Origin: Halopelagius inordinatus
GTDB lineage: Archaea; Halobacteriota; Halobacteria; Halobacteriales; Haloferacaceae
DNA: 64,000 nucleotides
Direction: 5' to 3'
Assembly: GCF_900113245.1 (NCBI RefSeq)
Contig: NZ_FOOQ01000001.1
Coordinates: 992,001 to 1,056,000, forward strand
The notes below the pieces were generated by a model. The model was not told the DNA's origin. It saw only the letters and a list, made by a program, of their open reading frames with translations, and did not search any database. A program made the position numbers and the translations under genes. This document shows positions 1 through 64,000 of this stretch, one piece after another; positions within the stretch are counted from its first letter, which is position 1, and each line of letters opens with the position of its first letter.

Positions 1-187
1 AGGCCAACAGCACGGCGACGCCGACGCCCGCGAAGAGAACCAGCGCGGCGGGCCCCGCGAGTCCGACGAACGGGAGGCTCATCCCGCCGCCGGTGGCGAG
101 CATGAACGCGAGAAACGCGAGGATGCTCCCGCCCCTCTGGACGACGCGGTACGGCACCGAGAGCGGCGAGAGTCGGTGTTCGGGCAT
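1..187 (-). CDS. bPH2-domain membrane protein, YdbT-like, 3' part outside window
   Basis: Only the first 62 codons are present; the gene runs off the left edge. The N-terminus begins MPEHRLSPLSVPYRVV and is followed by two hydrophobic stretches (about residues 20-41 and 44-62). This is the usual start of the longer partner in bacterial/archaeal PH-like pairs (YdbT-like). It lies one base after the stop of the shorter PH protein at 189-656, so the two form an operon and probably a membrane complex. The assignment rests on context and on the N-terminal pattern only; the PH domains themselves are not in the window. Confidence 0.75.
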   Translation of the reverse strand, partial: MPEHRLSPLSVPYRVVQRGGSILAFLAFMLATGGGMSLPFVGLAGPAALVLFAGVGVAVLLA

Positions 188-188
188 C

Positions 189-656
189 TCAGACCGCGTC
201 CTCGCCTTCAGATCGGATGGCGAGTCGCTTCAATCGCTCTTGGAGTTCCTCTGCGCCCTCTAAGGTGAGGCCCGGAACCGTCACGTCCGCGCCGCGAGAG
301 CCCGCGGTGTAGACGACGGTTCGCGCCAGCCCGACGAACCGTTCGGTGGGGTTCCGCGCCGAATCGACGTGTTGGATGCGGACGAACGGCACCACCGTCC
401 GGACGCGGGTGAACACGCCCCGTTCGAGGTACAGCGAGTCGTCTCTGACCTCGTAGGACCACGACCGGTAGCGCGCGACGGCGAGGACGACGCCGAGAGC
501 GAGGATGACCCCGCCGACGGCGAACGGCGTCCACTCGGGGAGGAACGGCGGGGCCAGAAAGCGGACGACGGCGAAGGCGATACCGCCGAGTATCGCCGCG
601 GTGATCGCCGCGCGGCTAGCCCACAGCAGTTGGACGCGCGGGTGCAGTCGCGTCAT
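189..656 (-). CDS. bPH2 (DUF304-type) PH-domain membrane protein, YdbS-like
   Basis: This 155-residue protein has two transmembrane helices (about 15-36 and 43-62) followed by a bacterial PH-like domain (about 66-140). The domain contains the typical WSYEVRDDSLYLERGVFTRV strand pattern and a VPFVRIQHVDSARNP segment. Family members are cytosolic-facing membrane proteins found in pairs; their biochemical role is unknown. The ATG at 656 overlaps the stop of a 20-codon ORF (653-715) in an ATGA arrangement, so translation may be coupled. The downstream partner starts one base after this stop. Confidence 0.88.
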   Translation of the reverse strand: MTRLHPRVQLLWASRAAITAAILGGIAFAVVRFLAPPFLPEWTPFAVGGVILALGVVLAVARYRSWSYEVRDDSLYLERGVFTRVRTVVPFVRIQHVDSARNPTERFVGLARTVVYTAGSRGADVTVPGLTLEGAEELQERLKRLAIRSEGEDAV

Positions 657-715
657 CGTTCGTCGCGGACGGCGGTTGACTGTCGGAACGCGGGCGAGGC
701 GACGGTGGCGTTCAT
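653..715 (-). CDS. 20-codon upstream ORF coupled to the PH-domain gene
   Basis: Reading from ATG at 715-713, the minus strand encodes MNATVASPAFRQSTAVRDER and ends with TGA at 655-653, overlapping the ATG of the PH gene (656-654) as ATGA. A TATA-like TTTATT (743-738) lies about 25 bases upstream of the first ATG, which is the spacing expected for a leaderless transcript starting at or near this ATG. The peptide has no recognised family. It may be a coupling or leader ORF rather than a functional peptide. Confidence 0.4.
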   Translation of the reverse strand: MNATVASPAFRQSTAVRDER

Positions 716-737
716 GGGCGATGATATCTCCTCGCGG

Positions 738-743
738 AATAAA
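738..743 (-). promoter_or_regulatory. TATA box for the PH-domain operon
   Basis: TTTATT on the minus strand, about 23-28 bases upstream of the ATG at 715 and over 80 bases upstream of the PH-gene ATG. It supports either transcription from the short ORF or a PH mRNA with a leader of about 60 bases. Confidence 0.5.
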
Positions 744-776
744 TAGGTGTGGCTACGACCGAACGCCCGCGTCGGG

Positions 777-1580
777 TTAGCCCGTCGTCGCGATACGCCG
801 GTCGACGCGGGAGAGCGCCGTCTCCACGAGGCGACGCGCCGAGGCCAGTGCGTCCAGTCCGGGGTACTCGCAGTCGATGTCGTAGTAGAGATAATCGGTC
901 ACGCTCGGGACGAGGCCCGAGAGAGTCCTGCGGTGGGCCACGAGCGTCCGCTGACGCTCTCGCGCGCGTTCGTCGAGTTCGTCTCGCAGGGCGCGAACGT
1001 CGCCTCGGAGAGCGACGAGTTCGTCGAACGACCGGGACGAGAGCGGTCTATCGTCGAGGGACGACAGGTCGGTCACGGTCCGTTCGATACCGTCCTCGAC
1101 GGCGTCGAGCGACTCGAACTCCGCGTCCAACAGGTCGAGAAACTCCCGCCGTTCGCGGGCGGCGCTCTCGCCCGCGGCCACGACGGCGCGGCGGAGTTCC
1201 GGCGAGAACGCCGACGCGGAGGTCACTCCGGCAGCGATGTCGTCGCCGAACTCCGCTCTGAGGCTCTCTTCGTACGTGTCGCCGTACTCCTCCTCGTAGT
1301 GCGGCACCTCCATGACCGTTCGCTCGTACGCCCTCCGAACGGCAGAGAGAGGCGGCGATGCCGCCATTCTACCGACGGTCTTCACCGCGAGCGGTCCGGC
1401 CGACGACCCCGCGGACGCCGACGGTTGCACGTCCGCGACGGCGGCGCAGAACGACCGAAACGCGGCGTTCTCGTCGACGCACCGCCGCCGTTCCGCGCGG
1501 AGCGCCGTTCTCGCATCGCCGAGAGACGTCTCTATCGGCGTTCTCCGCCCGTTCCCGGCCGAGTGGCCGTCGGAACTCAT
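777..1580 (-). CDS. haloarchaeal conserved protein (possibly DUF7260-type)
   Basis: A soluble, acidic 267-residue protein with no signal peptide or membrane helix. Its middle and C-terminal half (about 110-245) is predicted helical and rich in Glu/Arg heptads, so coiled-coil or helical-bundle structure is likely. A conserved-looking VPHYEEEYGDTYEESL segment sits near residues 92-107, and a C-terminal DYLYYDIDCEYPGLDALAS segment near 230-248. I recognise it only as a haloarchaea-specific protein; the function is unknown. Its ATG overlaps the stop of the small ORF at 1577-1711 (ATGA), so the two are probably one operon. Confidence 0.8.
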   Translation of the reverse strand: MSSDGHSAGNGRRTPIETSLGDARTALRAERRRCVDENAAFRSFCAAVADVQPSASAGSSAGPLAVKTVGRMAASPPLSAVRRAYERTVMEVPHYEEEYGDTYEESLRAEFGDDIAAGVTSASAFSPELRRAVVAAGESAARERREFLDLLDAEFESLDAVEDGIERTVTDLSSLDDRPLSSRSFDELVALRGDVRALRDELDERARERQRTLVAHRRTLSGLVPSVTDYLYYDIDCEYPGLDALASARRLVETALSRVDRRIATTG

Positions 1581-1711
1581 CGGTCGACGGTCCGTTCGTA
1601 CGTTCCGAGTGCGGTGTCGCGGCGAACGACGATGCGCCCGTCCGACTCGCGGAGTTCGATGGTCACCGGGGCGTCGGTCGGAAGGTGCTGGCTGGTGTCG
1701 TCCCCTGGCAT
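1577..1711 (-). CDS. 44-residue hypothetical protein coupled to the downstream gene
   Basis: A 44-codon ORF from ATG at 1711-1709 to TGA at 1579-1577, starting MPGDDTSQHLPTDAPVTIEL and ending YERTVDR. Strand-like alternation (VTIELRESDGRIVVRRD) suggests a small beta-rich protein. The stop overlaps the start of the 267-residue protein by ATGA, a strong sign of a real coupled gene. Codon choice is GC3-rich like its neighbours. No function is recognised. Confidence 0.6.
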   Translation of the reverse strand: MPGDDTSQHLPTDAPVTIELRESDGRIVVRRDTALGTYERTVDR

Positions 1712-1808
1712 CTCGTCGTGTGATACAGACGCACGGAGGTTAAAAATATCGGCTTGGTTATATATTATCCTCGATAGTCGTATGTTCTCTCTATATCGAC
1801 GGGTACGG

Positions 1809-2267
1809 TCAGTAGATGGCTACGCCGGACGCCAACAGACCGGCGTCGACGAGGAGGAGGACGCCGACGACCGCCGCCGCGCGGAAGACGCCGATAGCCT
1901 CGCGGGCGGGCCCTCGGACGCGCTTTTCTCTGAGTCCGTCCGAGAGGCGGCCGTTGCCGACTTCGACGAGTGCCGCGAGGACGAACCACAGACCGAGCAT
2001 CGCGAGGACGAGGTGGCCTCGCCCAGTTCCTGTCAGCGTCTCGATAGTATATCTCGTCCCCGCCATGTGACCGCCGGTGAGGAACGTGACGACGGACGCG
2101 CCGCGGGACCACATCACCAGTTTTCCGGAGAGCGATTCGAGGGGTGCGGCGTCCAACGCGCCGTCGACGGCGGCGGGGAGAATCGCGCCCGCGACGAAGA
2201 CGACGCTTCCGACCCACAACGCGCCGGTGAGAACGTGCAGTACTGTGACGGCGGTATCGACTACCAT
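1809..2267 (-). CDS. CopD-like four-helix membrane protein
   Basis: The start is placed at ATG 2267 (MVVDTAVTVLHVLTGALWVG), giving 152 residues; an in-frame extension to 2546 would run antisense into the next gene and has no family character. Four hydrophobic helices are visible (about 3-28, 50-72, 80-100, 125-148). The N-terminal HVLTGALWVGSVVFVAGAILP with a His and the later TGGHMAGTRY segment resemble the CopD/DUF2269-like membrane family, in which His residues may bind copper or heme. The role is inferred from family resemblance only. Confidence 0.72.
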   Translation of the reverse strand: MVVDTAVTVLHVLTGALWVGSVVFVAGAILPAAVDGALDAAPLESLSGKLVMWSRGASVVTFLTGGHMAGTRYTIETLTGTGRGHLVLAMLGLWFVLAALVEVGNGRLSDGLREKRVRGPAREAIGVFRAAAVVGVLLLVDAGLLASGVAIY

Positions 2268-2366
2268 ATCGACGCCTCCGTCCGCCGACGCCTGAACGTT
2301 GTCGGTTTTCGACGGGTTTCGACTCGCCCCGTCAGGTTTTGTGTCCGGGGTCGGTACGGGTGGCGT

Positions 2367-2651
2367 ATGGCAGACGAAGCCGACGGAGACGAGTTCGAGC
2401 AGGTTCGAGAACGAGCGATTGCGGCGCTCGAACGAGGGGACTCGGTCTCGATATACCTCGGATTGGTCCACGACGACGGCGCAAACGAGTACTACTTCGG
2501 AAACGACGTCGAGGAACGAGAACTCAGAGAGGCGGCCACGGAGCAACTCGGGATGTTGACGCGGGTGCTCGCAGACCAGTCGGGCGCGAGCGTAGAGGAG
2601 ATAGCGAACCTCGCCGCAGAACGGGCCGAGGCGATGAACCTCCAGCCGTAA
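2367..2651 (+). CDS. small acidic haloarchaeal protein
   Basis: A 94-residue protein from ATG 2367 (MADEADGDEFEQVRERAI) to 2651. It is acidic and largely helical, with a C-terminal helix SVEEIANLAAERAEAMNLQP. The longer in-frame ORF beginning at 747 is antisense to two genes and was not used. Divergent from the CopD-like gene, with about 100 bases between. No function is recognised; it is probably a haloarchaea-specific family. Confidence 0.72.
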   Translation: MADEADGDEFEQVRERAIAALERGDSVSIYLGLVHDDGANEYYFGNDVEERELREAATEQLGMLTRVLADQSGASVEEIANLAAERAEAMNLQP

Positions 2652-2681
2652 TCGGCCGCCTCGTCCCCTCCGCGGGCGATA

Positions 2682-3512
2682 TCAGCGGACGGAGTCGACC
2701 GCTTCGACCAGTTCCGACAGCGTCGCGTCGTCGCCCGCGCCGACGTACAGGCCCTCGTCGCCGCTTCCCCGCGAACGAACGCCGCTCTCGGCGGCGAGGA
2801 GTTCGCCCGCGTACTGTTCGTAGATGTCGGGGCGGAGACAGACGATTCCCTCGATGCCGCCGCGGGCCAAGAGACCCCAGTCCACGCAGGGCGACCACGT
2901 CTCGACGACGCGCTTGCACCGGTCTTCGAGGGCCGCCTCGATTCGGTCGCCGAGCGCGGATAGTTCCGGGTCCCGAACCGCAGAGAGGCCGAGGACCAAA
3001 GAGACGGTGCCGCGTTCGAGCGGTACGTCGCTCCCGGCGAGGAGGCGTTCGCCGTCGACCGTCGCGCCCTCGCCGCGGCGGGCGACGTACAGCGAGTCCG
3101 GCAGCGGTTCGTAGATGGCGGAGACGACCGGGTCGCCGTCTCTGAGGAGGCAGACGGCGGTGGCGAAAGCGGGCAGTCCCGCGGCGAAGTTGTTCGTCCC
3201 GTCGAGGGGGTCGACGACCCACCGATACCGGTGTTCACCGTCGCGTCCGGACTCCTCGCCGTGAAACGCGTGGTCTGCGAACGACTCCCGGAGGACGGCC
3301 CGGACGCGTTCTTCGGCGTTCCGGTCCGCGACGGCTTTCACGTCGTCTCTCTCGTACTCCGCGTCGAGTGCGCCGTCGCGAAAGGCGTCTCGGAGATAGT
3401 CGCCGCCCGCGCGGACGGCCCGCGTCGCCACCGCCGCGAGGTCGTCGAGCGTCGGTTCGGCGTCGCGTCCGGCCGCGTCCGCGGGTGGTTCGGAGTCGCC
3501 GTGGTCGTCCAT
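2682..3512 (-). CDS. inositol monophosphatase family protein
   Basis: A 276-residue Mg2+-dependent phosphatase of the IMPase/FBPase/CysQ superfamily. Visible motifs are the metal ligands HGEES (Glu86 region) and DPLDGTNNF (Asp101, Asp104, Gly105, Thr106). In the C-terminal motif, usually WDxAAG, this protein has YEQYAG (Tyr231-Glu232), so Glu takes the place of the third catalytic Asp. The N-terminal 20 residues are an acidic extension. In archaea such enzymes hydrolyse inositol phosphate, fructose-1,6-bisphosphate or PAP; the substrate here cannot be fixed. It is convergent with the gene ending at 2651. Confidence 0.88.
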   Translation of the reverse strand: MDDHGDSEPPADAAGRDAEPTLDDLAAVATRAVRAGGDYLRDAFRDGALDAEYERDDVKAVADRNAEERVRAVLRESFADHAFHGEESGRDGEHRYRWVVDPLDGTNNFAAGLPAFATAVCLLRDGDPVVSAIYEPLPDSLYVARRGEGATVDGERLLAGSDVPLERGTVSLVLGLSAVRDPELSALGDRIEAALEDRCKRVVETWSPCVDWGLLARGGIEGIVCLRPDIYEQYAGELLAAESGVRSRGSGDEGLYVGAGDDATLSELVEAVDSVR

Positions 3513-3624
3513 AGAGGTGGCCGGGCGTGCGACGGCAAGAACCGTTCGGTCGGTCGGACCGTCCCGACGGCATCGGACCTCGAACTACACCGACATTTTT
3601 CGTCCGTCGGTTCGTACACCCGCT

Positions 3625-4140
3625 ATGGATTTCACCGTCGTCCACGGAGACATCACCCAGCAGTCGGCGGACGCGCTAGTCAACGCCGCGGGGACGAGCC
3701 TTCGGATGGGGTCGGGCGTCGCGGGCGCTCTCCGCCGGGAGGGCGGCGAGGCGTTGAACGACGCGGCGGTTCGGAACGGTCCCGTGGAACTCGGGGAGGT
3801 AGCCGTCACGAAACCGTACGAGTTGGACGCCGAACACGTCATCCACGCCGCCGCGATGCCGCACTACGGCGACGGCGAAGCGACCGAAGAGAGCATCCGC
3901 GACGCCACCCGAAACAGCCTCGAACGCGCCGACGAACTCGGCTGTTCGTCGCTCGCGCTCCCGGCACTCGGATGCGGCGTCGCCGGTTTTCCGCTCGAAG
4001 AGGGCGCGCGCGTCATCGCCCGAGAGATAGCCGACTACGAACCGTCGTCGCTGTCGGACGTGCGGTTCGTCGCCTACCGCGACGACGAGTACGAGACGAT
4101 TCGGCGCGTCGCGGCGGAGGTTCGCGAGAGCGCGGAGTGA
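3625..4140 (+). CDS. macro-domain protein (ADP-ribose binding or hydrolysis)
   Basis: A 171-residue stand-alone macro domain. The start at ATG 3625 (MDFTVVHGDITQQSADALV) is preferred to the longer ORF from 3517 because the domain begins immediately. Key features are GDI near residues 8-10, NAAG at 20-23, the Gly-rich loop GSGVAG at 29-34, and LPALGCGVAGFPLEE in the C-terminal half. Family members bind ADP-ribose or deacetylate O-acetyl-ADP-ribose; some remove ADP-ribose from macromolecules. It is probably a monocistronic cytosolic enzyme. Confidence 0.93.
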   Translation: MDFTVVHGDITQQSADALVNAAGTSLRMGSGVAGALRREGGEALNDAAVRNGPVELGEVAVTKPYELDAEHVIHAAAMPHYGDGEATEESIRDATRNSLERADELGCSSLALPALGCGVAGFPLEEGARVIAREIADYEPSSLSDVRFVAYRDDEYETIRRVAAEVRESAE

Positions 4141-4196
4141 ACGCCCCGCTCCGTAACGTCGAACAAAAATAGACGTAGTTTCCGTAATAGTACCTT

Positions 4197-4211
4197 ATAT
4201 CGTGACGATAT
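4197..4211. promoter_or_regulatory. perfect 15-base palindrome upstream of the RCK channel-like gene
   Basis: ATATCGT-G-ACGATAT, with seven-base perfect arms, lies in the only AT-rich part of the 267-base gap between the macro-domain gene and the channel-like gene. It could be an operator for a dimeric regulator. It is about 200 bases from the start codon at 4408, so the link to that gene is weak unless a leader exists. Confidence 0.35.
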
Positions 4212-4407
4212 GCTAGTTGGAAAGAGTAATACGACTCATACGTCTTCGAGGTGGCGTGAGAGCGTTCGAAACCAAAGATCCTTTTCGGGCACCGCCCGCG
4301 ACGACTTCCACTCGTCTCCCGAACGGGTCGCGAGAGGCGTCCGTCGCCGACCGGCGGGTGACCCGTTCGGAGGAACTGGGTTGTGAGACTCGCGTCGGGG
4401 CGGGGAG

Positions 4408-5163
4408 ATGACCGCCTCGAACGGACGCGTCGGAGCGGTCACCCGGCGTCCGTTACTGCGTCGTCTGCTCCGACCGGTCGTGGCGTTCGCGGCCGTCGTC
4501 GCCGCGGGCGTCGCCGGATTCAGCACTCTCGGCGGCGTCGGCGTCGTAGACGCGTTGTTTTGGCTCCTCGACCCCACCAGTATCGAACTCCACTTTCGGG
4601 CCCACGACGGACCGGCGACGCTCGTGAAATCGTACGCCATCGTGGTTCTCTCCGGACTCGTCGTGACCGGACTGTGGACCGGCGAGACGGTGTTCTCGGC
4701 GGCGTTCGGCGGGCGGATTCGAGAGGAACTCGGATATATGCACGTAGAACAACGAATCGACGAGTTGGACGGGCACGTGATCATCTGCGGCTACGGAACC
4801 TTCGGGAAGACAATCGCCAACCGCCTCCGCGCGAGGGGCAGGGACGTGGTAATCGTCGAACGACAGGAGTCGCAGTACCAGCGAGCACTCGACGACGGGA
4901 CACTCGCACTCACCGGCGACGCGCGTCGGGAGAACACCCTCTCGGACGCGGGCGTCGGGCGGGCGGCCACCGTCGTCGGGGCCATAGACGACACGAGCGC
5001 GAACGTCCAAATCGCCGTCACGGCGAGTCAACTCGCGCCCACGGTCGAAATCGTCGTCCGCGCGGGCGACGAGATGGACGAAGCCCTCGCCCGGCGAGTC
5101 GGTGCGGACGAAGTCGTCGTCCCCGAAGTGGTGAGCGGAGAACGGGTGTGCGAGGGGCTCTGA
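4408..5163 (+). CDS. ion-channel-like membrane protein with RCK (TrkA-N) domain, no K+ filter
   Basis: This 251-residue protein has helix 1 (about 22-42), a pore-like loop (46-68), helix 2 (74-98), then an RCK/TrkA-N Rossmann domain (121-251). The Rossmann motif is ICGYGTFGKT (126-135), with an acidic residue after strand 2 (VIVER, Glu151) that suggests NAD(H) or adenine-nucleotide binding. Where a potassium channel carries T-V-G-Y-G, this protein has LLDPTSIELHF, so the selectivity filter is absent. It may conduct another ion or act as a membrane-tethered nucleotide sensor. The start at ATG 4408 has a GGGGAG stretch just upstream. Confidence 0.85.
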   Translation: MTASNGRVGAVTRRPLLRRLLRPVVAFAAVVAAGVAGFSTLGGVGVVDALFWLLDPTSIELHFRAHDGPATLVKSYAIVVLSGLVVTGLWTGETVFSAAFGGRIREELGYMHVEQRIDELDGHVIICGYGTFGKTIANRLRARGRDVVIVERQESQYQRALDDGTLALTGDARRENTLSDAGVGRAATVVGAIDDTSANVQIAVTASQLAPTVEIVVRAGDEMDEALARRVGADEVVVPEVVSGERVCEGL

Positions 5164-5357
5164 ACCCGGCCGTCAGGTCCGCGCGCGTCTCCGCGGCCGA
5201 TACCGACGAGATGGTCCGTCGGATATCCGGGGGCGACGACGGCTCTCTCCGGCAGAACCCCCCATAATCCGGCGGGTCGAGAACTACGTTTCGTCGTCAG
5301 AGAGAGCCGAGAAACGGAGCCAACGCGGCGTCGCGACGGGATCGATATCCCCGACCG

Positions 5358-5366
5358 TTAATATCC
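5358..5366 (+). promoter_or_regulatory. TATA box of the ArsR-like/DUF7521 pair
   Basis: TTAATATCC sits 22-30 bases before ATG 5388, which fits leaderless transcription from that ATG. Confidence 0.5.
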
Positions 5367-5387
5367 TCGGCTGACGACGCCCACTTA

Positions 5388-5762
5388 ATGGCACGCGAGC
5401 AGTCCGCGGCCGAACCGACCGAACTCGGTTCCATCCTCGATGCGTTGGACGACGCGGACGCCAGAGACATCATCAGAACGCTGGACGAACCCATGACGGC
5501 GAGCGAGATATCCGACACCTGCGAGATCCCCCTCTCGACTACGTATCGTAAGTTAGACCTCCTCACCGACGCCGACCTGCTGCTCGAAGGGACGGAGATT
5601 CGGTCGGACGGCCACCACGCCACCACGTACGAGGTGGCGTTCGAGGAGGTCAAAATACTGCTCACGGAGGAGCGACGCCTCTCGGTCGACATCGCGCGGA
5701 CCGAGCGTTCCCCGGACAAAAACCTCGCGGATATCTGGACCGCCGTCAGAAAGGAGACATAA
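5388..5762 (+). CDS. ArsR-like winged-helix transcriptional regulator
   Basis: A 124-residue protein with a winged helix-turn-helix in residues 15-85: ILDALDDADARDIIRTL is the first helix pair, MTASEISDTCEIPLSTTYRK the HTH, and LLLEGTEIRSDG the wing. The C-terminal part (90-124) is a short strand and helix that may mediate dimers or sensing. Its stop shares a base with the next ATG (TAATG at 5760-5764), so the small membrane protein is co-translated. This regulator plus small membrane protein pair is common in haloarchaea; the signal is unknown. Confidence 0.87.
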   Translation: MAREQSAAEPTELGSILDALDDADARDIIRTLDEPMTASEISDTCEIPLSTTYRKLDLLTDADLLLEGTEIRSDGHHATTYEVAFEEVKILLTEERRLSVDIARTERSPDKNLADIWTAVRKET

Positions 5763-6055
5763 TGCCACACACCACCGCATCCCCCACCGTTACGACCGCC
5801 CTCATCATCGTCAAGACGGGTATCCTCGTCCTCGGAGGGCTCATCACCTACTTCAGCTACAAGGCGTACCGCAGTACGAACTCACCGGCGCTCCGAGCGT
5901 TGACCGTCGGGTTCAGCATCGTCACGTTCGGCGCGTTGCTCGCCGGCGTCTTCGACACGTTCCTCGACATCCCGCTGGCGTTGGGCGTCCTCATCGACGC
6001 CACCCTGACGTTCATCGGGTTCGCGGTCATCACCTACTCGCTGTACGTCGAGTGA
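5762..6055 (+). CDS. small membrane protein paired with the regulator (DUF7521-like)
   Basis: A 97-residue protein with three hydrophobic helices (about 10-33, 45-65, 70-95) and almost no soluble loops. ALIIVKTGILVLGGLITYFSYKAY near the N-terminus, followed by the polar stretch RSTNSPALRAL, is typical of this haloarchaeal family. It overlaps the ArsR-like gene by one base. The arrangement suggests a membrane sensor or effector acting with the regulator, which is inference. Convergent with the DoxX gene. Confidence 0.83.
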   Translation: MPHTTASPTVTTALIIVKTGILVLGGLITYFSYKAYRSTNSPALRALTVGFSIVTFGALLAGVFDTFLDIPLALGVLIDATLTFIGFAVITYSLYVE

Positions 6056-6193
6056 GGAATCGACGGAAATCGACCGTACGCGGCGCGCCGAACGTCGCCG
6101 TCGCGCGGGAAGTGGTCGGGAAAATCGGAGCAGTTCGTTTTCGTTGGTCGAGTACCGCAAAAGAGAGGTTACCCACCACTCTCGGCGGCCGTC

Positions 6194-6760
6194 TCAGCCG
6201 AGGACGTAGTCGAGAGCGGGGTACTTCTCGATCAGGGTCTGTCCGCCGACGTCGTAGTTCTCGACGAGGGTGTCGAGGCCGAGGATGCGGCCCGCGCCGA
6301 ACGCCGCGACGGCGAGGAAGACGAGCATGTACGCGAAGTCCCCGTTGATGACGCCGTGGGTGATGTCCCAGTTTCCGAGGTAGAACATGAACATCATGAA
6401 CGCACCCCAGAACGCCGCGAGGCGGGTCATGAGGCCCACGATCAGTCCGAGGCCGATGAACAGTTCACCCCACGGGACGGCGACGTTCAGGAAGCCGACG
6501 AACCAGGGAGTGTTGCCCATCGCGACGAACAGGTCCGCGGCGGGGCTTCCGTTGGCCGCGGTGGCGCCGACGAGGTAGCCCTGCGCGTTGAACGGGTTGA
6601 TGATCTTCTCTACGCCCGCCCAGGTGAACGCGACACCCATCATGAGGCGGAGGGCGAGGACGAACCACGCGCTGAGCGAGTGGGCGCGTCCGCGAACCGT
6701 CACGCCGCCGAGGGTGCTCTCGAAGGTGTTGCTGAGTTGAGTGGTGGTTGAAGTTGCCAT
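6194..6760 (-). CDS. DoxX family membrane protein
   Basis: A 188-residue protein with four transmembrane helices. The DoxX/DoxD signature is visible: helix 1 with LRLMMGVAFTWAGVEKIINP (about 36-55), a loop ending in NVAVPWGELFIGLGLIVGL (92-112), helix 3 with FWGAFMMFMFYL, and the final helix. DoxX family members are subunits of thiosulfate:quinone oxidoreductase or of SodA/SseA-linked redox complexes; here no partner gene is adjacent, so the role is open. A TATA-like GTTTATAAG lies about 45 bases upstream. Confidence 0.9.
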   Translation of the reverse strand: MATSTTTQLSNTFESTLGGVTVRGRAHSLSAWFVLALRLMMGVAFTWAGVEKIINPFNAQGYLVGATAANGSPAADLFVAMGNTPWFVGFLNVAVPWGELFIGLGLIVGLMTRLAAFWGAFMMFMFYLGNWDITHGVINGDFAYMLVFLAVAAFGAGRILGLDTLVENYDVGGQTLIEKYPALDYVLG

Positions 6761-6801
6761 AATATTGTCCCTCTTACAACTGTACTGACGCTCGGTATTA
6801 G

Positions 6802-6810
6802 CTTATAAAC
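6802..6810 (-). promoter_or_regulatory. TATA box for the DoxX gene
   Basis: GTTTATAAG on the minus strand, 42-50 bases before ATG 6760, implying a short leader of roughly 20 bases. Confidence 0.5.
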
Positions 6811-6895
6811 AGACGGTGATTCTCACGGCGTTAGAAACGCTACCGTCCGGTTTATCTCGGCATTATCTCTCAGGACGAGCGTCGAGCAGGGGCGT

Positions 6896-8809
6896 TCAGA
6901 GTCGCGACCGAACGTCGCGGAACACGGTCAGGTCGGCGTCCACGACGCTCGCGACGGCGTCCGCGGCCCCGAGAAGCCACTCGGCGCGTTCGACGCGCGA
7001 TTCTACGTCGCCCGGCCCGATGCGGTAGTTCTCGACGATGGCCTCGACGGACTCGCCGTCGACCCACTCGCGGAGGATGCGCGCGAGTTTGACCGCGCTC
7101 AACCACTGCTCGAAGTCGTCCGTCCCGTTCATGTCCGTGGTGAACTCCGCGGCGTGGCGGGTGGCAAAGCGGTACATCGCCGCGCGCTCTCTGTTGCCGA
7201 GGTACGTCCCGTACATGTCCGGCGTGTCGCAGACGATTTCGAGCGCCGTCAGAGCCGTCACGTGGTCGTCGGCCATCTGCTCTGCGGCGCGGATGCCCGC
7301 GACGAGGCGCGCACCCGTCTCCGGGCGGACGTACTGGCGGGACACCTGTTCGCCGAGCGTCGTCGCCGCGAGCGCGTCTCCTTCGACGCTCAGCATCGCC
7401 ATCTCGGCGAGTTCGGTCGCCACCCCGTCGACGACTCCCGAGAGGTCCACGTCGGGCGACTGGTGGGCGAAAAAGGAGGCGTCCAGCAGGTCCAACACGC
7501 CGGATTTCGAGTCGGCGAAGCCCGACGCGACGACGGAGAGAACGTGCGTGCGAAGCGCGTCGGGGGCGGCGAGTTTCGACTCCACCGCCTCCGGTCCCGC
7601 CTCGACGTACCGGTCCCACAGTTCCGCTTCGGACCGGTCGTTTCCGACGAGAACCGCCTCGCCGTACGGGTCGAGGTGGGGACGCCCCGCCCGCCCGCAC
7701 ATCTGGTGGACTTCGAGGACGGGGAGCCACGCCATCTCCTCGCCGGTGTAGCGCTTTTGGTCGCGAACGACGACGCGCCGCGCGGGGACGTTGACGCCCG
7801 CCGCCAGCGTCGGCGTCGCGCAGATGACCTTCAGTTTCCGGTCGCGGAACGCCGACTCGACGAGTGCGCGGTGACCCGTCCGGAGTCCGGCGTGGTGGAA
7901 CGCCACGCCGTTTTCGACGCACTCTGCGAGTCTCTCGCCCGTCTCCGTTCCGTCCAACTCGGCGACGGCGTCGGCCGTCTCCGGGCGGGAGACGAGTTCC
8001 TCCCGCGCGAGGCGTTCGGCGAGCGATTCGGCCTCGCGGCGCGACCGGACGAACGCGAGGCTCTGCCCACCGTTCTCGACGGCGTCGGCGACGAGTGCGG
8101 CGGTGGCCTCCGTGTCCTCGTCGTCGTTCGGCCCGGCGTCTTCGGGCGGACAGTCGAGCGTCGAGCCGTCGTCGAACTCGACGGAACCGTCGGCGTAGAC
8201 GCCGGTCCGAAGCGAGACGGGCCGCCACGTCGTCTCGACGAGTTCGGCGTCCAACCACGCCGCGATGTCTTCCGGGTTGGCCACCGTCGCGGAGAGCGCG
8301 ACTATCTGGACGCCGGGCGCGCGCCGTTGCAGGGTGGCGAGAGTCACTTCGAGCGTCGGCCCGCGCCCGTCGGACCCGAGGAGGTGCACCTCGTCGACGA
8401 CGACGCAGGCCAACTTCGACACCCACGACGCGCCGTTTCGGATGGCCGAGTCCACCTTCTCGGAGGTGGCGACGACGACGTCGTTTTCGCCCAGGTCCTC
8501 GGCCGGCGAATCGAAGTCGCCCGTCGAGATGCCGACGCTGACGCCGGGCAGTTCGTCGAACGTCTCGTACTTCTCGCGGGCGAGTGCGCGCAGGGGGACG
8601 ATGTACAACGCGGGGCCGTCGGCGGTGAGCATCGCCAGTTCGGCGATGAACGTCTTCCCCGAGGCGGTGGGAATGGCGGCGACGAGACGGGCACCCTCGG
8701 TGACGCCCGCCTCCACCGCGGCGGCCTGCGGAGGGTAGAGTTTCTCGATGCCGTTCGACTCGTAGTGGGCCCGTATTCGGTCCGGCAGGGGGAGGTCCCG
8801 GACGTGCAT
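6896..8809 (-). CDS. Ski2-type DEAD/DEAH helicase, short Hel308-like paralogue
   Basis: A 637-residue superfamily 2 helicase starting at ATG 8809 (MHVRDLPLPDRIRAHYESNG). Motifs are the Q-like KLYPPQ (23-28), Walker A PTASGKT (47-53), Walker B DEVH (139-142), motif III SAT (173-175), and the motif VI-type QMCGRAGRP in the second RecA domain. A ratchet-like C-terminal helical region follows. Archaeal Hel308 is usually well over 700 residues, so this is a shortened relative that may lack the terminal domain. A start at ATG 8836 (MPPRDQTRT) is possible, but a TATA-like element overlaps it, favouring 8809. Probable role: unwinding lagging strands at stalled forks. Confidence 0.88.
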   Translation of the reverse strand: MHVRDLPLPDRIRAHYESNGIEKLYPPQAAAVEAGVTEGARLVAAIPTASGKTFIAELAMLTADGPALYIVPLRALAREKYETFDELPGVSVGISTGDFDSPAEDLGENDVVVATSEKVDSAIRNGASWVSKLACVVVDEVHLLGSDGRGPTLEVTLATLQRRAPGVQIVALSATVANPEDIAAWLDAELVETTWRPVSLRTGVYADGSVEFDDGSTLDCPPEDAGPNDDEDTEATAALVADAVENGGQSLAFVRSRREAESLAERLAREELVSRPETADAVAELDGTETGERLAECVENGVAFHHAGLRTGHRALVESAFRDRKLKVICATPTLAAGVNVPARRVVVRDQKRYTGEEMAWLPVLEVHQMCGRAGRPHLDPYGEAVLVGNDRSEAELWDRYVEAGPEAVESKLAAPDALRTHVLSVVASGFADSKSGVLDLLDASFFAHQSPDVDLSGVVDGVATELAEMAMLSVEGDALAATTLGEQVSRQYVRPETGARLVAGIRAAEQMADDHVTALTALEIVCDTPDMYGTYLGNRERAAMYRFATRHAAEFTTDMNGTDDFEQWLSAVKLARILREWVDGESVEAIVENYRIGPGDVESRVERAEWLLGAADAVASVVDADLTVFRDVRSRL

Positions 8810-8834
8810 CGTCCGTGTCTGGTCCCGCGGTGGC

Positions 8835-8841
8835 ATAAAAA
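8835..8841 (-). promoter_or_regulatory. TATA box that decides the helicase start
   Basis: TTTTTAT on the minus strand, 26-32 bases upstream of ATG 8809. It overlaps the alternative ATG at 8836 and supports a leaderless mRNA beginning at 8809. Confidence 0.45.
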
Positions 8842-8966
8842 CTCGCGCGTACGCACGCACCGAGAACCGAAGACGGGGCGACGGCTCGCCGGAGCGAGGG
8901 CGCTACAGTCTATGGATTACGACGGTACTCTTTTCACCCATCCTGTGGAAGTTTGAGTGAGATTAC

Positions 8967-10403
8967 ATGAAGCGAGCCCTCCTTTTGACGGCAGTCGTCC
9001 TCGCCTCGGCGGTGGCGGGCGTCGGACTGGCGGACGGTGCTCCGGCGAACGCCTTCGTCACGAACGTCACGGTGTCGCCCGACCAACCGGCTCCCGGCGA
9101 GCGGTTCACTATCTCGACGACGGTCCGAAACAGCGACCAAAACGGGACGTCGTTCGAGATTACCGACGTCTACGTCCGTCCCCGCGGCGGAACGAACGAC
9201 GTCGCCCGCGTCGAGAACCTCGGCACCCTCCCGGCGGGGTCGGAGATGACCGTTCCGCTGACGGCGTCGTTCGACGACCCCGGGACGCGCGAACTCCGCG
9301 TGTTCGTGGTCGCTCGGAGCGACGGCGAGTTCGTCCGCCTCCAGTACCCCGTCGTCGTCACCGTCAGAGAGGGCGGACCGCAGGTCGGCATCGACGCCGG
9401 AGACGGCGTCGTCGGAGCGACGAAGACGGTCGAAGTGACCGCCGCCAACGGCGAGGACGCGCCGGTTCGAAACCTCAGGCTGTCGCTGAACGGCACCGAC
9501 GCCGCCGTCGAGAACACGACGCGCGTCCTCCCGACGCTCGCGAGCGGCGAGTCGCGCACGTTCAACTTCTCGGTCACGCCCTCGGCCGAGCGGTCACGAC
9601 TCGAAGCGCGCCTCCAGTACACGACGCAGGGCGGAAACACGCGCTCCGTTTCCGAGACGCGGACCCTCCGCTCTGACCCCCTCCGCGACGACGTCCGGGT
9701 CGACGCGAGCGTCGTCGGGTCCGGGTCGTCCCCGCCCATCGCCGTCGACGTGTCGAACGTCGGCAACGCCCGCGCGGAGGACGCCGTCGTCGAGGGTGTC
9801 CGAAACGGGACTGTCCTCTTCAGACGCCCCCTCGGGACCGTCGGTGCGGGGTCGTCCACGACGACGCAGTTCAACGTCTCGAACGTCTCCGGCGGCCCCC
9901 TCGACGTGCGCGTCAGATACGAGACGGGCGGGCGAGAGAGCGAGACGACGACGAGGCTCGACTACGCCTCGAACCCAGGCGCGGTCGAACTCACGGGCAT
10001 CGACTACGAGATGGAGGACGGCCGACTCCACATCTCCGGCAGCACGAGCAACGTCGGCCTCTCGCAGGTCGATAGCGTCGTCGTCCGCGTCGTCCCCGCG
10101 GAGAACGTCACACCCGCGCGGCCCAACCGCGAGTACTTCGTCGGGTCGATACCGCCGAGCGACTTCGTCTCGTTCGACCTCTACGCGGACATCGGCGAGA
10201 GCGTGAGTTCGGTTCCGATAGAGGTGACCTATCTCTCGGACGGCCAACGCCGGACGGAACGCACCGAGGTAGACGTGCGCGACCTCCAACCCGCCGGGAC
10301 GACCGACGAGAGTTCCTCGCTCGGGACGCCGCTTCTCGTCGCCGGTGTCGTCGCGTTGCTCGTCATCGTCGGCCTCGGAACGTACGCGTACAGACGGCGG
10401 TGA
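8967..10403 (+). CDS. surface-anchored beta-sandwich protein (COG1361/CARDB-like), ABC exporter partner
   Basis: A 478-residue protein with a Sec signal peptide (MKRALLLTAVVLASAVAGVG, cleavage near residues 22-28), a long extracytoplasmic region and one C-terminal transmembrane helix (about 452-473) ending YAYRRR. The exposed region shows repeated Ig-like units of about 100 residues with the VSPDQPAPGERFTI and IAVDVSNVGNARAEDAVVEG patterns of CARDB/NEW3-type domains, and many N-x-S/T sites. It ends 5 bases before an ABC ATPase and a MacB-type permease. It probably acts as the exoplasmic adaptor or substrate-handling subunit of that transporter. Confidence 0.85.
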   Translation: MKRALLLTAVVLASAVAGVGLADGAPANAFVTNVTVSPDQPAPGERFTISTTVRNSDQNGTSFEITDVYVRPRGGTNDVARVENLGTLPAGSEMTVPLTASFDDPGTRELRVFVVARSDGEFVRLQYPVVVTVREGGPQVGIDAGDGVVGATKTVEVTAANGEDAPVRNLRLSLNGTDAAVENTTRVLPTLASGESRTFNFSVTPSAERSRLEARLQYTTQGGNTRSVSETRTLRSDPLRDDVRVDASVVGSGSSPPIAVDVSNVGNARAEDAVVEGVRNGTVLFRRPLGTVGAGSSTTTQFNVSNVSGGPLDVRVRYETGGRESETTTRLDYASNPGAVELTGIDYEMEDGRLHISGSTSNVGLSQVDSVVVRVVPAENVTPARPNREYFVGSIPPSDFVSFDLYADIGESVSSVPIEVTYLSDGQRRTERTEVDVRDLQPAGTTDESSSLGTPLLVAGVVALLVIVGLGTYAYRRR

Positions 10404-10407
10404 ACCG

Positions 10408-11097
10408 ATGCCGATAATCGAACTCGAAGACGTCTGGAAGCGCTACGAGAGCGGGACCGAAACCGTCGAAGCGCTGAAAGCGGTCGATTTCGCGGCCGAA
10501 CCCGGCGAGTTCGTCGCCGTGATGGGACCGTCCGGGAGCGGGAAGTCCACGATGCTCAACGTCTTGGGCCTGCTCGACGTGCCCACCGAGGGCGTCGTCA
10601 GCCTCGACGGGCGAGACGTGACCGACCTCTCGGACGAGGAGATGACGCGCGAACGGAAGCGCTCTATCGGCTTCATCTTCCAGAACTTCCATCTGATTCC
10701 GACGCTTTCGGCCGTCGAGAACGTCGAAGTGCCCACCCTGTTCGGAAACGACCCGACGGCCAGACAGCGGGCGTCGGAGCTGCTCGAACGGGTCGGCCTC
10801 GGCGAACGACTCCACCACCGGCCCGACCAGCTCTCGGGCGGCCAAAAGCAACGCGTCGCCGTCGCGCGCGCTCTCATCAACGAACCGCGCATCCTGCTTG
10901 CGGACGAACCGACGGGGAACTTAGACCGCGACACCGGGCGCGACGTGCTCGAACTGTTCACCGAACTCAAAGTCGAAGCGGACGTGGCCGTCATCGCCGT
11001 CACGCACGACGACCAACTCCGGCAGTACGCCGACCGGGTGGTGAACTTGGTGGACGGACGCCTCACCGAGGAGGCGACGGAGGAGTTCACGACATGA
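10408..11097 (+). CDS. ABC transporter ATPase (MacB/LolD type)
   Basis: A 229-residue nucleotide-binding subunit starting MPIIELEDVWKRYESG. Walker A is GPSGSGKST (40-48), the Q-loop Gln92 sits in FIFQNFHLIP, the signature is LSGGQKQR (142-149), Walker B is ILLADEP (162-168), the D-loop is NLD (171-173) and the H-loop is His200. The sequence NFHLIPTLSAVENVEVP is typical of the LolD/MacB/FtsE group that powers mechanotransmission-type exporters. The stop overlaps the permease ATG by four bases (ATGA). Confidence 0.96.
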   Translation: MPIIELEDVWKRYESGTETVEALKAVDFAAEPGEFVAVMGPSGSGKSTMLNVLGLLDVPTEGVVSLDGRDVTDLSDEEMTRERKRSIGFIFQNFHLIPTLSAVENVEVPTLFGNDPTARQRASELLERVGLGERLHHRPDQLSGGQKQRVAVARALINEPRILLADEPTGNLDRDTGRDVLELFTELKVEADVAVIAVTHDDQLRQYADRVVNLVDGRLTEEATEEFTT

Positions 11098-12242
11098 GCC
11101 GGATAGACGAACTCTACCGTCGGTTCCCCGCGCTGTTGATGGCTCGGCGCAACCTCTCTCGAAACCGGCTCCGGTCGGGGCTCGCGGCGTTGGGTATCAT
11201 CATCGGCGTCCTCGCCATCGCTTCGCTCGGCATGTTCGGCACGACGCTTCGCGCGGGGGCGACACAGGAACTCGGCGACATCGGCAACGAGATTTCCATC
11301 TCGCCGAACACCCAAGAGGGGTTCGACGAACTCACCGACCGCGACGTGACCGAGATACGCCGCGTCGCCGACGACGACGCGGCGGTGGTCCCTGTCCGAC
11401 AGCGGAGCAGTACGGTCTCTCGCGGGCGCGAACAGTCGATAGTGACGACGTACGGCATATCGAACCCGGGGTCGCTCTACGCGGCGTCGGACGGGCGCGT
11501 CCCCGACCGTCTCAGACAGGGCGCGCTCGTCGGGTCGTCGCTCGCAGAGCGGTTCGACCTCGAAGCCGGGAACAGCATCACCGTCGACGACCGGACGTAC
11601 CGCGTCACGGCCGTCCTCGAAGAGCAGGGCGGCATCTCGCTTTTGAGCCCGAACAACGCGATTATCGTCCCCGCCGAGGACTTCGAGGGGTCGGGCTACT
11701 CGCAGGTCGTCGTCAAGTCGCCGTCGGGGGCCGCCGCGAACCAGACGGCGGTGGCCGTCCGCGAGACGCTGAACGAACGCGAAGAGAAGGTTTCGGTGTT
11801 CGAGTTACAGAGCATCACCGAGGGAATCGGCCAGTTCTTCGGCATCCTCAACGCCTTCCTCATCGGTATCGGCTCTATCTCCCTCGTCGTCGCGGGGGTC
11901 AGCATCCTCAACGTCATGCTCATGAGCACCGTCGAACGGAGACAGGAAATCGGCGTCCTCCGGGCCGTCGGCGTCCAGAAACTCGACGTGGTCCGCATGA
12001 TTCTCGCCGAGGCGGCTCTGCTCGGGGGCGTCGGCGGCGTCCTCGGGGCGATTCTCGCCGTCGGGGCCGGACTCGTGTTGAATCAGGTCGTCCTCTCTAA
12101 CCCCCTGTTGACGTTCGACCCGACGAACCTGCTGTACATCGTCCTCGCGGTGGTGTTCGCCCTCGTGACGAGCGTTCTCAGCGGTCTGTACCCCGCGTGG
12201 AAGGCCGCAAACGAGACGCCCGTCGAGGCGTTACGGAAGTGA
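11094..12242 (+). CDS. ABC transporter permease (MacB/FtsX type)
   Basis: A 382-residue permease with the canonical layout: one N-terminal helix (about 22-45) in MARRNLSRNRLRSGLAALGI, a large extracytoplasmic MacB_PCD domain (about 48-255), and three C-terminal helices (about 258-290, 305-335, 345-372) of the FtsX fold. The tail PVEALRK matches the family ending. Coupled by ATGA to the ATPase and preceded by the surface beta-sandwich protein. Substrates of archaeal relatives are mostly unknown; lipoprotein or peptide export is an inference. Confidence 0.95.
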   Translation: MSRIDELYRRFPALLMARRNLSRNRLRSGLAALGIIIGVLAIASLGMFGTTLRAGATQELGDIGNEISISPNTQEGFDELTDRDVTEIRRVADDDAAVVPVRQRSSTVSRGREQSIVTTYGISNPGSLYAASDGRVPDRLRQGALVGSSLAERFDLEAGNSITVDDRTYRVTAVLEEQGGISLLSPNNAIIVPAEDFEGSGYSQVVVKSPSGAAANQTAVAVRETLNEREEKVSVFELQSITEGIGQFFGILNAFLIGIGSISLVVAGVSILNVMLMSTVERRQEIGVLRAVGVQKLDVVRMILAEAALLGGVGGVLGAILAVGAGLVLNQVVLSNPLLTFDPTNLLYIVLAVVFALVTSVLSGLYPAWKAANETPVEALRK

Positions 12243-12274
12243 CGCTCTGCGGTCCCGCGCTCCCCCGTTCGCCG

Positions 12275-13333
12275 TCAGAACTCGACCACGGGGATGCCGG
12301 TCGTCCCGAAGTCCGTCATCGAGTCGAGCGTCTCCGGGACCTCTTCGAGAGAGACCCGCTCTGAGACCACCGCCGCCGGGTCGAGTTTCCCGTGTTCTAT
12401 CATCCGGAAGATTTCGTCGTAGCGGGGGCGCGGCATCCCGACCGCGCCGAGGAAGTCTATCTCGCCGAGAACCATCCTGTCTGTCGGAAGCGGCACCTCG
12501 CCGCCCTCGTCGCTCGACGTGAGACCGATCTGGACGTGTTGACCGTGGTTTCGGAGACAGCGCACCGAGTTCCGGCAGGTCTCCGCGATGCCGAGTGCGT
12601 CCACGGAGACGTCCGCGCCGCCGTTCGTTATCGCGGCCACCTCGTCGGGAACGTCCGCGACCGCCTCCGCGTTCACGGTCTCGACGGCACCTAGCTCCTC
12701 GGCGAACGCCAGTTTCTCGTCGAACAGGTCGACGGCGACGACGTTCGCGCCGAGGGCGTCGGCGACGTGGACCGCTGAGAGTCCGACGCCGCCGCATCCG
12801 TGGACCGCGACCCAGTCGCCCGCGGTGACGTCGGCCCGATGGACGAGTCCGTGAAAGGAGGTCATGAACCGACAGCCCATGCCCGCCATCTCTACCTGCG
12901 AGACGCCGTCGGGGAGGGGAACGACGTTGAAGTCGGCCCACGGGACGTGAAACTGCTCGGCGAACGCGCCCTTCGATTCGGGGGCGAGTCCGAGCGGAAT
13001 CCGGTTGTCGCAGGTGTTCGAGTGGGCGTTTCGACAGGAGGGGCAGGTCCCGTCGGCGAGGTTGAACGGGACGGTGACCCGGTCGCCCTCGCGGACGTGT
13101 TCGACCTCCTCGCCGACGTCCACGACGACGCCCGCGGGTTCGTGACCGAGAACGTGCCCCTCCGGTAACCCCCGCGACTTCCAGACCGGGTCGCCCTGCC
13201 ACGCGTGCCAGTCGCTCCGGCAGATGCCGCAGACGTCGGTCTCTACCACCACCCCCGTCGGGTCGGGGCGCGGTTCCGCGACGTCTCTGATTTCGAGCGG
13301 TTCTCCGTGGTCGGTGAACACTGCTGCGCGCAT
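12275..13333 (-). CDS. zinc-dependent alcohol dehydrogenase family protein
   Basis: A 352-residue medium-chain dehydrogenase. The catalytic zinc motif is DVCGICRSDWHAWQ with GHEPAGVV downstream, and the Rossmann loop is HGCGGVGLSAVHVADALGA with Asp after strand 2 (VAVDLF), indicating NAD preference. In the structural zinc lobe the sequence is ADGTCPSCRNAHSNTC, so three cysteines remain and Asp stands at the first ligand position. Substrate is not deducible. It is monocistronic and convergent with the permease. Confidence 0.9.
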   Translation of the reverse strand: MRAAVFTDHGEPLEIRDVAEPRPDPTGVVVETDVCGICRSDWHAWQGDPVWKSRGLPEGHVLGHEPAGVVVDVGEEVEHVREGDRVTVPFNLADGTCPSCRNAHSNTCDNRIPLGLAPESKGAFAEQFHVPWADFNVVPLPDGVSQVEMAGMGCRFMTSFHGLVHRADVTAGDWVAVHGCGGVGLSAVHVADALGANVVAVDLFDEKLAFAEELGAVETVNAEAVADVPDEVAAITNGGADVSVDALGIAETCRNSVRCLRNHGQHVQIGLTSSDEGGEVPLPTDRMVLGEIDFLGAVGMPRPRYDEIFRMIEHGKLDPAAVVSERVSLEEVPETLDSMTDFGTTGIPVVEF

Positions 13334-13417
13334 CGTACCGCGCTAATCGATGGCACGCGGCATAATTCAGGGGGTCGGAGACGAGAAGAGAGCCGAAAGA
13401 CCCCCGACGTCGTCGAG

Positions 13418-14569
13418 TTAGATGTAGCCGTGCGTCGCGAGTCGGTCCACCGCCTCGCGGAGGCGTTCCTCGCTGGCCGCGTAGGAGATGCGGGCGTAGC
13501 CGGGCGACCCGAACGCGCTTCCGGGGACGGTGGCGACGTGGGCGTCCTCTATCGCGCCCTCGCACCAGGCTTGGTCGTCCTCGTCGACGGGAATCATCAT
13601 GTAGAACGCGCCGTCGCCGACGGGCACGTCCACGTCGTGTTCGGCGAAGAGGTCGACGAGCATGTCGCGGCGTTCGCGGAAGGCGTCGCGCATCTCGGTG
13701 ACGGCGTCGTCGGTGTCGGTGATGGCCTCGATACCCGCGCGCTGGACGAAGTTGACCGCACAGGAGACCGAGTGCGAGTGGAGTTTCGCGGCTTGGGAGA
13801 CGAGTTCCTCGGGCGCACAGAGGTAGCCGAGACGCCATCCGGTCATCGAGTACGCCTTCGAGAAGCCGTTTATCGTTATCGTGCGGTCTCCCATCCCGTC
13901 GAGCGACGCGAGACTCGTCTGTTCGACGCCGTACGTTATCTGCTCGTATATCTCGTCGGAGATGACTTTGATGTCGTGTTCGACGGCGAGGTCACGGACG
14001 CCTTCGAGTGCCTCGTCCGAGTAGACCGCACCCGTCGGGTTCGACGGGGAGTTGACGACGAGCAGTTCGGTGTCGTCGGAGACGGCCTCGCTCAGGTCGT
14101 CTAAGGCGGGTTCGAGTTGGAAGTCGTAGGGCGCGAGGTCCACGCGGTTCAGAGAGCCTCCCGAGAGCTTGACCATCGCCTCGTAGGACACCCACGCGGG
14201 GTCCAAGAGAGCGACTTCGTCGCCGTCGTCGATGAGCGACTGGAACGTCTCGAAGAGGGCCTGCTTGCCGCCCGGCGTGACGATGACGTTGTCCGACGTG
14301 CAGTCGATGCCGTCGCCGCGGAGTTTCTCGGCGATGGCCTCGCGGAGTTCGGGGACGCCGTTCGAGGAGGTGTAGCCGGTGTGTCCGGACGCCATCGCGT
14401 CCTGACCGGCCTCGACGACGTTCTGCGGGGTGGGGAAGTCGGGTTCGCCGACCGAGAGGTCGACGACGTCGATACCGTCGGCTTCCAGTTCGCTCGCGAG
14501 GTTGCTTATCGCGAGCGTCGCGCTCGGTTCGACACGTTCTACGCGGTCGGCGAAGTCGAAGTCGCTCAT
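13418..14569 (-). CDS. class I/II pyridoxal-phosphate aminotransferase (aspartate aminotransferase-like)
   Basis: A 383-residue fold-type I aminotransferase. Motifs are SVGEPDFPTP (39-48), GYTSSNGVPELREA (65-78), the PLP-phosphate-binding VTPGGKQA (97-104), SPSNPTG with Asn177, SDEIYE with Asp205, and the PLP lysine at 238 in NGFSKAYSMTGWR. An Arg near residue 363 in PGYARISY binds the substrate carboxylate. Likely acts on Asp, aromatic or branched substrates. Its start overlaps the ribH stop by four bases, so it is translationally coupled to lumazine synthase. Confidence 0.93.
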   Translation of the reverse strand: MSDFDFADRVERVEPSATLAISNLASELEADGIDVVDLSVGEPDFPTPQNVVEAGQDAMASGHTGYTSSNGVPELREAIAEKLRGDGIDCTSDNVIVTPGGKQALFETFQSLIDDGDEVALLDPAWVSYEAMVKLSGGSLNRVDLAPYDFQLEPALDDLSEAVSDDTELLVVNSPSNPTGAVYSDEALEGVRDLAVEHDIKVISDEIYEQITYGVEQTSLASLDGMGDRTITINGFSKAYSMTGWRLGYLCAPEELVSQAAKLHSHSVSCAVNFVQRAGIEAITDTDDAVTEMRDAFRERRDMLVDLFAEHDVDVPVGDGAFYMMIPVDEDDQAWCEGAIEDAHVATVPGSAFGSPGYARISYAASEERLREAVDRLATHGYI

Positions 14570-14970
14570 GCTAACACCTCCACCATATCGACCGCGGCGT
14601 TTACCGCTTCCGCACCTTTCCCGACGCGTTCTCTGGCTTCGGCGCCGCTCTGTCCGGGGCCGGAGACGCCGAACGTGACGGGTACGTCGCGGTCTACGCT
14701 GACGTCCGTGAGTCCCTGCGCCGCCGCGTCGGCGATGACCCTATCGTGGTCCGTGTCGCCGGTGACGATAGCGCCGACGACGGCGACGGCTTCGACGTCC
14801 TGTCTCCGGGCGAGTCTGTCCGCGGCCAACGGCGAGTCGTACGCGCCGGGAACGTAGAGCACGTCCACGACGTCGGCGTCTCGTTCCGCGGCCGCGTCCC
14901 GCGCGGCCTGTTCCATCTGTTCGGTGACCGAGGAGTTGAACTGGGCCACCACCAGTCCGAGTGCGACCAT
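14566..14970 (-). CDS. ribH: 6,7-dimethyl-8-ribityllumazine synthase
   Basis: A 134-residue archaeal-type lumazine synthase that condenses 5-amino-6-ribitylaminouracil with 3,4-dihydroxy-2-butanone-4-phosphate in riboflavin synthesis. Substrate-binding motifs are VAQFNSSVTEQM (8-19), PGAYDSPLAADRL (42-54), and GAIVTGDTDHDRV with the catalytic His, followed by PVTFGVSGPGQ. It is first in the pair with the aminotransferase (ATGA overlap). A diverged stem-loop repeat lies 52-76 bases upstream. Confidence 0.95.
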   Translation of the reverse strand: MVALGLVVAQFNSSVTEQMEQAARDAAAERDADVVDVLYVPGAYDSPLAADRLARRQDVEAVAVVGAIVTGDTDHDRVIADAAAQGLTDVSVDRDVPVTFGVSGPGQSGAEARERVGKGAEAVNAAVDMVEVLA

Positions 14971-15021
14971 ACGCGTTCGGTTCCCTCCGGCGATAAAAGA
15001 ACTACCGAAGCGGGTAGAAAG

Positions 15022-15046
15022 CGTCGCCGAGCGAAGCGAGGCAACA
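15022..15046. repeat. diverged copy A of an intergenic stem-loop repeat
   Basis: The stretch 15017-15060 resembles 50900-50944: both read g(a/g)aagcgt(c/t)gccga(g/a)cgaag(c/t)gaggcaac, followed by a short A-rich bit and gagcgggg. The hairpin arms here are CGTCGCC (15022-15028) and GGCAACA (15040-15046) with an 11-base loop and two mismatches. It lies between the alcohol dehydrogenase end and the ribH start. Confidence 0.55.
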
Positions 15047-15141
15047 GAAAACGAGCGGGGAACGTAGTGGCCCGCGAGCAGAACGCGCGGCCGAGCGTAA
15101 AGGGGCCGGAGACGCGCCTCCGGGACGGGGCAGTCGCGCGG

Positions 15142-16209
15142 CTACGGTTTGACGAGTATCTTCACTTGGTCGCTCTCGTCGTCTAACAGCGACCGGAACC
15201 CAGAGTCGATGTCGTCGAGACCGATTCGGTCCGTGACGAGGGGTTCGACCGACATCTCCCCGCGCGAGAGCATCTCGATGACCGCGCCGAAGTCCTCGTC
15301 GGAGCGCGGACCGCTCTGGTAGGCGAGCGTTCCCGTGACGGTTCGCTCGCTCATCACCACGTCGTTCGGGTTCACCGGCACCGCCCCCTCCCAGATGCTC
15401 ACGATGGTGCAGTTTCCCTGCACCGAGAGCGACTGCAACGCGGCCGAGAGCGTCGCTTCGAGGCCCGCAACCTCGAAAGAGCAGTCCGCCATCGCGCCGT
15501 CAGTTTCGTCGGCCACGGCGTCGATGAAGTCGCGTTCCATCGGGTTCACGAGAACGTCCGCCCCGCAGTCGGCGGCGCGCGCCCGCCGCGACTGCCGCGG
15601 TTCGGAGACGAGAATCTTCCCCGCCCCCGCCGCGCGGGCCGCTTGGATGACCGAGAGTCCGATGGGACCGCTCCCGACGACGGTGACGGTGTCGCCCGCG
15701 CGGAGGCCGGACCGCCGAACCGCGTGGAGACCGACCGCCAGCGGTTCGACTACCGCGCCCTCTTCGAGCGAGATGTCGCCGAGTCGAACGGCCTGATTTT
15801 CGTCTACGACGACGCGCTCCGAGAATCCGCCGCCGCCGCCCGAGAGGCCGACGAACCCGCCGTTGACGCAGAGGTGGTAGCGGCCGCGTTCGCACTGCCG
15901 ACAGTCGCCGCACCATATCGTCGGGTTGACCGCCACCTCGTCGCCGACTGCGACCGATTCGACCTCCGGGCCAACCTCCGCGACGGTTCCGCTGAACTCG
16001 TGACCCATCGTTATCGGCATCCGCTCGCGAGTCACCGGATGGGGTTCGTCGTCCGGCACGAATATCGGACCCGCGGTGTACTCGTGAAGGTCCGTCCCGC
16101 AGATTCCGCAGGAGTCCACGTCCAAGAGGACGCCCCGCGGACCGACTTCGTCTTCGTCTATCGATTCGACCCGTACGTCCTGTTGTCCGTGGTACCGTGC
16201 CGCTTGCAT
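15142..16209 (-). CDS. zinc-containing alcohol/polyol dehydrogenase (butanediol dehydrogenase-like)
   Basis: A 355-residue medium-chain dehydrogenase with a full metal set: catalytic zinc motif SCGICGTDLHEY with MGHEFSGTVAEVG, and a structural zinc lobe with four cysteines in WCGDCRQCERGRYHLC. The cofactor loop is VVGSGPIGLSVIQAAR. The HEYTAGPIFVP and FVGLSGGGGGFSER segments match the (R,R)-butanediol/sorbitol dehydrogenase branch. A palindromic ACAATTGT (16219-16226) lies 10-17 bases upstream of the start, where a repressor could block initiation. Confidence 0.9.
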   Translation of the reverse strand: MQAARYHGQQDVRVESIDEDEVGPRGVLLDVDSCGICGTDLHEYTAGPIFVPDDEPHPVTRERMPITMGHEFSGTVAEVGPEVESVAVGDEVAVNPTIWCGDCRQCERGRYHLCVNGGFVGLSGGGGGFSERVVVDENQAVRLGDISLEEGAVVEPLAVGLHAVRRSGLRAGDTVTVVGSGPIGLSVIQAARAAGAGKILVSEPRQSRRARAADCGADVLVNPMERDFIDAVADETDGAMADCSFEVAGLEATLSAALQSLSVQGNCTIVSIWEGAVPVNPNDVVMSERTVTGTLAYQSGPRSDEDFGAVIEMLSRGEMSVEPLVTDRIGLDDIDSGFRSLLDDESDQVKILVKP

Positions 16210-16215
16210 GGCACG

Positions 16216-16228
16216 TTAACAATTGTCA
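16216..16228 (-). promoter_or_regulatory. candidate operator TTAACAATTGTCA at the dehydrogenase start
   Basis: The perfect palindrome ACAATTGT (16219-16226) sits in a near-symmetric TTAACAATTGTCA within 20 bases of ATG 16209, that is, over the expected transcription start of the minus-strand dehydrogenase gene. Repression is inferred from position only. Confidence 0.35.
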
Positions 16229-16359
16229 TGCGGACTAATCAAGATGGCAGTGAGGTTTCCTGAATATCTCGGTTTACGACTACATCGGCGGCTACGAACC
16301 GGTCGCAGCGCCCACGAGTAAACACAAGAGTTGTAATCTCGGAGTGGAGATGAAAGTCC

Positions 16360-18279
16360 ATGAGTTCGGACGAGGCGTCGTCTCCGTCCGCACCCGCGTC
16401 TTCGTCTGCGACGGTCGAAGAGTCCGCTTCGACCCCGACGGAGGCGAAGGCGGGAGCGGAGCGTCGCCACCGCTACGATCACTCTCGCGTCCTCCTCGGC
16501 GTCCTCGCCATCACCGCCGCCGCACTCGCCCTCCGACTCGTCGCTCTCGGCGGCCGCATCATGCACTGGGACGAGGGGCGCGTCGGCTACTGGATACTGC
16601 GCTATCACGACAGCGGCTACCACGTCTACCGCCCTATCGTCCACGGCCCGTTTCTCCCCGTCGTCAACGACTGGCTCTTCGCCGTCGTCCCGCCCTCCGA
16701 TTTCGCCGTCCGACTTCCGGTCGCAGTCGTCGGCGGGTTGCTCCCCCTCGCGGCGTGGCTGTTCCGCGAACGCCTCACTCGGACGGAAGTGGTCGCGCTA
16801 GCCGCCGTCCTCGCGTTGAACCCGCTTTTGGTCTACTACTCGCGGTTCATGCGCAACGACGTCCTCGTCGCGGCGTTCTCGCTTTTCGCGCTCGGATTCG
16901 CCGTCCGCGGCTTCGACACCGGAAGGCTCCGATACGCCTTCCCGGCGGCCGCCTCGATGGGCCTGGCCTTCACGACCAAGGAGAACGCGCTCATCTACGT
17001 GCTCTGTTTCGGCGGCGCGGCGTTCCTCCTTTTGGACCACCGGTTGCTCGCCGCGACGGCCCGCGGGGAGTCCACGCGCGACGTCGTCGGCGGTCGGTGG
17101 CCGCGCGCCCTCGCCGCGCGACTCCGCGGGCACGGACGGACCACCCGACGGGGTCTCCTCCGCGTCGGCGGGACGTTCGCCGCCTCGCTACTCGTGTTTC
17201 TCGCGGTCGTCTTCTTCTTTTACGCCCCGCGCCCGGACCTCTGGCAGGTGCTCGGCACCCCTTCGACGCTTCCGACCGTCGTCGAGGCCGGAACGGTCGG
17301 CGCGGCCGAGAAGTTCACCGACACGTGGGCGTCGGGCGGCCACCAAGACCACGCGTACCTCCCCTTCCTCCACGACTTCTTGGAGACGATGGTGTACGGC
17401 GCGCCCGGCGTCATCGCGTTCGCCCTCGTCGGCACCGTCATCGACCGCTACGGCTTCCGCGGCGGCCGGTACCGCGAGTTCGTCGCCTTCGCGACGTACT
17501 GGGGGTTCGTCTCCATTCTCGGCTACCCCATCGCCACCGACATCGAAGCGCCGTGGGCCGTCGTCCACGCCGTCGTCCCGTTGGCCGTCCCGGCGGCGGT
17601 GGGTCTCGCGTTCGTCTTCGAGTCCGGCCGGGACGCCCTCTCTTCGGACGACGCCGTCGGCGTCGGACTCGCGGCACTCGTCGTCCTCGCGTCTCTCGGC
17701 GGGGCCGTCGCCGCCAACGCGACGTACTTCAACAGCGCGTCCGAGGAGGACAAACAGGTCCTCCAGTGGGCGCAACCCGAGAACGACCTGAAGCCGACGA
17801 TGGAGACGGTCGGTGCCGTCGCGCAGTCGAACGAGGGCACCGACGTGTTGTTCTACGGGACGACGGCTCCCGGAAGCGACGAGGAGATGTTCTACGTCGA
17901 AAACGAGTCGTCGCTGCGGACGCCGCCGCCCGGGGGTCCGGCGTGGCACGACAGACTGCCGCTTCCGTGGTATCTCGAACTCCACGGCGCGAACGTCACG
18001 AGTAGTTCGCCGTCGCTGTCGCCCGCCGAGGCGTTGGCCGACGCCCCGCCCGTCGTCATCGCGAAAGATTACAGCCGCGACGAAGTCGAACCGGAACTCG
18101 ACGGCTACGAGGCGTACGAACACGAGTTCCGCCTCTGGAACGACGGCGTCGTGGTGTTCATCGACCGGGAGGCTCTCGACGCCGTGAACGGTCCCGACAC
18201 GAACGCGGACGCGCCCGAAAGCCTGCGCTCGGCGGACGGGCCGAGCGGAACTCCGGCGAGCGCTTCGGTCGCGGTCTGA
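16360..18279 (+). CDS. Agl23-family membrane protein (TIGR03663; flippase activity-associated)
   Basis: A 639-residue multi-spanning membrane protein with a disordered Ser/Ala/Glu-rich N-terminus (1-40), about ten to eleven helices (from residue 48 to 445) and a C-terminal extracytoplasmic domain (about 460-620). MHWDEGRVGYWILRYHDSG after helix 1, with the acidic WDE pair, is typical of GT-C/PMT-like folds and of the haloarchaeal TIGR03663 family named after Agl23, which assists dolichol-linked glycan handling in S-layer N-glycosylation. No other agl gene is nearby. The precise activity is unproven. Confidence 0.87.
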   Translation: MSSDEASSPSAPASSSATVEESASTPTEAKAGAERRHRYDHSRVLLGVLAITAAALALRLVALGGRIMHWDEGRVGYWILRYHDSGYHVYRPIVHGPFLPVVNDWLFAVVPPSDFAVRLPVAVVGGLLPLAAWLFRERLTRTEVVALAAVLALNPLLVYYSRFMRNDVLVAAFSLFALGFAVRGFDTGRLRYAFPAAASMGLAFTTKENALIYVLCFGGAAFLLLDHRLLAATARGESTRDVVGGRWPRALAARLRGHGRTTRRGLLRVGGTFAASLLVFLAVVFFFYAPRPDLWQVLGTPSTLPTVVEAGTVGAAEKFTDTWASGGHQDHAYLPFLHDFLETMVYGAPGVIAFALVGTVIDRYGFRGGRYREFVAFATYWGFVSILGYPIATDIEAPWAVVHAVVPLAVPAAVGLAFVFESGRDALSSDDAVGVGLAALVVLASLGGAVAANATYFNSASEEDKQVLQWAQPENDLKPTMETVGAVAQSNEGTDVLFYGTTAPGSDEEMFYVENESSLRTPPPGGPAWHDRLPLPWYLELHGANVTSSSPSLSPAEALADAPPVVIAKDYSRDEVEPELDGYEAYEHEFRLWNDGVVVFIDREALDAVNGPDTNADAPESLRSADGPSGTPASASVAV

Positions 18280-18339
18280 CGGAGCGACGGCCTCTGCTTG
18301 GCCACGAACGTGCATACTCACTCGCTCGTTTCGGCAACG

Positions 18340-18346
18340 TTTATGC
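18340..18346 (+). promoter_or_regulatory. TATA box of purK-purE
   Basis: TTTATGC lies 25-31 bases before the GTG at 18371 and supports a leaderless purK transcript beginning at that GTG. Confidence 0.55.
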
Positions 18347-18370
18347 AGTTTTGTCCACAACCGAGCGACT

Positions 18371-19522
18371 GTGACCGTCACCGTACCCGGTCCGACCCTC
18401 GGCGTCGTCGGAGGCGGCCAACTCGGGCGCATGCTCGCGGAGGCCGCGGCCCCACTCGGCGTCGACGTGGTCGTCTTAGACCCCACTCCTGACTGTCCCG
18501 CCGCGCCGGTCGCGCGAGAACAGGTCGTCGGCGGTTTCGACGACCCCGAGGCGTTTCGCGAACTCGCCTCGCGGGTCGACGCACTGACGTTCGAGATAGA
18601 ACTCGCCGATTCGGACCTTCTGGAGGAGGTAGCAGAGGAGTTCGGTCTCACCGTCCATCCCTCGCCGGAGACGCTCCGAACCATCGAAGACAAACTCGTG
18701 CAAAAGCGCGCCCTCGAAGACGCGGGGGTCCCCGTTCCGCCGTTCCGCGCCGTGGACGACGAGGCGGACCTTCGAGACGCCGTCTCGGAGTTCGGGAGCG
18801 TCATGCTGAAAGCTCGAACCGGGGGCTACGACGGGCGCGGGAACGTCCCCGTCCGCGACGAGTCGGAGGCGGCGGACGCTCTGGACGAACTCGACGGCCC
18901 CGCGATGGCCGAGGCGTTCGTCGACTTCGAACGGGAACTGTCCGTCATCGCCGTCCAAGGCGACGGCGAGGTGCGGACGCTCCCGCCCGGAGAGAACGTC
19001 CACGAAGCCGAGATTCTCCGCGAAACCGTCGTCCCCGCCCGGACCACGGCCGAGGTGCGCGAACGCGCAAACGAGGTGGCGAACGACGTCCTCTCGATGC
19101 TCTCGGGTCGCGGCGTCTTCGGCATCGAACTGTTCGAGACGCGAGACGGCGAGATTCTGGTCAACGAGATAGCCCCGCGCCCGCACAACTCCGGCCACTG
19201 GAGCATCGAGGGCGCGCGCACCTCGCAGTTCGAACAGCACGTCCGCGCCGTCCTCGGGTGGCCCCTCGGTTCGACCGCCCTCCGGTCACCCACCGTCTCC
19301 GCGAACGTCCTCGGCACCGTCGAAGAGACGCGGGCGGCCCGCCTCGGCAACGTCGAGTCGGTTCTCTCCGCCGAGGAGGCGTCGCTTCACTGGTACGGCA
19401 AAGACGACGTGCGCCCACTCCGGAAGATGGGGCATCTCACCCTCACCGGAGCGAACGACGCCGACGTGACCGACCTGCTCTCGCGCGCGCGAGACCTGCG
19501 AGACGGACTGACCTTCGAGTGA
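18371..19522 (+). CDS. purK: 5-(carboxyamino)imidazole ribonucleotide synthase
   Basis: A 383-residue ATP-grasp enzyme that makes N5-CAIR from AIR, bicarbonate and ATP in purine synthesis. The start is GTG 18371, 25-31 bases after a TATA element. The N-terminal pre-ATP-grasp motif is VVGGGQLGRM (12-21). The ATP-grasp core shows KLVQKRALEDAGVPVPPF, LKARTGGYDGRGN, and the metal-binding GIELFETRDGEILVNEIAPRPHNSGH. It is followed 15 bases later by purE. Confidence 0.95.
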   Translation: MTVTVPGPTLGVVGGGQLGRMLAEAAAPLGVDVVVLDPTPDCPAAPVAREQVVGGFDDPEAFRELASRVDALTFEIELADSDLLEEVAEEFGLTVHPSPETLRTIEDKLVQKRALEDAGVPVPPFRAVDDEADLRDAVSEFGSVMLKARTGGYDGRGNVPVRDESEAADALDELDGPAMAEAFVDFERELSVIAVQGDGEVRTLPPGENVHEAEILRETVVPARTTAEVRERANEVANDVLSMLSGRGVFGIELFETRDGEILVNEIAPRPHNSGHWSIEGARTSQFEQHVRAVLGWPLGSTALRSPTVSANVLGTVEETRAARLGNVESVLSAEEASLHWYGKDDVRPLRKMGHLTLTGANDADVTDLLSRARDLRDGLTFE

Positions 19523-19537
19523 GATTCGACCGAGACC

Positions 19538-20173
19538 ATGACCGAGAACACAGACGCAGACGTGGACGTACAGGACCTCATCGACCGACTCCGCGCGGAG
19601 GCAGACGCCGACGCCGACCCGGAGATGACGCCCGACGTGGGTATCATCATGGGGTCGGACTCTGACCTCGACGTGATGTCGGGGGCGCACGACGCCCTCT
19701 CGCGTCTGGGCTTTGCAGAACAGACCGACTTCCACGACGCGCCCGACGCGCGCTTTACCTACGAGACGTACGTCGTCTCCGCGCACCGGACGCCCGAACT
19801 CATGTACGCCTACGGCGAGACGGCCGCAGAGAGGGGTCTCGACGTGATAGTCGCCGGTGCGGGCGGGAAGTCCGCGGACCTACCGAACATGACCGCGTCG
19901 CTGGCGTATCCGCTTCCGGTCGTGGGCGTGCCGGTCCAAGAGAAATCGGTCGACTCCGTCATCGGGATGCCGACGGGCGCGCCCATCGTCGCCGTCGACG
20001 CGGGCAAGTCGTTCAACGCGGCGCTCTCTGCGGCGCAGATACTCGCTCGAAGCCACGAGGAGATAGAACGGCGACTCCTCGACTACCACGAAGAGCTGGT
20101 TTCCGGCGTCGCAGCGGTGTCTCGCGATATCCACGACTTCGGCGTCGATTCGTTCCGCGCGTCAAGAGAGTAG
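19538..20173 (+). CDS. purE: N5-carboxyaminoimidazole ribonucleotide mutase
   Basis: A 211-residue PurE that converts N5-CAIR to CAIR. The phosphate-binding GSDSDLDVM, the catalytic SAHRTPE with His, and GAGGKSADLPNM are visible. It differs from E. coli-type class I enzymes in three ways: an acidic N-terminal extension of about 30 residues, an insertion of about 14 residues (around AEQTDFHDAPDARF) before the SAHR motif, and Asp for His in the GAAHLPGM-equivalent loop. It is in operon with purK, so function is secure. Confidence 0.93.
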   Translation: MTENTDADVDVQDLIDRLRAEADADADPEMTPDVGIIMGSDSDLDVMSGAHDALSRLGFAEQTDFHDAPDARFTYETYVVSAHRTPELMYAYGETAAERGLDVIVAGAGGKSADLPNMTASLAYPLPVVGVPVQEKSVDSVIGMPTGAPIVAVDAGKSFNAALSAAQILARSHEEIERRLLDYHEELVSGVAAVSRDIHDFGVDSFRASRE

Positions 20174-20267
20174 CCGGCCGGAGAATCTCCCGAGACGCGG
20201 TTACTCTTGTTTTTGGGTCATCGGGCGCGTCAGCCCCCCGAAACCGCGAGAGGAACCAAAATCAACG

Positions 20268-20274
20268 CTTATAG
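20268..20274 (+). promoter_or_regulatory. TATA box of the nuo operon
   Basis: CTTATAG is 41-47 bases upstream of the nuoA ATG (20315), implying a leader of about 15-20 bases. It is the only clear promoter element before the 10.4-kb operon. Confidence 0.5.
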
Positions 20275-20314
20275 GGGGCGCCTTCTAACCCACGAACGTC
20301 AGGGAGACTACCGT

Positions 20315-20728
20315 ATGAGCGAATGGATCGCAATCGGTGCGTTGGGCCTCGTCGGCGTCGGCATCCCGCTTGGGATGATGGCGGTGTCGGCGCTGCTACG
20401 TCCGACCGTACCGGAACAAGGGAAGAGCGCCACCTACGAGAGCGGAGAGATACCGACGGGTGCGGCTCGCGTCCAGTTCAATATTCAGTACTACATGGTC
20501 GCGTTGCTGTTTCTCGTCTTCGACATCGAAACCGTTCTCCTATTTCCGTGGACCCTCATCTACCGGTCCGCGCTGTCCCAGGGCGCCAGTCTGACGCAGG
20601 TGTTGCTGCCGATGCTCGTTTTCATCGGCATCCTCGTCGTCGGCCTGGTCTGGGCGTGGCGTAACGGCGCAGTCGAGTGGGTCAAAAGCCCGCTTGCCAA
20701 CCGTCGAAAGACAGAGAGACAAACATGA
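20315..20728 (+). CDS. nuoA: NADH dehydrogenase-like complex subunit A
   Basis: A 137-residue membrane subunit with three helices (about 5-27, 55-75, 87-110). The conserved segment YESGEIPTGAARVQFNIQYY and LLFLVFDIETVLLFPW with its Asp/Glu pair identify NuoA/Fpo A. The start is ATG 20315; the longer ORF upstream begins in the promoter. It opens the operon, and its stop overlaps the nuoB start (ATGA). Confidence 0.96.
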   Translation: MSEWIAIGALGLVGVGIPLGMMAVSALLRPTVPEQGKSATYESGEIPTGAARVQFNIQYYMVALLFLVFDIETVLLFPWTLIYRSALSQGASLTQVLLPMLVFIGILVVGLVWAWRNGAVEWVKSPLANRRKTERQT

Positions 20729-21429
20729 GTAGCGAACACAACCGACCTTTCGTCACGGACGACACCAGAGTACAGACCGAGACGCAGGACGCCCGCCTCA
20801 CGGGTGCGGACGACCGGTTCAACTCGAAACTTCGCGAGGCGTTCGGCTCGTCGCCGTTCATCCTCACGAAGTTCGACAAGTTCATGAACTGGGTCCGCGG
20901 GTCCTCGATGTTCATGCTGCAGTTCGGTATCGCCTGCTGCAGCATCGAAATGATGCACACCTACGCCGTGAAACACGACCTGGACCGATTCGGGTCCGGC
21001 GTCCCGCGCGCGTCGCCGCGACAGGCGGACGTCATCATCGTGCCGGGGACCATCGTCTCGAAGTTCGCCCCGCGCATGAAGCGCGTCTACGACCAGATGC
21101 CCGAACCGAAGTTCGTCGTCGGCATGGGGTCGTGCACCATCTCGGGCGGTCCGTTCCAAGAGGGGTACAACGTCATCAAGGGCGCAGAGGAGGTCATTCC
21201 GGTGGACATCCACGTTCCGGGCTGCCCGCCGCGCCCCGAAGCACTCGTCTACGGCGTCGTCAAACTCCAAGAGCGCATCGCGAAAGGCGAGTCCTCGCCC
21301 GTGACGGTCAAGCCGTACGAACTCGAACAGTTCGGCGACCTCTCGCGCGACGAAATCGTCGACAAACTCGCACAGGAGATAGACGAAGACGAACTCGTCA
21401 TGCGGTACAACTGGGCTGATTCACCATGA
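20725..21429 (+). CDS. nuoB: NADH dehydrogenase-like complex subunit B (N2 cluster)
   Basis: A 234-residue peripheral subunit that carries the terminal 4Fe-4S cluster N2. Ligands are Cys71-Cys72 in GIACCSIEMMH, the Cys in MGSCTISGG and the Cys in HVPGCPPRPEAL. An acidic N-terminal extension of about 45 residues precedes the core, as is usual for halophiles. The start ATG 20725 overlaps the nuoA stop; the stop overlaps the nuoCD ATG. Confidence 0.97.
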   Translation: MSSEHNRPFVTDDTRVQTETQDARLTGADDRFNSKLREAFGSSPFILTKFDKFMNWVRGSSMFMLQFGIACCSIEMMHTYAVKHDLDRFGSGVPRASPRQADVIIVPGTIVSKFAPRMKRVYDQMPEPKFVVGMGSCTISGGPFQEGYNVIKGAEEVIPVDIHVPGCPPRPEALVYGVVKLQERIAKGESSPVTVKPYELEQFGDLSRDEIVDKLAQEIDEDELVMRYNWADSP

Positions 21430-23093
21430 GTCTGGAACGGAAGCGAGACGCGGAATCCGTCGAGACGGTCCCGACCACCGGCGACGAAATCGCCGACCTG
21501 CTCGGGGACCTCGTCGTCGACCGGGAGGAACACGTCAACGCGCCGGGCTTCGTCATCCGGCCCGACGACGTACAGGAGGTCCTGTTCAAACTCCGCGACG
21601 AGGCCGGGTTCGACCACCTCTCTTCTCTCACCGCCGAGGAATACGAGGACCGCTACGAGTCTATCTACCACCTCACGAGCTACGACGACCGGATGCGAGA
21701 GGTCAGCGTCGTCGTTCCCGCCTCGAAGGACGACCCGCGGAGCCAGACCGCCTCGCCGGTGTTCGACACCGCGAACTGGCACGAACGAGAGGCGTACGAC
21801 CTCGTCGGTATCCAGTACGACGGGCATCCCGACATGCGGCGCATCCTCCTGCCCGAGACGTGGCAGGGTCACCCGCTGTCGATGGACTACGACCAAGACC
21901 GCCCGCAGATAGTCACGCTCAAAGAACACGCGAACCCCCTCGAAGAGGACCACCGCGGCGAGGACGGCAACACGATGTATCTCAACATCGGGCCGCACCA
22001 CCCGGCGACCCACGGCGTCCTCCACGTCAAGACGGTTCTGGACGGCGAGCAGATAGCCGACGTCGAACCCGACATCGGCTACCTCCACCGCTGCGAGGAG
22101 CAGCTCTGTCAGAACGGGACCTACCGGCACCAGATCATGCCGTACCCCGACCGCTGGGACTACGCGTCGGCCGGACTGCTCAACGAGTGGGCGTACGCGC
22201 GCGTCGCGGAGGATATGGCGGACATCGACGTGCCGGAGTACGCGCAGGTCATCCGAACGATGAGCGCGGAACTCTGCCGAATCGCCTCTCACATGCTCGC
22301 GGTGGGGACGTTCGCGCTGGACATCTACGGCGACTTCACCGCCATCTTCATGTACGCCATGCGGGACCGCGAGAAGGTGCAGAACATCTTAGAGGACCTC
22401 ACCGGTCAGCGGATGATGTTCAACTACTTCCGCCTCGGCGGCGTCGTCTGGGACCTTCCGGAACCCCGCGACGAGTTCTTCGAGAACATCCGCGACTTCC
22501 TCGACGACCTGCCGACGGCCCTCGAGGAGTACCACGACCTGATCTCCTCGAACGAGATTCTGCAGATGCGCACCGTCGGGACGGGCGTCCTCCCCGAAGA
22601 GGTCGCAAAGTCCTACGGCGCGACCGGTCCGGTCGCCCGCGGGTCGGGCGTCGACTACGACCTGCGACGCGACGACCCCTACGGCTACTACGAGGAACTC
22701 GACTGGAACGTCGTCACGGAGGACGGCGGCGACAACTACTCGCGCCTCCTCGTGCGCATGCGCGAAGTCGAAGAGTCCGCGAAGATAATCGAGCAGTGCG
22801 TCGACCTGCTCGAAGACTGGCCCGAAGAAGAGCGCGACATCCAAGCGAACGTCCCGCGGACGCTCCGCCCGGACGACGACAAGGAGATATACCGGGCCGT
22901 CGAGGGCGCGAAGGGCGAACTCGGCATCTACATGCGCTCCGACGGCACGGAAAAGCCCGCTCGGTTCAAGATTCGCAGTCCGTGCTTCTCGAACCTCCAG
23001 ACGCTACCGGAGATGTCCACCGGCGAGTACATCCCGGACATGGTCGCCAGCCTCGGTAGCCTCGACATCATCCTCGGCGAGGTGGACCGCTGA
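21426..23093 (+). CDS. nuoCD: NADH dehydrogenase-like complex, fused subunits C and D
   Basis: A 555-residue fusion. Residues about 25-150 form NuoC (30-kDa), with SSLTAEEYEDRYESIYHLTS and WHEREAYDLVGIQYDGHPDMRRILLPE. Residues about 175-555 form NuoD (49-kDa), starting TMYLNIGPHHPATHGVLH, with IGYLHRCEEQL and the C-terminal SLDIILGEVDR. NuoD lines the quinone cavity with NuoB. C-D fusions are also seen in some bacteria. The stop and the nuoH start share one base (TGATG). Confidence 0.97.
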   Translation: MSLERKRDAESVETVPTTGDEIADLLGDLVVDREEHVNAPGFVIRPDDVQEVLFKLRDEAGFDHLSSLTAEEYEDRYESIYHLTSYDDRMREVSVVVPASKDDPRSQTASPVFDTANWHEREAYDLVGIQYDGHPDMRRILLPETWQGHPLSMDYDQDRPQIVTLKEHANPLEEDHRGEDGNTMYLNIGPHHPATHGVLHVKTVLDGEQIADVEPDIGYLHRCEEQLCQNGTYRHQIMPYPDRWDYASAGLLNEWAYARVAEDMADIDVPEYAQVIRTMSAELCRIASHMLAVGTFALDIYGDFTAIFMYAMRDREKVQNILEDLTGQRMMFNYFRLGGVVWDLPEPRDEFFENIRDFLDDLPTALEEYHDLISSNEILQMRTVGTGVLPEEVAKSYGATGPVARGSGVDYDLRRDDPYGYYEELDWNVVTEDGGDNYSRLLVRMREVEESAKIIEQCVDLLEDWPEEERDIQANVPRTLRPDDDKEIYRAVEGAKGELGIYMRSDGTEKPARFKIRSPCFSNLQTLPEMSTGEYIPDMVASLGSLDIILGEVDR

Positions 23094-24190
23094 TGTCGGC
23101 GACGGTGCTACTCCAGAGCGGAGGCGGAGGTGGAGGCGGCGGGAACGGCCCCGTTCTCCTCCCCGAGACGATAGCGAACGCGCTCGGACTGTCGGGTCTG
23201 CTCGGCGACGTCGTCGGCGGACTCATCGGGGCGTTCCTCATCGCGAACATCATGCTCGCGATGACGGCCGTCGCCGGCCCGTGGGCGAAGCGGAAGATAA
23301 CCGCCGCCTTCACCGACCGCATCGCGGTCGACCGCATCGGTCCGTTCGGCCTCCTCATCATCGTGGCCGACGCCGTCCGATTGCTCTCGAAAGAGCTCAT
23401 CGTCCCCGAGGGCGTCGACCGCCCGGCGTGGGACATGGCACCGATAATCGTTCCGTTCTCGGCGCTCTTGGGCTTCGCCGTCATCCCGATGGGCAACGGC
23501 ATCCAACTGGCCGACCCGGAGACGGGGCTGGTGTTCGCCTTCGCGGCGTCCTCTATCGCGTCGCTCGGTCTCGTGATGGGTGGCTACGCGTCGAACAACA
23601 AGTACTCGCTTCTCGGCGGTCTCCGCGCCGTCGCACAGAACATCGCGTACGAGATTCCGCTCATCGTCACGGCGGCGTCCGTGGTCATCTTCACCGGCAC
23701 GCTCCGGACGAGCGAAATCGTCGCCGTCCAGACGGAGCCGCTTTTGACCGTCGCGGGCGTGACGATTCCGCAGTGGTTCGCGTTCGTCAACCCGTTCGCC
23801 TTTGCGCTGTTCATGCTCGCGAACCTCGCGGAAATCGGGCGGAACCCGTTCGACATCCCGGAGGCACCGACGGAGATTGTCGCCGGATACCAGACCGAGT
23901 ACTCCTCGGTCTACTTCGTGCTGTTCTACCTCGGGGAGTTCATCCACATCTTCCTCGGCGGCGCACTCGTCGCCTTGCTGTTCCTCGGCGGTCCCGCGGG
24001 ACCGGTCCTGCCGGGCATCGTCTGGTTCATCATCAAGATATGGGCGTTCTTCCTGTTCACGCAGTGGGCGCGGTCGGCGATTCCGCGCCTCCGAATCGAC
24101 CAACTCATGGAAATCGGCTGGAAGGGGATGCTCGTACTCGCCTTCGCTAACCTGGTTCTCACGGCCATCATCGTGGGGGTGCTCGCATGA
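23093..24190 (+). CDS. nuoH: NADH dehydrogenase-like complex subunit H
   Basis: A 365-residue membrane subunit that links the quinone site to the antiporter arm. Eight helices are visible. The conserved loops RIGPFGLLIIVADAVRLLSKE, NIAYEIPLI, ANLAEIGRNPFDIPEAPTEI and AGYQTEYSS are all present, with the acidic residues of the E-channel. A Gly-rich stretch (residues 8-16) after the N-terminal strand precedes helix 1. The ATG overlaps the nuoCD stop; the stop overlaps nuoI (ATGA). Confidence 0.97.
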   Translation: MSATVLLQSGGGGGGGGNGPVLLPETIANALGLSGLLGDVVGGLIGAFLIANIMLAMTAVAGPWAKRKITAAFTDRIAVDRIGPFGLLIIVADAVRLLSKELIVPEGVDRPAWDMAPIIVPFSALLGFAVIPMGNGIQLADPETGLVFAFAASSIASLGLVMGGYASNNKYSLLGGLRAVAQNIAYEIPLIVTAASVVIFTGTLRTSEIVAVQTEPLLTVAGVTIPQWFAFVNPFAFALFMLANLAEIGRNPFDIPEAPTEIVAGYQTEYSSVYFVLFYLGEFIHIFLGGALVALLFLGGPAGPVLPGIVWFIIKIWAFFLFTQWARSAIPRLRIDQLMEIGWKGMLVLAFANLVLTAIIVGVLA

Positions 24191-24648
24191 TCGGAATTCT
24201 GAAAGGCATGGCAACGACGATGAAGCACGCATTGGACGGACAAACGTTCACGGTCGAGTATCCGGACGTCGCCCCCGAGGTGAGTCCGCGATTCCGCGGC
24301 GTGCACAAGTTCAGCCAAGAGCGCTGTATCTGGTGCCGCCAGTGCGAGAACGTCTGTCCGAACGACACGATTCAGATCGTTCAAGACGAACAGCGAAACG
24401 GCGAACAGTACAACCTCCACATCGGGCAGTGCATCTACTGCCGCCTGTGCGAGGAGGTCTGTCCCGTCGACGCGATACTGCTCACGCAGAACTTCGAGTT
24501 CACAGCCGACACGAAAGACGACTTCGTGTACAACAAAGAGCAGTTGAAGAACGTGCCGTGGTACAAAGACATCGACCCACTCAACTCCCGGAATCCCGAC
24601 CGCGACGCGTGGATCGGCGAGGGAGAGGGCGAAGTCGACTACCAGTGA
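24187..24648 (+). CDS. nuoI: NADH dehydrogenase-like complex subunit I (two 4Fe-4S clusters)
   Basis: A 153-residue ferredoxin-like subunit with two CxxCxxCxxxCP motifs: Cys47, 50, 53, 57 in CIWCRQCENVCP and Cys82, 85, 88, 92 in CIYCRLCEEVCP, which hold clusters N6a and N6b. In the absence of NuoEFG these clusters are the probable electron entry point, from a donor such as ferredoxin or an unidentified input module. A 112-base gap separates it from nuoJ1, the only sizeable break in the operon. Confidence 0.96.
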   Translation: MIGILKGMATTMKHALDGQTFTVEYPDVAPEVSPRFRGVHKFSQERCIWCRQCENVCPNDTIQIVQDEQRNGEQYNLHIGQCIYCRLCEEVCPVDAILLTQNFEFTADTKDDFVYNKEQLKNVPWYKDIDPLNSRNPDRDAWIGEGEGEVDYQ

Positions 24649-24760
24649 GGTGACCGGAGGGTCGCCTCACCGAACGTAGACGTCCGCGGACGAACCGGTT
24701 CGGTTCGGCGCTCGGGCGTTCTCGAAATCTACAAAAGGATTCCTCAAGGAGACACAAACA

Positions 24761-25021
24761 ATGGTTTATGAAACCATCGCGTTCGCGCTGTTCGCCCTCG
24801 TCACCGTGGGCTGCAGCCTGGGCGTCGTCCTCGTGCGGGACATCTGGCACTCCGCACTCTTGCTCGGGGGCGCGCTCTTGAGCGTCGCGGTGCATTACGT
24901 GATGCTGCAGGCCGAGTTCCTCGCAGCCATGCAGATTCTCGTCTACGTGGGCGGGGTCCTCATTCTCATCACGTTCGCCGTGATGCTGACGCGAACCGAA
25001 GCGGAGGTGAGTCGTACATGA
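24761..25021 (+). CDS. nuoJ1: NADH dehydrogenase-like complex subunit J, N-terminal part
   Basis: An 86-residue membrane protein equal to the first three helices of NuoJ. It contains LVRDIWHSALLLGGALLSVAVHYVMLQAEFLAAMQILVYVGGVLILITFAVML, with the conserved Glu and the YVGGVLIL helix whose pi-bulge is important in complex I. A Shine-Dalgarno-like AAGGAG (24746-24751) is 9 bases before the ATG, which fits its position after an intergenic gap. Its stop overlaps the second half (ATGA). Confidence 0.93.
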   Translation: MVYETIAFALFALVTVGCSLGVVLVRDIWHSALLLGGALLSVAVHYVMLQAEFLAAMQILVYVGGVLILITFAVMLTRTEAEVSRT

Positions 25022-25386
25022 CAACTAAACCCGAACTGAAACTGGGCTCGCATCTGGTGCCCGGTCTGGCCGCTGTTGCACTGTTCGTCGTGATGGCTGC
25101 CGTGTTCGTCACGGCCGCGTTCCCCGACCCGCAGGGCTTTGCGGACGGGGCGAACATCACGGCCAGCATCGGCTACGCGATGTTCAACCTCGGATTCGGA
25201 GACGTGGCCGGTGAGAGCTTCCTCGTCGCGTTCATCCTCATGGGGATAACGCTCGACGTGGCTCTCGACGGCGCTCTCCACCTCGCGAAACACGAGGGAG
25301 ACGAGGGACAGACGGAGACGGTTCTCTTGGCCGACGGCGGTCGCAGACTGAAGAACAAGCTGTTCGACGAGGGGGGAGACGACTGA
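25018..25386 (+). CDS. nuoJ2: NADH dehydrogenase-like complex subunit J, C-terminal part
   Basis: A 122-residue protein with two helices (about 14-37 and 63-82) and a soluble, charged C-terminal tail (DEGGDD). It corresponds to the last helices of NuoJ, which is split in haloarchaea. [32 protein letters not shown] is the recognisable part. It overlaps nuoJ1 by four bases and nuoK by one. Confidence 0.88.
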
Positions 25387-25688
25387 TGGTTCCGCCGCAG
25401 TACTACCTGCTCTTGTCGGCCGCGCTCTTCTGTATCGGCCTGTTCGGCATCCTGACGCGGCGCAACGCGCTGCTGTTACTGATGTCGGTCGAACTGATGT
25501 TGAACGCCGCGAACATCAACCTCGTCGCGTTCTCCTTCGTCTGGGGGAACGTCACGGGACAGACGTTCGCGCTGTTCACGATGGCGCTCGCCGCCGCCGA
25601 AGTCGCGATCGGGCTGGGCATCGTCCTCGTCCTCTATCGCAACTTCGACGGCGTCGACGTCACCGACGCGACGACGATGAGGTGGTAA
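25386..25688 (+). CDS. nuoK: NADH dehydrogenase-like complex subunit K
   Basis: A 100-residue MrpC/NuoK subunit with three helices. The signature [31 protein letters not shown] holds the conserved membrane Glu of the second helix, and [21 protein letters not shown] holds the Glu of the third. Both belong to the buried proton path. The start shares one base with the nuoJ2 stop (TGATG). Confidence 0.97.
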
Positions 25689-25689
25689 C

Positions 25690-27711
25690 ATGGCAGGAAT
25701 ACTCGATTTCACTCCGGCAATCGTCTTGTTGCCGTTCGTCTCGTTCCTCGTCGCCCTCTTCGTAGGCAATCGGTTGCCCAAGGGCGGCGCGCTGGCGGGC
25801 ATCGCGGCGACCGCGGGTTCGCTCGTGCTGTCGCTCGCGACGTTCTTCGCCGTCAGTCAGGGACAGACGATCGACACGACCATCTACACGTGGGCCACCG
25901 GCGCGCAGGACGCGCTGACGCTCACGTTCGGCATCCTCATCGACCCGCTCTCGGCGATGATGCTCGTCATCGTGACGCTCATCGCCTTTTTGGTCCACGT
26001 CTTCAGTCTCGGATACATGAACGACGAGGGCGAGACGGGCCTCCCGCGCTACTACGCCGGGCTCGGCCTGTTCACCGCATCCATGCTCGGGTTCGTCGTC
26101 GCCGACAACCTGCTCATGGCGTTCATGTTCTTCGAGCTGGTGGGGCTGTGTTCGTTCCTGCTCATCGGCTTTTGGTTCCGCGAGCCGGGACCGCCGAGCG
26201 CCGCGAAGAAGGCGTTCTTGGTCACCCGCTTCGGTGACTACTTCTTCCTCGTCGGCGTCGTCGCGGTGTTCGCGACGTTCGGTACCGCGCAGTTCGCGGG
26301 CGAGGGCGCGTTCCCCGTGCTCGCAGAGGAAGTACTCGCCGGCAACGCCGAGGCCAACACGTTCGGCTTCGCGCCGCAGACGTGGTTCACCATCGTCGGA
26401 CTGCTGGTTCTCGGCGGCGTCGTCGGGAAGTCCGCGCAGTTCCCCCTCCACACGTGGCTTCCGGACGCCATGGAGGGTCCGACGCCCGTCTCCGCGCTCA
26501 TCCACGCCGCGACGATGGTGGCGGCCGGCGTCTACCTCGTCGCGCGGATGTACGGCTTCTACGCGGTTTCACCGACGGCACTCGCGATAATCGCGCTCGT
26601 CGGCGGCTTCACCGCGCTGTTCGCGGCGACGATGGCCGTCGTCAAACGCGAGATAAAGCAGGTGCTCGCGTACTCGACCATCTCGCAGTACGGATACATG
26701 ATGCTCGGACTCGGGGCGGGCGGCTACGTCGCCGCGACGTTCCACCTCATGACCCACGCCTTCTTCAAGGCGCTCTTGTTCCTCGGCGCGGGGTCGGTCA
26801 TCATCGCGATGCACCACAACGAGGACATGTGGGACATGGGCGGTCTGAAAGACCGAATGCCCGTCACGTACTACACGTTCCTCGCCGGTTCGCTGGCTCT
26901 GGCGGGCATCTTCCCGTTCGCCGGCTTCTGGTCGAAAGACGAGGTGCTGTACGAGACGCTCATCCACGGACTGGGCGGCAGTCCGATACTTTTGGCCGCG
27001 TACGCGATGGGCCTGCTCGCCGTCTTCTTCACCGGGTTCTACACGTTCCGGATGGTGTTTCTCACCTTCCACGGCGAACCCCGGACGGAAACGGCTCGCA
27101 ACCCGCACGGCGTCCACTGGAACGTGAAGGGACCGCTCGCCGTACTCGGCGTCCTCGCCGCGACGGCCGGCGTCGTCAACATGGTCCCGGTCGAGAAACT
27201 GCTCGGCATCCACGGAATCGACTTCCTCCACCAGTGGCTCGACGGGAGCTATAGCGCGCTGAACGCGCACCACTACGGAGAGATACTCCCGTACAGTTCC
27301 TCGTACATCGGCGGCGAGACGACGACGGTGGCGCTCGGCGCTGCCGTCTCGCTCGGACTCGCCCTCGCGGGTGCTGGTCTGGCGTACGCGCTGTACAACG
27401 TCCCCGAGCCGGTCGAACACACCGACAAGCTCGGCGGCATCAAGACCGTGCTGTTCAACAACTACTACCAAGACGAGTACCAAGTCTGGCTGGCCACCGG
27501 CGTGACGCAACCCGTCTCGCGCGCTGCGGACAAGTTCGACAACGGCGTCGTCGACGGCGTCGTAAACGGCGTCTCCAGCGTCAGCCTGTTTTCGGGTAGT
27601 CGCGTCCGGCGGGTCCAGACGGGGGTCGTGAGCAACTACGCCGCGCTCATCACCCTCGCTCTGACGGCGTTACTTCTCGGATTCGGTATCCTCGGAGGGT
27701 GGTTCGTATGA
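25690..27711 (+). CDS. nuoL: NADH dehydrogenase-like complex subunit L
   Basis: A 673-residue antiporter-like subunit with 14 core helices plus a C-terminal lateral helix. Key elements are FFELVGLCSFLLIGFW with the conserved Glu, KSAQFPLHTWLPDAMEGPTPVSALIHAATMVAAGVYL with the proton-channel Lys/His, and MTHAFFKALLFLGAGSVI. It pumps ions together with NuoM and NuoN. It starts 1 base after the nuoK stop, and its stop overlaps nuoM (ATGA at 27708). Confidence 0.97.
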   Translation: MAGILDFTPAIVLLPFVSFLVALFVGNRLPKGGALAGIAATAGSLVLSLATFFAVSQGQTIDTTIYTWATGAQDALTLTFGILIDPLSAMMLVIVTLIAFLVHVFSLGYMNDEGETGLPRYYAGLGLFTASMLGFVVADNLLMAFMFFELVGLCSFLLIGFWFREPGPPSAAKKAFLVTRFGDYFFLVGVVAVFATFGTAQFAGEGAFPVLAEEVLAGNAEANTFGFAPQTWFTIVGLLVLGGVVGKSAQFPLHTWLPDAMEGPTPVSALIHAATMVAAGVYLVARMYGFYAVSPTALAIIALVGGFTALFAATMAVVKREIKQVLAYSTISQYGYMMLGLGAGGYVAATFHLMTHAFFKALLFLGAGSVIIAMHHNEDMWDMGGLKDRMPVTYYTFLAGSLALAGIFPFAGFWSKDEVLYETLIHGLGGSPILLAAYAMGLLAVFFTGFYTFRMVFLTFHGEPRTETARNPHGVHWNVKGPLAVLGVLAATAGVVNMVPVEKLLGIHGIDFLHQWLDGSYSALNAHHYGEILPYSSSYIGGETTTVALGAAVSLGLALAGAGLAYALYNVPEPVEHTDKLGGIKTVLFNNYYQDEYQVWLATGVTQPVSRAADKFDNGVVDGVVNGVSSVSLFSGSRVRRVQTGVVSNYAALITLALTALLLGFGILGGWFV

Positions 27712-29237
27712 TAATCGAAGCGCTCATCGCAGTCACGTTCGTCGCCGCGTTGGTCGTGTTCGTCGCACCGCGACAACACGCCGGCGAGTTGGCGGCCGTG
27801 CTCAGTCTGCTCCCCGTCGTCGGGAGCCTCTACATGTGGTCACAGTTCGACGCGACCGGAAACGCCTTACTCGGCGGCTCCGCCGCGTTCGAGACGCAGG
27901 TCACCTGGCTCACGCTGGGCGGACTCGACTTGAACTGGTACGTCGGCGTCGACGGCATCAGTCTCCCGCTCATCGTCCTCACGACGGTGCTCACGACGCT
28001 GGCGATAATCAGCGCGTGGACGCCCATCACGTCCCGGCAGTCCCAGTTCTACGGACTGATGCTGTTCATGGAAGCGAACCTGCTCGGCGTGTTCACCGCG
28101 CTCGACTTCTTCGTGTGGTTCGTCTTCTGGGAGGCCGTGTTGGTCCCGATGTACTTCCTCATCGGCGTCTGGGGCGGCCCGCGCCGGAAGTACGCCGCGA
28201 TCAAGTTCTTCGTCTACACGAACATCGCGTCGCTCGTGATGTTCATCGGCTTCATCGCTCTGGTGTTCGGGCTGGGCGACTCCGTCAGTTCGCTCGGCTT
28301 GCCCGAGATATCACAGGCGTTACGCGCCGGCGAACTCGGCGGCTACGGCACGTTGGACGCCGCGACGCTGAAACTCGTCGCCTTCGTGGCGATGTTCCTC
28401 GGCTTCGCGGTGAAGGTGCCCGTCGCACCGCTTCACACGTGGCTTCCGGACGCTCACGTCGAAGCGCCGACGCCGGTGTCGGTGATGCTCGCGGGCGTCC
28501 TCCTGAAGATGGGGACGTACGCGCTGCTTCGGTTCAACTTCACGATGATGCCCGACGTGGCGCAGGCACTCGTCGTGCCAATCGCGGTCATCGCCGTCGT
28601 CAGCGTCATCTACGGCGCGATACTGGCGCTGGCTCAGCAGGACCTAAAGCGCATCGTCGCGTACTCCTCCGTCTCGTCGATGGGGTACGTCATCCTCGGA
28701 CTCGTCGCGTACACGACGTACGGCGTCGGCGGCGCGACGTTCCAGATGGTCGCACACGGCCTCATCTCGGGGCTGATGTTCATGACCGTCGGCGTCATCT
28801 ACAACACCACGCACACGCGCATGGTGGGCGACATGTCCGGCATCGCAGACCGGATGCCCGTCACCTCGGGTATCTTCGTGGCCGGCGCGTTCGGCTACAT
28901 GGGACTGCCGCTGATGGCTGGCTTCGCCGCGGAGTTCTTCATCTTCCAGGGCTCCTTCCAGTCGACGGTCCACTCCGCGATGCCGCTCTTTACGGCGGCG
29001 GCGATGTTCGGCATCGTCATCGTCGCGGGCTACCTGCTGTTTGCGATGCAGCGGACGCTGTTCGGCCCGTTCCGGTTCGACGGCGACTACGAGATAACGG
29101 AGGCTGCGTTCCACGACGTGGCTCCGCTCGCGGTGCTTCTCGTCCTCGTCATCGTCCTGGGCGTGGCCCCCGACATCTTCTTCGAGATGATTCAAAAAGC
29201 AGTTAATCCGATCCTCGAGACGGGAGGTGGCGTCTGA
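27708..29237 (+). CDS. nuoM: NADH dehydrogenase-like complex subunit M
   Basis: A 509-residue antiporter-like subunit. The start at ATG 27708 (MIIEALIAVTFVAALVV) overlaps the nuoL stop. Motifs are VWFVFWEAVLVPMYFLIGVWGG with the conserved Glu, FLGFAVKVPVAPLHTWLPDAHVEAPTPVSVMLAGVLLKMGTYALLRF, and the C-terminal Mrp-like helices. It is one of the three ion-translocating subunits. Its stop shares a base with nuoN. Confidence 0.97.
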   Translation: MIIEALIAVTFVAALVVFVAPRQHAGELAAVLSLLPVVGSLYMWSQFDATGNALLGGSAAFETQVTWLTLGGLDLNWYVGVDGISLPLIVLTTVLTTLAIISAWTPITSRQSQFYGLMLFMEANLLGVFTALDFFVWFVFWEAVLVPMYFLIGVWGGPRRKYAAIKFFVYTNIASLVMFIGFIALVFGLGDSVSSLGLPEISQALRAGELGGYGTLDAATLKLVAFVAMFLGFAVKVPVAPLHTWLPDAHVEAPTPVSVMLAGVLLKMGTYALLRFNFTMMPDVAQALVVPIAVIAVVSVIYGAILALAQQDLKRIVAYSSVSSMGYVILGLVAYTTYGVGGATFQMVAHGLISGLMFMTVGVIYNTTHTRMVGDMSGIADRMPVTSGIFVAGAFGYMGLPLMAGFAAEFFIFQGSFQSTVHSAMPLFTAAAMFGIVIVAGYLLFAMQRTLFGPFRFDGDYEITEAAFHDVAPLAVLLVLVIVLGVAPDIFFEMIQKAVNPILETGGGV

Positions 29238-30760
29238 TGTCCGCAAGTGCGCTCGCGCTTCAGAGCTCGCTTCCGGACTGGGCGGCGACCGCTCCGGCGA
29301 TCATACTGGCGCTCGCGGGACTCGCGTTGCTCCTCGTCGATAGCCTCAGGTCCAGCCGAGAGGGCGGCGTGAGCAACGCGCTCCTGGCCGGCATCGCGAC
29401 GGCGGGGTCGCTTTCGGCGTTCGCCGTCGCGGGCTGGTTCCTCCTCTCGGGGACGGGACAGCCCCAGACGGGCGGCGCGATAACGCTGTACGGCGACGCT
29501 ATCGTCGTCGACGGGATGAGCCTCTTTTTCACGCTCATCTTCACCGTCGTCGCCGCGATGGTCTCCGTCGCGAGTTACGACTACATCGGCGACAAGTCGA
29601 CCCGCGGCGAGTACTACTCGCTCGTGATGTTCGCCGCCACCGGCATGACGCTCATGTCGATGGCGAACTCGCTCGCGACGGTGTTCGTCAGCCTCGAACT
29701 CGCCTCGCTCCCCTCGTTCGCCCTCGTGGCGTTCCTGAAGACGGACCGCGGGAGCATCGAGGCGGGGCTGAAGTACTTCCTCATCGGCGCGCTCTCGTCT
29801 GCGGTGTTCGCGTTCGGCATCAGTCTCGTCTACGCGGCGACGGGGTCGCTCCTCTTGGGCGATATCGCCTCTTCGGTCGGTGACACGCCGTTCGTCGGCG
29901 TCCTCGGCATCGGCGTGCTGATGCTCATCGGCGGGTTCTCGTACAAGACGGCCTCCGTGCCCTTCCACTTCTGGGCACCCGAGGCGTACGAGGGTGCGCC
30001 CGCGCCCATCTCGGCGTTCCTCTCGTCGGCGTCGAAGGCGGCCGGTTTCGCCGTCGCCTTCCGCGTCTTCGTAGAGGCGTTCCCGCTGGGACAGATTCCC
30101 GCGGGCGTCGATTGGGTGCTCGCGTTCCAGGTTCTCGCCGTCGTCACGATGACGCTCGGGAACTTCGCCGCGGCGACCCAAGAGAACGTAAAGCGGATGC
30201 TCGCGTACTCCTCTATCGGGCACGCGGGCTACGCGCTTATCGGCCTCGCCGCGCTTTCCGTCGGCGGGCCGAACGCGAACGTCCTCGGTGCGTCGATGGC
30301 GCACCTGATGGTCTACGGCTTCATGAACACCGGCGCGTTCCTGTTCATCGCGATGGTCGAACATTGGGGCGTCGGCCGCACGTTCGAGGATTACAACGGC
30401 CTCTCGACGCGCGCGCCGATGGCCTGCCTCGCGATGACCGTGTTCATGTTCAGCCTCGCGGGCCTCCCGCCGTTCGGCGGCTTCCTCTCGAAGTACGCCC
30501 TGTTCCTGTCGGCCATAGAGGCCGGGTTCTGGTGGCTCGCCGCCTTCGGCGCGGTAAACAGCGCACTGTCGCTGTACTACTACAGTCGCGTCGTCAAGGC
30601 GATGTGGATAGAAGACCCGAAGGAGGGGCTCGAACTCGGAACGAAGCCCGTCGGCCTGTACGCGGCCGTCATCTTCGCCGCCGTCGGTACCCTCCTGCTT
30701 TTGCCGGCGTTCGCACCCGTCATCGAGACGGCACAGACCGTCGCCGCGGCTCTCTTCTGA
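29237..30760 (+). CDS. nuoN: NADH dehydrogenase-like complex subunit N
   Basis: A 507-residue antiporter-like subunit and the last gene of the operon. Visible motifs are VFVSLELASLPSFALVAFLK with the conserved Glu, GGFSYKTASVPFHFWAPEAYEGAPAPISAFLSSASKAAGFA, and MLAYSSIGHAGYALIG. It is followed by a T-rich stretch (30774-30782) that is the likely terminator. Confidence 0.97.
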   Translation: MSASALALQSSLPDWAATAPAIILALAGLALLLVDSLRSSREGGVSNALLAGIATAGSLSAFAVAGWFLLSGTGQPQTGGAITLYGDAIVVDGMSLFFTLIFTVVAAMVSVASYDYIGDKSTRGEYYSLVMFAATGMTLMSMANSLATVFVSLELASLPSFALVAFLKTDRGSIEAGLKYFLIGALSSAVFAFGISLVYAATGSLLLGDIASSVGDTPFVGVLGIGVLMLIGGFSYKTASVPFHFWAPEAYEGAPAPISAFLSSASKAAGFAVAFRVFVEAFPLGQIPAGVDWVLAFQVLAVVTMTLGNFAAATQENVKRMLAYSSIGHAGYALIGLAALSVGGPNANVLGASMAHLMVYGFMNTGAFLFIAMVEHWGVGRTFEDYNGLSTRAPMACLAMTVFMFSLAGLPPFGGFLSKYALFLSAIEAGFWWLAAFGAVNSALSLYYYSRVVKAMWIEDPKEGLELGTKPVGLYAAVIFAAVGTLLLLPAFAPVIETAQTVAAALF

Positions 30761-30773
30761 GAGTCCGCGCCCG

Positions 30774-30782
30774 TTTTTCTTT
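30774..30782 (+). terminator. T-tract terminator after the nuo operon
   Basis: TTTTTCTTT begins 14 bases after the nuoN stop. Archaeal transcription stops at U-rich tracts without requiring a hairpin, so this is the probable 3' end of the operon. Confidence 0.55.
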
Positions 30783-30829
30783 CGACCGCTCGACGCGTCG
30801 AGAGCCGTCACTGTACTCGCTTCGTTCGT

Positions 30830-31231
30830 CTACGCTCTCTGGGGGACCTCCCGTTCCGACAACACCGTCTGTAGCGCCGACGCCACGTCCTCGGACCGTC
30901 GCATCGTCAGTCCGTCCGTCGTGACGAACACGCCGTGTCCGTCGACGGTCACGCGGGTCAGGTAGCCGTTTTCGAACGCCCGGATCGTGAACGCGTAGTC
31001 GCCGAGTTCGGAACCGCGGTACGCTCGCTTCGCCCGAAAGCCGTCTGTTTCGTGTTCGACGAACCCCGCCAGGTCGGCGTCCGAATCGAGGTCCGAGCGG
31101 AGGTACACCTGCGCGAACGATTCGGGTGTAAAGTAGGTGATGCTGCGGAGACTGTCGCCGACTGTCGTCCGACAGGCTGCTTCCAGAGACTCTGCGAACT
31201 CGTTTCCGACGATGTCAGGGTCGGCCTCCAT
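30830..31231 (-). CDS. haloarchaeal conserved protein (DUF7522-like)
   Basis: A 133-residue acidic protein. The start at ATG 31231 (MEADPDIVGNEFAESLEAAC) is preferred to ATGs further upstream because an AT-rich GTTATGC element lies about 30 bases before it. YFTPESFAQVYLRSDLDSDADLAGFVEHE and FTIRAFENGYLTRV are recognisable haloarchaeal patterns, and the fold looks mixed alpha/beta. The function is unknown. It is divergent from the DHH gene and convergent with nuoN. Confidence 0.78.
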   Translation of the reverse strand: MEADPDIVGNEFAESLEAACRTTVGDSLRSITYFTPESFAQVYLRSDLDSDADLAGFVEHETDGFRAKRAYRGSELGDYAFTIRAFENGYLTRVTVDGHGVFVTTDGLTMRRSEDVASALQTVLSEREVPQRA

Positions 31232-31329
31232 GACAGATAGTGACACAGGCGGCTGAGGCATAACTCCATCGCCGGACCGGGGCGACCCGTGACGGTAGGG
31301 TTTTCCGGCCAGAGACCGACTTTCCGGCA

Positions 31330-32799
31330 ATGACACGGCGGTTGGTCCTCGGGTGCGGGACGGCCGCGCGCCGGTCCATAGAGCGGATGGCCGAGTGGCC
31401 GGGCGAACTCGTCGTCCTCTCGCAACGCGGCGGCGTCGTCGAGTCCTTCCGCGAGGACGGCGTCGTCGTCGACAGGCGCGCGCCCGACGACGCAGAGGCC
31501 TACCCCGACCACGCGGACGTCGTCTTCGTCGCGAGCGACGACGCCGAGACGAACGTCGAGGCGGCGCGTCTCGTCCGCGAGAACTACCCCGACGCGTACG
31601 TCGTCGGCTATCTCGGACAGGACGCCGCCCACGACGTCCAACGGACGCTCACTTCGCTCGTCGACCGGACGGTGGACGGGCGGGCGGTGCTTTTCGACCG
31701 ACTCATGAACCTCGCCGGCGGCCAGTCTGCGGACCGCCTCCACCGACTCTATCGCGTCCTCCGGAGCATCGAGGGCCGCCTCGCGGTGGTGATGCACGAC
31801 AATCCGGACCCCGACGCCATCGCGAGCGCTATCGCGCTTTGCCGCATCGCAGAGACCGTAGGCGTGCCCGCGGACCCCTGTTACTTCGGCGAGATATCGC
31901 ACCAGGAGAACCGGGCGTTCGTCAACCTGCTCGACCTCGATTTGACGCAACTCGACCCCGGTGCGACGGTCAGCGCGTACGACGGTATCGCCCTCGTCGA
32001 TCACTCCCGTCCGGGGGTGAACGACGGACTCTCGCCCGACGTCGACGTCGACATCGTCATCGACCACCACCCGCCGCGCGCGCCGGTCGAAGGGCGGTTC
32101 CTCGATTTACGTCGGGCTATGGGGTCGACGAGTACGCTCCTCGTGGACTACCTCGAACGTCTGAACGTCGACCCCGACGAGACGGTCGCGACGGCGCTTC
32201 TGTTCGGCATCCGAGTCGACACGAGAGACTTCACCCGCGAGGTGTCGCCCGCAGACTTCGAGGCGGCGGCGTTCTGTCTCCCCGCGGCGGACCTGTCCTT
32301 GCTGCAACGCGTCGAATCGCCGAGCATGAGTTCGGAGGTGTTAGAGACCGTCGCCCGCGCCGTCCGCAACCGCGACGTGCGGGGCGAGGCGTTGGCGACG
32401 AACGTCGGCGAGATACGGGACCGAGACGCACTCGCGCAGGCCGCAGACCGCCTTCTCGGGATGGACGGCGTGAAGATAGTCGTCGTCTACGGATTCAAGG
32501 ACGGGACCGTCTTCGTCTCGGCGCGCGCGAGGGGAACGGAGGTGGACCTCGGCGAGACGCTCAGAGACGCGCTCGGCCCCATCGGAAGCGCGGGCGGGCA
32601 CGCCGACATGGCGGGCGCGCAGATTCCGCTCGGCATCCTCGCGGACGTGGGCGAAGACTCCCGCGAGTCGCTCGAACGGGTCGTCTCGGACGTCATCGCG
32701 GGGCGGTTCTTCGAGACGTTGGAGGACGCGACGATGATGCTCACCCACGACGAGGACGGGACGGACCTCACGTTCGAGTTCCCGATGGACGAGTGGTGA
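31330..32799 (+). CDS. RCK/TrkA-N plus DHH-DHHA1 phosphoesterase
   Basis: This 489-residue protein joins an N-terminal Rossmann-like RCK/TrkA-N domain (about 1-125, nucleotide loop LGCGTAARR) to a DHH phosphoesterase (about 150-330) and a DHHA1 domain (about 370-470). DHH metal motifs are HDNPDPD (156-162), DHS (224-226) and DHH (245-247); the DHHA1 substrate loop is GSAGGHADMAGAQ. DHH-DHHA1 enzymes hydrolyse oligonucleotides, pAp or cyclic dinucleotides. The RCK fusion makes cyclic di-AMP a plausible substrate, since that messenger controls K+ uptake. This substrate is inferred and not shown by the sequence. Confidence 0.92.
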   Translation: MTRRLVLGCGTAARRSIERMAEWPGELVVLSQRGGVVESFREDGVVVDRRAPDDAEAYPDHADVVFVASDDAETNVEAARLVRENYPDAYVVGYLGQDAAHDVQRTLTSLVDRTVDGRAVLFDRLMNLAGGQSADRLHRLYRVLRSIEGRLAVVMHDNPDPDAIASAIALCRIAETVGVPADPCYFGEISHQENRAFVNLLDLDLTQLDPGATVSAYDGIALVDHSRPGVNDGLSPDVDVDIVIDHHPPRAPVEGRFLDLRRAMGSTSTLLVDYLERLNVDPDETVATALLFGIRVDTRDFTREVSPADFEAAAFCLPAADLSLLQRVESPSMSSEVLETVARAVRNRDVRGEALATNVGEIRDRDALAQAADRLLGMDGVKIVVVYGFKDGTVFVSARARGTEVDLGETLRDALGPIGSAGGHADMAGAQIPLGILADVGEDSRESLERVVSDVIAGRFFETLEDATMMLTHDEDGTDLTFEFPMDEW

Positions 32800-32862
32800 G
32801 TCGGGCGAACGCCGACCGGCGACGGAGTCACCCTTTTGTCTCGGACGCCCGTACCTCCGCCA

Positions 32863-33648
32863 ATGATCGGTAAGGCGACCGTCCAAGAGTACATGACGCG
32901 CGAAGTACAGACCGTGTCGCCGACGGATTCGGTCGCCGACGTCGCCCGCCGAATCATCGAGAGCGACGGACACAACGGCTTTCCCGTCTGCGAGGGGCGG
33001 CGCGTCGAGGGGTTCGTCACCGCCCGCGACATCCTGTTGGAGGACGACGAAGCGCCCATCTTCACCGCCATGACGGAGAACATCATCGTCGCGCACCCGG
33101 AGATGAACGTGACGGACGCCGCGCGCGTCATCCTCCGTTCGGGCATCCAGAAACTCCCCGTCGTCGACGACGCGGGCAACCTCGTCGGCATCATCTCGAA
33201 CACGGACGTCATCCGCTCACAGATAGAGCGCGCGACGCCGGAGAAGGTGGGGAAACTGATGCGGACGCTCGAACAGATACACGACATCGACATCCACGAG
33301 GAGCGCCAGACGGTCGAACTGTCGAAACTCATCCCGACGCAGGGCCGCGTGTACGCCGACGAACTCGAAGGGCGCAAGTACGAACTCGAACGCGGACTCG
33401 CGGAACCGCTCGTCGTCATCGAGAACCAAGGGACGTTGGTGCTCGCGGACGGACACCACCGCGTGATGGCCGCAGACCGAGTCGGCGTCGAGGAGATGGA
33501 GGCCTACGTCATCGTCCTCGACGACCCCATCGAACTCGGCATGCAGCGAACCGCACAAAAGGAAGGGTTAGAGTCCATCTCGGACATCGAAGTGGTCGAT
33601 TACGCGCGACACCCGTTGGTCGAGACGACAGAACGCCTCCAGTCGTAA
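32863..33648 (+). CDS. CBS-pair protein fused to a ParB/Srx-like domain
   Basis: A 261-residue protein starting at ATG 32863 (MIGKATVQEYMTREVQTVSP). Two CBS motifs (about 8-60 and 66-120) form one adenosine-nucleotide-binding module. Residues about 150-255 form a ParB/sulfiredoxin-like domain with the phosphate-binding box DGHHR (196-200). The same fold with a DGH-x-R box occurs in free-serine kinases (SerK/SbnI), so an ATP/ADP-dependent kinase is as plausible as DNA segregation. No parA is nearby. It follows the DHH gene by 63 bases. Confidence 0.87.
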   Translation: MIGKATVQEYMTREVQTVSPTDSVADVARRIIESDGHNGFPVCEGRRVEGFVTARDILLEDDEAPIFTAMTENIIVAHPEMNVTDAARVILRSGIQKLPVVDDAGNLVGIISNTDVIRSQIERATPEKVGKLMRTLEQIHDIDIHEERQTVELSKLIPTQGRVYADELEGRKYELERGLAEPLVVIENQGTLVLADGHHRVMAADRVGVEEMEAYVIVLDDPIELGMQRTAQKEGLESISDIEVVDYARHPLVETTERLQS

Positions 33649-33652
33649 CCGT

Positions 33653-33886
33653 TCAGTCCTCCCCGTCGTCGAACTCCGCCATCCACGCCTCCGCCAGCGA
33701 ACGCGCCTCCGTCTCGGTATCGACCCGTTCGCGCTCGTACCGCCGTTCCGTGGAGTCTTGATACAGTTGGTCCACTCTGACGACCCACGTCTCGTCGCCT
33801 CGCCGACGGAGGCGAACCGTCACGTGCCCGTCGTCTCGTTCCCACTCGGTGATTCGCTCGTCGGCTCTGACTTCGCGCCAACTCAT
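33653..33886 (-). CDS. 77-residue haloarchaeal protein
   Basis: A 77-residue protein starting MSWREVRADERITEWERDDG, with a beta-strand pattern HVTVRLRRRGDETWVVRVDQL followed by a charged helix ERRYERERVDTETEARSLAEAWM. It is compact and soluble. I recognise no function; similar small proteins are widespread in haloarchaea. It ends 5 bases after the converging CBS-ParB gene. Confidence 0.7.
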   Translation of the reverse strand: MSWREVRADERITEWERDDGHVTVRLRRRGDETWVVRVDQLYQDSTERRYERERVDTETEARSLAEAWMAEFDDGED

Positions 33887-33944
33887 ACGCTCGGCTCCGT
33901 TCTCCCGCTACAAGTGCTTCCCTTCTCGGAGGCGACGCGCGGTG

Positions 33945-34118
33945 TCACTCGACGGCTTCGACAGAGTCGGTATCGACCTCCGCGGACGCCAGCGGTCCGC
34001 CTCGCTCTCCGCAGAGCGGACACACCGAGTACCCGAGCGAGTCGTATTCGACAGCGTCCGCCCGCGCGAGTTCGCCGCACGTCGCACACTCGAAGTACGA
34101 AACCCATTGGAACGACAT
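33945..34118 (-). CDS. small zinc-ribbon protein
   Basis: A 57-residue protein from ATG 34118 (MSFQWVSYFECATCGELARA). Two Cys pairs, CATC (in FECATCGE) and CPLC (in YSVCPLCGERGG), about 20 residues apart, form a typical zinc ribbon. The C-terminal tail is acidic (ASAEVDTDSVEAVE). An in-frame ATG at 34145 would add nine residues, but an AT-rich element at 34141-34150 fits a promoter for the shorter start. It may bind nucleic acid or protein. No specific role is recognised. Confidence 0.72.
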   Translation of the reverse strand: MSFQWVSYFECATCGELARADAVEYDSLGYSVCPLCGERGGPLASAEVDTDSVEAVE

Positions 34119-34250
34119 ACAGTCTCGAACGAGAGCATGTACCATAGTTACGCGGCGCTTACCGGCCCGTCGGCCGCCGTCGCGACGGTCGGTACGAGGC
34201 GCGTGACCGCGTTCAGACGCCGTCAGGACACGGTACGGACAGGGCCGTCG

Positions 34251-35318
34251 TCAGACCGCGGCGTCGCCAGCACCCGCGTCTCGCGCGTCGTCCGTCGGTT
34301 CGTCGGGTCGACCGACCACGTCGAGTCCGGAGTCGACGCCGGCGAGAAGCAAAAGCGAGTAGTACCGAAAGTAGACCGCGACCGGAACGCTGACGAACAG
34401 GCCCGCGACTGCGAGGGCGACGACGTAGAGGAAAACGACGGCACCGAGGAGGACAGACCCGACCGACAGGGCGCCCGAGAGCGGTGAGAACGCGAGGAAG
34501 AGAGCGCCGCCGAGGAGGACGAACGGAACCGCGACGACGAGAGCGACGAGGGCGAGCGCAACCGCCATGACCGCGCCCACGAGGATTCCGAGTCCGAAGC
34601 GGACGACGACGTACAGCGCGAACTCCTCCCACTCTGCGCGCATCGTCGGGAGGACGCGCCGCCATCCGGCGAGGACGCCGCAGTCCTCGACGAGCATCGC
34701 CGGGACGACGAAGTCCCGAGTCAACCCGAGTACGAGTGCGACGAGGAGAGCGACGACGACGCCGACGAGAAAGACGGGGATGACGACGAGGAACAGTTCG
34801 GGTCCGAGGGAGACGGCTCCGAGAAGCGCCGCCGCAACCGGCACGGCGAACAGCGAGAACGCGGCGACTCCGAGGAGCAGTCTGAACGCGAACAGTCGCG
34901 CTCCGTCGCCGAGGTGAGACCGGAACGGACCGCGGATGCGGACGTCTCGGTCCGCCACCCCGACGACGAAGACGAACTCGAACACGGCCGCCAGAAACGA
35001 GTGAAGCACGAAGAGGAGGGCAAAGATGAGGGCGATTCCCGCGGCGATTCGAAGCGCCGAGACGCCGCCGAGCGCAGAGAGCACCTCGTTCGGCGAGAAC
35101 GCCCCGAGGTCGACATCCGACCCGAACGGGACCCCGGACCCCCCTGTACCGGATGAGGCGGACCCGGACCCGTTGGTCGTCACCGAGGCGTTGGTCCCGG
35201 TTCCGACGAAGAAGACGACGAGCGCCAACTTCGCCCACGTCCGGGCGTCGAACGGGAGGAGGAGCGACTCCGTCGCGGTGCGGGCGTCCGAGAGGGCGTC
35301 GACTGCGTTCCACGACAT
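34251..35318 (-). CDS. multi-spanning membrane protein (DUF7544-like)
   Basis: A 355-residue protein from ATG 35318 (MSWNAVDALSDARTATESLL), placed by the TATA element at 35343-35349. The open frame continues far upstream antisense to the M24 peptidase, but that part is not coding. About six to seven helices are visible, with a Gly/Ser-rich exposed segment (about 40-72) after helix 1. The DRDVRIRGPFRSHLGDGARLF segment is typical of this haloarchaeal family. It resembles the general DUF4013/GlpM-type membrane folds; the function is unknown. Confidence 0.83.
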   Translation of the reverse strand: MSWNAVDALSDARTATESLLLPFDARTWAKLALVVFFVGTGTNASVTTNGSGSASSGTGGSGVPFGSDVDLGAFSPNEVLSALGGVSALRIAAGIALIFALLFVLHSFLAAVFEFVFVVGVADRDVRIRGPFRSHLGDGARLFAFRLLLGVAAFSLFAVPVAAALLGAVSLGPELFLVVIPVFLVGVVVALLVALVLGLTRDFVVPAMLVEDCGVLAGWRRVLPTMRAEWEEFALYVVVRFGLGILVGAVMAVALALVALVVAVPFVLLGGALFLAFSPLSGALSVGSVLLGAVVFLYVVALAVAGLFVSVPVAVYFRYYSLLLLAGVDSGLDVVGRPDEPTDDARDAGAGDAAV

Positions 35319-35342
35319 AGTCGTGAGTTGCACCTCCGAGCG

Positions 35343-35349
35343 GGATAAA
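35343..35349 (-). promoter_or_regulatory. TATA box for the multi-spanning membrane protein
   Basis: TTTATCC on the minus strand, 25-31 bases upstream of ATG 35318. This supports a leaderless mRNA and excludes the long N-terminal extension. Confidence 0.6.
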
Positions 35350-35413
35350 CTCCACTGTCGAGATGGAGACCAGACGACGGCGGCGACGCCTCTACTGGCT
35401 CGCGTCCCCGCAG

Positions 35414-35420
35414 ATATTTG
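35414..35420 (+). promoter_or_regulatory. TATA box for the M24 peptidase
   Basis: ATATTTG ends 25 bases before ATG 35445. The alternative TTG start at 35418 lies inside this element and is therefore unlikely. Confidence 0.55.
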
Positions 35421-35444
35421 TCCGCCGACACGGAAGCGGATGCT

Positions 35445-36557
35445 ATGCCCGCCGCCTTCGAGCGACGAACACGCGACGCTCAGACTGCGCTCTCGGACGC
35501 CGGTGCCGACGCGCTCGTCTGTTTCCCGAGCCAGAACCTGTTTTACCTCACCGGGTTCGACGAAGACCCCGGAGAGAGACATCTGCTCTGTCTTCTCCCC
35601 GCCGAGGGGGACCCGACGTTTCTCGTCCCCGAACTGTACGAAAAACAGGTCCGAGAGGCGTCGTGGATCGACGACGTGCGGACGTGGGCCGACGGCGACG
35701 ACCCCCTCGCAGCGGTCGAATCTGTCGTTTCTGACCTCGGCCTCCCGGAGTCGCCGCACGTTCTCGTCGACGACACCATGTGGGCGCGCTTCACGCACGA
35801 CTTGCGGGCGGCGCTTCCGGACGCGACGTTCGGACTCGCGAGCGAGGTGCTCTCCGCCATCCGGGTTCGGAAGGACGAGGCGGAACTGGACGCGATGAGA
35901 CGGGCGGCCGCCGCCGCGGACGAGGCGATGGACGCCGTCCGCGCGATGGGCGCCGACGCCGTGGGACTGTCCGAACGCGAACTCGCACAGGAGATAGAGC
36001 GACGGTTGGCCGAGGCGGGCGGCGACGGCGTCTCTTTCGAGACCATCGTCGGGGCGGGACCGAACGGCGCGATGCCGCACCACCACCACGGGGACAGAGA
36101 GGTGCGCGCGGGCGAACCCGTCGTCCTCGACTTCGGGACGCGCGTGGACGGTTATCCCAGCGACCAGACCCGGACTGTCGTCTTCGACGGCGACCCCTCG
36201 GAGACGTTCGAGGACGTCCACGCCGTCGTGCGGGACGCGGTGGCGGCGGGCGTGGACGCAGTCGAACCCGGCGTCACGGCGGAGTCGGTGGACCGCGCCG
36301 CGCGAGAGGTCATAGAGGAGGCGGGCTACGGCGACCGGTTCGTCCACCGGACGGGTCACGGCGTCGGACTCGACGTCCACGAGGAGCCGTACATCGTCAC
36401 CGGAAACGACCGCGAACTGGAGGCTGGGATGGTGTTCAGCGTCGAACCCGGCGTCTACCTGCCCGAGGAGTTCGGCGTCCGGATAGAGGACCTGGTCGCC
36501 GTCACGGCGGACGGTTGCGAACGGTTGAACCGCACCGACCGCGGATGGGAGTGCTGA
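35445..36557 (+). CDS. M24 family metallopeptidase (Xaa-Pro aminopeptidase-like)
   Basis: A 370-residue protein starting MPAAFERRTRDAQTALSDAG. The N-terminal creatinase-like domain (about 5-130) has the FPSQNLFYLTGFDE pattern. The C-terminal pita-bread domain (about 140-365) holds the metal ligands: Asp in VVLDFGTRVDGY and SDQTRT, His in HRTGHGVGLDVHEEPY, Glu in VFSVEPGVYLP and Glu in GVRIEDLV. PHHHHGD sits at the active-site mouth. It most likely cleaves Xaa-Pro dipeptides or N-terminal Xaa-Pro bonds in the cytosol. Confidence 0.94.
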   Translation: MPAAFERRTRDAQTALSDAGADALVCFPSQNLFYLTGFDEDPGERHLLCLLPAEGDPTFLVPELYEKQVREASWIDDVRTWADGDDPLAAVESVVSDLGLPESPHVLVDDTMWARFTHDLRAALPDATFGLASEVLSAIRVRKDEAELDAMRRAAAAADEAMDAVRAMGADAVGLSERELAQEIERRLAEAGGDGVSFETIVGAGPNGAMPHHHHGDREVRAGEPVVLDFGTRVDGYPSDQTRTVVFDGDPSETFEDVHAVVRDAVAAGVDAVEPGVTAESVDRAAREVIEEAGYGDRFVHRTGHGVGLDVHEEPYIVTGNDRELEAGMVFSVEPGVYLPEEFGVRIEDLVAVTADGCERLNRTDRGWEC

Positions 36558-36567
36558 CCGCGGCGTC

Positions 36568-38325
36568 TCACGGCGAGTCGGTGGTAGCGTCCATCTCCCT
36601 CGCACCGTTCGTTCGCTCGCCGGCCCCCGACGACCCGCGGGGGAGCGTCACGCGAGAGACGGTGCCCGACTCGCCCGTGGACAGAGAGACGCAACCGCCC
36701 GAGTGGGTCACGAACCACTGTACCAACCAGAGACCGAACCCGCTCGCGTGCTGAAGCGGCGTCTCGCCGTCACCGCGTACCGCCTCCAGTTCGTGGTCGG
36801 GGATTCCGGGTCCGTCGTCGCTGACCGTGACGACCGTCTCGTCGCCGAGTTCGGCGCGAACCTCGACCGTCGGAGAATCGCCGCCGTGTCTGACAGCGTT
36901 CTCGACGAGGTTCTCGAAGGCGACGCCGACGAGCGGTATCGCCTCTACCGGAACCACGTCCGGTCCGACGTACTCTACCGTCGCGTCGGGAGCGTCCCGT
37001 TCGGCGTCTGCGACCGTCTCGCGGAGTTTCGGGCCGAGGTCGAACGACTCTCGCGGTCGCATCTCGCTGTCTAACGCGCGTTCGACGGAGCGAGCCTTGT
37101 CGGCCAGTTCGGTCATCGAATCGACGCGCCGGACGATAGTTTCGGCGGCGGCGCGGCGGTCGGCCTCGTCTTCTTCGTCGTCGGCGACGAGCGACGCGTA
37201 GCCGGAGACGACGTTGAGGTCGTTCCGGAGGTCGTGGCGGAGAACGCGGTTCATCACGCTCAACCGCTGTTCGCGTTGCCGCCGTTCGGTCACGTCCCGC
37301 AGCGTCAACACCTCTCCTTCGACCCGTCCCGTCATCGACGTGAAGGAGGAGACGCGCACGTCGTAGATGGCCTCCGAATCCTCCGGCGCGTACTCGAACG
37401 TTCGTTCACCGGCTTCGAGGCGGGCCGCCAGTTCCGGCGCGACGGCGGCCAGCGGTTCTCCGCCGATGCCGCCCGCGGTCGGTCCGAGCATCCGCTCTGC
37501 GGCGGGGTTGATGTCCGAGATATCGCCCTCGGCGGCGACGACGACTCCGTCGCGCAAATCGTCGATGACGTGGTCTCTGACCGCCTCGCGCGCCGCCGGA
37601 AGCACGTCGAACAGGTCGAACTCGACGGTGGCGAGAGCGAACAGGCCGCCCGAAACGGTGAACGCAAGCGGCGTCGGGTCGAAGCGTATGGGGAGCAAGC
37701 CGAGAAAGTGAAACACGTTCGTCAGCCACGTCGTCGCCAATCCGGTGAGAAGCAACAGGCTCTGGTCCCGATACTCCCGCCGCGAGACCAGCGCGAGACG
37801 GCCCAGAAAGACCGACCCGAGGACGACGAGCGAGTACGCGAAGACGATAAACAGGTAGAAGACCGGACCTTTCTCCGTGGCGATGTAGCTGACGCCGTTT
37901 ACCGATTCGGTCGTCGCGGCGGTCCACAGGAGCCCCGACGCCGGAGACGTCCACGCCGCGGCCACGACGACGACCGGAACCGACCCGAGACCGGCCCACA
38001 TCCACGGCCGGAACGCCCACTGGTCCGTGTACGCCGTCGCGAACACGAACCACGCGATGCTCGTGGTCCCGACGAACCCGTACGAGATGCGCGCGAACAG
38101 GAGTTTCTGTTCGATGCCGACGCTCGAAAGCTCGCCGAGCGACATCGTCGCCCAGCCCGCGAGTCCGAAAAACAGCAACGAGAGTTCCCGCGCACCGGGT
38201 CTGTCGCGCCGGTGCAGAAACGAGAGAGCGAGCGCGACCGAGACTCCCGCAGAGAGAACGAAGAGCGGACTGGCGAGAGTCGTCTGCCAAGCCATTTCAT
38301 GTTGGTAACCAGTAAGTACAATCAT
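36568..38325 (-). CDS. sensor histidine kinase with 7TM and PAS domains
   Basis: A 585-residue membrane kinase. Residues about 12-235 form the seven-helix HisKA_7TM sensor; 250-345 a PAS domain (VIDDLRDGVVVAAEGDISDINPAAERML); 355-420 the dimerisation helix with phospho-acceptor His364 in RHDLRNDLN; and 455-570 the HATPase domain with N-box FENLVENAVRHG, G1 SDDGPGIP and G2 GFGLWLVQ. No receiver gene is adjacent, so the partner is elsewhere. ATG 38295 (MAWQTTLASP) is an alternative start ten residues in. Confidence 0.9.
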   Translation of the reverse strand: MIVLTGYQHEMAWQTTLASPLFVLSAGVSVALALSFLHRRDRPGARELSLLFFGLAGWATMSLGELSSVGIEQKLLFARISYGFVGTTSIAWFVFATAYTDQWAFRPWMWAGLGSVPVVVVAAAWTSPASGLLWTAATTESVNGVSYIATEKGPVFYLFIVFAYSLVVLGSVFLGRLALVSRREYRDQSLLLLTGLATTWLTNVFHFLGLLPIRFDPTPLAFTVSGGLFALATVEFDLFDVLPAAREAVRDHVIDDLRDGVVVAAEGDISDINPAAERMLGPTAGGIGGEPLAAVAPELAARLEAGERTFEYAPEDSEAIYDVRVSSFTSMTGRVEGEVLTLRDVTERRQREQRLSVMNRVLRHDLRNDLNVVSGYASLVADDEEDEADRRAAAETIVRRVDSMTELADKARSVERALDSEMRPRESFDLGPKLRETVADAERDAPDATVEYVGPDVVPVEAIPLVGVAFENLVENAVRHGGDSPTVEVRAELGDETVVTVSDDGPGIPDHELEAVRGDGETPLQHASGFGLWLVQWFVTHSGGCVSLSTGESGTVSRVTLPRGSSGAGERTNGAREMDATTDSP

Positions 38326-38489
38326 ACGTTTCTCATTGAGTATCCGCGACGGTATTCGGACTCGTCACCCTCGCCCGGCGACCGCACGCGGCGAGGACGG
38401 GACCCTCGGAGACGGAAGAACGAAGACGGTGGCCGGTTCGCATCGCCGCCACGCTATCCGTGACGGCGAAATCGCGGATCCGAGACGAC

Positions 38490-39593
38490 TTACTCGCCGT
38501 CGGCGTCGGCGTCGGAGGTGTCGGACGGGTCGTTCGCGGGACCGACGAGCGAGTCCACGTCGGTGTGTTCGAAGAGCAGGTCGCGCATCCGGTTCACCGT
38601 CCGTTCGTCGCGCGTGCGGCCCGACCGGATGACGTCCTCCGCGCGATCGACGACGGTCAGCGTGTCGCCGTTGACCATCATGACCGGTACGCCCTTCGAT
38701 TCGGCCTTGCCGAGGACGGCCCCCGAGGGCCGGTGGCCGCCGGTGAGGATGATGGTCTTGACGCCGGGGGCTTCGAGTGCGGCGGTGATTATCTCCGACC
38801 GGTCGCCACCGGTGATGACCGCGGCGTCCTTCGTGCGCCGGAAGTAGCGCAGGGCGGCGTCGCCGCCCATCGCGCCGACGAGGAAGCGTTCGACGTACGC
38901 CTCGGTCTCGCCGCCGGTGACGAGGTCAGCGCCGAGTTCGTCCGCGAGTCCCTCGACGGTGACGCCCGCCAGTTCCTGTTCTCGCGGGACGACGCCGAGG
39001 ACGGGGATGCCGCGGCCTTCGAGGAACGGCACGACCTCCTGTTCGAGTTCGTCGAACGCGGCGTCGGTGACGCCGTTGAAGAGGACGCCCGTCAGTCGGT
39101 CGCCGAACTGCTCTGCGGCCGCGATGACGTCGTCTACGTCCGCCGTCTTCTGGTAGTTGGCGACGAGGACGACGCCCGCGTCGAGTCGGTTCGCGACGTC
39201 TACGTCGGTCAGGTCGACGATGCCGCCGGTGGACCAGACGCCGCCGCCCTCGACGAGCATGAGGTCTTTGCCCTCCGCGAGTTGGCCGAAGTATTCGTCG
39301 ACTATCTCGCCGAGTTCCTCGCCGTCTTCTTGGCCGCGAATCGCGCCGTCGATGAACGTCGGCGAGTAGACGACGGGTTCCATCTGGTGCATCTCGGCGT
39401 CGAGTCCGAGCACTTCGCGCGCCAACATCGGGTCTCGGTCGAGGGTCTTGCCGACGTTCGACTGCAGGCGCGTGCCCTTGGGCTTCATGTAGCCCACGTC
39501 GAGGCCGCGTTCTTTCGCGAGTTGGCCGAGTGCGAGGGCGACGGCCGTCTTTCCGGTACTTTCGTGGGTCGAGGTGACGAGTAGCGAGTTCAT
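38490..39593 (-). CDS. BioD-like/DRTGG phosphotransacetylase-family protein
   Basis: A 367-residue protein. The N-terminal half is a dethiobiotin-synthetase-like P-loop domain with THESTGKT (8-15), MLVEGGGVWSTGG and NGVTDAAF. The C-terminal half (about 215-330) is a DRTGG domain with VGAMGGDAALRYFRRTKDAAVITGGDR. This is the N-terminal architecture of long bacterial Pta proteins, but the acetyltransferase domain is missing, so activity as a phosphotransacetylase is unlikely. It starts 5 bases from the end of the ADP-forming acetyl-CoA synthetase gene, suggesting a regulatory role in acetyl-CoA metabolism. Confidence 0.88.
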   Translation of the reverse strand: MNSLLVTSTHESTGKTAVALALGQLAKERGLDVGYMKPKGTRLQSNVGKTLDRDPMLAREVLGLDAEMHQMEPVVYSPTFIDGAIRGQEDGEELGEIVDEYFGQLAEGKDLMLVEGGGVWSTGGIVDLTDVDVANRLDAGVVLVANYQKTADVDDVIAAAEQFGDRLTGVLFNGVTDAAFDELEQEVVPFLEGRGIPVLGVVPREQELAGVTVEGLADELGADLVTGGETEAYVERFLVGAMGGDAALRYFRRTKDAAVITGGDRSEIITAALEAPGVKTIILTGGHRPSGAVLGKAESKGVPVMMVNGDTLTVVDRAEDVIRSGRTRDERTVNRMRDLLFEHTDVDSLVGPANDPSDTSDADADGE

Positions 39594-39597
39594 GGGT

Positions 39598-41691
39598 CTA
39601 CAGTTGGTCTGGGTCGACGGTGAGTCGCACGTCCACGGCTTTGACGCCGTCGGGCGTGGCGACGAGCGGGTTGATGTCCAGTTCGAGGATGGCCGGGAAG
39701 TCCGTGACGAGTTGCGAGAGGCGTTGGATGGTCTCCGAGACGCCCTCGACGTCCACTGGCTCCCGGCCCCGCGCGCCGCGCAGCAACGGCGCTGAGTCTA
39801 TCTCTTCTGTCATCTCCGTGGCTTCGGACTCGGAGACGGGCGCGACGCGGAACGTCGTGTCCTCCAGCACTTCGACGAAGATGCCGCCGAGGCCGAACAT
39901 GAGTAGCGGTCCGAACTGCGGGTCTTTGTTCGTGCCGACGATGGTCTCGACGCCGCTGTCTAAGTCCACCATCTCTTGGACCTGCACGCCGATGATGTTG
40001 GCGTCGGGTTGGTAGTTCCGCGCCCGCGTGATCAGGTCCTCGTAAGCGTCGTAGACGTTCTCGTTTTCGACGCCGACTTTGACGCCGCCGATGTCGGATT
40101 TGTGGAGGATGTCGGGGCTGACTATCTTCATCACCACGTCGCCGTCTATCTCCTCTGCGACTTCGAGGGCGGCGGCGGGCGCGTCCACGATGTCGCCCGT
40201 CGGCGTGTCGATACCGTACGCGTCCAACAGGTCCATCGCCTCGACGCCGAGGCGGGTGTCGTCGCGGTCCTCGACGCTCGCGAGGATGTCGCGGGCGCGT
40301 TCTCGGTCCACGTCGAACTCGACCGGGTCGTCGTACTGCCGCCGACTGATGTCGCGGTACCGCGCGAGCGAGTCGAGTCCGCCCACGGCCCGGGCGGGGT
40401 CGAAGTAGTTCGGGATGCCCGCGTCGGTGAGCACCTCGGCGGCGGACGTGACGCGTTCCCCGCCCATGAAGCAGGCCGCGACGGGTTTGTCGTGTTTCTC
40501 TTGGAGTTCGACGGTGTCCTCGGCGAGTTGCGCGTAGTCGAGGACGGCGGTCGGACAACTCAACACGAGGGCCGCTCCGACGTTCTCGTCCGCGAGAGCC
40601 ACGTCCAACGCCTCGCGGAAGCGTTCGTTGTCGGCGTCGCCGACGATGTCGACGGGGTTGAATATGTTGCCCTCCTCGGGGAGCGTCTCGGAGAACGTGT
40701 CGAGCGTCTCGTCGGTGAACTCCGCCATAGAGAGCCGAGAGTCGCCGACGGCGTCGGTTGTCATCACGCCGGGGCCGCCCGCGTTCGTGATGACGGCGAT
40801 GTCGTCGTTCTCGGGGAGCGGTTGGTTCTCCAGGACCCGGGCGGCGTCGAACAGTCCCTGCACGGACTCGGCGCGGATGACGCCCGCCTGTTCCAGACCG
40901 GCCTCGTACGCCTTGTCGGACCCCGCGATGGTCCCCGTGTGACTGGAGGCGGCCTGCGCACCGGCGTCCGTCCGGCCGGACTTGACGAGGACGATGGGGG
41001 TGTCTTTCGTCACGTCGCGCGCCGTGTCGATGAACTCCCGCCCGGCGTCTATGCCTTCGAGGTAGCCGATGATGACGTCGGTGTCCTCGTCGTCGCCCCA
41101 CGTGTCCACGAAGTCCGCCTCGTCCAAGACGGCCTTGTTTCCGAGCGAGACGACGTCTTTGAAGCCGATGCCTTGGTCGTTGGCCCAATCGAGCACCGCG
41201 GTGATGAACGCCCCCGACTGGCTCATGAAGGACATAGAGCCCTCCGTCGCGTTCTCGGGACCGAACGTGGCGTTCATCCCCTTCGGCGTGGACATGATGC
41301 CGAGGCTGTTCGGACCGACGAGGTTCATGTCGTACTCCTCCGCGACGGCGGTCAGTTCCTGTTCTCGCGTCGCGCCCTCGGTTCCGGTCTCTCCGAACCC
41401 GGCGGTGATGACGACGACGTTCGAGATACCGGCCTCGCCCGCGTTCTCGACGACGTCCACCGCGATGTGCGGCGGGACGACGACGACAGCGAGGTCGGCG
41501 TCGGAGTCGCCGACGCCCGACACCGCCGGGAGGCCGAACACCTCGTCGTACTTCGGGTTGACGGGGACGACGTCCCCCTCGAAGTCGTCGACGAGGTTCT
41601 CCATGATGGCGCGACCGACGGAGCCTTCGCGCTCTGTCGCACCCACCACGGCGATGCGTTCGGGTACGAACAACTCAGATAACTCTCCCAT
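39598..41691 (-). CDS. acetate-CoA ligase (ADP-forming), fused alpha-beta subunits
   Basis: A 697-residue enzyme that converts acetyl-CoA, ADP and phosphate to acetate, ATP and CoA. The order is CoA-binding (about 7-130), CoA-ligase domains (about 145-450) with the phosphorylated His251 in SSHTGTIAGSDKAYE, and an ATP-grasp beta part (about 475-695) with GDVVMKIVSPDILHKSDIGGVKVGV. In halophilic archaea the two subunits are fused like this. A TATA box lies 27 bases upstream. It is followed by the BioD/DRTGG gene. Confidence 0.93.
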   Translation of the reverse strand: MGELSELFVPERIAVVGATEREGSVGRAIMENLVDDFEGDVVPVNPKYDEVFGLPAVSGVGDSDADLAVVVVPPHIAVDVVENAGEAGISNVVVITAGFGETGTEGATREQELTAVAEEYDMNLVGPNSLGIMSTPKGMNATFGPENATEGSMSFMSQSGAFITAVLDWANDQGIGFKDVVSLGNKAVLDEADFVDTWGDDEDTDVIIGYLEGIDAGREFIDTARDVTKDTPIVLVKSGRTDAGAQAASSHTGTIAGSDKAYEAGLEQAGVIRAESVQGLFDAARVLENQPLPENDDIAVITNAGGPGVMTTDAVGDSRLSMAEFTDETLDTFSETLPEEGNIFNPVDIVGDADNERFREALDVALADENVGAALVLSCPTAVLDYAQLAEDTVELQEKHDKPVAACFMGGERVTSAAEVLTDAGIPNYFDPARAVGGLDSLARYRDISRRQYDDPVEFDVDRERARDILASVEDRDDTRLGVEAMDLLDAYGIDTPTGDIVDAPAAALEVAEEIDGDVVMKIVSPDILHKSDIGGVKVGVENENVYDAYEDLITRARNYQPDANIIGVQVQEMVDLDSGVETIVGTNKDPQFGPLLMFGLGGIFVEVLEDTTFRVAPVSESEATEMTEEIDSAPLLRGARGREPVDVEGVSETIQRLSQLVTDFPAILELDINPLVATPDGVKAVDVRLTVDPDQL

Positions 41692-41717
41692 CGCCCGACG
41701 GTACTCGCTCTCGCCGC

Positions 41718-41722
41718 ATAAA
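41718..41722 (-). promoter_or_regulatory. TATA box of the acetate-CoA ligase gene
   Basis: GGATTTATG on the minus strand, core TTTAT 27-31 bases upstream of ATG 41691. It fits a leaderless mRNA. Confidence 0.55.
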
Positions 41723-41859
41723 TCCGGGTATGTTATGAATCACATGGACCGTGCGGACAGTTACCGTTCACGGTTTTCGATAAATGTGTTCGAATTATTG
41801 TCGGAGTGTACGATTCGAGCGCCGGAACCGAGGGCCGGTCTCCTCGTGTCCCCGCCGGG

Positions 41860-42150
41860 CTATATCGCCTCGTCGGGTGCGTACTGCTCGCGCGTTCGCT
41901 CGACTTCCGCGGCGTACTGTTCGCGTCGTTCGTCGTCGTCCACCGTTCCGAGGCTTCCGGCTTTCGCGTCCACCGCCGCCGTCGTGTCGCGCACGTCGCC
42001 GAAACTCGTCAGCGACCGCTCTTTTCTGAGGTACTTCGACCCGTCCGGCGTCGCGTAGACGAGGATGATGATGTTCTGTTCGTCGTCGGAGTACGTCCGC
42101 TCGACGAGCCACACGCGCTCGGTTTCGACGGGGTCGTCGCTCTCACTCAC
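41860..42150 (-). CDS. 96-residue haloarchaeal protein
   Basis: A 96-residue acidic protein starting at GTG 42150. A beta-rich N-terminal half (VWLVERTYSDDEQNIIILVYATPDGSKYLRKERSL) is followed by a charged helix with ERREQYAAEVERTREQYAPDEAI. The strand-helix layout and lack of membrane segments suggest a small cytosolic protein. No family function is recognised. It lies downstream of the exporter gene on the same strand, separated by 75 bases that contain their own AT-rich element. Confidence 0.72.
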   Translation of the reverse strand: MSESDDPVETERVWLVERTYSDDEQNIIILVYATPDGSKYLRKERSLTSFGDVRDTTAAVDAKAGSLGTVDDDERREQYAAEVERTREQYAPDEAI

Positions 42151-42225
42151 GGAATATCACTCGGGTGAATCGACGCCCCGAGCGCGGATAAATCGCCCGC
42201 GGGTCGTAGATTGGGACGCTCGCGT

Positions 42226-43443
42226 TCATCCGAGGACACCGAACCCGAACTGCGGGAGGCCGAAGACGGCCGTCCACGTCAGGTGGATGGCGACGCCGAC
42301 GAACAGGGCGGGTATCGTCGTGTAGATGCTCGCGACCACGGCGGCCGTCTTGTCGATGGCGATGAGCGGAAACAGGGCGTCGCCGTCCTGACTGATGGCG
42401 TTGGCCACCAGCGCGGAGAAGGGGATGGCACCCTCGGCGTAGGCCGCAGAGAGGACGATCTGCGGACCGCACCCGGGGATGAGACCGAGGGCCGCACCCC
42501 CTATCGGGGCGAGAATCCCCGCGGCGGCGGCGACGGCGGCGATGTCGACGCCCGAGAAGACGAGAGCGTACTCGTAGAGGAGGTAGGCGGCGACGACCCA
42601 GACGGTGACGAACGACGTCTCCATCGCCGCGTGCGTCCCCGTCTCGGCGAGGCTCTCGAAGGTGTCGCGGCCCCCGCCGACGCGTCCGTGCCCGATGTAG
42701 TTTCGGCCGACGAAGTAGAGAAACGCCGACAGCGCCGTCCCGGCGACGCCGACGGCGGTGAAGACGCCGGCGTAAGAGAGACCGACCGCGAGCGGAACCT
42801 CCGGCGCGCCGCGAACCAAGTAGAGGACGCCCACGACGAGAGCGACGGCCGCCGAAAGCCACCACGCGCCGAGTGCGACGCGACTGACCCATCGTCCGAA
42901 CGCCGAGTCGCGCGCCGGTCCGTCGTCTGCGGCACACCCCTCCGCGTCCGCGTAGTGGTGGGCTTGGTTGCCCACCGCGGGCGCGGCCACACCACCGTCG
43001 GAGAGGGCCGGGCGGAGACTCGCCACCGCGGCGTCGACGCGCCCGACGCCCAGTCCGAACCGGTCTATCGCGTACCCGAAGCAGACGGCGGCGACGAGGG
43101 CGATGCCGTAGGCGTACAGCGCCGCCTCCGGAGCGAGTGCGAGCAGGACGAACGCCGAGTCGCCCGCGGTGGCGATGAGTGTCGCGACGACGGTGCCGAA
43201 CGAGACGGAACCGCGGACGTACAGCGGCATCATCACGATAGCGCCCCCGCACCCGGGCGTAAGTCCCATCAGCGCACCGACGAGGGGGCCGGCGCGGCGA
43301 TTCTCCTCTAACCGACGGACGAGGCGGCCGTCGGTCCGGTACTGCACGTAACTGAAGACGAGCACCGTCACCGCGACGAACGCGCTCACCTGCACGAAGC
43401 CGTCGCGGACGGACGCCAAGAAGATGTCGAGCAGTTCAGACAT
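42226..43443 (-). CDS. ArsP_2-type 10-TM heavy-metal exporter, putative manganese transporter
   Basis: A 405-residue membrane protein from ATG 43443 (a GTG at 43452 would add three residues). Two inverted repeats each carry the motif G-x-x-PGCG: GLTPGCGGAIVMMPLYVRG in the first half and GLIPGCGPQIVLSAAY in the second. These motifs define the ArsP_2/putative manganese transporter family. Five helices in each half flank a His/Asp-rich central cytosolic loop (about 155-185, with NQAHHYADAEGCAADDG), a possible metal-binding or regulatory site. A TTAGA-N4-TCTAA palindrome lies 73-86 bases upstream, consistent with metal-dependent control. Confidence 0.85.
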   Translation of the reverse strand: MSELLDIFLASVRDGFVQVSAFVAVTVLVFSYVQYRTDGRLVRRLEENRRAGPLVGALMGLTPGCGGAIVMMPLYVRGSVSFGTVVATLIATAGDSAFVLLALAPEAALYAYGIALVAAVCFGYAIDRFGLGVGRVDAAVASLRPALSDGGVAAPAVGNQAHHYADAEGCAADDGPARDSAFGRWVSRVALGAWWLSAAVALVVGVLYLVRGAPEVPLAVGLSYAGVFTAVGVAGTALSAFLYFVGRNYIGHGRVGGGRDTFESLAETGTHAAMETSFVTVWVVAAYLLYEYALVFSGVDIAAVAAAAGILAPIGGAALGLIPGCGPQIVLSAAYAEGAIPFSALVANAISQDGDALFPLIAIDKTAAVVASIYTTIPALFVGVAIHLTWTAVFGLPQFGFGVLG

Positions 43444-43515
43444 CCGAACCACTCCCCGTGCGGCACGGTTTTCGATGACGATGCAGAGATAGATTTTCCA
43501 TTGCTCACCTAAAGA

Positions 43516-43529
43516 TTAGACGCATCTAA
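43516..43529. promoter_or_regulatory. DtxR/MntR-like operator upstream of the metal exporter
   Basis: TTAGA-CGCA-TCTAA, a perfect five-base inverted repeat with four-base spacer, extended by flanking A/T and a nearby CCTAAA half-site (43508-43513). It lies 73-86 bases upstream of the exporter ATG. It shares the TTAG...CTAA character with the palindrome upstream of the ZIP gene. Position upstream of the core promoter would suit activation of an exporter at high metal. Confidence 0.55.
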
Positions 43530-43630
43530 AATAAATCTGTGTGTTCGGACCGACGGCGTCGTTCGAGGCGCAAAACTACCGGCAGAGAGCCGTACAGAGG
43601 AGTAAGACGCTATCTGGCCCGCCTGAATCG

Positions 43631-44107
43631 CTACTCGACCACGTCGGCGGACGTCGCGTCGGAGAGTCGGCGCAGTTTCGCCGGGTCGATGGGAAACATC
43701 GACGTCGGGGTCCCCGCGGCCGCCCAGACGGTGTCGTAGTCGGCCAACGAGGCGTCGAAGAGGACGCGGAGGTCGGTCTCGTGACAGAACGGGGGGACGC
43801 CGCCGATGGACCACCCGACGACGTCGCGTATCCGCCCGGGGTCCGCCATCGACACGTCTCCCGCCTCGACTCCGAGGTGAGTCGCGAGTTTCGCCTCACT
43901 CACCCGGTTCGCGCCACTCGTGACGACGACGACGAGTTCGCCGCCGCAGTCGAAGACGAGACTACTCGCTATCTGCCCGACGGAACAACCCACGGCGTCG
44001 GCGGCGTCCGCCGCGGTTTTCGTCCCCTCGGGGAACTCCGTTACCGTCACGTCGAAGCCGTATCTGTCCGCCGCCTCGCCGACGAACGTCTCCGCTCTCT
44101 GGTGCAT
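43631..44107 (-). CDS. YbaK/EbsC-family aminoacyl-tRNA deacylase-like protein
   Basis: A 158-residue protein from ATG 44107 (MHQRAETFVGEAADRYGFDV). The YbaK/ProX-type fold is seen in TEFPEGTKTAADAADAVGCSVGQIASSLVF, VVVVTSGANRVSEAKLATHLG and WSIGGVPPFCHET. Relatives remove mischarged amino acids from tRNA(Pro) or related tRNAs. It sits between the metal exporter and the ZIP transporter and is divergent from the latter; a role in metal biology is not indicated by its own sequence. Confidence 0.9.
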   Translation of the reverse strand: MHQRAETFVGEAADRYGFDVTVTEFPEGTKTAADAADAVGCSVGQIASSLVFDCGGELVVVVTSGANRVSEAKLATHLGVEAGDVSMADPGRIRDVVGWSIGGVPPFCHETDLRVLFDASLADYDTVWAAAGTPTSMFPIDPAKLRRLSDATSADVVE

Positions 44108-44179
44108 ACTACCGTGTCGCACGGAGCGGAGCGAAAAGTGATTCGCTTCTCTCCGGGGTGCGACTGTCGGCTCTCCGGG

Positions 44180-44195
44180 TTTAGGCGCGCCAAAA
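44180..44195. promoter_or_regulatory. DtxR/SirR-like operator upstream of the ZIP transporter
   Basis: TTTAGGCG-CGCCAAAA, a 16-base palindrome with a single mismatch (arms 44180-44187 and 44188-44195). It abuts a TATA-like GAAATATGA (44202-44210), with the ZIP ATG at 44244. TTTAGGC-type palindromes are typical of archaeal metal-dependent DtxR/SirR-family repressors. A bound dimer would occlude the TFB site and repress metal uptake. Confidence 0.6.
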
Positions 44196-44243
44196 ACATC
44201 AGAAATATGAAATGTATTTCAACGCGGGCGACGTACGTCCGGT

Positions 44244-45089
44244 ATGGTCGACATCGGAAGCTTCGCGTTCGTCTTCGTCGCCGGGTTGGTCACAGCGTTC
44301 GCGACGGGACTCGGGGCAGTTCCCTTCTTTTTCGTTCGCCACATCGGCGACCGGTGGAACGTCGTGCTCTGGGGCGTCGCGTCGGGAATCATGCTCTCGG
44401 CGTCCGTGTTCGGATTGGTGTTGGAAGCGCTCGGCGAGTACGTGCAGGTGTCTCTCGCGGGCGTCTCCGCCGACCCGATACCCGGGCGGACGCTCGTTCT
44501 GTTGAGTATCGGGCTGGTCGCGGGCGCGGTGCTCGTCTTCGTCGCGAACCACGTCATCGAGGTGACGGAGGTGCACCCGAAGCGGTACGAACAGGCGGAC
44601 TTCAAGAAACTGCTTCTCATCCTCGGCGTCTTGACCGTCCACTCGTTTCCCGAGGGCGTCGCCGTCGGCGTCGCGTTCGCCGACTTGGGCCTCGGCGGCG
44701 GCGTCGAACTGTTCGGCTTCGCCGTACCCGTCCTCGCCGTCTTCATGACCGTCGCAATCTCCATCCACAACGTCCCGGAGGGCGTCGCCATCTCGATTCC
44801 CCTTCGCGCGATGGGCGTTCCGAACTGGCGACTCGTCTGGTGGTCCGTCTTCTCCAGTCTCCCGCAACCCGTCGGCGCGGTCATCGCGTTCTACTTCGTC
44901 AACGTCGCCCGGGAATTTCTCCCCGCGGGGTTCGGGTTCGCCGCCGGCGCGATGGTGTTTCTCGTCCTCACCGAGTTCATCCCCGAGGCGGTCGCTCTCG
45001 GAGACGGACTCCCGAAGGGCGGCCGCCCGGAACTCGTCGCGGGACTCGTCGCCGGCGTCTCCGTGATGGTCCCGTTGCTGTTCGTCTGA
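44244..45089 (+). CDS. ZIP family metal transporter
   Basis: A 281-residue membrane protein with eight helices. The metal-binding signatures VHSFPEGVAVGVAF (helix 4) and ISIHNVPEGVAIS (helix 5) carry the His and Glu ligands of the binuclear site. A His/Glu-containing loop (NHVIEVTEVHPKRYEQADFKK) precedes helix 4. It belongs to the GufA/ZIP II-like group that imports Zn2+, Mn2+ or Fe2+. An upstream near-perfect palindrome suggests repression by a metalloregulator. Confidence 0.94.
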   Translation: MVDIGSFAFVFVAGLVTAFATGLGAVPFFFVRHIGDRWNVVLWGVASGIMLSASVFGLVLEALGEYVQVSLAGVSADPIPGRTLVLLSIGLVAGAVLVFVANHVIEVTEVHPKRYEQADFKKLLLILGVLTVHSFPEGVAVGVAFADLGLGGGVELFGFAVPVLAVFMTVAISIHNVPEGVAISIPLRAMGVPNWRLVWWSVFSSLPQPVGAVIAFYFVNVAREFLPAGFGFAAGAMVFLVLTEFIPEAVALGDGLPKGGRPELVAGLVAGVSVMVPLLFV

Positions 45090-45182
45090 ACGCCTCGGCG
45101 ACGACCGAAACCGGCCGCCGCGAGAAACCGTATTCGGGGATCGAACTGCGCGAAACCTCCGCCGCGAGAAACGGTGTACGAG

Positions 45183-45467
45183 TTAGTGACTGTGGCCCAT
45201 CGCCTCGGAGAGCGAGATGCCGAACCGGTCCTCGAAGATGCTCTCCATCTCGTCGTTGAGTTCCTCTAAGTCGGCCGCCGTGTCGCCTTCGCTGTGGTGG
45301 ACGACGACGTGTGACTGCTGTGCGAACGCCTGCACGACCAAGTCGCCGACGACGCTCGTCGGTTCCTCGCCCTGTTCTGCGAACACGTCGACGAGACCGT
45401 CCGGCAGTTCTATCGTCTCGACGTCGCCGTTCGGGCCTTCGATGGTGTAGAGTTCGGTTTCGACCAT
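45183..45467 (-). CDS. 94-residue haloarchaeal protein (DUF7545-like)
   Basis: A 94-residue acidic protein with a beta-hairpin N-terminus (ETELYTIEGPNGDVETIELPD) and helical remainder, ending EAMGHSH. FAQQSHVVVHHSEGDTAADLEELNDEMESIFEDRFG is a recognisable haloarchaeal pattern. The His-rich positions (HVVVHH and GHSH) might bind metal, which is speculative. No function is known to me. Confidence 0.78.
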   Translation of the reverse strand: MVETELYTIEGPNGDVETIELPDGLVDVFAEQGEEPTSVVGDLVVQAFAQQSHVVVHHSEGDTAADLEELNDEMESIFEDRFGISLSEAMGHSH

Positions 45468-45539
45468 ACGAGTCGTGGGGTCTCTCGACTTAAGGGTCTG
45501 TGGGAATCGGACGCCGCCGACGCGGCCAAAGAGGGCCCG

Positions 45540-45878
45540 CTACGGCCGGATGTACGCGTAGCCTTCGGTCTGCAAGCGCGTCACTTCGACCGCTCCCTCG
45601 GGCACCGTCTCGATACCGCCGACGAGGTCTGACTCTTCGAGGCCCTTCATCTGGAGCGTGTTGCTGCAGGCTTTGAACTCGACGCCGTCGGCCAGGAGGT
45701 TCTCGACCTCCTCGCCCTCGTCTTCGCGGGTGGTCACCCGCTCTATCCCGCCCGCCTGTGCGACGACGGCCACGTCGTCTATCGTCCCCGACTCGTCTTC
45801 GACGAGGTTCCGAACGATGTTGAGCGCCGTCTGCTGTTCTGTTTCGTCGGCCGAAACGAGGTGGACTACTGTCTGCAT
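45540..45878 (-). CDS. DsrE/DsrF-like family protein
   Basis: A 112-residue DsrE-like alpha/beta protein. The N-terminal strand QTVVHLVSADETEQQTALNIVRN and the Cys71 loop EFKACSNTLQMKGL match the family, where this Cys can carry sulfur or a persulfide. The C-terminal strand ends VEVTRLQTEGYAYIRP. It lies 48 bases downstream of a thioredoxin reductase-like gene on the same strand, so a thiol or sulfur redox role is likely. Confidence 0.88.
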   Translation of the reverse strand: MQTVVHLVSADETEQQTALNIVRNLVEDESGTIDDVAVVAQAGGIERVTTREDEGEEVENLLADGVEFKACSNTLQMKGLEESDLVGGIETVPEGAVEVTRLQTEGYAYIRP

Positions 45879-45926
45879 GCTCGTCGTTCGTCGCCCGGCG
45901 GATGGGAAGTCCTCGTGCCTGCGAAC

Positions 45927-46997
45927 TCAGTCGTCCGACTCGACCGCGGCGGGTTCCTCGCTCGCGCGTCGGTCGCGTTCGACGTCTTCGAGATAGCTGT
46001 CGGCGTCGAGCGCCGCTTTCACGCCCATGCCGCCCGCCGTCGCGGCCTGCTGGTAGTGGTAGTCGACCACGTCGCCCGCGCCGAAGATGCCGGGCACGTC
46101 CGTCGCCGTCTGCCCGCCGTCGGTGCCGCCTTTCGTCTTCACGTAGCCGTCGGCGTCGCGTTCGACGCCCGTCCCTTCGAGGAAGTCCGCGTTCGGCGTG
46201 TGGCCGATGGCGTAGAACACAGCGCCCGCGTCGAAGTCGAACTCCTCCGTCTCCGGGTCGTCGAGTCTCTCGGTGGGGTGGCCCTCGGGGTGACGGACGA
46301 GGGTGACGCGGTCTATGCCCTCCTCCGGCGACCCGTGGAGTTCGGTCACCTCCGTGTTGAGCATCAGTTCTATCTCGCCGTCGTCGACTTTCTCTTGGAC
46401 GCGATCTATCCAGTAGTCCTCAGCGCGGAACTCCTCGCGGCGGTGGACGAGATACACCGTCGAGGCGAACTTGGTGAGGAAGTTCGCCTCCTCCATGGCG
46501 GCGTCGCCGCCGCCGACGACCACTATCTTCTCGTCGCGGAAGAACGCGCCGTCGCAGGTGGCGCACGTAGAGAGACCGTAGCCCATCAGTTCGTCTTCGC
46601 CGGGGACGCCGAGCGTTCGGGCGGACGCGCCCGACGCGGCGATGATGGCGTCTGCGGTGTAGACGTCGCCGTTCTTCAGCGTCAGCGTGAACGGGCGGCC
46701 CTCGGAGTCGGGACCCTCCACGGACTCGACGATGCCGTGTCGAATCTCCGCGCCGAATCGCTCGGACTGTTCGCGCATGTTCTGGATGAGTTCGGGCCCG
46801 GAGATACCCTCGGGAAAGCCCGGGTAGTTGTCCACCTCGGTGGTGAGCGTCAACTGTCCGCCGGGTTCGTCACCCTCGAACACGAGGGGGTCGTTGTTCG
46901 ACCGTCCGGCGTAGATGGCCGCCGAAAGTCCCGATATCCCCGATCCCGCGATGATCAGTCTCCGATGTTCGACGAAATCGTCAGCGTCCTCGCTCAT
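45927..46997 (-). CDS. trxB: thioredoxin reductase (FAD/NAD(P)H-dependent)
   Basis: A 356-residue flavoprotein disulfide reductase. The FAD-binding loop is AGSGISGLSAAIYAGR (17-32), the redox-active CATCDG is at 145-150 (Cys145, Cys148), the second Rossmann loop is VVVGGGDAAMEEA, and the C-terminal FAD motif is VPGIFGAGDVVDYHYQQAATAGGMG. It reduces thioredoxin or a related redoxin. An acidic C-terminal tail (RDRRASEEPAAVESDD) extends past the usual end. Confidence 0.94.
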   Translation of the reverse strand: MSEDADDFVEHRRLIIAGSGISGLSAAIYAGRSNNDPLVFEGDEPGGQLTLTTEVDNYPGFPEGISGPELIQNMREQSERFGAEIRHGIVESVEGPDSEGRPFTLTLKNGDVYTADAIIAASGASARTLGVPGEDELMGYGLSTCATCDGAFFRDEKIVVVGGGDAAMEEANFLTKFASTVYLVHRREEFRAEDYWIDRVQEKVDDGEIELMLNTEVTELHGSPEEGIDRVTLVRHPEGHPTERLDDPETEEFDFDAGAVFYAIGHTPNADFLEGTGVERDADGYVKTKGGTDGGQTATDVPGIFGAGDVVDYHYQQAATAGGMGVKAALDADSYLEDVERDRRASEEPAAVESDD

Positions 46998-47083
46998 GTC
47001 TCTGCGTTCGGTACTGCCGCCCTTTTAGGTTCCGCTGTCGTGCGCGCGGCGCGCCGTAACCCGAGAGTCGCCGTGCAGCGAAC

Positions 47084-47509
47084 TCAGACCGCGTCCGCGG
47101 CGGGCCGAACCGCGCCGGCGATGCGACAGAGCATCGCCCCCGCGACGAATCCGAGCGAGGCGTACGCGAGTCCGACGAAAAGCGACGGACTCGTCGCCGC
47201 GAGGAGGACGCGCCGAGAGGCCACCTGCCGACCGATGCCGAAGTGATAGAGGTCGAACCCGAACGACGGACAGAGACCGAGAACCAAACAGACGAGGAGG
47301 CCGTCGTTGCGGTAGGCGTGCACCGCGGCGGCACCGACGACGAGTCCCGCGACGGGGTAGGGATACCAGACGGCCCCGGAGAGCGTCGAGTGCAGGACCA
47401 GTTCGTACGCGGCGAAGACGGCGACGCCGAGAGCGACGGCGACGGCGACTGCGCGCCGCGAGGTGCGGACGTCTCGTCCGAGGAGGGCGGCGCGTCGTGG
47501 AGGGCGCAT
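47084..47509 (-). CDS. small membrane protein, haloarchaeal
   Basis: A 141-residue protein from ATG 47509 (MRPPRRAALLGRDVRTSRRA). The N-terminus is basic, and four hydrophobic helices follow (about 22-42, 50-70, 76-92, 112-135). The motif CLVLGLCPSFGFDLYHFGIGRQVASRRVLL between helices 3 and 4 looks conserved. The longer open frame to 47701 is Arg-rich and antisense to the DUF357 gene's leader, so it was rejected. No function is recognised. Confidence 0.75.
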   Translation of the reverse strand: MRPPRRAALLGRDVRTSRRAVAVAVALGVAVFAAYELVLHSTLSGAVWYPYPVAGLVVGAAAVHAYRNDGLLVCLVLGLCPSFGFDLYHFGIGRQVASRRVLLAATSPSLFVGLAYASLGFVAGAMLCRIAGAVRPAADAV

Positions 47510-47604
47510 ACGCTCTGACTCTCGGCGCGCGGTAAAGACGTTCTGTGTCGCGGATGGGCGACTCGAACGGACGGCTTCTTGGTTCGCCGCCGCCCAGAGG
47601 GGGT

Positions 47605-47889
47605 ATGTCCGCTGACCTCCACGAGAAGACCGACCGTTACGAGGAGATGTTGGCCGACGCACTCGCGGCGGCGGACGTCGCCGTCCCCGAGGGGACGCCA
47701 CTCGCCGAGGCGGCAGAGGAGTGCCGCGAGATGGCGCGTTCGTATCTCGAAGACGGCCGCCACTTCCGCGACGCCGACGACTGGGTGAACGCTCTGGCCT
47801 CCTTCTCGTACGGCTACGGCTGGTTGGACGCGGGCGTCCGGATGGGTCTGTTCGACGTGCCCGACGACTCTCACCTGTTTACGATGTGA
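47605..47889 (+). CDS. DUF357 family protein
   Basis: A 94-residue helical protein starting at ATG 47605 (MSADLHEKTDRYEEMLADAL). The pattern LAEAAEECREMARSYLEDGRHFRDADDWVNALASFSYGYGWLDAGVR is the DUF357 signature, a TPR-like helical hairpin found throughout archaea. The GYGWLDAG end is nearly invariant in the family. Its role is unknown; context gives no partner. Confidence 0.9.
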   Translation: MSADLHEKTDRYEEMLADALAAADVAVPEGTPLAEAAEECREMARSYLEDGRHFRDADDWVNALASFSYGYGWLDAGVRMGLFDVPDDSHLFTM

Positions 47890-47955
47890 GTCCGGGCCGA
47901 CCGGCGAACTCCGTCGCCCACAAGAGACTCCACTCCGGGCGACGCCCGTCACGGT

Positions 47956-48606
47956 ATGGTCCGAAAGCGGACGCTGGCGTACGGCGGTATCGCCGCCGCC
48001 TCCCTCGTCGCCGGAACCGTCGCGAGAGTCGTCTCCGAACGTCGTTCGACGCCCGCCCTCTCTGCGGAGACGGTCGAAACCCTCGGCGACGCGGAGTTGC
48101 GGCGCTACCCGGCGACGGTGGCCGTAGAGACCGTTGCGCCCTCCGAACACCGAGCGTTCGGCCGACTCGTCCGGTACGCCTCCGGGAACAACGACGCCGA
48201 GACGGGACTCTCTGCGCTTCCGACCGTCGTGAGCGAAGGCGAGAGGCCCCCCGCGGCGTCCGGGTCGGAATCTGCCGACGACGCCGTCCGGATGGCGTTC
48301 TATCTGCCCGAGACGTACGACGTCGAGTCGACCCCCCGTCCCTCGGACCCGAACGTGCGCGTGGTCGAACGGCCGGCGCGAACGCTCGCGGTGACTCCCG
48401 TCCCGCGGTGGTCCGTCGGCAACCGCGTCGAACGCGCGCGGGAGAGACTGCTCTCGAACCTGCGAGGAGAGAGCCGAGATATCGACGTGGTCGGCGACCC
48501 GTTCGTCCTGCGCTACGACGGCCCGGGGGCGTCGTCGTCGCTCCGGGCGAGCGAGGTTGCGGTGGAGGTGCGGCGAGTCTCCGCGACGGGCGCGGCGGAC
48601 GGGTGA
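47956..48606 (+). CDS. SOUL heme-binding family protein, diverged copy 1
   Basis: A 216-residue protein beginning MVRKRTLAYGGIAAASLVAG, with one N-terminal hydrophobic anchor (about 8-25). The SOUL fold is seen in AELRRYPATVAVETVAP, VRMAFYLPETYDVESTPRPSDPNVRVVE and DVVGDPFVLRYDGP. It lacks the MTSPV/MTAPV motifs that the second copy retains, and its central insert is shorter. SOUL proteins bind heme or tetrapyrroles weakly in some lineages. It is a tandem duplicate of the next gene. Confidence 0.88.
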   Translation: MVRKRTLAYGGIAAASLVAGTVARVVSERRSTPALSAETVETLGDAELRRYPATVAVETVAPSEHRAFGRLVRYASGNNDAETGLSALPTVVSEGERPPAASGSESADDAVRMAFYLPETYDVESTPRPSDPNVRVVERPARTLAVTPVPRWSVGNRVERARERLLSNLRGESRDIDVVGDPFVLRYDGPGASSSLRASEVAVEVRRVSATGAADG

Positions 48607-48660
48607 GCGGTCGATACGGGCCCCGCAAGAGCCTACCGTCTCGGCGACGCTCTCTACGGT

Positions 48661-49371
48661 ATGGTCCGAACACGTGCGCTGAAGTGGGGCGTCGTCGCCG
48701 CCGCCTCTCTCGGTGTCGGCATCGCCGCGCGGTCGCTCTACGAGAGTCGCTCCACGCCCGACGTGCCCTACGAGACGGTCGGTACGCTCGACGGCGTGGA
48801 ACTACGTCGATACCCGACCGCGGTAGTCGCCGAAACCGTCGCTCCCTCGGGTAACAAGGCTTTCAGACGACTCTTTCGGTACATCGCCGGGAACAACGGC
48901 TCCGACGCGGAACTGTCGATGACGTCTCCCGTCGCGACCGGAGACGCGGCGCGAACCGCGCGCGCACCCGACGGCGACGACGGAGAGTCGGGTGCCGACG
49001 ACGCGGGCGAGACACTGCCGATGACCGCGCCCGTGGAGACGACGCGCGACGCGGACGGCGTCAGGATGGCGTTCTACCTGCCGGAGTCGTACGACTACGA
49101 GTCCGCGCCTCGTCCCTCGGACCCGAACGTCCGCCTCGTCGAACTGCCGGCGCGAACGCTGGCGGTAAAGCGGTTCTCGTGGTGGGCGACCGACCGCCGG
49201 GTCGAACGACAGACGGACGAGTTGCTCTCGACTCTCCGCGGCGACGACGCCGAGGTCAGCGTGGTGGGCGACCCGTTCCTCCTGCGCTACGACGCGCCCG
49301 CGACGCCGCCGTTCCTCCGCCGGAACGAAGTCGCCGTCGAAGTCAGGCGAGTCGCCTCTCGGTCCCGGTGA
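48661..49371 (+). CDS. SOUL heme-binding family protein, copy 2
   Basis: A 236-residue protein with an N-terminal hydrophobic anchor (about 8-26) and a full SOUL domain: VELRRYPTAVVAETVAPSGNKAFRRLFRYI, LSMTSPVATG, LPMTAPVETT and ESYDYESAPRPSDPNVRLVE. It has both MT-x-PV motifs characteristic of SOUL. An acidic Asp/Glu/Gly linker (about 97-120) separates the two motifs. It starts 55 bases after copy 1, with near-identical start regions (acggtATGGTCCGAA) showing recent origin by duplication followed by divergence. Confidence 0.92.
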   Translation: MVRTRALKWGVVAAASLGVGIAARSLYESRSTPDVPYETVGTLDGVELRRYPTAVVAETVAPSGNKAFRRLFRYIAGNNGSDAELSMTSPVATGDAARTARAPDGDDGESGADDAGETLPMTAPVETTRDADGVRMAFYLPESYDYESAPRPSDPNVRLVELPARTLAVKRFSWWATDRRVERQTDELLSTLRGDDAEVSVVGDPFLLRYDAPATPPFLRRNEVAVEVRRVASRSR

Positions 49372-49375
49372 GTCC

Positions 49376-50863
49376 TCACTCGAACCGGAACGCCGGGCCG
49401 TCGTCCGAATCCTGCACTTCCACGCCGAGTGCGGTGAGTTCGTCGCGGAGTTCGTCCGCGCGTTCGTAGTTCCCCGCCTCGCGTTCCGCCTCGCGAACCG
49501 AGAGGACGAGTTCGACGAGGTCCTCGGCGACGGAGACGTCGCCGCCCTCGCCGCTATCGCCGAGAGAGAGGCCGAACACGTCGCCGCCGAGTTCGTCGAA
49601 CGTTTCGACCGCCTCGCGTAGCGCGCGGTAGTCGTACCGCTCTCTCTCGTCGAGGTGGCGGTTGACGGCCCGGACGAGTTCGAGAAGCGCCGCCATCGCC
49701 TCGCGCACGTTGAAGTCGTCGTTCATCGCCGCTCGGAAGTCGGTCCGGACGGTTTCGACCGCCTCGCGGAACTCGTCGTCTTCGACCGTCGCGTAGGCGT
49801 TCACGCCGTCGATGGCGTCGCGTGCGGCCTCGTAAGCCCGTTCGAGTCTCTCCCATCGCTCTCGGGCCTCCGCCATCTCGTCCTCGCCGAACGTCTGTTC
49901 GGACCCGTACGCAGTCGAGAGGTAGAACGTCCGAATCACGTCCACGCCGAACTCCGCGAGAGCGTCGTTCACGTAGAAGAAGTTCCCCAGAGACGAGGAC
50001 ATCTTGTCGCCTTCGGTCTGGAGTAAGCCGACGTGAAGCCAGTAGCGCGCGAACGTCTGGCCCGTCGCCGCCTCGCTTTGGGCCACCTCGTTCTCGTGGT
50101 GGGGAAAGACCAGGTCGCGGCCGCCGACGTGGATGTCTATGGTGTCGTCCAGATGCGTCATCGACATCGCGGAGCACTCGATGTGCCACCCCGGGCGGCC
50201 CTCGCCCCACGGCGACTCCCACGTGTCGCCGCACGGTTCGCTGACGGGGTCTAACCCGTCTGGACGGTGTTCGGCCACGTCGTCGGGGGCAACGGCACCC
50301 GCCTTCCAGAGGGCGAAGTCAGCCGGATTGCGCTTCTCGGAGCGTTCGTCCGCGGGGCCTTGGGACTCCATCTCCTCTACCTTCTGGTTCGAGAGTTTGC
50401 CGTAGTCGTCGAACGCCGAGACGTCGAAGTAGACGGACCCGTTCGACTCGTAGGCGTAGCCCTTCTCCATCAGGGTCTCGACGAGGTCGATTATCTGCGG
50501 AACGTGTTCCGAGACGCGGGGGTAGACTTCGGCGCGCTTGAGGTTCAGCCCGCGCATGTCGCGGATGACGTTCCCGGTGAACCGCTCTGCGACTTCGGAT
50601 TCGGTGTCTCCGAGTTCGTCGTCGCCGATTCTGGCGGCTATCTTCTCGTTCACGTCGGTGAAGTTCTCGACGTGGTGGACGTCGTACCCCTCGTGGTCCA
50701 GCCATCGGTGCATCACGTCGGCGTGCATCCAGAGGCGGGCGTGCCCGAGGTGCGCGTCGTCCGAGACCGTGAGCCCACAGACGTAGAGCAACACGTCGTC
50801 GCCTGTTCGTGGCTCGAACTCCTCGCGTTCGCCCGTCAGGGTGTTGGTCACGGACAGCGTCAT
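49376..50863 (-). CDS. cysS: cysteinyl-tRNA synthetase
   Basis: A 495-residue class I synthetase from ATG 50863 (MTLSVTNTLTGEREEFEPRT). The HIGH motif is HLGH (38-41), the KMSKS loop is KMSSS (287-291), and the zinc site uses Cys29, Cys230 and the HHENE segment (255-259). The C-terminal part is the DALR-type anticodon-binding helical domain. The longer frame to 51079 contains a repeat element and is not coding. It charges tRNA(Cys). Confidence 0.96.
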   Translation of the reverse strand: MTLSVTNTLTGEREEFEPRTGDDVLLYVCGLTVSDDAHLGHARLWMHADVMHRWLDHEGYDVHHVENFTDVNEKIAARIGDDELGDTESEVAERFTGNVIRDMRGLNLKRAEVYPRVSEHVPQIIDLVETLMEKGYAYESNGSVYFDVSAFDDYGKLSNQKVEEMESQGPADERSEKRNPADFALWKAGAVAPDDVAEHRPDGLDPVSEPCGDTWESPWGEGRPGWHIECSAMSMTHLDDTIDIHVGGRDLVFPHHENEVAQSEAATGQTFARYWLHVGLLQTEGDKMSSSLGNFFYVNDALAEFGVDVIRTFYLSTAYGSEQTFGEDEMAEARERWERLERAYEAARDAIDGVNAYATVEDDEFREAVETVRTDFRAAMNDDFNVREAMAALLELVRAVNRHLDERERYDYRALREAVETFDELGGDVFGLSLGDSGEGGDVSVAEDLVELVLSVREAEREAGNYERADELRDELTALGVEVQDSDDGPAFRFE

Positions 50864-50905
50864 CGTGCCGGGTTTGTCCGGGTTCGGTGTTGAATCCGTC
50901 GGAAG

Positions 50906-50930
50906 CGTTGCCGAACGAAGTGAGGCAACG
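50906..50930. repeat. copy B of the intergenic stem-loop repeat
   Basis: A perfect hairpin CGTTGCC (50906-50912), 11-base loop GAACGAAGTGA (50913-50923), GGCAACG (50924-50930), inside the 206-base gap between cysS and the GDPD gene. The flanking 50900-50944 matches 15017-15060 closely, including the terminal GAGCGGGG. Both copies lie 40-110 bases upstream of a minus-strand start. Confidence 0.6.
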
Positions 50931-51069
50931 AAACGTGAGCGGGGAGGAACGACCCGCGAACAGCGTGTTCGACCGCAGGGAGAACACGAAGAAGCGAACG
51001 GGGAACGAAGCGACCGGATTCCGACGGCCCCGTCGAAATTAGTTTCTCTCTGCCCCGCCTCCGTAGCCC

Positions 51070-51687
51070 GTGCTTCCAATCATCGGGCATCGAGGCCGAC
51101 GGCGGGTGGCGGCCGAGAACACGATACGGTCCTTCGAGGCGGCGGCGAACTGGGGAGCGGACGGCGTCGAGTTCGACGTTCGGCGGACGCGCGACGACGA
51201 GTTGGTCGTCGTCCACGACGCGACGGTCGACAGAACGACGACCGGCGACGGCCGCGTCGACCGACTCTCGCTCGCGGAGATACAGTCTCTCACCACCGGC
51301 GACGGTGAGACCGTTCCCACCCTCGAACAGTCGCTGTCGGCCATCGGCGAGACGGCGCTCGAAATCTGGATCGACCTGAAGGACCCCGACCTCGTCGACG
51401 ACGTGGTGAGCGCGGTCACGCGCCACGGACTGGCGGAGCGAAGCGTCGTTTTCGCCGGTCAGAAATTCGCCGACGACATCCCGAGGCGTGCGCACGACGC
51501 CGGTATCCGAGCAGGAATCACGATCGGACCCGCGCTAGCCGGACGGTACGGCCCCGCCGACCCCTTCGCAGTCATCGAGACGTTGGACGCCGACGCTCTC
51601 TTGGTGACCGCCGAGGCGGTCACGGACGCCCTACTCCGGGAGGCGATAGACGGAGACGTCCACACCGGCCTGCTCGTCGACTGCTGA
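51070..51687 (+). CDS. glycerophosphodiester phosphodiesterase family protein
   Basis: A 205-residue TIM-barrel phosphodiesterase starting at GTG 51070 (read as MLPIIGHRGRRRVAAENTIR). The catalytic GHRG and ENT (Glu16) appear near the N-terminus, with GVEFDVRRTRDDELVVVHDAT carrying the Glu/Asp metal ligands and His. IDLKDPDLVDDV supplies the later ligand region. It hydrolyses glycerophosphodiesters to glycerol-3-phosphate (or glycerol-1-phosphate derivatives in archaea). It is slightly shorter than typical GDPDs. Confidence 0.93.
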   Translation: MLPIIGHRGRRRVAAENTIRSFEAAANWGADGVEFDVRRTRDDELVVVHDATVDRTTTGDGRVDRLSLAEIQSLTTGDGETVPTLEQSLSAIGETALEIWIDLKDPDLVDDVVSAVTRHGLAERSVVFAGQKFADDIPRRAHDAGIRAGITIGPALAGRYGPADPFAVIETLDADALLVTAEAVTDALLREAIDGDVHTGLLVDC

Positions 51688-51797
51688 ACCGGCGACGCGA
51701 GCGAGGTGCGAGGGCTTGGGTTCCGACCCGTTCGGCACCCGACAGAAGACGGACGGAACGCCGAGGCGGTGAGAGAACGCTGCGAGACGACCGCGGC

Positions 51798-52301
51798 CTA
51801 TCGAACCATCCCCTCAAGCGAATCCTCCACGAGTCGAAGCGCAGTCGCGCCCTGCCGACGCGGGACGACGACGGCGAGTTCGCCGGCGGCGACGCCCGCG
51901 GCGTCCACGAGAACGTCCTCGGCCGCGAGGCGGTCCACGACGGCAGAGAGGGCGCGCGCGTCCACGTCGCCCGTCGCGACGAGTGCCGTCATCGGCCCGT
52001 CCGCGGCGACCATCTCGACGCCGCCGACGGTCACCACCCTGTCGTCGTCGGGCGAGGCGTCCACGTCCTCGCCCGCGAGTCCGACACCGCTTCGCATCCG
52101 CACCGTCGCGTCGCGGCGGTCCGTCGTCAGGTCGGGCAGGTCGTCGGCGAACCGGCGGAGAGCCGTCGCGACGGAGTCCGTATCTCCTTCGACGCCGAGC
52201 GATTCGGCGGCGGCGGTGTAGTTGACGACGCCCGCGCGGAGGGCAGATAGTAGATAGGGGCGCTCTCGGACGGCGTCGCGCGTCTCTGCGGCGAGTGACA
52301 T
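51798..52301 (-). CDS. haloarchaeal conserved protein (DUF7523-like)
   Basis: A 167-residue protein starting MSLAAETRDAVRERPYLLSA. Its N-terminal half (1-75) is helical with LRAGVVNYTAAAESLGVEGDTDSVATALRRF, resembling a small DNA-binding or dimerisation unit. The C-terminal half (about 85-160) looks ACT-like, with VVTVGGVEMVAADGPMTALVATGDVDARAL. A ligand-sensing regulator is a possibility by this layout. No function is established. Confidence 0.8.
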   Translation of the reverse strand: MSLAAETRDAVRERPYLLSALRAGVVNYTAAAESLGVEGDTDSVATALRRFADDLPDLTTDRRDATVRMRSGVGLAGEDVDASPDDDRVVTVGGVEMVAADGPMTALVATGDVDARALSAVVDRLAAEDVLVDAAGVAAGELAVVVPRRQGATALRLVEDSLEGMVR

Positions 52302-52427
52302 ACGAGGGAGGTAGCGAGACGGAAAGAAAAATCCCGCGGCGGTCGGTGCGAACTCCGCCTTCCGAAAGACGAAGATTCCTTTCCGTGATGCGAAGTCCCT
52401 AAGAGGTTGCTGTCGCTACCTACTCGT

Positions 52428-53303
52428 ATGCAAGCGCTGGTCATCGTGGCGCACGGGTCGCATCTGAACCCGGATTCGAGTGCGCCGACGGAGAGTCACG
52501 CGGACACCATCCGCGCGACGGGCGCGTTCGACGAGGTGAAGACGGGCTTTTGGAAGGAGGAACCCTCCCTCCGAGAGGTTCTTCGGACGGTCGAATCCGA
52601 GGAGGTGTACGTCGTCCCGCTTTTCGTCAGCGAGGGCTACTTCACGGAACAGGTCATCCCGCGGGAACTCCGCTTGGAGGGGTGGGACGTCTCCGAGTGG
52701 AACTCCGACGGGTTGGACGCCGACACGGCGACGCTGAAAGCCTCGGACACCGGCCAAACCGTCCACTACTGCGGTCCGGTCGGCACGCACGAGGCGATGA
52801 CCGACGTTCTCGTCCGCCGCGCGGAGACGGTGACGGGCGACCCGGACGTGGGTCCGGGGTTCGGACTCGCCGTCGTCGGCCACGGGACAGAACGGAACGA
52901 AAACTCCGCGAAGGCCATCGAGTACCACGCCGAACGCGTCCGCGAGATGGACCGTTTCGACGAGGTACAGGCCCTCTACATGGACGAAGAACCGGAGGTG
53001 GACGACGTGACCGACTACTTCGACGCAGACGACGTGGTGGTCGTCCCGCTGTTTATCGCCGACGGCTTCCACACCCAAGAGGACATCCCCGAGGACGTGG
53101 GCCTCACCGACGACTACCGGACGGGGTACGACGTGCCCGCCGAGGTGGACGGCCACCGCATCTGGTACGCCGGTGCGGTCGGTACCGAGGGCCTCATGGC
53201 CGACGTCGTCCTCGAACGCGCCGCCGACGCCGGTGCGGACATCGAAGACGCCATCGCGACCGTTCGCCAACAGACGCGGGAGACGCCGACGGCGGGTGAC
53301 TGA
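52428..53303 (+). CDS. cbiX: CbiX/SirB-type chelatase, two-domain
   Basis: A 291-residue protein starting at ATG 52428 (MQALVIVAHGSHLNPDSSAP). Two CbiX/SirB repeats are visible: the first with IVAHGSH (His9) and VYVVPLFVSEGYFTEQVIP, the second with VVGHGTERNENSAKAIEYHA and VVVPLFIADGFHTQEDIPE. Such duplicated CbiX proteins insert Co2+ or Fe2+ into sirohydrochlorin on the anaerobic cobalamin or siroheme pathway. It is followed 1 base later by a Cys-rich DR2241-family gene. Confidence 0.92.
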   Translation: MQALVIVAHGSHLNPDSSAPTESHADTIRATGAFDEVKTGFWKEEPSLREVLRTVESEEVYVVPLFVSEGYFTEQVIPRELRLEGWDVSEWNSDGLDADTATLKASDTGQTVHYCGPVGTHEAMTDVLVRRAETVTGDPDVGPGFGLAVVGHGTERNENSAKAIEYHAERVREMDRFDEVQALYMDEEPEVDDVTDYFDADDVVVVPLFIADGFHTQEDIPEDVGLTDDYRTGYDVPAEVDGHRIWYAGAVGTEGLMADVVLERAADAGADIEDAIATVRQQTRETPTAGD

Positions 53304-53304
53304 G

Positions 53305-54417
53305 ATGGAGACAGCACAGGTAGACAGCCTCCTCGCCCGCGCCGACGACGAACCGGTCGAGTTCGACGGATTGTTCGCCGCCCGGGAGGCGGACGGGTAC
53401 GCGCTACGGACGCCGGAGACGGAACGCGACGGTCTCTCCGAATCCGCCCTCCGGGAGGCCGCCGCCGACGCCGAACCGTACGTGACGAACTGGTACTACT
53501 GGGAGATGGACGTGGGACACCGCGGACGGCACCGCCGCGCGTTCCTGCGGAAACTGGAGGCCGCCGACGACCGAACCGTCCCCGAACGCTACGACGACCT
53601 GCGGGAGGGACTGCGCACCGAGTGGGGCCAACTCCGCATCACGGCGACCCTCGGAGACGACGGCAGACGGCGGTACGAACTCAGACACGAGGCCGACGAG
53701 GGTGCGGACCGCTCGGAACTGGACGAACACGCCGACCCCCTCGACGCCCGGGAACTCGCCACGTACGACGAGAGAGGGCGCTACAGACCGCTGAAGACGG
53801 CCCCGACGCTGGCCGACGGATGGGTGTTCCCCGGGTTGGACGGCCGCGACTTGGCGGAAGCGGTCGACACCTTCTATCCGGCGACCATCGCGAACTGGAA
53901 CCTCGAACGCGAGGGCGAACTCGACGTCTCCCACTGGGAGGAGACGATGGGTCGGCAGACGGGCATCTACAGCGTCATCGACACGTGGAATCGAGGCGAG
54001 GGCCACGAACACGTGAACTGGGTCGCAGAGACCTGCTGTGACGACTCGCAGTGTCTCAAACGGAGAGAGTGGCAGTACGACGAGGAGACCGAACTCGACG
54101 TCGACGGCGGAGACGGCGCGTTCCCCTGCCGAGAGCCGTGTTCGTTGGTCGTCGCCGCGTCTCGAAAGTGGACCCGACTCGAAGGCGAGGAGTCTCGGAC
54201 CTACGAGTTCGAACTCACGCCCTCGGAGAAAGAACAGGTCGAAGAGATAATCGACGCCGTCGCGGACGGCCGTATCGACGATATCCGGGAGGCGGACGTC
54301 TACGAGGGCGCAAACCGGTACCGCACGCGGTTCCTGCGCGCAAAGCGATTCGACGACGACGGCAACCTCTCCGGCACGCCGACGAATCCCGACGAACAGG
54401 CCCGCGGCGACGACTGA
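53305..54417 (+). CDS. DR2241-family Cys-rich (probably Fe-S) protein
   Basis: A 370-residue soluble protein beginning METAQVDSLLARADDEPVEF. Cysteines cluster at positions 244-245 and 250 (ETCCDDSQC) and 275 and 279 (FPCREPC), enough for a 4Fe-4S cluster. The rest is mixed alpha/beta, with WYYWEMDVGHRGRHRRAFLRKLE and YPATIANWNLEREGELDVSHW segments, and no membrane helices. It follows cbiX with one base of spacing, the usual arrangement, so it probably works with the chelatase, perhaps in metal delivery or redox. The exact role is unknown. Confidence 0.83.
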   Translation: METAQVDSLLARADDEPVEFDGLFAAREADGYALRTPETERDGLSESALREAAADAEPYVTNWYYWEMDVGHRGRHRRAFLRKLEAADDRTVPERYDDLREGLRTEWGQLRITATLGDDGRRRYELRHEADEGADRSELDEHADPLDARELATYDERGRYRPLKTAPTLADGWVFPGLDGRDLAEAVDTFYPATIANWNLEREGELDVSHWEETMGRQTGIYSVIDTWNRGEGHEHVNWVAETCCDDSQCLKRREWQYDEETELDVDGGDGAFPCREPCSLVVAASRKWTRLEGEESRTYEFELTPSEKEQVEEIIDAVADGRIDDIREADVYEGANRYRTRFLRAKRFDDDGNLSGTPTNPDEQARGDD

Positions 54418-54442
54418 GTCGGTCAGACCCCGACTGCCGCGG

Positions 54443-55141
54443 TCACTGCTCTCGGTGCCGAACGGGCTCGTCGGGGGATGAGTCCCCTCCGAGAGCCGTC
54501 TCGACGAGTTTCTCGACCCCCGCGCGGACGCGCTTCGAGACGGCCTGCGGAGTGACGCCCAACTCCGCTGCGAGTTCGTCGAGAGAGGTGCGACTGGGCG
54601 TCTCGAAATACCCGCGGCGGGCCGCGAGCGCCACCGCCTCGCGTTGTTTCCCGGTGAGTCGGTACTCGGAGAGTTCGGGGTCCGCTTCCGAGCGGATGCG
54701 CTCTATCTCGACGTCGGCGCCCGACCCGCAGACGGTCGCTCTCAGCGCCTGAAGCGCGTCGAAGGACGGGAACCGAGCTTCGATGTGGGCCCCGCGAACC
54801 GACCGCGACGACTCGAGGACGGTCACGTCGTTGTCGCGGAAGAACAGATAGAGCATCGTCCAGTCGGACGGTACCGGTTCGGTGACGATTCGATAGAGGC
54901 GGCGGTCGCCGACGTCCGCGAGTTCACGGAACTCGCCCACGGTCGGGTCGTCCGCCAACGCGAGTTCGTGCGCGTCGAAGTCGCCGGTGGTCACCCACCA
55001 GAAGAACACGTACCGCCTCTCCCCGGAGTCGCCTTCGAGGAAGTGGTAGTTTTCGACCGTGCTGTGCGCGTCGGGCACCGCCTCGAACGTCTTCTGAAAC
55101 AACGGCGGGTTACAGACGGTTACCGTCGCGACGAAACTCAC
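54443..55141 (-). CDS. bacterio-opsin-activator-like HTH_10 regulator
   Basis: A 232-residue regulator. Residues about 1-145 form the sensory N-terminal module found in Bat-like proteins, with FFWWVTTGDFDAHELALADDPTVGEF and a GAHIEARFPSFDALQAL end. Residues 160-215 form the HTH_10 DNA-binding domain: LTGKQREAVALAARRGYFETPSRTSLDELAAELGVTPQAVSKRVRAG. Such proteins activate or repress haloarchaeal genes in response to stress, light or oxygen. No target is suggested by context. Confidence 0.93.
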   Translation of the reverse strand: MSFVATVTVCNPPLFQKTFEAVPDAHSTVENYHFLEGDSGERRYVFFWWVTTGDFDAHELALADDPTVGEFRELADVGDRRLYRIVTEPVPSDWTMLYLFFRDNDVTVLESSRSVRGAHIEARFPSFDALQALRATVCGSGADVEIERIRSEADPELSEYRLTGKQREAVALAARRGYFETPSRTSLDELAAELGVTPQAVSKRVRAGVEKLVETALGGDSSPDEPVRHREQ

Positions 55142-55218
55142 TGTCGACCCCGAAGGGCCCGCGAAGCATGAACGCTGTTCAGTGAATCGAGAACGTCCCC
55201 CGGTTCGTCACATCGGCG

Positions 55219-55797
55219 TCAGCGCACCAGAAGCATCGTAGCCACGAGCATCGCGCCGATGACGACGCCGACGCCGAGGACGAGAGCGGTGCTCTCGACT
55301 GTGGCGACGACCACCGCGGCGACCAGAAGCGAGACGAAGACGAGGCCGGCGAACGGGACGACCCTGCGCGAGGGGACCGGAAGCGACTCCACGAACTCTT
55401 CGAGGGGCGAAGGGTCGGGTTCTCGGCGCGGCGGCCGGGCGAACTCCTCGTCGACCGCTATCTCCGACTGCGGGGCCGACTCGGACTCCAGCGTCACCCG
55501 AACGTGCGCTTCCTCCGCGCCGTACCCGGTGACGATTCGAAGCGTCCCCGTCACCGGTTCGTCCGGAACGGAGGCGTATATCTGCACGCGTTCCGTGCTC
55601 TCGCCTTCGACGAAGTGGTTGCCGCTTTCGAGTCGCGCGACCGACGAGAGTGCGTCATCGAGATGGACGTGTACGTGGACCGCCGCCCCGGCGTTGTCGA
55701 GGACGACCGCGAAGGGGCCGTCGGACTCGAACGCCGCCGGGGCGACGATGGTGTGGAGACCGTCTCCGTTCAGTTCGACTCTCAGCGACTCTGACAC
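55219..55797 (-). CDS. haloarchaeal membrane protein (DUF7524-like)
   Basis: A 192-residue protein. The N-terminal 110 residues form a beta-sandwich-like domain with AVVLDNAGAAVHVHVHLDDALS, where the His-rich VHVHVHL strand might bind metal. Residues about 112-145 are an acidic linker, and two membrane helices (about 148-168, 172-190) end the protein. The long exposed domain before a C-terminal anchor implies an unusual orientation, with the N-domain in the cytosol or folded before insertion. No function is recognised. Confidence 0.8.
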   Translation of the reverse strand: MSESLRVELNGDGLHTIVAPAAFESDGPFAVVLDNAGAAVHVHVHLDDALSSVARLESGNHFVEGESTERVQIYASVPDEPVTGTLRIVTGYGAEEAHVRVTLESESAPQSEIAVDEEFARPPRREPDPSPLEEFVESLPVPSRRVVPFAGLVFVSLLVAAVVVATVESTALVLGVGVVIGAMLVATMLLVR

Positions 55798-55840
55798 GGT
55801 GTGAACCTCTCGGTGGGTAGTGAAAAACGTTCAGGTCTTG

Positions 55841-56026
55841 TTAGTCGTCTCGCATGTCCGGCGGAAGCAGGTTCGGGATGCCGTCCTCGATGGGGTACAC
55901 CTCTCCCGTGACCGTCCCGACGAGGCGACCTTCGAGTATCTCGTCGCCGTCGCGTTCGTCGACCTCCAGTTCGAGGTCGCTCTTGTCGAGCGGATCACAG
56001 AGGATGTCCATCAGAGATTCCTTCAT
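55841..56026 (-). CDS. Trm112-family methyltransferase activator
   Basis: A 61-residue protein starting MKESLMDILCDPLDKSDLEL, the classic Trm112 start with one Cys retained (Cys10 in ILCDPLDK). The C-terminal part is GTVTGEVYPIEDGIPNLLPPDMR, the YPIxDGIPxLLP signature. Typical Trm112 zinc fingers have four cysteines; here the others are missing, as often in haloarchaea. It probably stabilises several rRNA/tRNA and protein methyltransferases. Confidence 0.93.
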   Translation of the reverse strand: MKESLMDILCDPLDKSDLELEVDERDGDEILEGRLVGTVTGEVYPIEDGIPNLLPPDMRDD

Positions 56027-56112
56027 CGTGCGACGGATGGACCGGCCGAAACAAAAGGGTACGGATTCGCGGCGATACGACGGCCGGGCGGGCGGGCGAT
56101 TCGGCCGACGAC

Positions 56113-57450
56113 TCAGCCGTCGTTCTCGAACGGGTTCACGAGTTCGACGGTCTCGGCTCGGTCGGGGCCGACGCCGACGGCGTAGACGGGGACGCCCATC
56201 TCCTCGGTCAGGTAGTCGAGATACGCTCGGCCGTTCTCGGGGATGGCTTCGTACCCCTCCGCCGCGACGTCAGCCCAATCGACCTCCGGCCACGGTTCGA
56301 ACTCGCGGAGAGTCGGTTCGCATTCGGCCCACCGTTCGGTCGTCGCGGGCATCGTCAGCAGTTCCTCGCCGTCTAACTGGTACGAGTGACCCACTTTCAC
56401 CTCGTCGAGTCCGGCGAGGACGTCGAGGTGGTTCACCGCGATGCCCGTGAACCCGCTGACGCGCGCGGCGTGGCGGAGCATCGGCATGTCGAGCCAACCG
56501 ATGCGGCGCGGGCGTCCGGTGACGGTACCGAACTCGCCGCCCTTCTCGCGGATGACGTCCGCGAGTTCCTCCTCTCGGTCGTCGTCTTTCAGTTCGGTGG
56601 GCATCGGTCCCTCGCCGACCCGCGAGAGGTACGCCTTGACGATGCCGACGACTTCGCCCCGGCCGACGACGGTCGGACCGACGCCGGTGCCCGTGGACGC
56701 GCCGCCCGCGGTCGGATTCGAGGACGTGACGTACGGGTAGCTCCCGTGGTCGATGTCGATGAGCGTTCCCTGCGCGCCCTCGAACATCAGGTTCTCGCCG
56801 TCGTCGTGGCGTTCCGCGAGGAAGTCGCCGCAGCGTACGGTCATGTTCTCCGCTCTGAGGCGTTCGCCGACTTCGACGAACTCCTCGAAGAGGGCCTCGA
56901 CGTCGCACTCCTCGCCCGCTTCGAGGTCGTAGACGTTCTCGATGACCGCTCGCTTTTGCGGGACGACGTACTCGAGACGCTGTCGGAGCACCTCGGGGTC
57001 CAGAAGGTCGCCGACGCGGATGCCGCGGCGTCCCACCTTGTCCTCGTACGTCGGACCGATACCGCGACCCGTCGTCCCGACGGTCATGTCGGAGTCGGCT
57101 TTCGCCTCCTCTTCGATGCCGTCGAGGCGGCGGTGGTACGGCATGATGACGTGCGCTCGGCGCGCGACGCGAACGTCCGGGTCGAGTCCGCGTTCGCGGA
57201 GCGTGTCTATCTCCGAAAACAGCGTCCGGGGGTTGACGACGCATCCGTTGCCCAGAACGCCGATTTTCCCCCGAACCGCTCCGCTCGGAACGAGCGATAG
57301 TTTGTACTCTGTGCCGTCTTCGACGACGGTGTGGCCCGCGTTGTCTCCGCCCTGATAGCGGGCGACGACGTCGGCGTCTCCGCCCCAGAGGTCGACGAGC
57401 GCTCCTTTGCCCTCGTCGCCGAGTTGGGAGCCGACGATTGTGACGGTCAT
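56113..57450 (-). CDS. purA: adenylosuccinate synthetase
   Basis: A 445-residue GTP-dependent enzyme that adds Asp to IMP. The start is ATG 57450 (MTVTIVGSQLGDEGKGALVD), not the ORF start at 57510. The P-loop-like GDEGKG (11-16, catalytic Asp12) and GGDNAGHTV with the catalytic His, plus TTGRGIGPTYEDKVGRRGIR and the Thr/Gly-rich VTSSNPTAGGASTGTGVGP, are diagnostic. It is divergent from a winged-helix regulator, and shares purine biosynthesis with purK and purE some 36 kb away. Confidence 0.96.
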   Translation of the reverse strand: MTVTIVGSQLGDEGKGALVDLWGGDADVVARYQGGDNAGHTVVEDGTEYKLSLVPSGAVRGKIGVLGNGCVVNPRTLFSEIDTLRERGLDPDVRVARRAHVIMPYHRRLDGIEEEAKADSDMTVGTTGRGIGPTYEDKVGRRGIRVGDLLDPEVLRQRLEYVVPQKRAVIENVYDLEAGEECDVEALFEEFVEVGERLRAENMTVRCGDFLAERHDDGENLMFEGAQGTLIDIDHGSYPYVTSSNPTAGGASTGTGVGPTVVGRGEVVGIVKAYLSRVGEGPMPTELKDDDREEELADVIREKGGEFGTVTGRPRRIGWLDMPMLRHAARVSGFTGIAVNHLDVLAGLDEVKVGHSYQLDGEELLTMPATTERWAECEPTLREFEPWPEVDWADVAAEGYEAIPENGRAYLDYLTEEMGVPVYAVGVGPDRAETVELVNPFENDG

Positions 57451-57656
57451 GGTCGGCGGTTCATCTCCCCTGATTAAACAGATTACGGTCCTGTACCGAG
57501 AGATATGCACGAACGTGCGGCTGCCTCGGACTCGGACGACGCCGCTACACAGTTCTGTGCATCACCCCGCGAGAAGCGTACCCAAACCGTTATCTACGTC
57601 TCACACGAAACGAAAGTCGCCGCGTGCGTCTCTATCGACGAGCTAGAGAGGGTAAC

Positions 57657-57664
57657 TTTTAAAA
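57657..57664 (+). promoter_or_regulatory. TATA box that sets the regulator start at 57691
   Basis: TTTTAAAA lies 27-34 bases before ATG 57691. The in-frame ORF back to 57505 would run through this element and so is not expected to be coding. Confidence 0.6.
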
Positions 57665-57690
57665 CGTGGCAAGACAAGTTAACAAATGCC

Positions 57691-57996
57691 ATGATAGACC
57701 GACTGGAGAAGGAAGTGGACATGTTGGAGCGGCACCTGCAGGTTTTGAAGATGGTCATCGAGAGCGAGCCGATCGGTATCGTCAAGATGTCTAACGAGAC
57801 CGGCTACCCGCACCACAAGGTCCGCTACTCCCTCCGCGTCCTCGAAGAAGAGAACCTCATCGAACCGTCGAGTCAAGGCGCAATCACGACGGAACGGACG
57901 GCCGAGTTCGTCGACGAACTCGACGAGAAACTCGACGAAATCGTCGACAAACTCGACTCGATGAAAATCGAGGAAGCCGCCGAGATAGAAGGCTAA
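57691..57996 (+). CDS. small winged-helix/coiled-coil transcriptional regulator
   Basis: A 101-residue protein starting MIDRLEKEVDMLERHLQVLK. Residues 1-25 form a coiled coil. The winged helix (25-65) has PIGIVKMSNETGYPHHKVRYSLRVLEEENLIEPSSQGAITT. The C-terminal part (70-101) is a second acidic coiled coil with TAEFVDELDEKLDEIVDKLDSM. This haloarchaeal type is probably a dimeric regulator. It is divergent from purA, with a shared 240-base upstream region; control of purA is inference. Confidence 0.88.
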   Translation: MIDRLEKEVDMLERHLQVLKMVIESEPIGIVKMSNETGYPHHKVRYSLRVLEEENLIEPSSQGAITTERTAEFVDELDEKLDEIVDKLDSMKIEEAAEIEG

Positions 57997-58133
57997 TCCG
58001 AATTCTGCCGTCACGGAGTGCGCCGCGTGACGCCTCCGTACAGCGCACGCGCCGCGGGTCCTCGACCATCTCTCTTTTCGACGGCCGACGCCCGCCGCGC
58101 GATCGGGGCACCCCCCGGACTGACCATCGACTC

Positions 58134-58157
58134 CGCGAGCGAGAGCGACCGCTCGCG
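58134..58157. other. strong hairpin between convergent genes
   Basis: CGCGAGCG (58134-58141), 8-base spacer, CGCTCGCG (58150-58157). It sits between the regulator stop and the end of the coiled-coil gene, and may mark a bidirectional 3'-end structure. Confidence 0.4.
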
Positions 58158-58175
58158 TCTGTGAGTCGCGACCCG

Positions 58176-58181
58176 AAAAAA
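58176..58181 (-). terminator. T-tract after the coiled-coil gene
   Basis: Six T on the minus strand, 27-32 bases after the stop at 58208. It could serve as the archaeal terminator for the large gene. Confidence 0.4.
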
Positions 58182-58207
58182 CCGACCGGCGCGCGGTTCG
58201 CCCGCCC

Positions 58208-60406
58208 TCAGAGGTCGGGCACGTTCACGTGGAACTCGTTGTTCCGCGCTTCGACAAGACAGAGGTGAAAGCCCTGCTTTCGCGAGAGCTTCACGAACGA
58301 CTTGCGCTTCGACCGAGAGAGGAAGCCGCCGCCCGTCTCCTCGGAGACGGCTTCGAGCGCTTCGGGGTCGAAGAACGACTCGGTGACGTAGAACGCGGTC
58401 GAGAACGCGTCGTCGCCCTCCGCGACGGTTCGGGCGTTCCCGATGAGAGAGCCGACCATCGCCTGCGTCGTCGCGTTCCGCGAGGTGTTCATGTCGGCGA
58501 CGAACAGGGCGTCTCCCATCTGGTCTCGGAAGATGACGTCGAACTCCCGTTGTTCGACGCCGTCCTCGGTTTCGACGCCGACGGTGCCGTGGAGTTCGAC
58601 GCGGTCTATCTTCGGGATGGCGTCGAACAACTGCGAGAGCGACGCCCGGTTCCCCGTCTCGCCGATCTCGTACAGGAGGTCGGTGACGACCCACTTCGCG
58701 AAGCCGTACTCGGTGCTCTCGTGGAGGAACTTCTCGTACGGTTCGCCGTCGACGCCGAGTCCCTCGGTGTCGAACGTCGTGTGGTGTTCGAGTCTGAGGT
58801 TGTCGTTGACCTCCTCGCGGGTCACCTCGCCCCTGTGGGCGCGTTCGAGCGTCGCCTCTCCCTTCCGGTCGTAGCGGACGAACAGGTTCGTCCCCGAAAG
58901 CGCCTCCCTCGGCGGCATCGACTCCTCGGCGACGAATCCGCCGGAGGCCGCTTCGAGTCGGGTCGAGAGACGTTCGACTTCGGCTTCGAGTTCCTCGACT
59001 TGCGCTTCGAGCGTCTCGGCCCGTTCGCGTTGCTCGTCGCGTTCGGCGCGCAGTTCGTCGCGTTCGGCTTCGAGTTTCTCTCGCTGCGTCTGGAGCGTCT
59101 CCAGTCTATTTTTCAGTTTCTCGACAGATTTGCGTGCGGGTCCCTCCGAACGCTCCGCCGGAGGCGACTTCGTCGTCGCGTCCTCCGCAGACTTCGAGGA
59201 GGTATCGGATGACGAACCCGACCCCGAACTGCGAGAACGCGAGACGGACTGTCTGTCCGGTCGCTTCCGCTTCTGTGCGGCCTGCTGTGACTCCGTTTTC
59301 GGCCGCGCGCGCGCCGTCGCCGCCGCGCCCGACCCTCCGTTCGCCGGACCCGACTCGGAGGGGTCTAAAGACGGGATAGAGCGCGCCTCGCGCCACTTCT
59401 CCTCCGCGGAGAACGGGTCTTTGTCCGAACCGCCGTCGTCGCTCTCACCGTCGTCGCCGTCCTCGCGGCCGCTACCGCTCTCGTCGTTCGACTCACCCCG
59501 CCGTCGCGCCCGTTCGGCGGCGCGCCGCCGTTTCACGCCGTCGTCGCTCTCGGTCGCCCGTCCGCCCGACTCGCGTGCTGTGTCCGCCGTCGCGTCCGCA
59601 CTCGACGTCTCCGCCTCCTGTGCGTCGTCCGCCTCCGCCGTCGCGGCGTCCGCCGTCTCCACCGCGTCCGTCGCGTCCGGCGTCGGGGGTTCGGCGTCGG
59701 CGGCGACGGCGTCCGACGACTCCTCGGCCGTCGGATTCGGGTCGTCGTGGGGGTCCGTCCGACGGGCCGCCGAGGGCCCCTCGGCGACGTCGTCGGGTTC
59801 GGCGTCCGCCGCGGAGACGGGGTCGCTGGGCGGTTCCTCGGCGGACTCCTCCTCGCTCTCCGATTCGATTTCGGGGAGTTCGACGATATCCACGTCGACG
59901 TCTCTCACCTCGTAGATTCCCACCTCGTCGTTGGCCGTCTCGAACGCCTCCTCGCCGGTGACGAGGCGGCGACTGCTGCCGACGAAGGCGGCGCTCATCG
60001 ACTTGCCGCCGTGGTAGACGATGTAGTAATCCCCCGACAGGACGTTCTCGCTCAGTTCGACGTAGCCCGTGAACCCGCCCGCGGAGAGCGTCGAGTCCGC
60101 GTCCGCGAGGGGCGTCTCGTTCGTGTAGTACTTCGCTCGCGTCTCCCCGCCCGTCTCCATCATCGCAAAGAGGATGGGAAGCGACATGTCGGGCGCGCGG
60201 TACGCGGTCAGTTCTGCGTCCTCGAAGTCCTCGATGCCGCCGTCGAAGACGCCGATAACGCGTCCGTTCAGCACGAACGCCCACGTGGTTCCCGTCGAAA
60301 CGGCCCCGGAGAAATCTCGGTCGGCGAGGCGGTGGAGTCCCTCGTACCCGCCGTCTACGGAGACCGCGTCCCACTCGGTCACCGCGTCGATGATTTGGCT
60401 ATCCAT
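58208..60406 (-). CDS. large haloarchaeal coiled-coil protein (DUF7527-like)
   Basis: A 732-residue protein from ATG 60406 (MDSQIIDAVTEWDAVSVDGG). Residues 1-180 form an N-terminal alpha/beta domain that resembles a roadblock-like or effector fold (TWAFVLNGRVIGVFDGGIED); 181-425 are disordered, rich in Glu, Asp, Ala, Ser and Thr; 425-490 are a coiled coil with QREKLEAERDELRAERDEQ; and 493-732 a globular C-terminal domain. In that domain, EFDVIFRDQMGDALFVADMN has the strand-turn-strand spacing of PD-(D/E)xK nucleases but without the catalytic Lys. The function is unknown; scaffold or cytoskeletal-type roles are speculation. Confidence 0.8.
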   Translation of the reverse strand: MDSQIIDAVTEWDAVSVDGGYEGLHRLADRDFSGAVSTGTTWAFVLNGRVIGVFDGGIEDFEDAELTAYRAPDMSLPILFAMMETGGETRAKYYTNETPLADADSTLSAGGFTGYVELSENVLSGDYYIVYHGGKSMSAAFVGSSRRLVTGEEAFETANDEVGIYEVRDVDVDIVELPEIESESEEESAEEPPSDPVSAADAEPDDVAEGPSAARRTDPHDDPNPTAEESSDAVAADAEPPTPDATDAVETADAATAEADDAQEAETSSADATADTARESGGRATESDDGVKRRRAAERARRRGESNDESGSGREDGDDGESDDGGSDKDPFSAEEKWREARSIPSLDPSESGPANGGSGAAATARARPKTESQQAAQKRKRPDRQSVSRSRSSGSGSSSDTSSKSAEDATTKSPPAERSEGPARKSVEKLKNRLETLQTQREKLEAERDELRAERDEQRERAETLEAQVEELEAEVERLSTRLEAASGGFVAEESMPPREALSGTNLFVRYDRKGEATLERAHRGEVTREEVNDNLRLEHHTTFDTEGLGVDGEPYEKFLHESTEYGFAKWVVTDLLYEIGETGNRASLSQLFDAIPKIDRVELHGTVGVETEDGVEQREFDVIFRDQMGDALFVADMNTSRNATTQAMVGSLIGNARTVAEGDDAFSTAFYVTESFFDPEALEAVSEETGGGFLSRSKRKSFVKLSRKQGFHLCLVEARNNEFHVNVPDL

Positions 60407-60756
60407 TTGTCGGTATATCACAGAATGCGAATCAAATACTTTCCGGAGGATTCGCCCCCGAAACCCGCCGTCGCGTCGGACGCGCGTCATATCTCCCGTC
60501 GCTCGTGCGCGAGCCGCGCACATCTCTGAGCGACGCTCCGACCCCGAAAACCGCACGACTGCGCCCCCTTCGAGCTCGTTCGTCCCCGCGATATGGTAAT
60601 ATGCCAGACATATCCTCTCGCCGCGTGCGACTGAGGGACGGCGCGCGCGACGAACGACGACACGACGACGCGCGAGAGGGGTGTCGGCCCCCGAACCGAG
60701 GCTTCGACGCCGGCGCGGGTAGGTGGGTTTTTGTCAGATCGCGGGTATTCGTTCTC
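60407..60756. other. 350-base intergenic region without a convincing gene
   Basis: This gap separates the divergent coiled-coil and methyltransferase genes. It holds an AT-rich core with the inverted repeat GATATG (60590-60595) and CATATC (60609-60614), separated by 13 bases, and a T-rich GTTTTTG (60727-60733) about 25 bases before the GTG start at 60757. An in-frame ATG at 60601 would extend the methyltransferase by 52 Arg-rich residues and is considered non-coding. I see no RNA gene here. Confidence 0.5.
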
Positions 60757-61677
60757 GTGCCTCCGACGCCCCCCGAGACGTACTCGTTCACGCGGTATCT
60801 CCGCGCGAAAGAGTCCGTCGACGACGCCGCGCTTCACCGACCGACGCTCGAACGGTTCCGAACCGAACTCGGCCGACTCGCAGACCGGTCTTCGAACCCG
60901 GTTCGCATCGTCGACGTCGGTGCGGGAATCGCGTCGATGTGTCGGCGCCTCATCGAGTGGGGCGTCCTCCCCGATAACGTGACGTACGTCGTTCTCGACG
61001 CGGACCCGGAGTCCGTTCGAATCGGCCGCGAGACGACGCGCGCGTGGGTCGAAGAGAGCGACCGAGAGGCGGTCTGGGAGTCCGACCGGCGACTCTTCCT
61101 CCCCGAGTCGGCGACGACGGTTCGGTTCGTGGCCGACGACGCCTTCCGGCATCTCGAAGGGCAGACGTACGACGTTCTCGTCGGCCACGCGTTCGTCGAC
61201 TTGCTAGATCTCCCCGACGCGCTTTCGGCACTCCTCGACGGCGTCGCGGCCGAGGGCGTCTGTTACTTTCCGATAACGTTCGACGGGCGGACGACGTTTC
61301 GGCCGCCCGGCGACGAGGAGACGGCCCGCGCGATAGTCGAGGCGTACCACGCGACGATGAATCTCGACGAGGGGTCGGCCCGGTTCGGACGGACACTCCT
61401 CGACGCCGCCGTCGCCGCCGACGCGGAACTGCTCTCGTCCGGCGGGTCAGACTGGGTCGTTTCCCCGCCGTACGACGACCAACAGGCGTACTTCCTCCAC
61501 CACGTTCTCGAGTTCGTCGAGGAGTCGGTCGACGGTGAGGCACTCGACGCCGTCGGGGCGGCCGACACACTCGACGAAGAGGGAGTCAGGCGGTGGGTCG
61601 ACGCGAGGCACGGAGCGGTCGAATCGGGGGAACTGACCTACGTCGCACGGAACCTCGACGTTCTCCTCTCGGCCTGA
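60757..61677 (+). CDS. class I SAM-dependent methyltransferase family protein
   Basis: A 306-residue protein starting at GTG 60757 (VPPTPPETYSFTRYLRAKES). The SAM-binding motif I is VRIVDVGAG (49-57), the acidic residue after strand 2 is Asp81 in VVLDADPE, and motif III-like VGHAFVDLLDLPDAL follows. The C-terminal region (about 200-306) holds EEFVEESVDG-type helices. The substrate is not deducible. The start choice rests on the T-rich element about 25 bases upstream. Confidence 0.82.
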   Translation: MPPTPPETYSFTRYLRAKESVDDAALHRPTLERFRTELGRLADRSSNPVRIVDVGAGIASMCRRLIEWGVLPDNVTYVVLDADPESVRIGRETTRAWVEESDREAVWESDRRLFLPESATTVRFVADDAFRHLEGQTYDVLVGHAFVDLLDLPDALSALLDGVAAEGVCYFPITFDGRTTFRPPGDEETARAIVEAYHATMNLDEGSARFGRTLLDAAVAADAELLSSGGSDWVVSPPYDDQQAYFLHHVLEFVEESVDGEALDAVGAADTLDEEGVRRWVDARHGAVESGELTYVARNLDVLLSA

Positions 61678-61706
61678 GCAGTCGGAGGCGCGCCGCCGCG
61701 CGGAGA

Positions 61707-62519
61707 CTATCGCCGCCGTCGGGCGTCGGTCCGTCGCCCGGTGACGAGAAGCCAGTCTCGAACGAACCCGAGTAGCAACGGCAGACCACAGAGTGCCGCG
61801 CCGGTGACGGCGACGACGCGGGGAGTGGGCGGCGCGAGGGCGACGACGACGTACGCCATCTGGAGTCCCGCGAGGACCCGCCGACTCCGCCGCGGCGGCA
61901 GGTCGAACACCGGTCGGTTGCGGCGGCGGCGGACGGCGCGCGCCGCGACGAACGCGTACCGCGCGACGCCGACGGCGAGATACGGCCACGGGACGACGCC
62001 GCCGACGACGCCCGCAGTCGCCGCCGCCAGGAGGCCGAACGCGTCGTACTCGACGTCGAGTCGTTCGCCGAGTCGCGTCTCGCAGTTCAGCGCGCGCGCA
62101 ACCGCCCCGTCGAGAGCGTCCGAGACGACGGCGACCCCGTACGCGAGAGCGGGGAACCACGCGTCGAACTCCGCGGGCCGCACAGCGACGACGGCGAATC
62201 CGAGCACCCACGCCGAGAGTACACCGCGGCCGACCGTCACCGCGTTCGCCGGGCCGAGCGTCGAACCGACCGCGTCTCCCGGGGAAGCCCGGTTTTCGGC
62301 TCGGTTCGAGACCAGGATCCAACAGACGGCGGCGAGGCCGACGGACGCGCCCGCGAACCACTGACCGGCGACTGCGTCTCCGGCGTCGGTCCGGACGCCC
62401 GTCGCGGCGAGGGCCGTGAGACCGAACGCGAGAGCGACCACCGCTCGCGTCCGCCTGACGAGTCTCGGGGGGACCGTCTCCGTTCGCCGGTTCTCCTCGG
62501 CGATGTCCGCGTCGCTCAC
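61707..62519 (-). CDS. CDP-alcohol phosphatidyltransferase family protein
   Basis: A 270-residue integral membrane enzyme. The family motif D-x2-DG-x2-AR-x8-G-x3-D-x3-D is complete: Asp134, Asp137, Gly138, Ala141, Arg142, Gly151, Asp155 and Asp159, within SDALDGAVARALNCE and GERLDVEYDA. Six or more helices surround it. It transfers a head-group alcohol to CDP-archaeol or a related lipid; which head group is unclear. An acidic N-terminus (1-12) precedes helix 1. Confidence 0.92.
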   Translation of the reverse strand: MSDADIAEENRRTETVPPRLVRRTRAVVALAFGLTALAATGVRTDAGDAVAGQWFAGASVGLAAVCWILVSNRAENRASPGDAVGSTLGPANAVTVGRGVLSAWVLGFAVVAVRPAEFDAWFPALAYGVAVVSDALDGAVARALNCETRLGERLDVEYDAFGLLAAATAGVVGGVVPWPYLAVGVARYAFVAARAVRRRRNRPVFDLPPRRSRRVLAGLQMAYVVVALAPPTPRVVAVTGAALCGLPLLLGFVRDWLLVTGRRTDARRRR

Positions 62520-62578
62520 GGAGGAGAGACGGACGGCGGCCGCTTAATCGTTGGCTGATACGACCGACGGCGGCGCCG

Positions 62579-62920
62579 TCACGCCGCACGCGCCGCGTCT
62601 CGGAGCGAGACGGCGGCGAGAACGAGGAGGTAGGTCACGAGAGCCGCTACGAGCACCGTCACGGCGACCGGACCGATCGAAAGAACGCCGAGGGCGGCGA
62701 CGACGAACGCGACGACGACGGCCGCTACCTGAACGACGAAGCGGTCCCACACCCGGCGGACGCGCGGGGCATCGAGCGAGAGCAGTCCCTCCAGCGTGAG
62801 CGTTCCCGCCGCGCCGACGACTGCCGCGAGGGGGTCCGCGGGAGCGGAGACGACGACCCCCGCAGCGAGGAGGGGACAGAGGACGGCGAGCGTCGAGAGT
62901 GCGTCGCGGCGGCGGCCCAT
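62579..62920 (-). CDS. small membrane protein, haloarchaeal
   Basis: A 113-residue protein starting MGRRRDALSTLAVLCPLLAA, with about four hydrophobic segments (8-28, 30-48, 62-80, 84-105). The basic pair of loops (LDAPRVRRVWDRF) likely faces the cytosol. It lies just upstream of the CDP-alcohol phosphatidyltransferase gene on the same strand, 59 bases away, so a lipid-related role is possible but unsupported by its own sequence. Confidence 0.7.
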   Translation of the reverse strand: MGRRRDALSTLAVLCPLLAAGVVVSAPADPLAAVVGAAGTLTLEGLLSLDAPRVRRVWDRFVVQVAAVVVAFVVAALGVLSIGPVAVTVLVAALVTYLLVLAAVSLRDAARAA

Positions 62921-62970
62921 ACTGTAGCTACTCTCGGGGAACTTTTAGCCACGGAGGGTCCACGGCGAGT

Positions 62971-64000
62971 ATGCCAAACGGGTTGGAGTCGCGGGTTCCG
63001 GACGCGCGCCGTCGGTTTCTCCTGTTTGCCGCCGGATCAGCGGTGCTCATGCTGGCCTACGCGGCGGTGTACCAGTGGGCGCTCGGAACCTTCGAGGGCG
63101 TCTCGACCAGCTACATCCAGTCGCTTCAGGTCGTCGTCGAGACGTTCTCGACCACCGGGTACGGCGAGCAGGCGGGGCTGTGGTCTACGACCCCGATGTT
63201 CGTGCTCATGATTCTCATGCAGATAACCGGCGTGGCGATCATCTTCCTCACGCTTCCGCTGTTTCTCGTTCCGCTCGTCGAAGACGCGCTTCGGTCCTCT
63301 CCGCCGCCGAAGACCGACCTGACGGACCACGTCGTCGTCTGTACGTTCACCTCCAGGGGCGACGTGCTCGTGAACGAACTCGACTCGATGGGCGTCCCGT
63401 ACATCGTCGTAGAGAAGGACCGCGAGCGCGCAGAAGAGCTGCACAAAGAGGGCTACAGCGTCATCTACGGCGACCCCGAGGACGTCGAGACGCTGGCGAA
63501 GGCCAACGCCGAGGACGCGCTCGCACTCGTCGCCGACGACGACGACGAGACGAACGCGAGCATCATCCTCTCGGCGAGACAGGCCGCACCGGACCTCCGT
63601 ATCGTCAGTATCGTCGAAGACGGAAACGCGGTCGAGTACCACGAGTACGCCGGCGCCGACCGCGTCGTCTTACCGCGCCGACTCCTCGGCGAGAGCCTCT
63701 CTCGGAAGGCGGCGACTGCCCTCTCTACGTCGGTGAGCGACGCCGTCGAAATCGGCGACGACTTCGAGATAGCGGAGGTGTTGGTAAAGCGCGGGAGCGA
63801 ACTCGAAGGCGAGACCATCGCCGAAAGCGCGATCGGCCGCCGCACCGGCGTGAACATCATCGGCGCGTGGTTCAGCGGCGAGTTCGTCACGCCGCCCGCG
63901 CCGACGGCCGTCATCGACGAGCACACGATTCTGCTCGTCACCGGCCGGGAGTCGGAACTCGAGCGAGTCAAAGAGCTCACCCAGTCTCAGACGCGCAGAC
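62971..64000 (+). CDS. two-helix K+ channel with RCK domains, 3' end outside window
   Basis: The first 343 codons are present. Residues 15-35 form helix 1, 48-66 the pore loop with filter TTGYG (61-65), and 75-100 helix 2. RCK-N (about 119-240) begins DHVVVCTFTSRGDVLVNEL and RCK-C (about 255-335) contains FEIAEVLVKRGSELEGETIAES. The filter has Thr in place of the common Val (TVGYG). It gates K+ flow under nucleotide or ion control. The frame is still open at the right edge, so further domains may follow. Confidence 0.92.
   Translation, partial: MPNGLESRVPDARRRFLLFAAGSAVLMLAYAAVYQWALGTFEGVSTSYIQSLQVVVETFSTTGYGEQAGLWSTTPMFVLMILMQITGVAIIFLTLPLFLVPLVEDALRSSPPPKTDLTDHVVVCTFTSRGDVLVNELDSMGVPYIVVEKDRERAEELHKEGYSVIYGDPEDVETLAKANAEDALALVADDDDETNASIILSARQAAPDLRIVSIVEDGNAVEYHEYAGADRVVLPRRLLGESLSRKAATALSTSVSDAVEIGDDFEIAEVLVKRGSELEGETIAESAIGRRTGVNIIGAWFSGEFVTPPAPTAVIDEHTILLVTGRESELERVKELTQSQTRR

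Follow-up and report, generated by a model that had tools for sequence, protein, structure and literature searches.

What controls the ZIP-family metal transporter gene of this Halopelagius inordinatus locus, and does metal turn the gene on or off? The question is raised by a 16-base palindrome at 44180, a short distance ahead of the gene in the window analysed here (the whole stretch of 64,000 nucleotides). An earlier note had proposed that one metalloregulator acts on this palindrome and on a second site at 43516, in front of an exporter gene. We examined the palindrome, its counterparts in other haloarchaea and the regulators that could read it.

A DtxR-type box upstream of the ZIP core promoter

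The palindrome, TTTAGGCGCGCCAAAA (44180-44195, + strand), matches at seven of its eight pairs (in the other, positions 4 and 13 are both A) and begins 64 bases upstream of the ATG at 44244. The gene that follows (44244-45089, + strand) encodes a ZIP-family metal transporter of 281 amino acids, recognised by a Pfam Zip match of 47.8 bits, above the cut-off, and by the motifs HSFPEG and HNVPEG; its closest relatives are the ZIP genes of Halogeometricum. The near-perfect palindrome before a ZIP gene is therefore as the earlier note described it. Its placement directly before the TATA element needs amending: the palindrome does lie upstream of a TATA-like stretch (44213-44219, + strand; placed by eye, with T-rich conserved columns about 20 bases past the box in 47 promoters), but 17 bases separate the two.

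The palindrome is real, but palindromes of this length are common by chance: with at most one mismatched pair, 78 occur in the window, compared with 74 ± 12 in 20 Markov sequences. The AT-rich arms and the conservation are not common. In a window with a G+C content of about two thirds, this is the sole such palindrome with A or T in all eight outer positions, the expectation being 0.05 (one in 20 simulations). A longer palindrome pattern, TTTTGGCGNNCGCCAAAA, had no match within the window when up to three mismatches were allowed.

Positions 44181-44194 read TTAGG-CGCG-CCAAA and fit the TTAGG half-site dyad, with its 4-base spacer, of iron-type (TroR/FetR-like) operators, the second half of the box being CCAAAA rather than the symmetric CCTAAA. 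Judged by its sequence and by its kept position in the ZIP promoters of other haloarchaea, the feature is a conserved, asymmetric DtxR-type operator, TTTAGG-N4-CCAAAA, for which binding is predicted. It belongs to the TTAGG class, the class of box seen at iron genes in the H. inordinatus genome, lipoprotein-type iron-uptake genes among them.

Around the box, the ZIP core promoter (44208-44221) also forms an inverted repeat, TGAAAT-GT-ATTTCA; the corresponding segment reads TGATAA-TAC-TTATC in several other genera. Some lineages show, by eye, a further dyad, ATCA-N6-TGAT, between box and TATA.

Conservation of the box among haloarchaea

A TTTAGG-N4-CC(A/G)AAA box stands upstream of the TATA element in 62 of 138 ZIP upstream regions from several haloarchaeal families (counted over overlapping sets), mostly 62-90 bases ahead of the gene and between unconserved flanks. 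The pattern TTNGGN4CCNAA was found at -95 to -45 in 29 of 58 ZIP regions of the 60-genome set and in 33 of 80 of the named-locus set, two sets that partly overlap, leaving 29 and 47 regions, respectively, without it in that interval; the 58 regions take in the remote paralogues L074 and L075, as well as L070-L072 at about half identity, and the start offsets of L069 and L073 are rough. Sixty-eight boxes of this pattern lie within 200 bases of a ZIP gene, 64 of them at -95 to -45, four beyond -95 and none nearer than -45. Named Haloferax (Haloferacaceae), Haloarcula (Haloarculaceae) and Haladaptatus (Haladaptataceae) loci carry the ZIP box, and it was not found in the Halorubrum (0/23), Natrinema (0/4) and Natrialba (0/5) loci of the named-locus set.

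Alignment of 47 non-redundant box-bearing ZIP promoters revealed little information in the columns outside the box and the core promoter. The box core is invariant in this alignment because the promoters were chosen by the box; at the positions free of that choice, T precedes the core in 43/47 promoters, A occupies the third column in 40/47 and A follows the core in 41/47. In Haloferax (L228-L233, L300), the ZIP promoters hold in addition a hybrid dyad, TTTTGG or TTTCGG with TCTAAA, at about -112, some 48 bases upstream of the ZIP box.

Across the 60 genomes, the strict 16-base patterns were clean against control. Strict CCRAAA boxes occur at 214 places in 54 genomes, the reversed-pattern control giving nine, and strict CCTAAA boxes at 437 places in all 60. 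Within the examined ZIP regions there are 17 CCRAAA and no CCTAAA boxes, compared with 197 (of the 214) and 437 elsewhere (Fisher p ~4e-9, ancestry ignored). A pattern constrained at the inner C/G and allowed one mismatch was found at 14 genome places and its reversed control at 15, and therefore raw counts of that pattern prove nothing.

Box geometry at uptake, dpsA and ZIP promoters

The new point of this analysis is a difference in box geometry between uptake promoters on the one hand and ZIP and dpsA promoters on the other. In 22 uptake-type lipoprotein promoters, a set gathered via its boxes, 21 have a box at -18 to -22; in the remaining one it is at -39, and the start codon there is possibly misplaced. 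Thirteen of the 22 carry a pair of boxes, the distance being 36 bases in 12 cases and 28 in one. Upstream of dpsA, 38 of 70 regions (lower-similarity paralogues excluded) contain a box with at least nine of the 11 fixed bases; in 34 of the 38 it falls at -80 to -60, with 24 at -70 or -71, and no good box was found in the other 32 at this threshold. Only 1.9% of shuffled dpsA regions reach the box score, and 0.14% do so at -80 to -60. The base at position 13 also differs, being A or G in 32/34 ZIP boxes and 31/34 dpsA boxes compared with 8/35 boxes of uptake promoters, T occupying it in 2/34 ZIP and 27/35 uptake boxes.

ZIP and dpsA genes thus have in common a single asymmetric box, TTTAGG-N4-NC(A/G)AAA, found only upstream of TATA and at the same start distance, about -65 to -71. 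The 44180 box, at -64 and with CCAAAA, has this dpsA-like layout (a single box upstream of TATA, at about -60 to -80, with A/G at position 13). The dpsA boxes differ from those of ZIP in often having A at position 11 (10/34) and in their target, which is iron storage and not import. Start-codon distances are the firmer measure in these comparisons, since box-to-TATA distances from our crude TATA finder were scattered. Furthermore, four of the 30 CCRAAA loci examined have a ferredoxin gene alongside; here the box is at -84 or -86 and in opposite orientation. Upstream boxes also occur at a NifU-like gene and at flavin oxidoreductase genes in the dpsA neighbourhood; these three kinds of gene were named by eye rather than by a family search. 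Ordinary metal repression of the importer becomes doubtful when the box is seen to be placed as in dpsA, not as in iron-uptake genes. Like the site itself, its class and its conservation, this geometry is directly observed here.

Predicted response of the ZIP gene to iron

The reading we prefer, which has about an even chance of being right, is that the box is an iron-type (TroR-like) DtxR operator from which the regulator activates the ZIP importer when iron is plentiful, as with dpsA. By this analogy, iron may well turn the importer on rather than off; the sign of regulation, like the identity of the regulator and the metal carried, is what we infer from the observed site. Activation by the metal-loaded regulator is predicted because the dpsA-like box layout and the published fall of DpsA and ferredoxin agree in sign. 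Halobacterium DpsA is lower under iron deficiency (PMC3600143), and PMC11349517 reports, for iron-starved Haloferax, ferredoxins down about 2-fold, of which the box-bearing ferredoxin may not be one, and five of eleven fhuD proteins up more than 4-fold.

In order to account for the two geometries, we note that at uptake promoters the box covers the stretch from TATA to start, where a bound regulator would block transcription. At ZIP and dpsA promoters the single asymmetric box, about 20 bases upstream of TATA, leaves the core promoter clear, and a regulator bound there would help the transcription machinery assemble. Plentiful iron would then switch on the importer together with iron storage, and the importer might supply manganese or zinc during that storage. 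Rather more tentatively, and with somewhat less than an even chance, we propose that geometry sets the sign of iron control in haloarchaea: one DtxR-type regulator would repress from a symmetric box placed between TATA and the start codon and activate from a single asymmetric one upstream of TATA, with the ZIP gene on alongside DpsA, and alongside ferredoxin from a similar position, when iron is plentiful, bringing in manganese or zinc. If right, this would place a metal importer under control of opposite sign from the family expectation, would make the sign of control readable from DNA as a simple rule for haloarchaeal genes that iron turns on or off, and would provide a concrete case of a DtxR-type regulator as an archaeal activator.

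Several points speak against iron activation. Many ZIP and dpsA regions are without the box, A/G at position 13 is not exclusive to them, the ferredoxin boxes are reversed and the presumed TroR is without the usual DtxR ligands; in addition, iucC goes down on iron starvation, with TroR and SirR amounts unchanged (PMC11349517).

Known systems resemble this arrangement in part. The 'ferR' signal of haloarchaeal iron regulons (Leyn and Rodionov 2015, cited through PMC11349517) shares with the ZIP box the TTTAGG half-site, the 4-base spacer and the class of the genome's own iron-uptake boxes; the ZIP box differs from this ferR/TroR signal in its CC(A/G)AAA half, in being a single box upstream of TATA and in having a ZIP importer as target. 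Deinococcus OxyR, which acts on dps and mntH (PMC2225504), is a precedent for one regulator governing a Dps ferritin and a manganese importer, but it belongs to an unrelated regulator family, responds to peroxide and represses both genes. The literature searched, with most subscription journals outside its scope, yielded no binding or expression experiment on this ZIP gene, and the novelty of the site is provisional and uncertain.

Candidate regulators of the ZIP box

Searching the genome with the Fe_dep_repr_C profile returned three genes, encoding a SirR-like protein with a FeoA domain, a short protein of 146 amino acids and one of 123 amino acids next to dpsA. TPPTVTSM is the recognition-helix sequence of 22 of 30 SirR-like proteins (30 genes sampled from 60 genomes), and SPASANEM that of 29 of 30 proteins of the 146-aa type; in the third type the helix is variable (SPAAATEM in 5/22), the 22 sequences aligned including at least one that is TroR-like. 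Compared with reference residues, the SirR-like type retains DtxR/MntR-like metal-site residues and the other types do not. The 146-aa protein (G000:C1:747662-748099; L002:1318-1755) has a C-terminal CPDC...C motif that is present in 29/30 relatives, and with this motif and without the usual DtxR ligands it may sense metal in an unusual way.

TroR is reportedly the primary iron regulator of Haloferax volcanii, as put forward by Martinez Pastor in 2024. We infer that the 146-aa type is TroR from its place in the genome: in G028 and G048, both Haloferax, about 40 kb separates it from the SirR-like gene, a spacing that fits the locus numbers HVO_0819 for SirR and HVO_0863 for TroR given in PMC11349517. 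Presence and absence single out no regulator, the SirR-like type occurring in 60/60 genomes, the TroR-like type strongly in 58/60 (with only weak matches in G017, 82% complete, and G050, 80% complete) and the third type patchily. The short, near-universal paralogue at G000:C1:747662, probably TroR, is the most likely regulator to read the ZIP box.

A different regulator on the ZIP box, responsive to zinc or manganese and either the SirR-like paralogue or a non-DtxR factor, is rather unlikely. Archaeal ZIP genes were reportedly assigned to zinc or manganese DtxR-type regulators by Leyn and Rodionov in 2015. The failure of the presence/absence pattern to point to any single regulator is consistent with such a factor, as is the difference at position 13 between ZIP boxes and symmetric iron boxes (Fisher p ~4e-9, ancestry ignored); however, a box of this asymmetric form and position also precedes the iron-storage gene dpsA, and the dyad found at SirR-like and exporter promoters is TTAGA..TCTAA. 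PMC6305349 also describes a Halobacterium ZIP gene, a possible orthologue of that in the window, as going down with copper and up with nickel and zinc, a response to these metals that does not look like simple zinc repression.

DtxR-type regulators are classically repressors of importers, and the same iron-type regulator on the same box could repress the ZIP gene from upstream when metal is plentiful. The upstream member of the tandem uptake boxes also precedes TATA, and ZIP proteins are able to carry iron (PMC6305349). Against this stand the positions, all 22 uptake promoters having a box at -39 or nearer and none of the 68 ZIP boxes coming nearer than -45, and the fact that DpsA, whose gene shares the place of the box and A/G at 13, declines under iron deficiency (PMC3600143). 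We consider repression from upstream rather improbable.

Two classes of site in one neighbourhood

The partner site at 43516 is real (TTAGACGCATCTAA). It lies, as TTTAGATGCGTCTAAT on the minus strand (43515-43530), in the promoter of a gene for an ArsP_2 putative 10-TM heavy-metal exporter (42226-43443, minus strand; Pfam ArsP_2, 363.9 bits), and a YbaK-like aminoacyl-tRNA editing gene (43631-44107, minus strand; Pfam tRNA_edit) sits between the two transporters. The 44180 box was also considered as an element of this divergent YbaK-like gene and the idea rejected: Haloferax ZIP genes keep the box at about -65, and no YbaK was found within their 3-kb flanks. The TTAGG class of the box and the gene coordinates agree with the earlier proposal of a metalloregulator-type operator, here DtxR-type, before the ZIP gene and beside an exporter gene with a DtxR-type site of its own.

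The two sites are of different class. Dyads of the 58 ZIP upstream regions are of the form TTAGG-N4-CC (34 GC, 1 GT, 0 AT), and those of 55 exporter and sirR promoters are mostly TTAGA-N4-TCTAA (36 AT, 3 AC and 2 GC among 41), a separation with a Fisher p of ~3e-18, ancestry ignored; the SirR-like operator form is thus absent from the 58 ZIP regions. The 80 named ZIP regions gave 34 GC, 8 GT, 2 AC and 0 AT, some of the GT being the hybrid upstream dyad of Haloferax. The exporter sample comprises 25 of 26 ArsP_2 loci, the fragment L100 being left out and L098 and L099 being remote, with G-class boxes; among SirR-like promoters, 16 of 30 match the dyad expression, the others being degenerate or without dyad. 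The pattern TTWGRNNNNYCWAA gave 17 matches compared with nine in its control, and an A-class match within a 953-aa reading frame (G000:C1:571712) is probably due to chance and was disregarded.

One regulator for both sites, as had been proposed, is unlikely because the site classes and the recognition helices differ; two paralogous DtxR-type regulators are likelier on sequence grounds, and the analysis would separate them by one half-site base. A single regulator draws some support from the equal spacing of the two dyads (TTTAGR-N4), from the extra TTTTGG..TCTAAA-type dyad of Haloferax ZIP promoters and from the closeness, by coordinates, of exporter and ZIP genes in a further six of the 60 genomes (G046, G025, G059, G018, G041, G053). 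Yet the classes stay separate across genomes, the exporter class also precedes the SirR-like gene itself, and G018 and G041 retain the divergent gene pair with no ZIP box found, so that we regard a shared regulator as highly improbable. Least credible of all is a functionless chance feature, to which the expected frequency of near-palindromes in the window and the many box-less ZIP orthologues might point, but which is at odds with a box kept in position between flat flanks in 47 non-redundant promoters.

SirR/MntR-like manganese sites share with the ZIP box a DtxR-type dyad of equal spacing and differ in their TTAGA half-site and in their location, just after TATA or by the start codon, as seen in SirR-like and ArsP_2 promoters. 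PMC3600143 describes Halobacterium SirR as a repressor of its own gene that depends on Mn(II). The place of the TTAGA-class boxes suits a repressor, an odd arrangement for exporters if that repressor depends on manganese. The SirR-like gene (G000:C1:704139-705553; L001:1312-2726), whose box class is also that of the ArsP_2 exporter, is directly followed by a gene for a GDT1-type cation/proton antiporter.

Downstream of the ZIP gene, a DUF7545 gene occupies 45183-45467 of the window, and such a gene is near ZIP in many of the searched loci too. ZupT-like proteins have HNxPEG as their first metal motif; in the ZIP family of the window this motif is HSxPEG, with S in 80/80 named orthologues.
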